Assembly (NCBI GenBank): GCA_015064555.1
Contig: SVRZ01000028.1
Location: forward strand, 1-35,157
Length of the DNA stretch: 35,157 nucleotides
DNA from: Oscillospiraceae bacterium
GTDB lineage: Bacteria; Bacillota; Clostridia; Oscillospirales; CAG-272
Reading direction: 5' to 3'
The translations under genes and the position numbers were made by a program. The notes under the pieces are model-generated. The model saw only the letters and a program-made list of their open reading frames with translations, did not search any database and was not told the DNA's origin. Positions 1 through 35,157 of this stretch are shown piece by piece. Numbering within the stretch: the first letter of the stretch is position 1; each line of letters starts with the position of its first letter.

Positions 1-1180
1 GACGGGCAGACAGCTCACAGGTATGACTCAGAGCGGTACTACTCAGACGTTCACTTACAATGATGAAGGTATACGCACATCAAAAACTGTTAATGGTGTA
101 ACGACTACCTATTACCTCAGCGGCTCACAGATCATAGCAGAAGAAACAAGCGGAAATCTGACCGTCTATATCTATGACTCAAACGGTTCGCCTATAGGAA
201 TGCAATACCACGGTTCAAGCTATGCAGAGGACGTATGGGACGTATTCTGGTATGAAAAGAACCTCCAGGGAGATATTGTAGCAGTATACAATGACGCCGG
301 CACAAAGCTTGTAACCTATTACTACGATGCCTTTGGTTATTGTATAGCAAGCTATGATAACAATGGTTCAAGCACACGTGCATATTACAATCCATTCAGA
401 TACAGAGGCTATTACTACGATAAAGATCTTGATCTATATTACCTTAATTCAAGATACTACGACGGAAGAACTGGTAGATTCATTTCGCCGGATGCACCAT
501 CTTACCTCGGCGCCAACGGTGATCTGAATAGCTATAACTTGTATGCTTATTGCAGTAATAATCCGGTTATGTATGCGGATCCAAGTGGTAGATTTCCTAT
601 AACTTCATTGCTGATAGGTATAGGAATCGGAGCCTTGTTCGGTACAATATATAGTGGGATGACATCCATAGCGGCTGGAAATAGAGGAAAAACATTTGTT
701 GCGGATGTTTTAGAGGGAGCACTAACTGGTGCAACGTTGGGAGCGGCAACAACATTGGGAGGGCTTGTTGCAACTGAAGCTATTGTGGGGATGGCTGCTG
801 CGACAAGTTTTGGAACATTAATTTTGTCTTCTTATGTAACAGGTATGGCAAACTATACTATATCTCAATATCTTAATGAGGAATCTTTCGTCTTAAACGA
901 TGCTGGAAATCATGGAACACAACTTGCCGTTAAGAGTATTTTTAACTTTAGCATAGGATATATGTACGGAATTACAAACAGCTGGAGTACGTTAAATCAA
1001 GGTGTATATACAAATATGTTCAGAGATTTTAGAGATTCTGGGTATAATGTTGTATCGAGTGTAATTGGTGCATCAATTACATATATCACTACAGAATGTA
1101 AAAATTTAATTTCTAGAGCAATTATAAGAAGTGTGCTTAATAAAGTGTGGGATTCGGTACAAAACTTAAGTAGCACTTAA
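1..1180 (+). CDS. Rhs/YD-repeat polymorphic toxin, C-terminal part (5' end outside the window)
   Basis: The frame is open from base 2, ahead of the first ATG at 23, so this is the 3' part of a longer gene. The first ~190 residues hold YD-type repeats (TYNDEGIRTSKTVNG, YYYDAFGY) and then the Rhs core end: 'RYYDGRTGRFISPDAP', 'SYNLYAYCSNNPVMYADPSGRF'. Family knowledge: the Rhs core makes a cocoon around a C-terminal toxin tip delivered to neighbouring cells. The tip starts after DPSGRF (about residue 192). It opens with a Gly/Ala-rich hydrophobic stretch (IGIGALFG, GALTGATLGAATTLGG), common in such tips, followed by ~110 residues that I do not recognise. Base composition becomes clearly AT-richer at the core/tip border, as expected for an exchanged tip. 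The candidate immunity gene begins 11 bases after the stop. The Rhs call is firm; the toxin activity is unknown. Confidence 0.9.
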   Translation, partial: TGRQLTGMTQSGTTQTFTYNDEGIRTSKTVNGVTTTYYLSGSQIIAEETSGNLTVYIYDSNGSPIGMQYHGSSYAEDVWDVFWYEKNLQGDIVAVYNDAGTKLVTYYYDAFGYCIASYDNNGSSTRAYYNPFRYRGYYYDKDLDLYYLNSRYYDGRTGRFISPDAPSYLGANGDLNSYNLYAYCSNNPVMYADPSGRFPITSLLIGIGIGALFGTIYSGMTSIAAGNRGKTFVADVLEGALTGATLGAATTLGGLVATEAIVGMAAATSFGTLILSSYVTGMANYTISQYLNEESFVLNDAGNHGTQLAVKSIFNFSIGYMYGITNSWSTLNQGVYTNMFRDFRDSGYNVVSSVIGASITYITTECKNLISRAIIRSVLNKVWDSVQNLSST

Positions 1181-1190
1181 AGGAGTAGTT

Positions 1191-1610
1191 ATGTATGTTA
1201 AAAAAAGTTTCGATGTTCGCAGTTGTATGTTGTGCTTTCTTATATCATTAACATGTGAATTACCTTTATTAATCCTTGCGATAATCTTTTCTGAACCGGC
1301 GTTGCATATATTTTTTTGCGTACTTTTGTTGGTTTCTTGTTTTTCATTAATTTTGATATACTTATACACAGGGAGAAATATAGTATTCAGTAAAGAAAAC
1401 ATTCGTATTTTAAAAAACGATCTCGAAATGATGCGGCTGGATTGGCACAACGTTAAGATAGAATATTGCGATTTCTCATTTATATTTGTTTTGGAGGGAT
1501 TCACTATTAAAATCACTTATTTCGATTCAGATCAGAATGCATACGATACGCTTTATATTCCCGCCAAAAAGAAAACCTTTTACGAAATTATGAGTTTAGC
1601 AAAAATATGA
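1191..1610 (+). CDS. Small two-TM protein with PH-like tail; candidate Rhs immunity protein
   Basis: This 139-aa protein has two hydrophobic segments (about residues 12-33 and 37-58), then a soluble beta-rich tail of ~75 residues starting 'GRNIVFSKENIRIL'. That design resembles bacterial PH-like (bPH) membrane proteins. The ribosome binding site AAAGGAG overlaps the stop codon of the Rhs gene and lies 5-6 bases before this ATG, so the two genes are probably co-translated. Being the first gene after an Rhs tip is the usual place for the cognate immunity gene; that role is inferred from position only. It is AT-rich like the tip. No family was recognised. Confidence 0.7.
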   Translation: MYVKKSFDVRSCMLCFLISLTCELPLLILAIIFSEPALHIFFCVLLLVSCFSLILIYLYTGRNIVFSKENIRILKNDLEMMRLDWHNVKIEYCDFSFIFVLEGFTIKITYFDSDQNAYDTLYIPAKKKTFYEIMSLAKI

Positions 1611-1629
1611 ATATGGAATGAAGGCGGTA

Positions 1630-1819
1630 ATGACAGCTAATAATTATATAACTTATTACAAATTGTCAAAAAGTTACTTTTGGGGCGTTCGCCAAAACCG
1701 GAATTGATCCAATAATTTCTTATGCTTTCGCAGGATATGCATGGATTCATGTGCTTTTTTCCGCATGTACTTCTCATGTCGATTCGCGCGCATACAATAG
1801 GGGGTTTTCATTAGTATGA
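1630..1819 (+). pseudogene. Frameshifted small ORF (62 aa if repaired)
   Basis: An ATG at 1630 follows AAGGCGG and gives 25 codons before TGA at 1705. The frame one base later stays open without a stop to 1819 and reads 'AFAKTGIDPIISYAFAGYAW' and onward. Removing one G from the GGGG at 1682-1685 joins both into a 62-aa protein, and its stop TGA then overlaps the ATG of the next gene (ATGA at 1816-1819), a typical translational-coupling arrangement. I infer a recently broken, or mis-sequenced, small gene, perhaps a remnant immunity gene. It is too short for a family call. Confidence 0.35.
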
Positions 1820-2046
1820 CAGTTATTAAAACGATAATTTCTGTGATTCATTTTATATCTATTGCAGTGCTAGTTCTTGGCTCTCCGTTTTTTGTAACAG
1901 AAATTCTTTTAGGTGAAAATGCCGCAGAACGATTTTTCAACATATTTAATCCTCCGCTGGATTTCGATACGCATCGTAAAATTTACTTTATTTTTGGATT
2001 GGTTGCGTTAATTACCATTATTATAAAAGAAGATCTAATACCTTAA
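1816..2046 (+). CDS. Small hypothetical membrane protein
   Basis: This 76-aa protein has two hydrophobic helices (about residues 5-30 and 54-70), separated by a short polar loop containing 'GENAAERFFNIFNPPLDF'. No good ribosome binding site precedes it. The ATG overlaps the stop of the preceding frameshifted ORF, so it was probably translated by coupling. Its position in the Rhs tail suggests an immunity-type or orphan gene; this is inference. No family recognised. Confidence 0.5.
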   Translation: MTVIKTIISVIHFISIAVLVLGSPFFVTEILLGENAAERFFNIFNPPLDFDTHRKIYFIFGLVALITIIIKEDLIP

Positions 2047-2082
2047 ACGATGAATCGGCAGTCTTGGTTAAAAACAGAGGAT

Positions 2083-2360
2083 GAGTCATTAAGAATTCAA
2101 CAAAATCAAAACGAAAGGATGAAAATATCAGCAAAAAATATAATTTCCGCGAATTCTTGATGGCTCAGCCTCTCGGGGCAAAGGGATTTTGAGCGGAAAT
2201 CCTCGGCTGATAATCAAGCAAAGCGAGTCTGTGCCATGCACAAGAGAGCGCGCGTAGATTGTTCTTCGGTGACTCACGATAAGTGAGTACAGTGCGCAGC
2301 ACCAAAGGATGAAATCCTTTCACCGAAAAGAGCACGAACGATAAGCGTACAAGGGTACGC
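2083..2360 (+). ncRNA. Unassigned structured RNA-like element, copy 1
   Basis: No gene covers 2047-2612. A 16-bp helix pairs GAGTCATTAAGAATTC (2083-2098) with 2151-2166, using two G.U pairs and no mismatch. Then come a helix 2183-2189/2197-2203, the invariant block TCGGCTGATAATCAA (2203-2217), and a small hairpin UGUG/CACA (2230-2242). A branched domain follows: stems 2258-2264/2336-2342 and TTCGGTG/CACCGAA (2265-2271/2321-2327) enclose three hairpins at 2273-2287, 2292-2302 and 2304-2320. A last hairpin GCGTAC-AAGG-GTACGC is at 2345-2360. A second copy at the right end of the window keeps the helices with compensatory changes. G.U pairs point to function as RNA on the + strand. I do not recognise it as RNase P, tmRNA, 6S, SRP, T-box or a group II intron domain V. 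No + strand gene follows closely, so a cis-riboswitch role is unlikely for this copy. Confidence 0.6.
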
Positions 2361-2397
2361 TGAGTGAGGAAACGAGGATAGAATAAAAAACTTTAAT

Positions 2398-2516
2398 GAA
2401 AATGAGGAAAAACGGAGTTTTTCAACCTTTAAAATATTATAAAAATACGGCAAAGGCACTGTGTTTTATACAGTACTTTTGCCGTACTTTATTGGTTACG
2501 CCGAAATGACATAGCC
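2398..2516 (-). repeat. Dispersed terminator-bearing repeat, copy A
   Basis: Read on the minus strand this ~115-bp element has a conserved head (GGCTAYGYCATT, then GCGTAACCAATAAA), a long hairpin, and a second short hairpin GAAAAAC-TCC-GTTTTTC. It matches 26231-26384 on the plus strand, where the second hairpin is GAAAACC-TGT-GGTTTTC, a compensatory difference. It begins ~100 bases downstream of the LRR lipoprotein stop, in the same orientation as that gene. The function is probably transcription termination or mRNA 3'-end protection. Confidence 0.7.
2446..2486 (-). terminator. Rho-independent terminator for the 646-aa LRR lipoprotein gene
   Basis: On the minus strand TACGGCAAAAG.ACTGT pairs with ACAGTGC.TTTGCCGTA around a 6-7 base loop, followed directly by TTTTT (AAAAA at 2441-2445 on the plus strand). 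It lies ~130 bases after the stop at 2613 and is part of dispersed repeat copy A. Confidence 0.75.
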
Positions 2517-2612
2517 CCATATTTTTGCTGTATTTAATGCGCATTACATTCTTCGTTTTACGGTGGGAGCCAGCTTTGAAATATTTGCTGTGGTGAGCAA
2601 CGCATTCCTTTT

Positions 2613-4553
2613 TCATCTGTGGTAATCCCAGGTTACAACGCAATCTCCGTTCCAGCTCTTTTCCCATCCGCTCGGCCGATTTTCGGCTTCGCAGAAAATA
2701 TTGAGGTTGTAGCAATAATTAAATGCATCTTTCTGAATTTCCGTTACGGATGCAGGGATAAATATTGTTCTGAGCGAACGGCAGCTACGGAATGCATACG
2801 CTCCAATGCTCGTCAGGGACTCGGGGAGCGTGATAGCCGAAAGTGCTACGCAACTGCCAAATGCGGAATAACCGATGCTTGTTACAGATTCGGGGATCTT
2901 TACATTCGTAAGTGCTTCACAATCGCAAAACGTATAATCCTCAATGCTTTTTATGCCATCCGGAATCACAATGCTTGTAAGAGAGCGGCAATCTTTAAAT
3001 GCACCGGCTCCGATACAGGTTACAGAGCTTGGAATTTCGATTTCTTTAAGCGATGAGCATTTATTAAATGCATAAGAGTAAATAACCTTTGCCTTATCTG
3101 ATATTTTACAGGATTCAATATCGGTATTCTCTGCCTTTATCAATACAATATAGGGATTATTATTGTTTCCAAGATAATATGCATTGTCATATTTGTTGTA
3201 TTCCAATGATGTGCATTCTTCAAATGCATCGTTACCAACAGTGCGTATAGAATCGGGAATTTCCAGACCGGTGAGCAAAACGCAGGAAAGGAATGCAGAA
3301 TCTCCGATAGTTGTCAGGGAAAGCGGCAGTTCTATATTCACAAGCGAGGTGCATAAGCAGAATGGATAGTCACCTATGCTTGTAACAGAGTCGGGGATCT
3401 CTATGCTTACGAGCGAGGTGCAATTGTAGAACGCATAGTCACCTATGCTTGTAACAGAGTCGGAGATCTCTATGCTTACGAGCGAGGTGCAATCGTAGAA
3501 CGCATAGTCACCTATGCTTGTAACAGAGTCCGGAATTTTCATTTCTGTAAGAGCGGCGCAATTGCGGAAGGCATTCTCGCCAATGCTCAGCAATTCGGTA
3601 TTGTTACCAAAATTCACGCGTGTCAACAGCTTACAACCATCGAAAGCAGAATTACCGATAGCTGCCACAGAATCGCCTATTACGATGCTTTCAAGATCGG
3701 GACAGGCGGAAAACGCCGCATCCTTAATGCTTGTTACCGAATTACCGATAACTACGCTTTTAAGCAAGGGATGCATTGAAAAATCGATCCAACCAAGATG
3801 CCTTACGGAATCACCGACGATGATGCTCGTAAGCGAAGAACAACCATACAATATAAGATCATTATCGCTATATTCCGAATTATCGCCAATCGTGGTTACC
3901 GAGTCGGGAATTTCTATGCTTTCAAGAGAAATACAATCGTTAAATGCCCTACTGCCGATATAAGTCACCGAGCCCGGAATTTCTACCCTTTCAAGAGATG
4001 TACAACCCCAAAAAGCATAATTGCCTATAGCTGTCACCGAAGAGGGGACGGTTACATCCACAAGCGACTCTGCTTTGCAAAATGCATAATTTGCAATTTC
4101 CCTAACCGTGCCCGGAACAGCAAATGATTTTTCATCCTGCTTTGGTATATAACGCACAAGAGTTTTTTCATCGGCGGTATAAAGATTATTGCCAATAGAT
4201 TTATAATGCTTGCTGTTTTTGTCCACCTCTATACTTGTACAGGAAGGACATTGTATCGTACCAATTTTTTCAACCGAAGCAGGTATTGATATTGTTTTAA
4301 TACCGCCGGAATGAATCTCTTTGATTTCGGTTATGGGAAGTCCCTCATGCGTTTCGGGAATTTCCAGATGATCGTATCTTGGGTTATCCAAGAGGTATTC
4401 AACCGAATAGCCTGATGAATCGCTATTCAGAGTGTAGGTCAAATCATTTTTTGCTTTATCATCGCTTTTATTAGTATCTGTCAAGGATGAAAAGCAGGAC
4501 GTTATTGCGAGAATGGATATAAAGACGGTTAAAATCAATAAAAGCTTTCTCAT
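2613..4553 (-). CDS. BspA-like LRR_5 surface lipoprotein, 646 aa
   Basis: The N-terminus is a lipoprotein signal (basic MRK, hydrophobic core, lipobox ITSC, lipidated Cys20), so the mature protein is anchored outside the membrane. From about residue 65 to 610 it is built of ~23-residue LRR_5 (BspA/Treponema-type) repeats of the form 'IPDSVTSIGDYAFYNCTSL', interrupted at about residues 440-490 by a non-repeat insert. The tail 'NLNIFCEAENRPSGW' is a common end for these proteins in gut Clostridia. Family knowledge: such proteins mediate adhesion or extracellular binding; no enzyme motif is visible. The ATG at 4553 has AAAAGGAG 11 bases upstream. It lies 74 bases downstream of the small membrane-protein gene and probably shares its promoter. 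Three of its repeats are nearly identical at DNA level. Confidence 0.9.
   Translation of the reverse strand: MRKLLLILTVFISILAITSCFSSLTDTNKSDDKAKNDLTYTLNSDSSGYSVEYLLDNPRYDHLEIPETHEGLPITEIKEIHSGGIKTISIPASVEKIGTIQCPSCTSIEVDKNSKHYKSIGNNLYTADEKTLVRYIPKQDEKSFAVPGTVREIANYAFCKAESLVDVTVPSSVTAIGNYAFWGCTSLERVEIPGSVTYIGSRAFNDCISLESIEIPDSVTTIGDNSEYSDNDLILYGCSSLTSIIVGDSVRHLGWIDFSMHPLLKSVVIGNSVTSIKDAAFSACPDLESIVIGDSVAAIGNSAFDGCKLLTRVNFGNNTELLSIGENAFRNCAALTEMKIPDSVTSIGDYAFYDCTSLVSIEISDSVTSIGDYAFYNCTSLVSIEIPDSVTSIGDYPFCLCTSLVNIELPLSLTTIGDSAFLSCVLLTGLEIPDSIRTVGNDAFEECTSLEYNKYDNAYYLGNNNNPYIVLIKAENTDIESCKISDKAKVIYSYAFNKCSSLKEIEIPSSVTCIGAGAFKDCRSLTSIVIPDGIKSIEDYTFCDCEALTNVKIPESVTSIGYSAFGSCVALSAITLPESLTSIGAYAFRSCRSLRTIFIPASVTEIQKDAFNYCYNLNIFCEAENRPSGWEKSWNGDCVVTWDYHR
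3371..3530. repeat. 69-bp tandem coding repeat inside the LRR gene
   Basis: Units begin at 3371, 3440 and 3509 with an exact 69-bp (23-codon) period. The first two differ at only two positions and the third matches for about 20 bases before diverging. Neighbouring LRR units are far more divergent, so this points to recent duplication or gene conversion within the array. Confidence 0.85.
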
Positions 4554-4627
4554 ATCACAAAATTCTCCTTTTAATATCTTGTGGCATTGCGATGCCTATT
4601 GCGATCAAAGCGAATTGTTTTTTTCTA

Positions 4628-5056
4628 TTAACTCCAGCTTTTATCTGCCAGAGCGGCATTTATGCGGCCCATAAGCTCCTCGGACATATATGCCATGCTT
4701 TCGATATGTACCTTTCCCTCTCCGACAAAGAGAGTCAGGGAATCCTGATTTTTTCTCAGCCTTACGATATCGGAAAATCTGTACACCGTTTTCTTGCCGA
4801 GGAAGGTGCTGTATTCAAAGGTCTCCTCATCTATGATGGTTATCTTCTGATTTCTCCAGCAGAGGTACATCGCTGCTCCCAGCACCCCGAAAAACAAAAA
4901 ACCGATCATAATAGCCCACCTCTGTGTTGCAACCGCGAGGACTATGCAAAAAATCGCAACCGCATCCAAAAAGATGCTCATAAACTTTGCGCGTTCCGGC
5001 AGGAACATATCTGCGCGCGGCTTGAATCCGCACTTTTCGGGATTGAAAACTACCAT
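4628..5056 (-). CDS. Small membrane protein with two TM segments and PH-like tail
   Basis: 142 aa. Residues ~27-45 and 48-66 form two hydrophobic helices joined by a short loop. The C-terminal ~75 residues ('KITIIDEETFEYSTFLGKKTVYRFSDIVRL') have the strand pattern of a bacterial PH-like domain that sits at the inner membrane face. The start at 5056 has AAAGGAG about 7 bases upstream and a good promoter (5089-5117). It is the first gene of a unit with the LRR lipoprotein, 74 bases apart. Function unknown; the pairing hints at a role linked to the lipoprotein, by context only. Confidence 0.75.
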   Translation of the reverse strand: MVVFNPEKCGFKPRADMFLPERAKFMSIFLDAVAIFCIVLAVATQRWAIMIGFLFFGVLGAAMYLCWRNQKITIIDEETFEYSTFLGKKTVYRFSDIVRLRKNQDSLTLFVGEGKVHIESMAYMSEELMGRINAALADKSWS

Positions 5057-5088
5057 AACAGTCTCCTTTCAATTTGTATTTTTTCTTT

Positions 5089-5117
5089 ATTTTAGCATAA
5101 AAATACCGCAAAGTCAA
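5089..5117 (-). promoter_or_regulatory. Sigma-A promoter for the 4628-5056 / LRR unit
   Basis: On the minus strand TTGACT (5112-5117) and TAAAAT (5089-5094) are separated by exactly 17 bases, with TG one base before the -10. It is divergent from the etf promoter about 100 bases away. Confidence 0.75.
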
Positions 5118-5209
5118 CAACCGGCATTATTTCCACAAAAATATGCTTCTCAGCATTGTAGGTTTTCTACAAATCTTTTTGTGCTTATGTAGATTTATGA
5201 GAAACACTA

Positions 5210-5238
5210 TTTACAAGCCGGGCAGCCTATGGTATAAT
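5210..5238 (+). promoter_or_regulatory. Sigma-A promoter of the etfBA-dehydrogenase operon
   Basis: TTTACA (5210-5215), a 17-base spacer and a perfect TATAAT (5233-5238). The leader to the etfB start is about 50 bases. A TTGACA at 5242-5247 lies just downstream of the -10 and has no matching -10 of its own. Confidence 0.8.
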
Positions 5239-5294
5239 AAATTGACATTTACGTCTATTACATACAAGTAAAATCCGAATGAATGGAGATCAAT

Positions 5295-6083
5295 ATGAAC
5301 ATTTTAGTTTGTGTAAAGCAGGTTCCCGGCTCAAACAACGTTGAGGTCGATCCTGTTACCGGTGTTTTGAAGCGAAACGGCGTTCAGAGTAAGATAAATC
5401 CTTACGACCTCTATGCTATTGAAGCCGCTCTTTCCCTGGTTGAAAGGTATGGCGGCGCCGTTGAGGCAATTACCATGGGACCGCCTCAGGCAAAAGCCGT
5501 TATAGAAGAAACGATATGCATGGGTGCTAATAGGGGAACTGTGCTTACCGACCGTAAATTCGCAGGTGCGGACGTTCTTGCTACAGCATACACCATTTCT
5601 CAAGGTATTAAGAAATGCGGCGAATATGACCTCATAATCTGCGGAAAGCAGACCACCGACGGTGATACCGCGCAGGTTGGAGCAGAGGTTGCCGAATATC
5701 TCGGCATCGCAAACGTATCAAACGTTCTCTCGGTGGACGAGGTTTCCTCGGGCAAGCTGCTTCTTACCGCCGCACTCGATGACAAGAACGTCAAGCTCTC
5801 TGTCAAGCTCCCTGCCCTTATATCCATGGACAGCGACGTTAATACCCCCCGCCTCCCCTCCTATAAGACGAAAAAGACACTCCGCGAGGAGGACGTTACC
5901 TTCTTTACCTTTGACGATCTTGATGACAAGGATCCGAGCCATTACGGATTGACAGGCTCGGCTACTCAGGTGGAAAGAATATTCCCGCCCGAGAAGAATG
6001 ACACTAAGCATATCATAAGCGGAGACCATGCTGCCAAGACCGAAGAGCTCTATCAGCTGCTCCGCACGAAGAAGATGGTTTAA
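5295..6083 (+). CDS. etfB: Electron transfer flavoprotein, beta subunit
   Basis: 262 aa, the normal length for EtfB. The start opens 'MNILVCVKQVPGS', typical of the family. It has the clostridial-type features 'NPYDLYAIEAAL', 'ITMGPPQA' and the nucleotide-binding segment 'GKQTTDGDTAQVG' (residues 117-129). I chose ATG 5295 over the in-frame ATG 5283 because the ribosome binding site GGAG (5285-5288) lies between them at correct spacing. In bifurcating Etf proteins this subunit holds the FAD that exchanges electrons with NAD(H). It is the first gene of an operon with etfA 13 bases downstream. Confidence 0.95.
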   Translation: MNILVCVKQVPGSNNVEVDPVTGVLKRNGVQSKINPYDLYAIEAALSLVERYGGAVEAITMGPPQAKAVIEETICMGANRGTVLTDRKFAGADVLATAYTISQGIKKCGEYDLIICGKQTTDGDTAQVGAEVAEYLGIANVSNVLSVDEVSSGKLLLTAALDDKNVKLSVKLPALISMDSDVNTPRLPSYKTKKTLREEDVTFFTFDDLDDKDPSHYGLTGSATQVERIFPPEKNDTKHIISGDHAAKTEELYQLLRTKKMV

Positions 6084-6096
6084 GGAGGATAAGATA

Positions 6097-7290
6097 ATGA
6101 GCCGGCTTGTAATAAATCAGAATGCCGTTACCCCCGAGAACGCAGAAGCTATAAAGAAGATCTGCCCCTTCGGTGCTATAAGCTACGTCGACGGAAAGCT
6201 CGACATATCATCCGCCTGCAAGATGTGCAAGATGTGCGTACGCAAGGGCGGCGGAGTTATAGAATACGTCGAGGAAAAAACACAGGAGCTTGATAAATCG
6301 CTCTGGCGCGGAGTCTGCGTTTTTGCCGACTGCACGGGCGGAGAGATACACAGAGTTACATATGAGCTTTGCGGAAAGGCGAGAAAATTGGCCGAGGTCA
6401 CCGGTCATCCCGTCTATGCAATTATGATAGGCTCAAAGACATCCGAGAACGCAGAAAGGCTTCTGCACTACGGAGTTGATAAGGTATTCGTCTACGACCA
6501 CGAGGAGCTTGCCGATTTCAGGATAGAGCCCTATACCGCCGCATTCTGCGATTTTATCGAAAAGCACCGCCCCTCGTCTGTGCTCATCGGAGCCACCAAT
6601 CTCGGCCGCCAGCTTGCCCCCAGAGTTGCGGCAAGATGCCGCACCGGCCTCACTGCCGATTGCACTATGCTCGAGATGAAGGAGAACACCGATCTCGTTC
6701 AGATCAGACCTGCATTTGGCGGTAATATAATGGCGCAGATCATAACGCCCAATACAAGACCTCAGTTCTGCACGGTCCGCTATAAGATATTCGATGAGCC
6801 CATACCCACAAAGGAGCCATCGGGACAGATAGTACATATGGAGGTCAGCGGGGATATGCTGCGCTCCGATATTCAGGTAATAAAGACCTTCGACAAGCAG
6901 AGAGACGTTGATATCGCGGAGGCGGACGTCATCGTTGCTATCGGGCGCGGTGCATCGGGCGAGGCTATGCGCGCATATGCACAGGAGCTCGCAGAGCTTC
7001 TCGGCGGTATGGTGGCCTGCACAAGACCGCTTGTTGAGAGCAATCTCTTCGATGCAAAGCATCAGATAGGACTTTCGGGAAGGACTGTCAAGCCCAAGCT
7101 GATCATCTGCCTCGGTATATCCGGAGCAGTTCAGTTTGCGGCAGGAATGAAGTCCTCCGACTGCATCGTTGCAATCAATACCGACCCGAATGCACCCATA
7201 TTCGACGTTGCTCACTATTGCATAACAGGCGACGTCAATGAGATAGTGCCCGGACTAATTGAGAAGATAAGGGGAGCTAAAAATGTATAA
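6097..7290 (+). CDS. etfA: Electron transfer flavoprotein alpha subunit with N-terminal [4Fe-4S] ferredoxin domain
   Basis: 397 aa, longer than a plain EtfA (~320 aa) because of an N-terminal iron-sulfur domain. 'ICPFGAI' supplies Cys23 and 'ACKMCKMC' supplies Cys41, Cys44 and Cys47, enough for one [4Fe-4S] cluster. The C-terminal FAD domain is intact: '[10 protein letters not shown]', '[12 protein letters not shown]', '[15 protein letters not shown]'. Family knowledge: this layout occurs in the Acetobacterium woodii lactate dehydrogenase LctC and caffeyl-CoA CarE, where the cluster connects with ferredoxin. ATG 6097 follows TAAGGAGG at 6-8 bases; the longer open frame to 6028 lies inside etfB. 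Its end overlaps the dehydrogenase gene by 8 bases. Confidence 0.95.
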
Positions 7291-8677
7291 TAAGATCAAT
7301 TCCGATGATATATCCGTATTAAGATCCATCGTTGGCGACTCCGAGGTTCTCGTCGGGGACAGCATCAGCGAGGATTATTCGCACGACGAGCTTGGCGACG
7401 TTAAGAAAATGCCCGACGTGCTGGTGCGTGTCCATACCACAGAGGAGGTATCGGCGGTCATGAAGCACGCGTGGGCAAGGAGCATACCCGTGACAGTGCG
7501 CGGAAGCGGCACAGGTCTTGTCGGAGCCGCCGTTCCTATTGAGGGCGGTATCCTTCTTGAGACCACCAAGATGAATAAAATTTTATCGCTCGATAAAAAC
7601 AATCTCTCGGTTACCGTTCAGCCCGGCGTTCTTCTTATGGAGCTAGCTGCATTTGCAGAGGAGAATGACTTCCTTTATCCGCCCGATCCGGGTGAAAAAT
7701 CGGCTACAATCGGCGGTAATATATCCACCAATGCAGGCGGAATGAGGGCTGTCAAGTACGGTGTAACGAGAGATTACGTAAGAGCTCTCACCGTTGTAAT
7801 GCCGAACGGAGATATTCTCAATCTCGGTGCGACGGTTGCAAAAAACAGCTCGGGCTACAGCCTTAAGGACCTCATCATCGGCTCGGAGGGCACTCTGGCT
7901 ATAATCTGCGAGGCGGTGCTGAAGCTCCTTCCCTTGCCTAAGGTTTCTGTCAGCCTGCTCGTTCCCTTCCCCGATATGAAGACGGCTATCGAGGCGGTGC
8001 CGAAGATCATCCGCTCTAAGATAATTCCCACGGCGATAGAGTATATGTCGCGCGATACCATCCTTTTCTCGGAGAGCTATCTCGGAAAGAAGTTCCCCGA
8101 TACGAAGAACGATGCATATATCCTTCTGACCTTCGACGGAAACAGCGATGCTCAGGTCGCCGCTGATATGAATACCGTTGCGGAGCTTTGCCTTGAGATA
8201 GGGGCAAAGGATGCATATATCGTTGACACCGATGAAAGAAAGAAGGCGGTCTGGTCGGCGCGCGGAGCATTCCTCGAGGCTATCAAGGCATCCACCACCG
8301 AAATGGACGAGTGCGACGTTGTTGTCCCGGTCGACAAGGTTGACGCATTCATAAAATATACTCACGAGCTTGCAGACGAGCTCAAGATACGCATCCCCAG
8401 CTTCGGCCACGCGGGTGACGGAAATCTGCACGTCTACATCTGCCGCGACGAGCTTTCCGAGAGCGACTGGAGAAGCACTCTCAAGCTTTGCTTCGACCGT
8501 ATGTATGAGAAGGCGGAGAGCCTCGGCGGTCTGGTTTCGGGCGAGCACGGCATCGGATATGCCAAGAAGGAATTCCTCAAAAAGCAGCTCGGAGATGCAC
8601 AGATTCTTCTTATGCAGGGAATCAAAAAGGTCTTTGATGAAAAGAATATACTGAATCCCGGGAAGATCTGCTTCTGA
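7283..8677 (+). CDS. FAD-linked D-lactate/2-hydroxyacid dehydrogenase (GlcD/LctD type)
   Basis: 464 aa with an FAD_binding_4 (PCMH) domain at about 45-180, including '[13 protein letters not shown]' and '[19 protein letters not shown]', then a FAD-oxidase_C domain with '[11 protein letters not shown]' (~373-383), '[11 protein letters not shown]' (~418-428) and the final '[10 protein letters not shown]'. It overlaps etfA by 8 bases with its own AAGGGGAG site. With EtfAB it should form a soluble complex like A. woodii LctBCD that drives NAD+-dependent lactate oxidation by co-oxidising reduced ferredoxin. Glycolate or another 2-hydroxyacid is possible since sequence alone does not fix the substrate. 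No lactate permease or racemase gene is nearby. Translational coupling suggests balanced subunit production. Confidence 0.88.
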
Positions 8678-8691
8678 TCATTTTTTTAAAA

Positions 8692-8737
8692 AAGCCTGCC
8701 GGCAAGGTGGTTTTCCACCCCTTTGCCGACAGGCCTT
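8692..8737. terminator. Bidirectional rho-independent terminator between convergent genes
   Basis: A long stem (AAGcCTG.CGGCAA pairing with TTTGCCG.CAGGCCTT) with a central loop at 8708-8718. On the minus strand it is followed by TTTTTT. On the plus strand the downstream sequence is T-rich (CTTATTTACTTTT). It ends the etf/dehydrogenase operon and the opposite unit ending at 8759. Confidence 0.85.
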
Positions 8738-8758
8738 CTTATTTACTTTTATTCGTAC

Positions 8759-9205
8759 TTATTTAATAAGCGTCCGATCAAGGATCGCAAGAGCCTTCTT
8801 TGCCGGGATATAGAATCCCAGCCAAAGCAGAAGCCCAAGAAATGCCATCATAAATACTCCTGCCAGAATCATTACCGCCTCCGCGAAGAATGCCGCCACC
8901 GAAAAGACAACCACAAAAAACGACCAGAGGAAAACGAAAAGAGAAATGAATCTGTTAACCCTTGCGGTAACGTATATATCACTTCCGTTTTTCCCGGGCT
9001 CTATTCTGCCTACAAGCACCGGTCGGAAGGAATTTCTCACGAATCTTCTTCTCTTTTTACGCATCTTGAATCGATTTCCCGTAACCTGCCCTATAAATGG
9101 CTTACAGCTGTGGCGGTATGGATCGACTATCTTGTTCAGGCGCCCTATTGCCTCCTCGGGCGTCAAGGATGATGCTATATTATGCTGTATTTTTGTTAAA
9201 GACAT
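8759..9205 (-). CDS. Hypothetical small membrane protein, 148 aa
   Basis: The N-terminal ~80 residues are soluble and basic ('KMRKKRRRFVRNSFRPVLVGRIEP'), followed by 'GSDIYVTARVNRF' and two hydrophobic helices at about 87-108 and 111-134. The ribosome binding site is weak. It starts 47 bases after the stop of the 1256-aa LRR lipoprotein, so it is probably the second gene of that unit. Family not recognised; the layout (soluble part first) differs from the 142-aa protein paired with the other LRR gene, so they do not look like paralogues. Confidence 0.7.
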   Translation of the reverse strand: MSLTKIQHNIASSLTPEEAIGRLNKIVDPYRHSCKPFIGQVTGNRFKMRKKRRRFVRNSFRPVLVGRIEPGKNGSDIYVTARVNRFISLFVFLWSFFVVVFSVAAFFAEAVMILAGVFMMAFLGLLLWLGFYIPAKKALAILDRTLIK

Positions 9206-9252
9206 TCGCTCTGCACCTTAATCCTTTCAAATAGCTCTGAGAGATATCTTAT

Positions 9253-12200
9253 CTATTCTGTCGGTTCTTCATCAAAGGAGACCTCGAAATTAACTGTAAC
9301 ACCAGTATCTATTCTGTAATTGCCCTTTTTCCATGCTTCCTCGGTTCCTGCGAAATTGATCACTTGTATATAATACGGAATAACATGCACGATATGAGAT
9401 TCGCCCTCCGGAATCTCGGTGCTCATTATATTTACAATCGTGGCTGCCGGGAATTCGCCGGTGAAGCCCTTTGCAAGCGTAAGCTCGTCAACATTTGCAC
9501 CCCAACAATCGTAGCTCAAGTTGCTGAACGCGATCTTTCCCTCCACATATATGCTATCAAACCAACAGACATCGAAGGCATCCCAATGAATTTCGGTAAC
9601 ACTCTCCGGGAGGCGAAGGTTCTTTATTCCCGAGCAGCCTCGGAACGCCAGCTCACCTATTGTCTGAAGGCGATCTCCGAACACAACATTTTTATCGGTA
9701 AGGGCGATGCAGTTAGCGAATGCCCTGTCGCCGATATGCATCAATCCCTCCGGCATAAGGAAGTCAGAAAGCTTTTCGCAGCCGAAGAATGCATAGCTGC
9801 CGATCTCCGTAATTGCGCTATGGGTATTGACAGTGGTCAGATTTATGCAATTTTCGAAGATAGCAGTCTGAATCACCGTGACAGAGGACGGAATATCAAT
9901 AACCTCAAGGCACTCGCATCCGGCAAATGCATATGCCTTTATTTCCTTGAGGCTATCGGGTAGGATGAATCTGAAGTCCTCACCGCCCGATACACCGTCG
10001 ACGGCTACCCAGATACGCTTAAGCGAGCTGCAGCTTTCAAATGCACGATCACCAATGCTCTCCAGACCATCGTTCATCACTACCTCCTCAAGCTGACTGC
10101 AGTATGCAAATGCATCATCGGAAATCTTCAGGAGTGAGGATGGGAAAATGACCTTCTTAATATTTCTGTTGCTGCCGAAGGACTCAACAGACTCAACTCC
10201 CTCCGGGATTACGATAACCTCAAAGGGGAGATTTGCCGATCCCACTATGCTGCGGATATAACCGTTGTATACTATCTCCTTCAATGCCGGTGTATACTCA
10301 GGCATGGCAAAGAACTCCAGATACCTGGCATTGACTATTATCCTCTCAAGGGTTGCCATAGAGAATGCATCTGACGCAATATACGTCACGTTCTCAGGGA
10401 TCACTATCTCCGTAGCACTGCAGTATTCGAATGCACGCATGCCTATGCTCCTGAGCGTTGACGGAAGGATTATCGAGCTAAAGCCGCAACTGCGGAATGC
10501 CTCAGGATCTATAAACTCCAAGCCCTCGGGAAGTATCAGCTCCTTCGGCAGCGATGAGACGTTCCACCGCCCCGGCACAGCACCCACTATGCGGTATCCC
10601 GTCTTTTCGGTTATACTCGGAATATTTAACCGACCTTTATAGAATTTACCGCTGATCACATGCTCGAAGCCCTTGATCACCAGATCTTTCTCTCCGTATT
10701 CTTCCGTCCTGTACGGACTGGGACTCAAGCTGTCTGCGCATGATAGAACGACTCTCAGCTGATTGCCGTCCTTATCGGTCAGAATAAGTGAGCCCTCCTT
10801 AGCGCATCTTTCACATATGGAGAAGGTAACGCGAGCCTGATCGCCGTTCCCCGGCAATATCTCGGTTTCCTCGGATATGATATGCTCGGATTCAAAGGTA
10901 GACAGCTCAAATCCGCAATCGCGGCAGGTGTAAAAATGCTTACAGTTCTCGTCATACCGCTCATCGAAATTATGGATAGCTATCTTGCCATTCTCATCAT
11001 ATACAATCTCATGCAATACATAACCGTCGAACATATCAGCCGTCACGGGCTCGGTATAGAAGACCGCCGTTTCGGGCTTGCCGGCAAGCATCACAATATA
11101 AAGACCGTATTCATCCAGATAATGCGTGACGAGGTACTGAGCATTCTTTGATGCATAGTGTCCTTTCTGCGAATCGGCTATAAGCTCCTGAATCTTTTTA
11201 GCCTCAACCATAGCCTGACTATCAACGTAGCCGCCAAATGATCCGTGATGCTCGGCATAATAGAACTTGTGCTTCTCATAGTCCACAAGATATCTTGTAT
11301 TGACGTACACCTGATTTCCGACTATCGAAATATCGGTAAAGAGATAGCGCTTTATGTACGGATCATAGTAGTAGTACTTAAGAGGTGCATTTGCACTCAT
11401 TCCTCTCATAACGTACTTTATAGCCTTATCGTTAAGACTGTCAATGCTCTGCTTGACAGCATCGTAATCGTTGAATAACGAATCCGCGCGCTCAACGTAT
11501 GTTTTCTCCGAATCGCCGAGATTTATCTCGCGGGCGGCTGGGAACTGAAGAGTTGCCCCGAACGTCTTCTCTGCGTCTTGAGCTAAAACAGTGCCCGACA
11601 GGCCGAATACCGCGCTGTCATCGGTATAGCTCTCGACGGTCATCAGGGCGGTCAGCTCCATATCGGATCCGGGATTTTCCTTATCAGTAATGAGAAGCTG
11701 CAGGCTTGCTATCTCGCTTCCCTGCTCCTTTATCTTACCGAGGTCTGCACGAATACTCGTATTTAAACTGTATTCGAAGGTTTCAATAACAAAATTGCAG
11801 TCGATAGCAGTTATCCTATCGTTATCATCGGCAGCTATCTCAAAGCTGCCCGAGATGCTCAGGTCATCGGATGCGTCAGCTCCAAGCCCGGGCATTGGCA
11901 GAAGAGCGGCGGATGAGCCCGCAGACTCGGCGGGAATGCTTATTGCAAAGCATCCGGCATGGCGATCTCCCTCAAGCTCTGCCATATTCAGCTCTGCGGT
12001 GAACAGCACATTATTGTCAACCGTTATCTCTGCCGATATCTCGATGCTCTTGCAATTCTCGCGGGGAGTATCGGGAGAAAGCGGCTCCGGATCTTCGTCA
12101 GCATCAATGGTTATTTTGATTTTGCTGTTGGCTTGTGGAATCAGGATCTCGATATCCGCAGACAGATTATCCTCAAGCTCCATCGAGATATTTACCACAA

Positions 12201-13023
12201 TTCCAAGCATATCGAGCGACATCGACATTCTCTTGCTCTCGCCATCATATTCCGACATATCAAACGTCAGCGAGATATTCTGCTGCTGCAGCCATGCGGC
12301 GGATGCCGAAAGCTCGAACGTTTTCTTTTCGTCATAATCCGAAAAATCCAAAGTAAGGACAAGCTCGTCAAGTATACTTTCGGTCAGCCCTATGGAAGTA
12401 AGATCCTCATCGGTCATACCAAGTGCGGTAATTATCTTGTCAACGTATGACTCCTCAAGGCGATACACGCCATCCTCGTCCGTTTCGCTGATATCCTCCG
12501 CACCTATCAGAAGCGCCTCCGCAAAGCTATGCAGATCAATCGGCTTCATATCGGCGGATGAGTCATTCATACTGAGATCAGCGCCGATCTCATCGCCGAA
12601 GCTTTCTATACTGAGGCTTCCGTTCTCATAAAGCTTTGTAAGACTGCTGTACGGGATCATCGCACCGGTACCGTCGTTTTTATTTCCCGATGCAAAAAAC
12701 ATATTATCACGGAAGATGATCGCCTCGGGCATTGTATCCGCGACGAAATCATACGTGAAACGATCTACAGAAAAGCTGAATTCCCGAAACGTATCCGAAG
12801 AATCGGTAACAGGATTTCCCTCTGTCAATTCAGTGAGGTAGATCAGCCGAAGAACACCCGTGTTATAGAAATCAGTCACACTCTCTATATCCAAAGCATC
12901 GAAAGAGTGCGACTCCTCGGGTTCATCATCCCACGGGAGCCTTATACCGCATGATGCAAACGTAAATAAGATCAACAATATGCATCCCGATATGGTCAAC
13001 GTTCTGAGTAAATTCTTTTTCAT
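9253..13023 (-). CDS. Large LRR_5 surface lipoprotein, 1256 aa
   Basis: A lipoprotein signal ends in FASC (lipobox; Cys at about residue 25). Residues ~35-530 form an acidic domain rich in beta-strand-like 'LSMNDSSADMKP' and 'ISMELEDNLSADIEI' segments; it resembles extracellular LppX/LolA-type lipoprotein domains only loosely, and I do not assign it. Residues ~690-745 hold a Cys/His cluster ('CKHFYTCRDCGFE', later 'ICERCAKEG'), with two CxxC pairs fit for a zinc ribbon. From ~780 to ~1190 are LRR_5 repeats ('ILPSTLRSIGMRAFEYCSAT'). The ATG has AAAGGAGG 9 bases upstream and its own promoter. The likely role is surface binding or adhesion; no catalytic motif seen. Confidence 0.85.
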   Translation of the reverse strand: MKKNLLRTLTISGCILLILFTFASCGIRLPWDDEPEESHSFDALDIESVTDFYNTGVLRLIYLTELTEGNPVTDSSDTFREFSFSVDRFTYDFVADTMPEAIIFRDNMFFASGNKNDGTGAMIPYSSLTKLYENGSLSIESFGDEIGADLSMNDSSADMKPIDLHSFAEALLIGAEDISETDEDGVYRLEESYVDKIITALGMTDEDLTSIGLTESILDELVLTLDFSDYDEKKTFELSASAAWLQQQNISLTFDMSEYDGESKRMSMSLDMLGIVVNISMELEDNLSADIEILIPQANSKIKITIDADEDPEPLSPDTPRENCKSIEISAEITVDNNVLFTAELNMAELEGDRHAGCFAISIPAESAGSSAALLPMPGLGADASDDLSISGSFEIAADDNDRITAIDCNFVIETFEYSLNTSIRADLGKIKEQGSEIASLQLLITDKENPGSDMELTALMTVESYTDDSAVFGLSGTVLAQDAEKTFGATLQFPAAREINLGDSEKTYVERADSLFNDYDAVKQSIDSLNDKAIKYVMRGMSANAPLKYYYYDPYIKRYLFTDISIVGNQVYVNTRYLVDYEKHKFYYAEHHGSFGGYVDSQAMVEAKKIQELIADSQKGHYASKNAQYLVTHYLDEYGLYIVMLAGKPETAVFYTEPVTADMFDGYVLHEIVYDENGKIAIHNFDERYDENCKHFYTCRDCGFELSTFESEHIISEETEILPGNGDQARVTFSICERCAKEGSLILTDKDGNQLRVVLSCADSLSPSPYRTEEYGEKDLVIKGFEHVISGKFYKGRLNIPSITEKTGYRIVGAVPGRWNVSSLPKELILPEGLEFIDPEAFRSCGFSSIILPSTLRSIGMRAFEYCSATEIVIPENVTYIASDAFSMATLERIIVNARYLEFFAMPEYTPALKEIVYNGYIRSIVGSANLPFEVIVIPEGVESVESFGSNRNIKKVIFPSSLLKISDDAFAYCSQLEEVVMNDGLESIGDRAFESCSSLKRIWVAVDGVSGGEDFRFILPDSLKEIKAYAFAGCECLEVIDIPSSVTVIQTAIFENCINLTTVNTHSAITEIGSYAFFGCEKLSDFLMPEGLMHIGDRAFANCIALTDKNVVFGDRLQTIGELAFRGCSGIKNLRLPESVTEIHWDAFDVCWFDSIYVEGKIAFSNLSYDCWGANVDELTLAKGFTGEFPAATIVNIMSTEIPEGESHIVHVIPYYIQVINFAGTEEAWKKGNYRIDTGVTVNFEVSFDEEPTE

Positions 13024-13102
13024 ATTGTGGTCCTCCTTTTAATATATACAGATGATGCAGAGCAAAGACGAATACCTGATCAAACGATTCAGCTTATCGG
13101 TT

Positions 13103-13117
13103 TGTGCAACCTGCACA
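13103..13117. promoter_or_regulatory. Perfect inverted repeat at the start point of the 1256-aa lipoprotein gene
   Basis: TGTGCA-ACC-TGCACA is a perfect 6+3+6 palindrome placed a few bases downstream of the -10, about where transcription of the minus-strand gene starts. It is a candidate repressor operator. The binding protein is unknown. Confidence 0.4.
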
Positions 13118-13120
13118 CTA

Positions 13121-13149
13121 ATTATAACATAGTAAGTACATACGTTCAA
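13121..13149 (-). promoter_or_regulatory. Sigma-A promoter of the 1256-aa LRR lipoprotein unit
   Basis: On the minus strand TTGAAC (13144-13149), 17 bases, TATAAT (13121-13126), with TG ahead of the -10 (TGTTATAAT). The leader to the ATG is about 90 bases. Confidence 0.8.
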
Positions 13150-13191
13150 TATATTTCCCATATTTTTCAAAATATGTTTACATTTAAAAAA

Positions 13192-13247
13192 GTGCTTCGC
13201 ATTAATAATTCAGCCGATGTGAAGGGTGAATCATTAGTGCGAAGCAC
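13192..13247 (-). terminator. Rho-independent terminator after the GH31 gene
   Basis: GTGCTTCGCA at 13192 pairs with TGCGAAGCAC ending at 13247, and the stem continues to ~21 pairs with one mismatch. On the minus strand it is followed directly by TTTTTT. It lies 43 bases after the GH31 stop and closes the transporter-GRE-AKR-GH31 unit. Confidence 0.9.
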
Positions 13248-13289
13248 ACGCTGTTAAAGGTGGCAGTTTATCTGTTATTTTTGCTGATA

Positions 13290-15740
13290 TCAGAAGTCCA
13301 GCGCCTCGGTAAGCCTCTGCTTCTCGAGGGGTGACATATCCGATATCTCTATCGATGCGGCTATATCGGCAACGCTCTCGACCTTAAGTATATTCTTATA
13401 GAGATTGTTGCGGTTGGTGAATGCGCCCTCCGCTACGAGCAGCTTCATAAGAACGTCGCGCTTTACACGGGTGAGCTCGGGCAGGACGTCATACTCAACG
13501 GTGACATCATATTCTGCGGTATAGTCAACGTTCTCTATAGTTACCTTGACGGTGCCGTACTTTTCTACCTTCGCTTCTATAGGCTCACCGTTCTTTTTAA
13601 CGGTAACATCCGCCTGCATCTTCTTCGGAAGGTTAAGCGGAACGTCCATAGGCGTATTCATAACCACCTCCTTGAAGGTGAGCGTCACCGAGCGGTTCTC
13701 GGGAAGGACGGACGAGTTGCCCTCTGTGTGGAAGCGAACGCTTGCCTTGCCTTCGGCAGAATTATTCTCAACGACTGTAAATGCCGCAACTCCCTTCTCA
13801 TCATCCTCATAAAGGCGGTAGGTGTTATTGCCGTTAAATACAAGGAATTCAAGCGATTTCGGATTGCTTACACTGTTGCCCTCATCATTTCCGAGAGGAA
13901 GGACCGCGCCGTCCTTTGCGAGGACGGGAATGCTGTCAAGCGAGCGAACGAGAGTTACCCATCTGCCGCCTTTTTCGATATTATACACGTCATTTGTAAA
14001 CAAATCTGTCCATTTTCCCTCGGGAATCCATACTTTTACGGAAGTAAGACCGTCAGCCTCGCTATGCTTCGCAATGGGGGCAACTATGTAATCCTTAGCG
14101 AAAATGTACTGTCCGTTTGCCTCGTATGCCGCCTCGCAATCGGGGTACTCATAGTACATAGGCTCTATAAGTCCCTCTCCCTCGGCGTGAGTACGGTAGT
14201 TTGCGGTATGGAGCATAGGTATCATCCTGTGGCGTAGGACCATAGCCTCTCTTGAAAGCTCGCCTATGCCGTTTCTATACGCCCAGGGCTCCTTGGTAAG
14301 TATTTCGGAATTGCAGCAATGAAGCCTGTTTATCGGGTTGAATACTCCGAACTGAAGGAAGCGCAGATAAAGCTCATCATCCTTCTCACCGTAATAGTGA
14401 CCGCCTATATCGTGTCCCCACCAGGAGTAGCCCACGTTTGCCGAGGTGGCGGTAAAGTAAGGCATATATGCAAGAGTTTTCCAGGTGATGGCGGTATCGC
14501 CCGAGAAGCCTATCGGATAGCGGTGCGAGCCGATACCCGCATAGCGTGACATAATAAGCGCGTGCTTTCCGTCCCTTCCGTTATCGTAATAGTGATAGTG
14601 ATTGAGCGCCCAGAGCGGATCAAGACCTGCCATGGCAGACTTTGTTCCCTGCTGCCAGTCTATCCACCAGAAATCGACGCCATCCCTTTCATAGGGGTGA
14701 TGAAGTATCTCAAAATACTTATTGACGAAATGATCGTTTGCTATATCGAACTCAACGACAGCCTCGGTCTTGGGATCAACGCCCATAGCAAGTGCCATCT
14801 CCTCATACATATCCTCAAAATATCTTACACCGTCTGCAGGGTGGAGATTGAGGGTTACCTTAAGATTTCTGTTCTGTAGGTCGCGAAGGAACTGCTTGTA
14901 ATCGGGGAACAGATCGGTATTCCAGGAGTATCCGGTCCAGCCGATATTTGCCATAGCCGTTCCTCTCTCCTCGGATATCTTGCCCTCCTCGACAATGCGC
15001 TTCTGCTTCTTTATCTCGGTGGAATAGTGCCAGTCCATGTCTACGGTAGCAACGGTGAGCGGAATGCCGTATTTTTCAAAGGAGTCCATAAGGTCTATAT
15101 ACTCCTCGTCGGTATATACGTGGTATCTCGACCACCAGTTACCGAATGCATATCTCGGAAGCATAGGCGTGCTTCCGGTTATTGCATAAAGCGCCTTTAC
15201 AGCCTCTCTGTACGCCTTGCCGTACGCAAAAACATAAAGATCAAATTCGTTATCCCATGCCTCTGCAAGCGCACCGTCATCCAAGAGTCTTAACGATTCG
15301 GTATCGTCTACAACGGCAACACCGGTGCGCGAGCAAACGCCTGTACCAAGCGTCAGTCTTTGGTTATTCTTGATATTTATATCTCCGCTGTACTGATCGA
15401 GCGTCCTGGTGGTTCCGAGAAGGTTGCCGTCGTTGCTCACGGGAGTGCGGACACCGTCTATAAGAACGTAGCTGTCCTCAAGATCTGCCTCCATATGAAG
15501 CGTGACCGAAGCGGTCTTTATTTCAATAGAGTCCTCGGAGGAGGTGACTGTATGTACAACCGGCGGCATATTTCTGTACCATACGCTCTGTGTTGCATCA
15601 TCACAGAATTTTCCGCTCACGTTCTTCTCTATTCTGAAGAGTCTGTCAAAAATAAGCGTTATTCTGTAATCCTTGAAGAATACAAGGTTTTCCTTTTTAG
15701 CAAGCGGCTCGGTTTTAACAAGCAGATGTTTGTTAAGCAT
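13290..15740 (-). CDS. Glycoside hydrolase family 31 enzyme, cytoplasmic
   Basis: 816 aa without a signal peptide. An N-terminal beta-sandwich precedes a TIM barrel starting near 'LPRYAFGNWWSRYHVYTDEEY' (~194). The nucleophile loop is 'FWWIDWQQG' (Asp361) and the acid/base loop 'HRYPIGFSGDTAITW' (Asp415), both in the right places for a retaining GH31 alpha-glycosidase; 'WWGHDIGGHYYG' follows. The 'IDWQQG' loop in place of the 'DMNE' form of classic alpha-glucosidases places it in another GH31 subgroup, so alpha-glucoside, alpha-galactoside or alpha-GalNAc activity are all open. C-terminal beta domains and a ~40-residue helical tail follow. It is the last gene of the unit, 84 bases after the aldo/keto reductase. 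Likely acts on imported oligosaccharides. Confidence 0.92.
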   Translation of the reverse strand: MLNKHLLVKTEPLAKKENLVFFKDYRITLIFDRLFRIEKNVSGKFCDDATQSVWYRNMPPVVHTVTSSEDSIEIKTASVTLHMEADLEDSYVLIDGVRTPVSNDGNLLGTTRTLDQYSGDINIKNNQRLTLGTGVCSRTGVAVVDDTESLRLLDDGALAEAWDNEFDLYVFAYGKAYREAVKALYAITGSTPMLPRYAFGNWWSRYHVYTDEEYIDLMDSFEKYGIPLTVATVDMDWHYSTEIKKQKRIVEEGKISEERGTAMANIGWTGYSWNTDLFPDYKQFLRDLQNRNLKVTLNLHPADGVRYFEDMYEEMALAMGVDPKTEAVVEFDIANDHFVNKYFEILHHPYERDGVDFWWIDWQQGTKSAMAGLDPLWALNHYHYYDNGRDGKHALIMSRYAGIGSHRYPIGFSGDTAITWKTLAYMPYFTATSANVGYSWWGHDIGGHYYGEKDDELYLRFLQFGVFNPINRLHCCNSEILTKEPWAYRNGIGELSREAMVLRHRMIPMLHTANYRTHAEGEGLIEPMYYEYPDCEAAYEANGQYIFAKDYIVAPIAKHSEADGLTSVKVWIPEGKWTDLFTNDVYNIEKGGRWVTLVRSLDSIPVLAKDGAVLPLGNDEGNSVSNPKSLEFLVFNGNNTYRLYEDDEKGVAAFTVVENNSAEGKASVRFHTEGNSSVLPENRSVTLTFKEVVMNTPMDVPLNLPKKMQADVTVKKNGEPIEAKVEKYGTVKVTIENVDYTAEYDVTVEYDVLPELTRVKRDVLMKLLVAEGAFTNRNNLYKNILKVESVADIAASIEISDMSPLEKQRLTEALDF

Positions 15741-15824
15741 TTCTTATCCTCACATTTTAAATTTATTTTTGGGCTGTGCTTTTAAAGCAACCTTTTTATC
15801 AAAAGACAGATGGCCTTTATAACG

Positions 15825-16760
15825 TCAGATAATGCCGTTCATATAGGCAAGCTCATCATCGGTGAGCCTGATATCAAGACCGCGAAGATTATCCGCCAAA
15901 TGCGACAAGGTTGCCGAAAACAGCGGAATCACCCTCGGATAACCTTTACAGCGGTGAAGATTTGTAAGCCAGGCAATAACAAGTGCACTTGGATTTACTC
16001 CCTTTTCTTTTGCCATATTACGTATAAGCTCAAGGCGTGCTCCGCCTTCATACTCCGGCGGCAGAAGCGCGGGATTCTCGTATGCGCCCTTGCAAAGGCA
16101 GGCGTAAGAGATAAGCGGCATATTCTTATCACAGAGGAATCGCAGCCTCTCGCGGTTCACTATCTCGTTGAATTCGTACTTCGGGGGAGTGCTGAACTTA
16201 GGATTAAGATAGGTCAGGCGCTGCTGCATAGCAGTATAGGGAGTCCATCCGTTTGCCTCCGCCTTAAGATTTGCCTCAGCCAATCTCCATGTATCAAAGT
16301 TGCTTGAGCCGAGTGCTCTTACCTTTCCCTTCTTTACGAGAGAGTGGAAGGCCTCCATCGTTTCCTCTATGGGTGTATTAACGTCATCGGTATGAGCATA
16401 ATAGAGATCTATGTAATCGGTTCCGAGCTTGCGAAGGCTCTCGTCCACCCAAAACTCTATCTGCTCCCTTTTGAGTCCTGCGCCCTCTCCGTGTCGGTCA
16501 AAGCCAACCTTCGTGGCAAGAACTATCTTATCGCGGCATCCGCGGTCACGGAGCCATTCACCGAGCAGGGTTTCGCTCTCGTCACCCGTTCCTGCCCAGT
16601 GTGCATAGTTATTTGATGTATCTATGAAGTTGCCGCCCATTTCAACGTATGCATCGAGGACCTTATAGGAATCCTCCTTTGATGTCGTCGAGCCGAACAT
16701 CATAGCACCGAGAGCAACCTCAGAAACGGTCAATCCGTTTGAAATTGTGATCTTTTTCAT
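15825..16760 (-). CDS. Aldo/keto reductase
   Basis: 311 aa, normal for the family. The catalytic tetrad is visible: Asp47 and Tyr52 in 'NFIDTSNNYA', Lys84 in 'LATKVG', His123 in 'YYAHTDD'. The later motif 'GSSNFDTWRL' fits the NAD(P)H-binding barrel. It reduces a carbonyl of a sugar or sugar-derived compound (or oxidises the alcohol). It is cytoplasmic and lies 29 bases after the glycyl radical enzyme gene, in one unit with it and the GH31 gene. Substrate not deducible. Confidence 0.92.
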   Translation of the reverse strand: MKKITISNGLTVSEVALGAMMFGSTTSKEDSYKVLDAYVEMGGNFIDTSNNYAHWAGTGDESETLLGEWLRDRGCRDKIVLATKVGFDRHGEGAGLKREQIEFWVDESLRKLGTDYIDLYYAHTDDVNTPIEETMEAFHSLVKKGKVRALGSSNFDTWRLAEANLKAEANGWTPYTAMQQRLTYLNPKFSTPPKYEFNEIVNRERLRFLCDKNMPLISYACLCKGAYENPALLPPEYEGGARLELIRNMAKEKGVNPSALVIAWLTNLHRCKGYPRVIPLFSATLSHLADNLRGLDIRLTDDELAYMNGII

Positions 16761-16789
16761 TTATTTTTTCCTTTTTGTCTGCAAATTCA

Positions 16790-19006
16790 TTATTTCCACC
16801 GTGCTATTACGTCATCCTGCAATCTTTCGCAGAAATCGACGAATATTCCGCTGTATCCCGTTACACGTACACGAAGATCACGGTGAAGATGAGGATTCTT
16901 CTTCGCATCTATGAGCTCATCAAGCCCGGCAGACGAAACCTGTGCATGCAGTCCGCCTGCATCTAAATAGGTGGTTAAAAGAGCAGAAAATATCTCTCTT
17001 CCCTCCTCGTTTTCAAATTGTTTACCGTCAACGTCCAGATTAAGCGCACCCGAAACCAGACCGTCCCTCGGGAGATTCAGCATCGAATTGAACATTGCGG
17101 TCATACCATGGGTACAAGCACCGTTCGACGGTCTTGCATTCAGAGAAAACGGAGCACCTGCGAGTCTGCCATCGGGCGTAGCACCGAAGGTCTCGCCATA
17201 TTTAAGATGCCAGGTATCGCTCTGCATGCAAGGCAAAAGAAAGAGCTTATACTTTTCAAAATACGGTCTGCTTTTTTCTATAACCAAGCGGCTCGCGGTA
17301 TGGGAAAGCCGCTTGACGTGCTTGTTGGAGAGATCGGTATCCATACCGTATTTATCTGCGTTGCGGCAGAGAGCAAGGACGTCCTCATAGCCCTTGAAGT
17401 TAGCCTCGGTGGCATCGAGAAGCCTTTTCAAGGTAAGCTTTTTTTCTATCATTACAAGCTGATCGACGGCAATGAAGCAATCCGCCACCGTTCCGAACAT
17501 ACGGAAGGACTGAATCTCGAAATGATACTTCGCTCCCGCAGAGAAGCATTCGGCGCTATCAAGCGATCCTGCAAGGAAGCAATCTCCGAAGGTGATGACA
17601 GAAGACGGTCTTCTCTTCCTGACGGAAAGCTCGAGAGCAAGCCTTTCAAGCTTTGCATCAATAAATCCCGACATACGCTCGAAGAACATATCATAGAAAT
17701 CCTCAATGCTGACGCTCTCCTCCCTTGAGGCAAGCTCACGCAAAACGCAAGCGAAATCCTCGGGCCAGCCATGAGGACTGTTCCCCCTTTTGAAGGGAAC
17801 ATCCAGAATTCGGATCTCCTCCTCGGTGCGGTTTACGGGATAATGAGCACTCAACGGTGCACTGAGCATCCATGCGCTATTATCTCCGGGAGAACACCAA
17901 TTACAGCCAAAATGAGAATATCGGCGTGCATCATCATCGGGAAGTCCGAGTCTTTTGAAGGTCGACAAAACGTTATTGTCATTATAAAACATAAGCGACG
18001 AGCTTGCGAGAGCGCGATCGCATAACGTCTGCCAGAGCGCGGGTGCCGACTTATCCATTCCCTCGACATATCGGACGACAACCACGGGGTTTTTGAAGGA
18101 TGGAACTATGCACTCGGCAAATAGCTCTGTCAGCTCATTTACCGCAAGCCTGCCCTCGCTGTCCGTTCCTGCCAGGAGCAGATATTGAGGTGCGTCAAAA
18201 TTCAGTATTCTTTTGAAAGTGGTGCTGTTTCTCCAATCACCGATCTGATGCTCGCCGCGCCCCATGATGAGGTTATGCTTGCAATAATAGTCGGTTATAT
18301 AATCCTTGGCGCGCTCACGGGTAAGCAGTCCCTTGTCTATATCCGCGCGGTAAAGGGGGTAAAGTATCTGATCAAGCCTGCCTACCGTCAAGGTAGGATT
18401 AGGCGAAATATAGGCACAATTTATGAGGGTGATCATCCATAAAAGCTGAAGCGCCGATGCAAAGCTATCCGGCTTGCCCGTGGCAATTTTACATAGGCTT
18501 TTCTCCATTTCATAAAGCCCCATACGCATAGCCTCCTCGGCATAGCGCAGAATAAATCGGCTTATGGCATCGTAGACCTCAAGAATAGCGGTGAGAAATA
18601 TGCGTTTATCCTCCGAATCGGTCTTCTGAAGCTGCTCCGATACCTTGTTTTTAAGACCGGAAATCCCTTCATGAACGACCATATCCCAGGAATAGGTGCA
18701 ATGACCGGATGATAAAAAGAGAGAGCGCGACGGAAAATCGGGGCTATGCGCATATCTTTTGAACTCAGCCTCTTCTTCCTCGGTCAGCAGTCTGTCAACG
18801 CATCTGCCCGCGATCAGATCGTATTCCTTCAACGGAACCGAAACACGGGAAAGCAATATCGAGAGGACCTTTGAAAAACGCAATGGGTGCGGAAGCTCTT
18901 TATAGGATGATTTCAGCTCGTTCATTATAAGAAATCTCTCAGCCGACGTGGCAAGCAGAGGCTTCTCCGTCAAGGCATGACGGGCCTCGTTCACATTTCT
19001 GATCAT
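16790..19006 (-). CDS. Glycyl radical enzyme (pyruvate formate-lyase superfamily) of unknown reaction
   Basis: 738 aa from ATG 19006, which has AAAGGAG 11 bases upstream; the in-frame ATG at 19027 (745 aa) has no visible site. Positions below use the longer form. The radical motif is 'RVTGYSGIF', Gly724 being the predicted glycyl radical. 'GATPDGRLAGAPFSLNA' (~615-631) is the usual PFL-like segment. The active-site loop is 'SHFGCNWCSPGD' with Cys375 and Cys378; the 'CxE' that dehydratase members use as acid/base is absent, as is the double Cys-Cys of pyruvate formate-lyase. So it is neither a standard diol dehydratase, choline lyase nor PFL. No radical-SAM activase is encoded in the window, though the enzyme needs one. 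The transporter upstream and the AKR and GH31 genes downstream point to sugar metabolism. Confidence 0.88.
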   Translation of the reverse strand: MIRNVNEARHALTEKPLLATSAERFLIMNELKSSYKELPHPLRFSKVLSILLSRVSVPLKEYDLIAGRCVDRLLTEEEEAEFKRYAHSPDFPSRSLFLSSGHCTYSWDMVVHEGISGLKNKVSEQLQKTDSEDKRIFLTAILEVYDAISRFILRYAEEAMRMGLYEMEKSLCKIATGKPDSFASALQLLWMITLINCAYISPNPTLTVGRLDQILYPLYRADIDKGLLTRERAKDYITDYYCKHNLIMGRGEHQIGDWRNSTTFKRILNFDAPQYLLLAGTDSEGRLAVNELTELFAECIVPSFKNPVVVVRYVEGMDKSAPALWQTLCDRALASSSLMFYNDNNVLSTFKRLGLPDDDARRYSHFGCNWCSPGDNSAWMLSAPLSAHYPVNRTEEEIRILDVPFKRGNSPHGWPEDFACVLRELASREESVSIEDFYDMFFERMSGFIDAKLERLALELSVRKRRPSSVITFGDCFLAGSLDSAECFSAGAKYHFEIQSFRMFGTVADCFIAVDQLVMIEKKLTLKRLLDATEANFKGYEDVLALCRNADKYGMDTDLSNKHVKRLSHTASRLVIEKSRPYFEKYKLFLLPCMQSDTWHLKYGETFGATPDGRLAGAPFSLNARPSNGACTHGMTAMFNSMLNLPRDGLVSGALNLDVDGKQFENEEGREIFSALLTTYLDAGGLHAQVSSAGLDELIDAKKNPHLHRDLRVRVTGYSGIFVDFCERLQDDVIARWK

Positions 19007-19072
19007 ACCTAAGGTCACTCCTTTCATTAGTAGACTACAGAATGCTCATACATACGATTCCGCAGAGCGCCG

Positions 19073-19996
19073 TCAATGAGCCTGCAATGCTTCTGCGGGT
19101 ATTGGCTCACCGAAGAACATCATAGCCGTAAAATTGACCGTAACAAGACAACCGCCCTTAATTATCGGATAGAGCATCTGGGATGACATACCGTAATCGT
19201 TGGTTGCGGCGGTCTGCAGATAGTTTGCCGCAAAGAGGCAAGCCGCCATGATAAAAATGTGAAGCACCGCGCGCGGCGGAAGAACAATGCACTGCCGCTC
19301 TTTTTTGTCGTCCGAATCCGCCCGAGGCACCGCCGATCGGCTCTTTGATACCGCAAGATATGCGGCTATGGCGATAAGAAGTGCAAGTGCCGCAAATACA
19401 TAGGTGTAGAAATGGTATATGGTCTTAGGATACAGGACGTCTCCCGTAAGGCTGCCCGCATCGGTGTAATACTGCTTGTAAAGCTGCTGTGCAAAGCCCG
19501 ACATTCCGTCACCGAGGGCGGCAAGCAAAAGGTACACCACTCCGACAATACTCTTCTTATCAGCTCTATGATCTCCGCAGCCGAGAATAAAAGTGGCGGC
19601 AACGATCAGTGCAAAGCCTATCATCTTCAAAGGTGACATAGGCTCGGAAAACAGTATAAGACACAACACCGAGGGAAGAAGCGAGCCCAGAGTAAGCCCG
19701 ACGTCTACAGATACCATAGCGTTCATTCGGATGGCAAGCATCCAACAGACTAAAAATGCGGCATTTGAAATGCCTGATAAGATGCATATCACAAGCATTC
19801 GTCCCTCTATTGCGAGAAACGACTGCGCGCCCTCAATAAATACGAGCGCCAAGCCTATAAATACGCAAAAAATCAACCTCAGAAAATTAAATATGTAGGT
19901 ATCTTCAGTGCCGCGGACAAAGCAGCTGAGCCGTTTTCCGCAATATCCCTTGACTGTAAGGCATACAAGAGCACCTATTACAAGAACATACAGCAT
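19073..19996 (-). CDS. DMT-superfamily (EamA-like) transporter with a frameshift near its 3' end
   Basis: A multi-pass membrane protein of the drug/metabolite transporter type (about ten helices, two similar halves) with 'TLGSLLPSVLCLILFSEPMS' in the first half and 'GMSSQMLYPIIKGGCLVTVN' plus 'FFGEPI' in the second. I chose ATG 19996 (GGAG six bases upstream) over TTG 20014. The frame ends early at 19073, after 'FFGEPIPAEALQAH'. One base missing from the GGG at 19097-19099 would explain it: the next frame reads 'SIAGSLTALCGIVCMSIL', the expected last helix, ending at 19033 just before the glycyl radical enzyme gene. Either a mutation or a homopolymer sequencing error. Substrate unknown; possibly a sugar or metabolite of this locus. 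Confidence 0.8.
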   Translation of the reverse strand: MLYVLVIGALVCLTVKGYCGKRLSCFVRGTEDTYIFNFLRLIFCVFIGLALVFIEGAQSFLAIEGRMLVICILSGISNAAFLVCWMLAIRMNAMVSVDVGLTLGSLLPSVLCLILFSEPMSPLKMIGFALIVAATFILGCGDHRADKKSIVGVVYLLLAALGDGMSGFAQQLYKQYYTDAGSLTGDVLYPKTIYHFYTYVFAALALLIAIAAYLAVSKSRSAVPRADSDDKKERQCIVLPPRAVLHIFIMAACLFAANYLQTAATNDYGMSSQMLYPIIKGGCLVTVNFTAMMFFGEPIPAEALQAH

Positions 19997-20030
19997 CTTT
20001 TTCTCCGATATCAAATCATATTACGTTCTC

Positions 20031-20059
20031 ATTATAGCAAATGGAATCGCCGAGTTCAA
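20031..20059 (-). promoter_or_regulatory. Sigma-A promoter of the transporter-GRE-AKR-GH31 unit
   Basis: On the minus strand TTGAAC (20054-20059), 17 bases, TATAAT (20031-20036), with an extended -10 (TGCTATAAT). It shows that this unit can be transcribed separately from the GH10 unit upstream. Confidence 0.8.
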
Positions 20060-20101
20060 TATATTATTATAAAAAAACTTGATTTTTCTGCACAAAAAAA
20101 T

Positions 20102-20109
20102 GCTATAAT
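20102..20109 (+). promoter_or_regulatory. Extended -10 promoter for the 34-codon ORF
   Basis: TGCTATAAT with the -10 at 20104-20109 on the + strand. The best -35 (TTGATT, 20079-20084) is 19 bases away, so the promoter is weaker than its divergent partner 45 bases to the left. Confidence 0.45.
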
Positions 20110-20138
20110 CTATCATTAGGTGTTATCAGAAGGCGAGT

Positions 20139-20243
20139 ATGAAGCATATCAATATATCCGACCTGCGCTTTCCCGATGTTGATTTCAGAGCAGCCTTCGA
20201 TGAAAGCCAAGAAGATCTGCTTCTCTTGGAAGGTATTACCTAA
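20139..20243 (+). CDS. Possible 34-aa small ORF between the two catabolic units
   Basis: ATG at 20139 is preceded by AGAAGG at 5 bases and by an extended -10 at 20104-20109. The peptide starts 'MKHINISDLRFPDVDFRAAF', is acidic and ends 'LLLLEGIT'. It has no hydrophobic span long enough for a membrane helix and no Cys. It lies on the strand opposite to its neighbours in a 320-base gap. A hairpin follows its stop. Expression signals are reasonable but no homologue is recognised; it could also be a gene remnant. Confidence 0.35.
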   Translation: MKHINISDLRFPDVDFRAAFDESQEDLLLLEGIT

Positions 20244-20248
20244 ATGAT

Positions 20249-20280
20249 AAGGACAGAGCCGATAGTCACGCCCTGTCCTT
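20249..20280. terminator. Hairpin, possible weak terminator
   Basis: AAGGACAG pairs with CTGTCCTT over a 16-base loop. It lies 5 bases after the small ORF stop (+) and 37 bases after the SDR stop (-). Neither side has a strong T-run, so it may slow or process transcripts rather than end them cleanly. Confidence 0.4.
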
Positions 20281-20316
20281 AAGCTGCAAAAATATTATAT
20301 TTTCGAGGAATTTGTG

Positions 20317-21045
20317 CTACTGTATGCTTTTGCCGCCGTCCACGTATATACTCTGCCCGGTAATGTACCTGCCCTCGTCGGAGCAGAGTAAGGAAACTAT
20401 CCCCGCACAATCCTCCGGCTCTCCGTAAAAACCGACGGGTATGGAATCTGCTACCTGTTTTGCATATACGGGATCGGAAAGCGCTTCAACATTTCTGTCG
20501 GTGCATATTACTCCCGGTGCGACGTTATTAACCGTTATGCCATCCTTTGCGAGCTGACGAGAAAGCGAAAGCGCCATATTGGTTTGCGCCGCTTTGGATG
20601 CGGAATATACCAGCATATCCGGATGAGGCTTTGCTTCCTGCACCGAGCCTATGGTGATGATTCTGCCCCAGCCTGCTTCTTTCATATGAGGCACTGCCGC
20701 CTGAATAAGAAGCATGGAGGATACAAAATTACAGTTTAACTGTTCATAGCATGCCTCTGTTGTAATCTGTTGCCAAGGCGTTCGGTACTGTAACGAGGCG
20801 TTCAAAACAAGAACGTCTGCATCCGACACCGCCCCGAATATCGAACGGGTAGATTCAAGATCGCAGAAATTCGCCGTAACTATCTCTGCTGTGCCACCGT
20901 TTTTTTCAATCGTATCCTTCAGCACTTTTATGTGATTGCTTTTGGTTATTCCGTGAAGAATAACCTTAAATCCGTCCTTGGCAAGACGGAGAGCTATTGC
21001 TCTTCCGATCCCTCTCGATGAGCCTGTAACAAACGCTGTTTTCAT
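20317..21045 (-). CDS. Short-chain dehydrogenase/reductase
   Basis: 242 aa classical SDR. 'TGSSRGIG' (residues 7-14) binds NAD(P); 'NAS' follows at 82-84; the catalytic Ser134, Tyr147 and Lys151 are in 'TIGSVQ' and 'YSASK'. The C-terminus 'GEPEDCAGIVSLLCSDEGRYITGQSIYVDGG' is typical of the FabG/sugar-alcohol dehydrogenase branch. It starts 11 bases after the RraA-like gene, whose stop overlaps this gene's ribosome binding site. As last gene of the GH10 unit it probably oxidises or reduces a sugar-acid intermediate; a FabG role in fatty acid synthesis is unlikely here because no fab genes are near. Confidence 0.92.
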   Translation of the reverse strand: MKTAFVTGSSRGIGRAIALRLAKDGFKVILHGITKSNHIKVLKDTIEKNGGTAEIVTANFCDLESTRSIFGAVSDADVLVLNASLQYRTPWQQITTEACYEQLNCNFVSSMLLIQAAVPHMKEAGWGRIITIGSVQEAKPHPDMLVYSASKAAQTNMALSLSRQLAKDGITVNNVAPGVICTDRNVEALSDPVYAKQVADSIPVGFYGEPEDCAGIVSLLCSDEGRYITGQSIYVDGGKSIQ

Positions 21046-21056
21046 GATTCACCTCT

Positions 21057-21971
21057 TTAAAGCGCCGTTTGCGTGTCATTCGGGTCGCCGTTGCGCGCAA
21101 GATCGTATTCCTTCGACCAGTCAAGGTCACGGTATTCCTCGCCGCGAGGATCGGTCTTTATCCAATCAAGGAGCATATCGAGCATTTCCACGGACCAGGT
21201 GTTTTTATCTATCTGTGCGGTAGTGAATTTACCCTGGCATATCATTTCAAAGCCAAAATCGTCCTTGACGTGTGTTTTTGCCGCACCCTCAACAACATCC
21301 GCGACAAGGTGTGCCGGAATAAACAGCACACCGCCGCCGGCACCGAATACAACGTCACCCGGCAGACACACAGCTCCGCCGAAATTGGTGATATCGTTCC
21401 AATCCTTCATAACGAATTCACGGATAGGGGTTGGATCGATTCCTCTGTAATACACCTGAACGTCCGGAACCTTTTTCATCTGCTCTACGTCGCGGATACC
21501 GCCCCAGATCACAGCTCCGCCCGTTTTGGTACGGTTATGTAACGCCGTGGTGAGATTTCCGCCAAGGAACGTCCCCTTGTAAATCTTATCGTACATATCG
21601 CAGACGACGACGTCACGCTCTACAAGCGAGTCAATTACCCATTGATTATAATTTCCTTTCAGTCCGTCCTCTGCACCTCGATTAAACTGGACCTCATGCA
21701 GGTCGGGACGGGTAGGTGCATACGTACAGGTGACCGCACGGCCTACAAGCTTTCTTCCGTCATCGTGCAGGGTATGCATGGGCGCAAGACCGCCGCCGAC
21801 AAACTGATGCTCATAGCCAAGCACGAATATCGGCTTCCATACCTCCTCTAAGGTCATGCCGTAAAGGGCGTCCAAATATTTATCCGGAACCTTGGGACGT
21901 CCGTCCGCAAAGCGTTCACCCTTCCACAAAGGGGTAAGAGCAATTATTTTTTCTCTATCATTAAAATTCAT
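21057..21971 (-). CDS. RraA-like protein, predicted class II aldolase/lyase for a keto acid
   Basis: 304 aa. The core (~55-240) has the RraA/HMG-aldolase fold signature: 'VGRAVTCTYAP', 'GTFLGGNLTTAL', 'GGAVIWGGIRDVEQM' with Arg160 and Asp161 (substrate and metal site), and 'CLPGDVVFGAGGGVLFIP'. It is about twice the length of E. coli RraA, with extensions at both ends, as in homologues from sugar-acid clusters. Family knowledge: real aldolases of this fold cleave 4-hydroxy-4-methyl-2-oxoglutarate-type compounds with a divalent metal; the label 'RNase E inhibitor' or 'menaquinone methyltransferase' would be misleading. I infer it acts after the dehydratase. ATG 21971 has AAAGGAG at 6 bases, better than TTG 21977. 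Confidence 0.8.
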   Translation of the reverse strand: MNFNDREKIIALTPLWKGERFADGRPKVPDKYLDALYGMTLEEVWKPIFVLGYEHQFVGGGLAPMHTLHDDGRKLVGRAVTCTYAPTRPDLHEVQFNRGAEDGLKGNYNQWVIDSLVERDVVVCDMYDKIYKGTFLGGNLTTALHNRTKTGGAVIWGGIRDVEQMKKVPDVQVYYRGIDPTPIREFVMKDWNDITNFGGAVCLPGDVVFGAGGGVLFIPAHLVADVVEGAAKTHVKDDFGFEMICQGKFTTAQIDKNTWSVEMLDMLLDWIKTDPRGEEYRDLDWSKEYDLARNGDPNDTQTAL

Positions 21972-21995
21972 AAGCAACTCCTTTGATTTATATGT

Positions 21996-22658
21996 TCAAG
22001 TTGATTTTTGCCCAAAAAGCCATTCCCAAAGCTCATCAGTCGCAAAAGCATTATCCCACGAGTTGTGCTGATCATTTTCAAATATCGTCAGTTTTGCATT
22101 GCCACCGTATTTGTTTACTGCATCAACCATATGTTTGCTTTCCAATGGTAACACAACAGTGTCAAGTGCACCATGAAAAGCCCAAATAGGAATATCTTTT
22201 AACCTTTGAGCATTCCAGTACATACCGCCGCCGCAAACAGGTACCGCTGCCGCAAACCAATCAGGATGTGACATGCACATCTGCCATGTAGCATACGCTC
22301 CCATGCTGACACCTATAATATATACCCTTTTTGCATCTACGATATCCCGTTTTATGTGATGCTCTATGAACTCCGAAAGAACATGAAACAGATCAAACCA
22401 GGAGTTTTCATGGCATTGCGGAGCAACTATAATGCTATTGTTTAAGTCGCCGACACGGAAATCCCGCAATGGACCGATTCTCGCCATTTCCGAGGTATCA
22501 TTACCTCGGCTTCCCGCACCGTGTACGTAAACTATCAATGGCCGCTTATTACAAATATTTTTCGGGATATACTCCAGATAATCCAAATACTCAGATGGAA
22601 ATTTCTCAGATAAAAATTTTTTTGATGTCAAAGCTTCATCAACTCCATATTCTGTCAT
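21996..22658 (-). CDS. Alpha/beta hydrolase, carboxylesterase-like
   Basis: 220 aa from ATG 22658, which has AAGGA 8 bases upstream and overlaps the dehydratase gene by 20 bases; the longer open frame to 22742 lies in that gene. 'VYVHGAGSRG' gives the oxyanion hole, 'GVSMGAYAT' the nucleophile Ser118, 'HGALDTVV' Asp166 and 'NDQHNSW' His198. It resembles the dienelactone hydrolase/PHB-depolymerase-like esterases found in plant cell wall loci. No signal peptide, so it is cytoplasmic. The likely role is removing an ester group (acetyl, feruloyl or similar) or opening a lactone of the imported sugar; a peptidase role is less likely. Confidence 0.82.
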   Translation of the reverse strand: MTEYGVDEALTSKKFLSEKFPSEYLDYLEYIPKNICNKRPLIVYVHGAGSRGNDTSEMARIGPLRDFRVGDLNNSIIVAPQCHENSWFDLFHVLSEFIEHHIKRDIVDAKRVYIIGVSMGAYATWQMCMSHPDWFAAAVPVCGGGMYWNAQRLKDIPIWAFHGALDTVVLPLESKHMVDAVNKYGGNAKLTIFENDQHNSWDNAFATDELWEWLFGQKST

Positions 22659-23976
22659 TTGAAAATTCCTTGTTCCACTCATCCGTAGGCTCAAAATATC
22701 CGGGGATATTGGGATTGATATGCTGACGAAGCACCTCTTCATTCAGGTCATCAAAGCCAAGACCGGGCTTTTCGGGCACCTTGATAAATCCGTTCTTGAA
22801 TATCGGATTTTCGATGCCAGTGACCATATCTGCCCACCACGGAACGTCTACCGAGTGGAATTCCAGCGCAAGCACGTTATGCATTGCAGCCGCGGTATGA
22901 ACTGCAGCAAGACAAGCCACCGGGCTTTCTGCCATATGTACTGCTGTGGCAACTCCGTGTTCGTCGGCAATATCGGCTATCTTCTTCAGCTCGAGAGCTC
23001 CGCCGCAGGTAAGTATATCCGGGTGAATAACCGAAACACCGCCCGCCTTGATAAGCGTTTCAAAGCCTTCTTTAAGGTAAATATCCTCGCCCGTACATAC
23101 GGGGATCGTAGTGCTGTTTCTGAGTCTAACATACTGATCGGTATACATCCACGGAACCATGTCCTCTATCCAGGCGATGTTGTACTTCTCCATTCTTCTC
23201 GCGAAGCGGATGCAGTCCTCAACGCAGATGTGTCCGAAGTGGTCAACGGCAAGGGGTACCTCGTAGCCTATGACCTCGCGCACCTCTTTTACATAAGTTT
23301 CAAGGAGATCAAGTCCTTTTTCGGTCAGGTGAATGCCTGTGTGGGGGTGAGCTGTGGTGACGATCGAATAGCTCTTCTGATGCCTTACCATATCCGCCGT
23401 AACGCTTCCGCCCTGAACGTTGAGAATGTGAGATGCATATTTTTTCATATCCTCGATGAAGCCGAGAGGTGCATTGAGAGTTCCGGGCTCGTCAAGAAGC
23501 AGACCGATACCAAGGTCCATTTTGAGGAATGTAAAGCCCATATCCATTCTTTTCTTGAGCGCAAGCCCCATATCGTGTCCGGTGTGCTTTCCGTCTACGT
23601 CGGTGTCGCAGTAAACGCGTATCTCGTCGCGGAATTTACCGCCAAGAAGCTGATAAAGCGGTACACCGTATGCCTTGCCCGCAAGGTCCCAAAGAGCAAT
23701 TTCAATTCCCGAAACACCGCCGCCCTGACGGGAAGGTCCGCCAAACTGCTTGATCTTTCTGAAGATCTTGTCTACGTTACAGGGATTTTCACCCAGTATA
23801 CGGCTCTTGAGCATAAGCGCGTAAGTCTTGGAGGATGCATCACGCACTTCGCCAAAGCCGCTGATACCTTGGTTTGTATCTATGCGAAGTATGGTGCAGC
23901 GCTTAGGCGCTCCGTCAATGTCAACGAAGCGCATATCGGTAATTTTAAGGTCGTTAGGATTAGAGCAGTAATTCAT
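22639..23976 (-). CDS. Enolase-superfamily (mandelate racemase/muconate lactonizing) sugar-acid dehydratase
   Basis: 445 aa from ATG 23976 (AAGGAG at 6 bases); the ATG at 23997 lies inside the preceding gene. The barrel carries metal ligands Asp245 ('AVDHFGH'), Glu271 ('WIEDMVPW') and Glu297 ('CTGEDIY'). Candidate catalytic residues are Lys152 in 'FLKMDLG', His318 in 'VIHPDILTCGG' and His347 in 'VHMAESP'. Family knowledge: such members remove water from aldonic or uronic-derived acids to give 2-keto-3-deoxy acids; the exact acid is not readable. It is 10 bases after the GH10-like gene and overlaps the hydrolase gene. It is probably the central step of the unit: glycosidase, then dehydratase, then RraA-like lyase. 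Confidence 0.88.
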   Translation of the reverse strand: MNYCSNPNDLKITDMRFVDIDGAPKRCTILRIDTNQGISGFGEVRDASSKTYALMLKSRILGENPCNVDKIFRKIKQFGGPSRQGGGVSGIEIALWDLAGKAYGVPLYQLLGGKFRDEIRVYCDTDVDGKHTGHDMGLALKKRMDMGFTFLKMDLGIGLLLDEPGTLNAPLGFIEDMKKYASHILNVQGGSVTADMVRHQKSYSIVTTAHPHTGIHLTEKGLDLLETYVKEVREVIGYEVPLAVDHFGHICVEDCIRFARRMEKYNIAWIEDMVPWMYTDQYVRLRNSTTIPVCTGEDIYLKEGFETLIKAGGVSVIHPDILTCGGALELKKIADIADEHGVATAVHMAESPVACLAAVHTAAAMHNVLALEFHSVDVPWWADMVTGIENPIFKNGFIKVPEKPGLGFDDLNEEVLRQHINPNIPGYFEPTDEWNKEFSNDRIWS

Positions 23977-23986
23977 TTTTATCTCC

Positions 23987-25336
23987 TTATATAGCAATTG
24001 TAAAGTTGTTTTCGCCGTTCTTTGAAAGCTTAACGATTTTTGTTTCAGGGCCGCTGTCGGTCTTTATCTCAATTTCGTAATCACCGAAGAATCCTCTGAA
24101 GTCGGCAATTCCGTTTTCATCGGTAACAAGCTCGGCCTCGGTGTGCCATCTTTTCTCTATCAGCTCCTTAAGCCTATAATACGCAGGCTTCGGCGTCATA
24201 TCAAATCTGATAAGTCCGCCGTGATAGTAGTTCTCTCCGATAGTCATATCGCCCTGAGATGCTTTGATCTTCTCCGGATCCGGATCCCAGCAATGCGCGT
24301 ATCCGTCAACGAGATTCCAATATACGATCTGCTCTACGTCAGGATGAGAGAACCATATCGAATAAAGCTTTTCAAGGATCTCTGCCTGTATCTCCTCGTC
24401 CTCGCTTTCCCACGAATATGCGGGAATGGTAACCTCGGTGATCTGAAGCGGCTTACCAAAATTCGAATAGAGGTCCATATGCCCGTAAAGGCTTTTTGGG
24501 TTGAGTGTCAATCTCGTCCTTTGATATTCGAGCTCTGCTTTATTGAAGAGGTGATATTGCATTCCTACAGCATCTATCCTTGCCCCTTTAAGCATATTGG
24601 CTTCGATGTATGCGTAATACTTATCGGTAGCACGGCATCTGTCCTCCCAGGCGACACCCGTATGATCGTTTATTACAAGCTTATTGCCGGGGAAATATTT
24701 TTCAGCCGTTTTGAAGCACCATTCCACAAAATCGGGCTCATCGTAAAACTTCGTCACGCCATGTGCCCATTCCATTTCATTGGTGACCTCTATTGTCGGT
24801 ATTTTATCAGCATAGCGCTCGGCAATTTCAGCAAAATGGTGCTCAAGCTCTGCTTTACATTCTTGTACACTGAATCCGGACATCCATTTCGGGAAAAAGT
24901 GATCGTATGCCAATGCGTGCTCACGAGGCTCAATTCCGTGTCTTTCGCAAAACTCAATGCAGCGATCTATCGCAGGACGCCGATAGACCCTTTCGCTGTC
25001 CTTCGAGTAACGGGGCTTGCCTCTCTTTGGCTCAAGTGTATCCCAATAAAACGGAAGTGTAGCCATATTAAAGGTATCGGCAAAATACTTTTTATATTTC
25101 TCGTTTTTTTCCTCGGTTTCAAGCTCATCAAGCATAAAAATATTAGCTCCAAAACGGAATTCGTGAGATTTTTGCTTGATTTTGATCGTGGCGCTCGGAA
25201 CAGGCTTTCCGTTTTCATCGGTAACAATAATAACAGCGTTACCCTTACGGTAATTTTCAATACCGTAAGCAACCCTCTCATCTACGAAATCCTTTTGTTC
25301 TTCGAACAAATCTAAAATTTTAATTCTATCGTTCAT
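23987..25336 (-). CDS. GH10-like glycoside hydrolase without signal peptide
   Basis: 449 aa. After a short helix, residues ~33-70 form an Ig-like strand region ('VIIVTDENGKPVPSATIKIK') leading to 'HEFRFGAN', an N-terminal hallmark of GH10-type barrels. 'NMATLPFYWDTLEPKRGKPRY' is the xylanase 'WxxxEPxxG' region. The acid/base is Glu187 in 'EVTNEMEW' and the nucleophile Glu301 in 'LQITEVTIP'; 'HGGLIRFDMTPKPAYYRLKEL' ends the barrel. A ~50-residue beta tail follows. Intracellular location suggests short xylo- or related oligosaccharides, not polymer. It is the first gene of the unit, has AGGAGG at 7 bases and is divergent from the AraC regulator, which probably controls it. Confidence 0.88.
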   Translation of the reverse strand: MNDRIKILDLFEEQKDFVDERVAYGIENYRKGNAVIIVTDENGKPVPSATIKIKQKSHEFRFGANIFMLDELETEEKNEKYKKYFADTFNMATLPFYWDTLEPKRGKPRYSKDSERVYRRPAIDRCIEFCERHGIEPREHALAYDHFFPKWMSGFSVQECKAELEHHFAEIAERYADKIPTIEVTNEMEWAHGVTKFYDEPDFVEWCFKTAEKYFPGNKLVINDHTGVAWEDRCRATDKYYAYIEANMLKGARIDAVGMQYHLFNKAELEYQRTRLTLNPKSLYGHMDLYSNFGKPLQITEVTIPAYSWESEDEEIQAEILEKLYSIWFSHPDVEQIVYWNLVDGYAHCWDPDPEKIKASQGDMTIGENYYHGGLIRFDMTPKPAYYRLKELIEKRWHTEAELVTDENGIADFRGFFGDYEIEIKTDSGPETKIVKLSKNGENNFTIAI

Positions 25337-25363
25337 TTTTGTTCCTCCTGATTTGTTATCAAC

Positions 25364-25372
25364 ATTATAACA
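25364..25372 (-). promoter_or_regulatory. Extended -10 promoter of the GH10-like unit
   Basis: On the minus strand TGTTATAAT with the -10 at 25364-25369. No good -35 lies at 17 bases, which fits a promoter that needs an activator such as the divergent AraC protein. Confidence 0.6.
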
Positions 25373-25400
25373 TACCGAATTGGCAAATCACACCTATAAA

Positions 25401-25417
25401 TCAACACCAAAGGTTGA
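25401..25417. promoter_or_regulatory. Candidate operator in the AraC/GH10 divergent region
   Basis: TCAAC and GTTGA form a perfect 5+7+5 inverted repeat that overlaps the -35 of the araC-type gene. It is placed ~30 bases upstream of the GH10 -10, suitable for autorepression and activation. Short, so only suggestive. Confidence 0.3.
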
Positions 25418-25442
25418 CTTTTCGAAACAAATTTGCTATAAT
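25414..25442 (+). promoter_or_regulatory. Sigma-A promoter of the AraC-family regulator
   Basis: TTGACT (25414-25419), 17 bases, TATAAT (25437-25442). The predicted start point near 25449 makes ATG 25451 unusable and supports ATG 25469. Confidence 0.85.
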
Positions 25443-25468
25443 CAACTCAAATGAAGGAGGCGGTATTT

Positions 25469-26236
25469 ATGTTTTTCGAAAAAGAACTGTTGTCATTCAA
25501 TATATTAGATGTTCTTGAACTGAAGCAAAGGGACGTCAATATGTTCAATAGCGGGCGAAACTTCAACGCATTATCATTTCGCTTCCGCTCCGATGCGGTT
25601 CTGACAACCAAAGCGGAAAGGCACTATATGAAAGACAACTACGTATCCTATTTCCCCGCAAGATTGGATTATACCAGAGTGGCGACGGTGGACGAGATGA
25701 TCGTTGTTCATTTTGATACAATAAGCTATAATACGAAAAGCATAGAATATTTTCTCCCCGGCGATCACGCCGTGCTATCAGGGCTCTTTCGAGAAATATT
25801 TGATTCCTGGAGCAAGAAAGAGCTTGGGTATAAATACAAATGCTCTGCTATTTTGTGCGAGATATTTGCAGAATGCTATAAGCAAAATTACGTGTCGAAG
25901 GCACAAAATTCAAAGATTCAAAGCTCGGTAGATTATCTTTTGAAAAGCTATAAAAAAAGCGACCTCTCGATAAAGGAGATCGCTGACAAGTCATTTATGA
26001 GCGAGGTATATTTCAGAAAGCTTTTCAAAGAGGAGTACGGAATTTCTCCGCAAAAATATATCATTAACCTGCGCATACAAAACGCGATCGGACTTATCTC
26101 TACGGGATACTATTCGCTCAAGGAGGTCGCTTATATGTCGGGATATAACGACTATAAATATTTCTCGGTCGAGTTCAAAAGATCCACAGGCGTATCTCCG
26201 TCGGAATACTTATACAATTACATAGAGAAGGGCTGA
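25469..26236 (+). CDS. AraC-family transcriptional regulator
   Basis: 255 aa from ATG 25469. AAGGAGG (25454-25460) lies 8 bases before it, and an in-frame ATG at 25451 sits at the transcription start itself. The C-terminal ~100 residues are two helix-turn-helix units: 'LSIKEIADKSFMSEVYFRKLFKEEYG' region first, 'LKEVAYMSGYNDYKYFSVEF' second, ending 'TGVSPSEY', the classic AraC signature. The N-terminal ~140 residues should be a ligand-sensing domain; only 'YVSYFPARLDYTR' looks cupin-like. It is divergent from the GH10-like unit and probably activates it in response to a sugar. Confidence 0.93.
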   Translation: MFFEKELLSFNILDVLELKQRDVNMFNSGRNFNALSFRFRSDAVLTTKAERHYMKDNYVSYFPARLDYTRVATVDEMIVVHFDTISYNTKSIEYFLPGDHAVLSGLFREIFDSWSKKELGYKYKCSAILCEIFAECYKQNYVSKAQNSKIQSSVDYLLKSYKKSDLSIKEIADKSFMSEVYFRKLFKEEYGISPQKYIINLRIQNAIGLISTGYYSLKEVAYMSGYNDYKYFSVEFKRSTGVSPSEYLYNYIEKG

Positions 26237-26384
26237 GCCATTCAGGCATAACCAATAAAACAGGCTACGCCATTCAGCGTAACCAATAAAAACGGCAGAA
26301 GCATTGTCAAAAAAACAGTGCCTCTGCCGTACTTTTATAACAAGCTAAAGAAATTAAGCTTGAAAACCTGTGGTTTTCTTCATT
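26231..26384 (+). repeat. Dispersed terminator-bearing repeat, copy B, with a duplicated head
   Basis: This is the same element as 2398-2516, here on the plus strand directly after the regulator stop. The head is present twice in tandem (26231-26260 and ~26262-26290; GGCT..GCCATTCAG then TAACCAATAAAA), followed by the long hairpin, then GAAAACC-TGT-GGTTTTC (26362-26378). Both copies lie just downstream of a gene in that gene's orientation. Confidence 0.7.
26292..26330 (+). terminator. Rho-independent terminator after the AraC-family gene
   Basis: ACGGCAGA.GCA.TGT pairs with ACAGTGC.TCTGCCGT around an A-rich loop and is followed by ACTTTTATAA. The A-T pair of copy A is a G-C pair here (CAGA/TCTG against CAAA/TTTG), a compensatory change. 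It lies between convergent genes. Confidence 0.8.
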
Positions 26385-26406
26385 TTACGGTATTTGGTAT
26401 TATAGG

Positions 26407-28257
26407 TCAGCTCACCGTCAGGCGGTATACCTTACCCCTCACGGGTGCTTTTTCTGTAAGAGTTATTCTGCGCAGAGCATCGGTTCTCCAGCCGCCGGGA
26501 ATTGCCGCAACCTCGGGCTCGGAGGAATCAAGAAGCTCTATGCTGTAAGTAAGAGAGCTGTCAAACTCAACACGCCTGCCGGCTAAGACGAAGAAGCCCT
26601 CGCCCACCTCGCTCGGATCCTCGCGAACTATAAGGCTGCACATAACCGTTCCCTCCTCCTCGAAGAGCACCTCATCGGTTATTATTACCTTACCGTCGGT
26701 AAGCTCGGCGCTTCGCTTGTATGAGGAAAGCCCTGCCTCGGCAGGATAGGCGTGTGTAAGATCGAGTGTCATTTTTCCGCTCAACTCGTCATATACGGTA
26801 TCGGTCGAGCGAAAATCCGCGCCCGCTCTCTGCGTCACACCGTTGAAGGTCAGGCAATTATGATAGTCCGAGCACATTGCCCAGATAGTATATCTTTCCG
26901 AGCTGAAGGTCTTGCGCGTGTATTTTCCCGAGCCGGCATCAATGAATATCGGTTTACCGTCCGCAAATACGATGATATTTCCAAGGTCATTATGATTATG
27001 GCTCTCGTTATTGTTACCACCCTTCAGGGCAACGTAAAGTCCGCGCGAAAGCTCGGGATATTCACGTATAGCGGCTACCTCAAGACCGCCTATATAAATT
27101 TTTTCCGGCACGGTCAGCTCTGCCTTTTCCAATCGGCAGGTGGTTAAGAAGCGCATAAACCTGTATGAAAGGCTTGTGTCTGCCGAAACGCTCATAAGCT
27201 CTCCGCCAAGACGCCATCTTCCGAACTCGGTCATCATTTCTGAGCCGCATGCCTTGCCCCAATGATAAAGCAGCATGGGATTCGGGCTTGTGCGCGAGGA
27301 CGAGTCTGCAAAATTGAGCACTCTATCCTCTGTCACAACCACCTTGACGGCATATTCTCCCATATTCTTCATAAGGGGATCCTCAAAGATATTTACGTAA
27401 CCGCCTGTCATATCGTAAAGAACCAGGCAGGCGTTGAACAAGGCACCGCCTGCGGCATTCCAATAGCCCGGTCCCTCATCGCAGCCGCCATCGTTGTGAT
27501 AGATCGAGGTGAAGTTATCAAGAAGCGGCAAGGATCGGCTTACAACATCGGCTCTCGTCGCGGTATCCTTGACAGTCAAAGCTGCCACCGTAAGCACGTT
27601 AGATACTATCCAAGGACACCAATTGTTTACATTATTGCCCTTTACGCCCGACCACCAGAAGTTTTCATATACAAATTTATCACAGGTATACGGCTTTACA
27701 ATTCTACGATCAAGCTCGTAGAGAATACGATCGGAAATAATAGTCGTAACCTCATCGAGAATGTCACGGCAGAGGTAATATACCCATGCAAGCGTTGCCG
27801 CGGTGGTTGCCGCAAAGAGGTCTATATAATCGACCTCACCGGAATAGGCATACGGCAAGGGGCACTTCATATCCGACCTCTGCCTGTTATGCGCGGGTAC
27901 TACCCATGTGGTTTCCTCAAGTATAAGCCATAGCACGTCTATGAGCTTATCGGTAAATCTTCCCTGCCTATCTACGTACTCGCCAAGAGCAAGAGTCAGA
28001 AGCATATGCCTTCTCGGGAAATACCGTCCCTCAAATACCGAGCGGTTTCCATTGCCGCGGAACATCATATATTCGTGTGCATAGAGCTGAGGAATCTCGC
28101 GATCAAGCATCTCCTCCGCCGCATTTACAAGGCGCTTACGCTGCTCTTCGGGGATTACGAAGCCTCCCTCAATGTCGATGAAGGGTTTGAAATCATCAAA
28201 GGACAACACCTTATCGCAAAGATCAAATTTGTGCTCTTCAAACAATCGTCTTGACAT
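26407..28257 (-). CDS. Heparinase II/III-like polysaccharide lyase family protein, cytoplasmic
   Basis: 616 aa. The N-terminal ~380 residues are the alpha-toroid, with 'NNWCPW' (211-216) and 'DEGPGYWNAAGG' (260-271), which hold typical active-site Asn, His/Tyr residues. The C-terminal half is the beta-sandwich 'heparinase II/III' domain, with 'NNNESHNHNDLGNIIVFADGKP' region (His420, His422) for the metal site. Family knowledge: members eliminate uronic acid linkages in glycosaminoglycans, alginate or related acidic glycans. No signal peptide is present, so it should act on imported oligosaccharides. AAGGAGG lies 8 bases before the ATG. It ends facing the regulator gene. Substrate not deducible. 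Confidence 0.87.
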   Translation of the reverse strand: MSRRLFEEHKFDLCDKVLSFDDFKPFIDIEGGFVIPEEQRKRLVNAAEEMLDREIPQLYAHEYMMFRGNGNRSVFEGRYFPRRHMLLTLALGEYVDRQGRFTDKLIDVLWLILEETTWVVPAHNRQRSDMKCPLPYAYSGEVDYIDLFAATTAATLAWVYYLCRDILDEVTTIISDRILYELDRRIVKPYTCDKFVYENFWWSGVKGNNVNNWCPWIVSNVLTVAALTVKDTATRADVVSRSLPLLDNFTSIYHNDGGCDEGPGYWNAAGGALFNACLVLYDMTGGYVNIFEDPLMKNMGEYAVKVVVTEDRVLNFADSSSRTSPNPMLLYHWGKACGSEMMTEFGRWRLGGELMSVSADTSLSYRFMRFLTTCRLEKAELTVPEKIYIGGLEVAAIREYPELSRGLYVALKGGNNNESHNHNDLGNIIVFADGKPIFIDAGSGKYTRKTFSSERYTIWAMCSDYHNCLTFNGVTQRAGADFRSTDTVYDELSGKMTLDLTHAYPAEAGLSSYKRSAELTDGKVIITDEVLFEEEGTVMCSLIVREDPSEVGEGFFVLAGRRVEFDSSLTYSIELLDSSEPEVAAIPGGWRTDALRRITLTEKAPVRGKVYRLTVS

Positions 28258-28375
28258 TATACAGTCCTCCTTATTATAAACTTGGGTGGGATGCGTGTCG
28301 CGTTTACGCGGGGTATGCGTGTGAAATGTTATCCGAATAAGGGTTCGCTTGCCTAAGCGCGCATCAGCACCTATA

Positions 28376-29503
28376 TCAATCGTCCATCTTTACGTTTATA
28401 CCGTTGACCTCAACGCCCTCGGTAGCTCTGATAAGTATATATCTTACCCCTTCTATCACATGAGTTGAAACGAGCTCCTTGTGCTCTGGATCTACCTTTA
28501 TCGTGACATTCGGAGTTACGAGCTCGTATTTCTTTGTGCTGACGATATTCAGAGGGGCGAGCTCGGCACCAATGCCGAAGACCTCGTCCATCCTCTCGCC
28601 TACTTTCTCAAGCTTTTCATCGGCTACTCCGCATCCGGAAAGCACCGATTTTACGGTTGCCTTGGTTATCACAAGCGGCTCGGGATCGTGCGACTCGCGG
28701 TGCGAATCCACCAGCTCACCTATCTGAGTATGAACAGAGCGGACAAGCTCAAGCGAAAGCTCGTCCCGAAGCACCTCTGCCAGGCATTCGTTGAACGCCG
28801 CCTTCTGCTGCTTCGGCGGCATAGGCGATTCCTTGCCGAAGATAGCCTCGGTGAATTCGGCGTGGTTATCCGATATACTCCTTGTGTAATAGAGTGCGCC
28901 GTATATATTCGTTTTTCTGTCATCAAAAAGCGGGAAGGTAAAGCCGAGCTCGGGGGATGAAAGAAGCCCGGAGGCGCTTATTGTATGGAAAAGGTTGTCC
29001 GACTCGCGGAATGAGAGCGACTCCGGCGCGCTCTTCAAGGGACAAACGGCACACACAATATAAGAAAATCTCTCGGATGAGGATGCCTCCTCACCCTCGT
29101 TTCCTTTTGAGAAAACGTCATATATATCGTTCGCGAGAAGGATAACGTAATTTCCGTCGGTCGCATATGAAGATATCACCGCAGCATAGAATGTCTCAAG
29201 TGCTTCCTTGTCACAAAGCTCGCTCTCGCGCAGGCGCATAAGCAGCTTATGCCTCTCGCTATCCGTCACATCCTTCGTTGAGAAGGACATTTCCCTTAAA
29301 TTCGTTCCAAGGCTACCCGAGAGCACCTTTTTCATAACGCCGAGCAGTTTTTCGCTCACCACCGAATCGGACGAGCCTATCGGCTGGGATATTCTATGTA
29401 TTATCTCACGGTTTCCATTAACAAAGCAGCCGACTATCCTGGGTATATTGCTTTTCTCCGGGCGGAAGCGTCGCTTTATTTCTCTGAGTTCTCTTTCGTT
29501 CAT
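28376..29503 (-). CDS. DUF4317-family protein
   Basis: 375 aa from ATG 29503, which has AAGGAGA 5-6 bases upstream; the open frame to 29686 overlaps the previous gene and is not used. The start 'MNERELREIKRRFRPEKSNI' followed by 'RIVGCFVNGNREI' and 'SGSLGTNLREMSF' matches the DUF4317 proteins of Clostridia as I remember them. It is soluble with no catalytic motif I can name. It begins 37 bases after the deacetylase lipoprotein gene and is probably in one unit with it. Function unknown. A 118-base gap separates it from the heparinase-like gene; it holds only short hairpins without a T-run. Confidence 0.75.
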   Translation of the reverse strand: MNERELREIKRRFRPEKSNIPRIVGCFVNGNREIIHRISQPIGSSDSVVSEKLLGVMKKVLSGSLGTNLREMSFSTKDVTDSERHKLLMRLRESELCDKEALETFYAAVISSYATDGNYVILLANDIYDVFSKGNEGEEASSSERFSYIVCAVCPLKSAPESLSFRESDNLFHTISASGLLSSPELGFTFPLFDDRKTNIYGALYYTRSISDNHAEFTEAIFGKESPMPPKQQKAAFNECLAEVLRDELSLELVRSVHTQIGELVDSHRESHDPEPLVITKATVKSVLSGCGVADEKLEKVGERMDEVFGIGAELAPLNIVSTKKYELVTPNVTIKVDPEHKELVSTHVIEGVRYILIRATEGVEVNGINVKMDD

Positions 29504-29540
29504 ACAATTCTCCTTAATATAGTAATACATATTCTGTATA

Positions 29541-31634
29541 TTATCCGAGCGCAACCGAATCATCCTCAGCCACGGCATATCCATCGGCTGTGATCTGAAG
29601 GCTTTCTCCCGGACAAAGATCCACGTATACAAATCTGCCGCCTTCATCCGATAATATTTCAAGATCCTCGCCCAAAAGCTCAGCACCTGCCCAGCTCTCG
29701 GGGATCTCTACTCTTACGGTAAGTGCCGTATTGAGTCTTTCGTCGGTAGCATCACTGTCAAGCGAAACGGTTATTACACTGTTATCGTAAAGCTTACTGC
29801 TTACCGTAGATCTGCCCCACAGCATATAGTATTTTGCCGCCTCATTGTAGCTGGTTATCCAGGCATCCGAGCCGTATGCATTTGCATAGGAGAAGAGTGC
29901 CTTTGCCTGAGATTCATATATATGATGGTCACCGCCGGTATAATCGTCCGGTCTTATCTCGTGGATACAGAAGGTTGCCCAACCGCCTGTTGCGACAGCC
30001 GTATCCATAAAATCGGTCCAGTTCTGAATTCCCACTGCAAGGCATTCCTCATTTGTAGAGTTTTTATCGGTGGAGCCCGTAGGATCCGATAGGAAATGCT
30101 CTATCATATACGCCTTTACCGATTTGAGATTTTCATCGGTAAGCTCCTCGGGAAGATAGACTATGGTATTGTAATCGGTTATGACACTTGATGCGCCCGC
30201 CGTTCCTCTCGAAATGAGGTACTCACCGATGTTGAGATACAGATTGTTGAAGTAGCCCGAATGTGCCGCACCGACTCCCGGAAGGATCAGACCTATACTG
30301 TCACTCTTGCCGGAAAGATCCTTTATGATCTGATTTGATGCAACAAGCTCCGCTGTAACGTGTCCGATCGGGAGATATGCCGTTGCCGCATAGCTTCCGT
30401 CATTCTTCTTGTAAACGAATATTCCGCCGGAATCATTATCGCCCTCATATGTATGAGTATGGGTGTGGCTTATAACGTCCGCCTTTCCGGTGGCAAGTAT
30501 CTCTCTCCAGAAATCAAACTTGCCGTCTATCTCGGTATAGGAATATTTTCCGTTTTCATCAATAACGTATACAGGCTCGCCATCCTCATTTACCGAGGTA
30601 TCGAGAGTTGCGATCTTTTTGGTTATCAGGGCAAAGGTTGCATTGATATTTTCATACCCCTCCTTGCTGAGTATGTTTTCGTACATAAATGTCGCTGTGC
30701 TCTCTGTTCCGTCATCTATGACAAAGGTTATCGTTCCCTTTGCGCCGCCCTTTACCACTATCTCCGAGGAAACGGAAGCGGTAGCCTTCTTATAGAAGTT
30801 TACTGTATAAATTTTCGATTCACCTCCAATAGAAACTGTGATCTTCGCAGTTCCGAGATTTAATTCGGATGCCTGCTCGATTTCTATCTGCGCCGCGGGA
30901 TTCACCGCCGAAGCGGAAATCTCGGGATAATCGCCGCTCATGCGAACCGAATAGGTGCTCTGCATCGGATTAAAGGGAGCAAAGGATACTCCGCCTATGC
31001 TTATATCCGAAAGGAGAGTAAGCCCCCCGATATCCTCGGGAGTATAAACGGTAATCTTGCCTGTTCTGTAATCGTATACGTTGAAGAGGTTTGACTCCGC
31101 CATCTTGTTTGAAATAACTATACCCTCATCTGTGATAAATGAGAGAAGTCTGTTCTTGGCGTACTCAAGCGATTCGGTATCGCTCGCCGTGATATAAAGC
31201 TTGCCGCCCTCAAATAAGATCTCATATCTGCCTATCACAGAGCCTGCACCGAAGGAGGTATAATCCCGAATGCCGAATATAACATCGGCGGAATCGGCAG
31301 ATTCTGCGGCGATGGGGAGAACCGAGGTTGCCTTAGCGATCCTGTATATGAAATTACAGAAGGATGCCTTGACGCCCTCATCATCCGAATCACAAAAGAA
31401 GGTATATCCAAGCTTGGTTATATTCACCTGCTCGTCTTCTGGAATCGGAGGATTTTCACTACCCGTATTGCCTTCACCTGTGCCGCCGTTATCGGCGCTT
31501 CCTCCCTGGGAGCCTGTATCGTCATTTTGCGTGTTGTCATTTTTTCCAAACACCTTATCTATGATACTGCACGATGTAAGGCAAGTGGTGCACAAGATGG
31601 AAATTAGCAGTAAAATGCAAATAATTCTTTTCAT
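29541..31634 (-). CDS. Polysaccharide deacetylase (NodB-like) lipoprotein
   Basis: 697 aa. The lipobox is LTSC with Cys22, followed by a Gly/Ser/Asn-rich linker (~30-65) spanning the wall. Residues ~70-190 form an alpha/beta domain ('ADVIFGIRDYTSFGAG'), and ~205-283 a cadherin-like beta-sandwich ('LTLLSDISIGGVSFAPFNP', 'YTVNFYK'). The NodB domain starts at ~300: 'TITFVIDDGTE' (Asp307/308) and 'DVISHTHTHT' (His390, 392, 394) give the metal site. CE4 enzymes remove N- or O-acetyl groups from glycans. Later 'CIHEIRPDD' fits the last motif. It starts 2 bases after the 1045-aa protein, with the ribosome site inside that gene. Surface glycan or host polysaccharide are possible targets. Confidence 0.88.
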   Translation of the reverse strand: MKRIICILLLISILCTTCLTSCSIIDKVFGKNDNTQNDDTGSQGGSADNGGTGEGNTGSENPPIPEDEQVNITKLGYTFFCDSDDEGVKASFCNFIYRIAKATSVLPIAAESADSADVIFGIRDYTSFGAGSVIGRYEILFEGGKLYITASDTESLEYAKNRLLSFITDEGIVISNKMAESNLFNVYDYRTGKITVYTPEDIGGLTLLSDISIGGVSFAPFNPMQSTYSVRMSGDYPEISASAVNPAAQIEIEQASELNLGTAKITVSIGGESKIYTVNFYKKATASVSSEIVVKGGAKGTITFVIDDGTESTATFMYENILSKEGYENINATFALITKKIATLDTSVNEDGEPVYVIDENGKYSYTEIDGKFDFWREILATGKADVISHTHTHTYEGDNDSGGIFVYKKNDGSYAATAYLPIGHVTAELVASNQIIKDLSGKSDSIGLILPGVGAAHSGYFNNLYLNIGEYLISRGTAGASSVITDYNTIVYLPEELTDENLKSVKAYMIEHFLSDPTGSTDKNSTNEECLAVGIQNWTDFMDTAVATGGWATFCIHEIRPDDYTGGDHHIYESQAKALFSYANAYGSDAWITSYNEAAKYYMLWGRSTVSSKLYDNSVITVSLDSDATDERLNTALTVRVEIPESWAGAELLGEDLEILSDEGGRFVYVDLCPGESLQITADGYAVAEDDSVALG

Positions 31635-31636
31635 TT

Positions 31637-34600
31637 TTAGCCCTCCTTGCTTTCTGCAATATATCTTTTAACCTGCTTCGAATATGAATACAAGATCAAG
31701 AGATCTTCGCCTACTATTCCCTCGCTCTGCTTGAAGGCAAGCGACATATCCACCTTTGCGGAGGTATCCTTAACCGCTACGGTGATTCCATCTGCAAACG
31801 CATCGGCATCGGTGTGGATCTCTATATAATCCTTCCCCTCATATTCACCTTGGCTTATCGCAAGCTCATCGCGGTGCTCCTCGCCCTTCAAGATGTAGCT
31901 CACAGTGAGCGTGCCTGTATAAGAAGGATTCAGGGCAAGTCTGTATGCTATACCGTTTTTATCCGAAATATGAGCAGATACCACAGCATCCGATACCCCG
32001 GATATATCGCTTCCGCTTTCCGGTATGGGAACAATAACGCTTTCAAGATCATACTTGGATGCTGTGCGCTCAAAGAGAACAATGCTTCCTTCATCCGTCA
32101 GGCGAGAGCCTATAGATGCAAGAGCTGTGAGCCCGAGACGGTGAGTATCATAGCTGTAACCGCCCGTAAGTATTTTATCAAGATATCTGAGAACGTTCAA
32201 TTCGCACACGTACTGCTTGTCTCCGAATGGCGAGGGCAGAGTTATCGTAGCATTTATAGTTTTGACACATTTATCGGGAGCGATGACACCCGTGTTGAAT
32301 TTATAATAGGTTTCACCGTCCAGAAGAACAACCCTTGCCATTTCCTTTGTATAGCTGACAGAGCCGATCCTGACCGTCTTGAAATCCATTTCGGAAATAT
32401 AAAGATTCAGCGAAAGATCGCACCCCAGCTCAAGCGAAACTTTCGTGTTGAAGTTTTCGGACACGCTGAGCCTGTATTCCTCCGCACCGCTTACCTGCCT
32501 GATTTCCGAAAGCTCATATTTTATTCCGCCGGTGCTATCGGGAATCTTAAACGGACATATGGGAATCTCACCTTTTTTCCAAAGCTCATTAACCGTTTTA
32601 TCAGGCCATACCCACTTTATATTGGCATAATTCTTTGACACGGTATAGGGGTATTCATTATTATTTATTCTTACGACCTCGCCACCGTCAAGCTCGAAAT
32701 TAAGCCCGCCCTTTTCATCTATGCGGTCGAAATTCATAAGAGTGCCCTCGCTGATAGTAACCGTGGCATCCTTATTTATATTAAGCTTACCGAAAAGATA
32801 TTTGCAGCCGTATCTGCCGCCGCTTATTGTAACAGCGCCTGCCGCCTCTGTGGCAAATACTCTTTCCGCAGTCTTCATATAACAGTCCTTCGCGTTTATT
32901 ACAGCATTGTTATTTGACACGCCGGAGGGCTTATACACATTTACTATGGTTTTATATGCCTCAATATGGCATTTGTTAAAATTAAGCGTTGTGGGATATA
33001 CGGATGAATCGTTTGAATACAGATCGATCATGTTTTCGTAATCGTTTGTAAAATCGATATTGCATTCAGTGAAGGTGGCAGTACCGCTTTTGATAAGAGC
33101 TATCATTTTCGATGCGTTCACCGTCAGATTCTCCACTGTAAGCACCGAGTTCTCCGACGAGGTAACGAAGAGTCTTCTCCTTACCACCGAAGTCGAGCCC
33201 TGCGGAATCCTTCCGTTTCTGTAAGCATCCACCGTACCGTTTTTAAACGTGAGCTTACCGCCCGTACCGACTGTAAACATATCGGACGTGATATTTTCCG
33301 ACACGGTCAGCGTATGACCTCCGAGATCCACGGTAAGCTCCTTGCCGTTAACCTTGAATGCCGTTGAAACGGTAGCATCGCAAAGAAGCTTCACGAGATC
33401 CTTATTCTCAAAAGAAGAAATAAAGGACTCAAGCTCTGGAGCCGAATATGCATATGATACCGTTCCGTCCGTATGCACAACAAGTGCCAAAGGCTCCTCA
33501 TATACAAGCCAGAACTCTCTGTTATACGGAGAAACGTATCCAAGATCAGTGACAACAGTGCCGCCCTCGCTCTTTGCAAATCCGATAGCCTTGTAAGCAA
33601 CTCCGTTTATCTCAACAGTTTCGCTGTAAGCAGGAGGAACGGCAGGAGCTATAGAGGTGTAAGTAGCTTTTTCGATACGATCGCCTATATGCCATATTAC
33701 CTCTACGGAATCGAATGGCTCAATGAAGGATACCGTATTTTCAGCCTCGTATGCCGTGAATCCGTTCGCATCATAGCTTAGCTTATATCCGTTCGGATTG
33801 TAAATACTGCATGCACAGGGAATTTTAATGCTATCGTAAATATCGGCAAGAAGAACAAGCTCATCACCCGTTTTCAGTGCATTTTCAATATCCGAAACGG
33901 TGGAATACTCTTTATCGCCTATCTTTGCAACAGGCGCAGTTTTCGGGAAAGTATATCCGGTCTTATAGTTCGAAAGGTCAAACGATGTAAGACTCTCAGT
34001 CCCGTCCGCAAGTATGGCAGGGAGATTTCCATTATAGGAAGCTGTAAGCTTGGTTACCTTAAGATTATCGAAGCAAAAGCTATCGCTCTTATCGACCGAT
34101 GCATTCTTCTGATAGCTTATTCTGAGCGAATGAAGATAGCAAAGATCCCCCTTGAATGCCTTGCCGCTACCGACAAGCTCGCCGTTAAGATAGGTATAAA
34201 GCATTGAATTCGCAGAGCCTACACCGCTTGCATTATTTTTGGTAACGTCAATGATAAACGTAACGTGCTGCCATTCTCCGCACGCCTGCTCTATCTTCTT
34301 TGAATTGCCCGTCTTTATCGTCCAATCCCCTGCGGGATCGGTGCTTATATAGGTTTTTGTTTGTCCGAATACCGATTTTGCGGCAGTATCCTTTCCAATA
34401 AATTCAAAATCCATGCCATCAACGTACTGTGTTTCGGTGGCGAAATCGAATTCAAGTATAAAATAACGTATGTCATCTGTCGCATTAACATATGTATCTT
34501 TGCATCTCACTTCGACAAAGCCGTGAGCAGGGTTAGTGCCGGTAAGCGTTGGATAAAACATTGCATATCCACCGCCGTCCGCTCCTTTTTTCAACTTTAG

Positions 34601-34774
34601 TGCAGTCTGACCGAGGCTGCTCGCATTTGCCACCTTAGCGATTCCCAGACTTGACGTAAAGCTCTCGTTGTGAAGAACGACCGAGCTGCCGTCTGCAAAT
34701 GACAAAAACGATATTGTGAATGCCAGCACCATAGCACAAATGATAACCAATGCTATCTTGCTTCTGAATTTCAT
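31637..34774 (-). CDS. Large secreted protein with beta-helix-like region, 1045 aa
   Basis: A signal peptide (basic MKFRSK, hydrophobic core, likely cut after SFA at 27) marks export; no LPXTG or SLH anchor is seen. Residues ~30-245 look like a concanavalin/LamG-type sandwich ('GEWQHVTFIIDVTKN', 'YTYLNGELVGSG', 'FCFDNLKVTKL'). Residues ~455-700 have short repeated strands ('GGKLTFKNGTVDA', 'NSVLTVENLTVNASK', 'GTATFTECNIDF', 'AAGAVTISGGRYG') typical of a right-handed beta-helix. The C-terminal ~300 residues are beta-rich and unassigned. No catalytic residues were identified, so it may bind glycans rather than cut them. It is first in a unit with the deacetylase lipoprotein, and AAAGGAG lies ~7 bases before the ATG. 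Confidence 0.8.
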   Translation of the reverse strand: MKFRSKIALVIICAMVLAFTISFLSFADGSSVVLHNESFTSSLGIAKVANASSLGQTALKLKKGADGGGYAMFYPTLTGTNPAHGFVEVRCKDTYVNATDDIRYFILEFDFATETQYVDGMDFEFIGKDTAAKSVFGQTKTYISTDPAGDWTIKTGNSKKIEQACGEWQHVTFIIDVTKNNASGVGSANSMLYTYLNGELVGSGKAFKGDLCYLHSLRISYQKNASVDKSDSFCFDNLKVTKLTASYNGNLPAILADGTESLTSFDLSNYKTGYTFPKTAPVAKIGDKEYSTVSDIENALKTGDELVLLADIYDSIKIPCACSIYNPNGYKLSYDANGFTAYEAENTVSFIEPFDSVEVIWHIGDRIEKATYTSIAPAVPPAYSETVEINGVAYKAIGFAKSEGGTVVTDLGYVSPYNREFWLVYEEPLALVVHTDGTVSYAYSAPELESFISSFENKDLVKLLCDATVSTAFKVNGKELTVDLGGHTLTVSENITSDMFTVGTGGKLTFKNGTVDAYRNGRIPQGSTSVVRRRLFVTSSENSVLTVENLTVNASKMIALIKSGTATFTECNIDFTNDYENMIDLYSNDSSVYPTTLNFNKCHIEAYKTIVNVYKPSGVSNNNAVINAKDCYMKTAERVFATEAAGAVTISGGRYGCKYLFGKLNINKDATVTISEGTLMNFDRIDEKGGLNFELDGGEVVRINNNEYPYTVSKNYANIKWVWPDKTVNELWKKGEIPICPFKIPDSTGGIKYELSEIRQVSGAEEYRLSVSENFNTKVSLELGCDLSLNLYISEMDFKTVRIGSVSYTKEMARVVLLDGETYYKFNTGVIAPDKCVKTINATITLPSPFGDKQYVCELNVLRYLDKILTGGYSYDTHRLGLTALASIGSRLTDEGSIVLFERTASKYDLESVIVPIPESGSDISGVSDAVVSAHISDKNGIAYRLALNPSYTGTLTVSYILKGEEHRDELAISQGEYEGKDYIEIHTDADAFADGITVAVKDTSAKVDMSLAFKQSEGIVGEDLLILYSYSKQVKRYIAESKEG

Positions 34775-34805
34775 GGCTCTCTCCTTTGAAATATCTTTTT
34801 AGCTT

Positions 34806-34834
34806 ATTATAAATCTCGGATCCGATAAAATCAA
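34806..34834 (-). promoter_or_regulatory. Sigma-A promoter of the 1045-aa protein / deacetylase unit
   Basis: On the minus strand TTGATT (34829-34834), 17 bases, TATAAT (34806-34811). The spacer contains a perfect 10-base palindrome TCGGATCCGA (34816-34825) that could be an operator. Confidence 0.8.
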
Positions 34835-34987
34835 TTCTGCTTTTAAAGTTTATCGTATTTATATCGAAAATCAAGATAAATTAAACAAAAATCCAAAGCA
34901 CAAGTTAGTGAAAAGCAACAATTTTTATCTCCTATCCATGATGCCGACATCACAGCAGAATAACAGTACTCAATGCAATCGGGGCTG

Positions 34988-35157
34988 TCTCATTAAGAAT
35001 TCAGGCATATCAATGATAAATCGGTAAATGACGGTTGTAATTACACGATTTGCGAATTCTTAATGAGATCAGAACCTTGGGGCGAACGGATTTAGAGCAG
35101 AAAGCGTCGGCTGATAATCAAACGCAAACGAGTCTGTGCTCGCACAAGCGAGGCGCG
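34988..35157 (+). ncRNA. Unassigned structured RNA-like element, copy 2 (cut by window end)
   Basis: TCTCATTAAGAATTC (34988-35002) pairs perfectly with 35054-35068 across a 51-base variable loop. The following core matches copy 1: TCGGCTGATAATCAA (35107-35121) and CGAGTCTGTGC (35129-35139) are identical. The helix before them (35086-35093/35101-35107) uses A-U and C-G pairs where copy 1 has G.U and G-C. The small hairpin UGUG-CUCG-CACA is kept with another loop. The branched half seen in copy 1 would lie beyond base 35157. The 34835-34987 stretch before it shows no gene. Confidence 0.6.

Follow-up and report, generated by a model that had tools for sequence, protein, structure and literature searches.

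The question raised by this locus is what kind of entity lies in the intergenic region near the left end of contig SVRZ01000028.1, of which a window of 35,157 nucleotides (the whole stretch of DNA that was analyzed) was available. The initial annotation had placed a structured RNA candidate at positions 2083–2360, counted it as present twice, found no known class for it and noted its position behind an Rhs module. The answer that we favor, with rather more confidence than doubt, is that it belongs to a non-coding, interspersed family of structured repeats of the Clostridia, which would be mobile in a non-autonomous manner, settle at the 3′-ends of genes and rebuild the terminators there. The window itself opens (2–1180 and 1191–2046) with a weak RHS-repeat ORF, which scores below the Pfam cut-off, and then two small ORFs that match nothing in Pfam; the gene 3′ of the small ORFs and the element is convergent and of the BspA-type leucine-rich-repeat kind. 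Since relatives of the element are flanked by what look like ordinary and varied genes, such as those for ATP synthase subunits beside L320, the Rhs neighbor looks incidental.

Positions 2083–2360 take in part of a larger unit, and the copy found there (copy 1) is a composite of a 5′-hairpin module, a core and an optional insert, all described here on the + strand. The 5′-hairpin module (2077–2172), drawn from the sequence, has arms at 2077–2098 and 2151–2172 with two G·U pairs. This is the “outer helix” of the initial annotation, the pairing of which had been described correctly (15 perfect base pairs in copy 2; 16 with the two G·U pairs in copy 1), but it is a separate hairpin and does not close the element. 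A pattern search located the start of a homologous module in six of 11 genus genomes, and in some other copies an unrelated hairpin stands in its place. Two blocks described as invariant between copies 1 and 2, TCGGCTGATAATCAA (15 bases) and CGAGTCTGTGC (11 bases), are present in both.

The core, insert included, runs from GGGGC to GCCCC (2175–2518), its boundaries being taken from aligned copies; homologues of both ends occur in the same genome, and positions 2306–2518 match a covariance model, R1, that was built from 31 copies. The extent first assigned has to be replaced, as most of the diagnostic helices lie beyond 2334. GGGGC (2175–2179) and GCCCC (2514–2518) pair as P1, the latter being placed as the 3′-end of the element by the model-aligned copies and the R1 match. 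P3 is formed by ATCCTCG (2199–2205) and CGAGGAT (2373–2379, from model-aligned copies), and its domain contains the optional insert (2211–2333) and an apical hairpin, AGCGTAC/GTACGCT (2344–2361). P4, which takes many covarying forms (GAAUAAAAAAC/GUUUUUUAUUC), joins 2382–2391 to 2485–2494, a strand placed from the model-aligned copies and U-rich in most of them; the two mismatches in copy 1 suggest that its P4 may be decaying. It surrounds the P5 hairpin (GAAAAAC/GTTTTTC, 2407–2423) and P6 (2446–2486), a variable, terminator-like hairpin drawn from the sequence, which precedes the U-rich P4 strand.

The junction of three hairpins closed by TTCGGTG/CACCGAA, to which the initial annotation had drawn attention, is indeed present in copy 1 but is located inside the insert, which is missing in short copies (e.g., L005, L006, and L007) and absent from several copies of the same genome. 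The first motif of the insert occurs eight times, six of these being in cores, one in a degenerate core (L013) and one outside a core. In the last case (L054) the motif, GATAATCAAnCGAAGCGAGTCTGT, is found on the opposite strand just outside an element copy, by its 5′-end, from which we surmise that the optional insert could be a repeat in its own right. A further palindromic insert, containing GACAGTCCnnnGGACTGTC, occurs within or next to copies of the element in RGIG5312 and RGIG4006 (L083, L094, L112, L138, L143, and ten other loci, some of which represent the same place twice), and looks like a nested repeat family.

The window holds three copies rather than two. Copy 2 (34981–35157, + strand), with its 5′-hairpin starting at 34981 and its core at 35079, is cut by the contig end and scores 24.6 bits with R1 on the part present. 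Copy 3 (26264–26386, − strand) is degenerate, retains the portion from P5 through P6 to the 3′-end, and lies between convergent ORFs; its R1 match covers 26261–26491 at 53.7 bits. Genome-wide, R1 finds 29 matches, some of them partial, in an assembly of 2.07 Mb in 44 contigs that is approximately 82% complete. A DNA search of this genome likewise yields many dispersed matches, which split into modules, the query up to position 151 often adjoining the part from position 275 onward, with the middle absent.

That the element is structured and shows genuine covariation is borne out in two ways. RNAalifold, applied to a MAFFT alignment made without reference to structure and hence free of bias towards the model, predicts 48 pairs, 29 of which show double-sided compensatory changes. 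Among 47 model-aligned copies from 29 genus loci and 17 distant loci, an alignment that is biased towards the model, such changes are seen in 43 of the 48 pairs; 96.4% of the cells are paired, versus 73.1% after shuffling and at most 50.0% after sliding, and the covariation score is 0.574 versus 0.171. Alignment A1 comprised 31 of 42 representatives, and A2 was made without L315, L327, and L333 as sources. By helix, double-sided changes affect all four modeled pairs of P1 (helix 1, in some copies), six of seven in P3 (helix 4), four of seven in the P3 apical hairpin (helix 7), all nine in P4 (helix 8), and five of six in P5 (helix 9), with just two pairs of P6 modeled (helix 10). The stretch 2060–2420 also folds better than all 100 of its dinucleotide shuffles (z −5.5).

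The core is a three-way junction in which P1 and its continuation bring the two ends of the element together. P3 bears a GGCGUAC/GUACGUC hairpin in addition to the optional insert, and the joining strands (AGCAGAA, AG, and CGGUUAUGC or CGGUCUG) are among the most constant sequence. Distant copies retain the complementarity of P1 and not its sequence, as in GGTGAT/ATCACC (L321), GGAGAT/ATCTCC (L330), and TGAATGCG/CGCATTCA (L320). The notion that the two ends derive from the target by copying was given up, since P1 hardly varies within the window's own genome, whereas the host hairpins differ. Some P3 domains contain CUGANGA...GAAA, which resembles a hammerhead motif; this reading too was abandoned, since other subfamilies do not keep it.

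G-U pairs outnumber A-C combinations by 111 to 17 in the 47 copies, in which two inner pairs show G-U in 18 and 19 copies and A-C in none, and it is therefore most likely the + strand that folds, either in RNA or, possibly, in single-stranded DNA. In the first alignment the forward fold has 76 G-U versus 20 A-C and the reverse fold 30 of each; for the 40 pairs common to both folds the excess is small (27 versus 18). The reverse strand had been considered as the functional RNA on account of the right-hand gene, which is antisense in 49 of 60 genus copies and 17 of 19 distant copies, and was set aside on these G-U/A-C counts.

Of 69 genus genomes, 61 contain R1 matches, up to 32 candidates having been scored per genome and some matches being partial or weak opposite-strand echoes. 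The wider search of Clostridia that the initial annotation had proposed, with up to seven candidates scored per genome, gave matches (E up to 1e-4) in 27 of 291 genomes and 19 of 181 genera; both counts include the genome of the window. With blastn, 15 of 40 relatives' genomes, again including this one, were positive, and all belong to the same genus. Scanning the genomes of named species with a pattern returned 98 stretches: 95 from RGIG “Clostridia bacterium” MAGs of the ruminant hindgut, one from an Oscillospiraceae MAG, and two from unrelated organisms, which look like chance.

No Rfam family matches the window at gathering score, nor the element in 19 distant loci, and sub-threshold matches in the window and its relatives are mostly of miRNA type and were taken as chance; the absence of a known class, as first proposed, has withstood this check. 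No description of the element was found in the literature consulted, although it may stand unlabeled among published candidate lists (e.g., PMC8040213). It is best read as a new interspersed RNA-structured repeat, probably mobile and non-autonomous, which may be transcribed, as the stand-alone RNA of the initial annotation would have to be, and may terminate transcription. A covarying RNA fold with no Rfam match that is this widespread in genus and class, often in several copies per genome, makes up a sizeable share of gut genomes for which there is no explanation.

Carriage as phage or plasmid cargo was rejected: blastn against phages and plasmids with one genus copy gave no match, and two viral scans gave zero and one. 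The single match is L335:3327-3352, a viral contig that shares the hairpin searched for (CCGAAGGCGTAY..RTACGTCGAG), close to the end of the L335 sequence. Copies adjoin head-to-tail in L333, L327, L117, L035, and G050:C26:46385-46843, and in the L333 and L327 arrays the outer part of P1 is missing at the inner junctions and retained at the array end. Many R1 matches in L149-L246 run off the ends of these sequences, mostly contig ends, and the repeats therefore seem to break assemblies of copy-rich MAGs.

One critical question is whether the family has spread by movement. Hand-picked core copies within a genome are nearly identical, with mean identities of 0.96 in G022 (six copies), 0.95 in G000 (five), and 0.92 in G011 (five), while the upstream flanks of the same copies show 0.50, as would be expected for unrelated sequences aligned in this way; between these three genomes, one core from each, the identity is 0.68–0.76. 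Near-identical copies in unrelated flanks are the pattern of recent spread within a genome and strongly suggest that the element is or was mobile, in agreement with the repeat or mobile-element character that the initial annotation had contemplated. A family of non-mobile host genes for a regulatory or structural RNA would explain the deep conservation of structure, yet copies that resemble each other more within a genome than between species, and that lie beside varied genes, make it very improbable.

The sites occupied by the copies are not random with respect to genes. Among 64 genus copies with at least 350 bases on both sides, 60 have ORFs on both (90-aa cut-off, by which small genes are missed); 36 of these 60 lie between convergent genes, versus 73 of 401 background gene pairs at the same loci, with 13 in the “--” arrangement (both neighbors antisense to the folded strand), eight in “++”, and three between divergent genes. 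The difference between 13 and eight is not significant; in the 19 distant loci the corresponding numbers are nine and zero. In 16 of the 17 distant copies with an antisense right-hand gene, its stop codon lies −4 to 22 bases from the end of the match. The left flanks of 34 composites are A-rich and their right flanks T-rich, and no target-site duplication above shuffles was detected in them (k 4–9; module starts were set by fuzzy match, and a few are possibly miscalled).

Strong hairpins, defined by a score of our own devising of 18 or more, abut the 5′-end of eight of 40 solo genus copies versus 30 of 2100 control positions, and lie within 22 bases of nine of 18 distant copies versus 3 of 177 controls. 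For the genus test 107 of the 122 matches were used, and some of the copies classed as solo have diverged modules; the distant test covered 18 of the 19 loci (all except L327), with the start offsets of six set by eye. Composites score 0 of 67 because loops longer than 20 fall outside the scan. The remaining 32 solo and nine distant copies have no strong hairpin abutting; several of these solo copies come after an apparent truncated element instead, and tandem copies exist.

The fba locus offers a comparison between species, although no exact empty site was found. Behind fba in the window's own genome a hairpin, the element and ATTTTTT follow one another, and the element is absent behind the gene in 20 other orthologues, in several of which, as judged by eye, a hairpin is directly followed by a T-run. 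R1, run over 22 fba loci, detected the own copy and, at 16.2 bits (E 0.039), a weak and partial match located directly behind the gene in L276. Read this way, copies of the fba type would separate a terminator hairpin from its T-run.

These positions also bear on a reading in which the element is a domesticated, bidirectional terminator repeat, retained for terminating both convergent genes, with its mobility being ancient or incidental. The EFAR repeats of Enterococcus are bidirectional terminators. For the SPRITE of pneumococcus, service to both convergent genes has been proposed (PMC3049150). The convergent sites, the stop codons usually near the 3′-end, the A-rich left and T-rich right flanks, and the fact that the 5′-hairpin of several copies, read backwards, is followed by a U-run (by eye) all agree with it. 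A terminator, however, would need neither a covarying three-way junction nor conserved joining strands; the two neighbors of nine of 19 distant copies point the same way, near-identity within genomes points to recent spread, and at copy 1 a simple scan called neither a terminator, P6 included, nor a promoter. We consider this reading possible and give it a minor share of our confidence.

Enzymes that might move the family were sought in 18 to 20 genomes. Reverse transcriptases (RTs) were found in three of 18 genomes and are missing in the copy-rich G011, G022, and G005; Y1 transposases occur in five of 18 and are missing in six copy-bearing but incomplete genomes (G000, G011, G007, G014, G024, and G002). 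IS1182-type transposases (DDE_Tnp_1_6) and TnpB-type nucleases (PF07282) were each found in 0 of 18 genomes, and the IS110 recombinase (PF02371) in 0 of 20. No transposase or RT tested, then, tracks the element, and TnpB, IS110, IS1182, and Y1 are disfavored as partners on the 18–20 genomes searched; this absence is weak evidence because MAGs lose multi-copy genes. R1 found no element in nine RT and Y1 loci, and a retron ncRNA was rejected, with no R1 match in three RT loci. When 16 loci were inspected for an autonomous, ORF-bearing version, they turned out to contain the core, to be internally deleted or to run into a contig end. The sole RT match of the window's genome (PF00078, E up to 1e-8; L247:1096-2322, − strand) lies by an RT-5 RNA (RF03026, 47.7 bits; L247:2510-2615, − strand).

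Three accounts of the mode of movement were weighed; they overlap with the reading that we favor, and their likelihoods are not meant to sum. In the first, the + strand RNA itself would move, as a retroelement- or ribozyme-like molecule copied into DNA behind terminator hairpins in the manner of group IIC introns. The strand asymmetry, the enrichment after hairpins, the tandem units and the lack of target duplication are all as this account would have them, and yet we judge it unlikely given the sparse RTs, the absence of Rfam matches to group II or other ribozymes on the element, and an own-genome RT that adjoins its RT-5 RNA in a 3.6-kb locus devoid of the element. In the second, a single-stranded DNA hairpin would be handled by a Y1/HUH transposase or a recombinase, as with REP/RAYT or attC. 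A folded single strand would yield the same kind of strand asymmetry, and no target duplication was seen; the patchy occurrence of Y1 in the 18 genomes searched and the lack of an invariant end sequence in distant copies speak against it, and we find it improbable. In the third, the element would be an ordinary MITE, with terminal inverted repeats on which a DDE transposase acts; complementary ends, small size, multiple copies and intergenic location are on its side. This account is quite improbable in view of the lack of target duplication in the 34 composites, ends that in distant copies keep their pairing while the sequence varies, the absence of IS1182-type enzymes from the 18 genomes searched, and the covariation of internal helices.

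Returning to the mobile, non-autonomous repeat that we favor, the following course of events may be proposed. The + strand would fold into the three-way junction, its two ends joined by P1, and the family, mobilized in trans, would reach new genomic sites. Insertion would occur at the 3′-ends of genes, often right at the base of an intrinsic-terminator hairpin, and a T-rich stretch would directly follow the 3′-end of the element. The GC-rich closing stem and the T-run would take over as the terminator, and the insertion would do little harm; the element would be tolerated because it is located at gene ends, where stem and T-run can replace the terminator that was interrupted. In nine of the 19 distant copies there is no obvious host promoter for the folded strand, since both neighbors are antisense to it. 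A stronger version, doubtful as yet and put forward tentatively, holds that the family represents a class of mobile RNA that is categorically new, namely a small, protein-less RNA, reminiscent of a bacterial SINE, the three-way-junction fold of which is the form recognized in moving, and which throughout the Clostridia inserts at terminators and rebuilds them with its closing stem and a T-run.

If the family is mobile, two possibilities arise: a mobile element that has RNA structure and no known enzyme, or a terminator that spreads and bears a structured domain in its loop. Should either be true, many genes would share a structured 3′-end or have an antisense structure beside it. Besides seeming to break assemblies, the element could mislead the annotation of gene ends.

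The comparison with known systems places the element near several of them. According to PMC8919778, group IIC introns insert directly behind rho-independent terminators and do little damage to genes, and the element resembles them in position, hairpin adjacency (8/40 and 9/18) being enriched and not universal; unlike them it has no RT that tracks it and no Rfam group II match, and its core of approximately 220 nt is self-closed. Prokaryotic MITEs are described as short, non-autonomous and intergenic with folded transcripts (PMC10969869), and the element would resemble them in all these respects. It differs in lacking a target duplication and in its internal compensatory evolution, and it has no family-wide constant terminal sequence, its paired terminal repeats being nearly constant within a genome and variable in distant copies. 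On the features compared it groups with neither group II introns nor MITEs.

REP sequences, associated with RAYT, are likewise non-coding, extragenic structured repeats, but by the account in PMC3733652 they measure 20–40 bp and carry a GTAG or CGTC tag, and the copies of the present element are not tracked by Y1 transposases (5/18 genomes). The BOX elements of pneumococcus, compared by description only, are modular and intergenic, with ends that pair in RNA, and copies are reported to be expressed; in contrast to the element they make target duplications (PMC3049150). SPRITE, as portrayed in the same source, is interspersed and terminator-like, enriched near the 3′-ends of coding sequences, and has AAAA/TTTT at its ends with no target duplication established. 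The element shares with it the 3′-end location and the A-rich and T-rich ends. Whereas SPRITE is an 18-bp duplex with a U-rich tract known from pneumococcus and S. mitis (PMC3049150), the element possesses a covarying three-way junction and is found in many genera.
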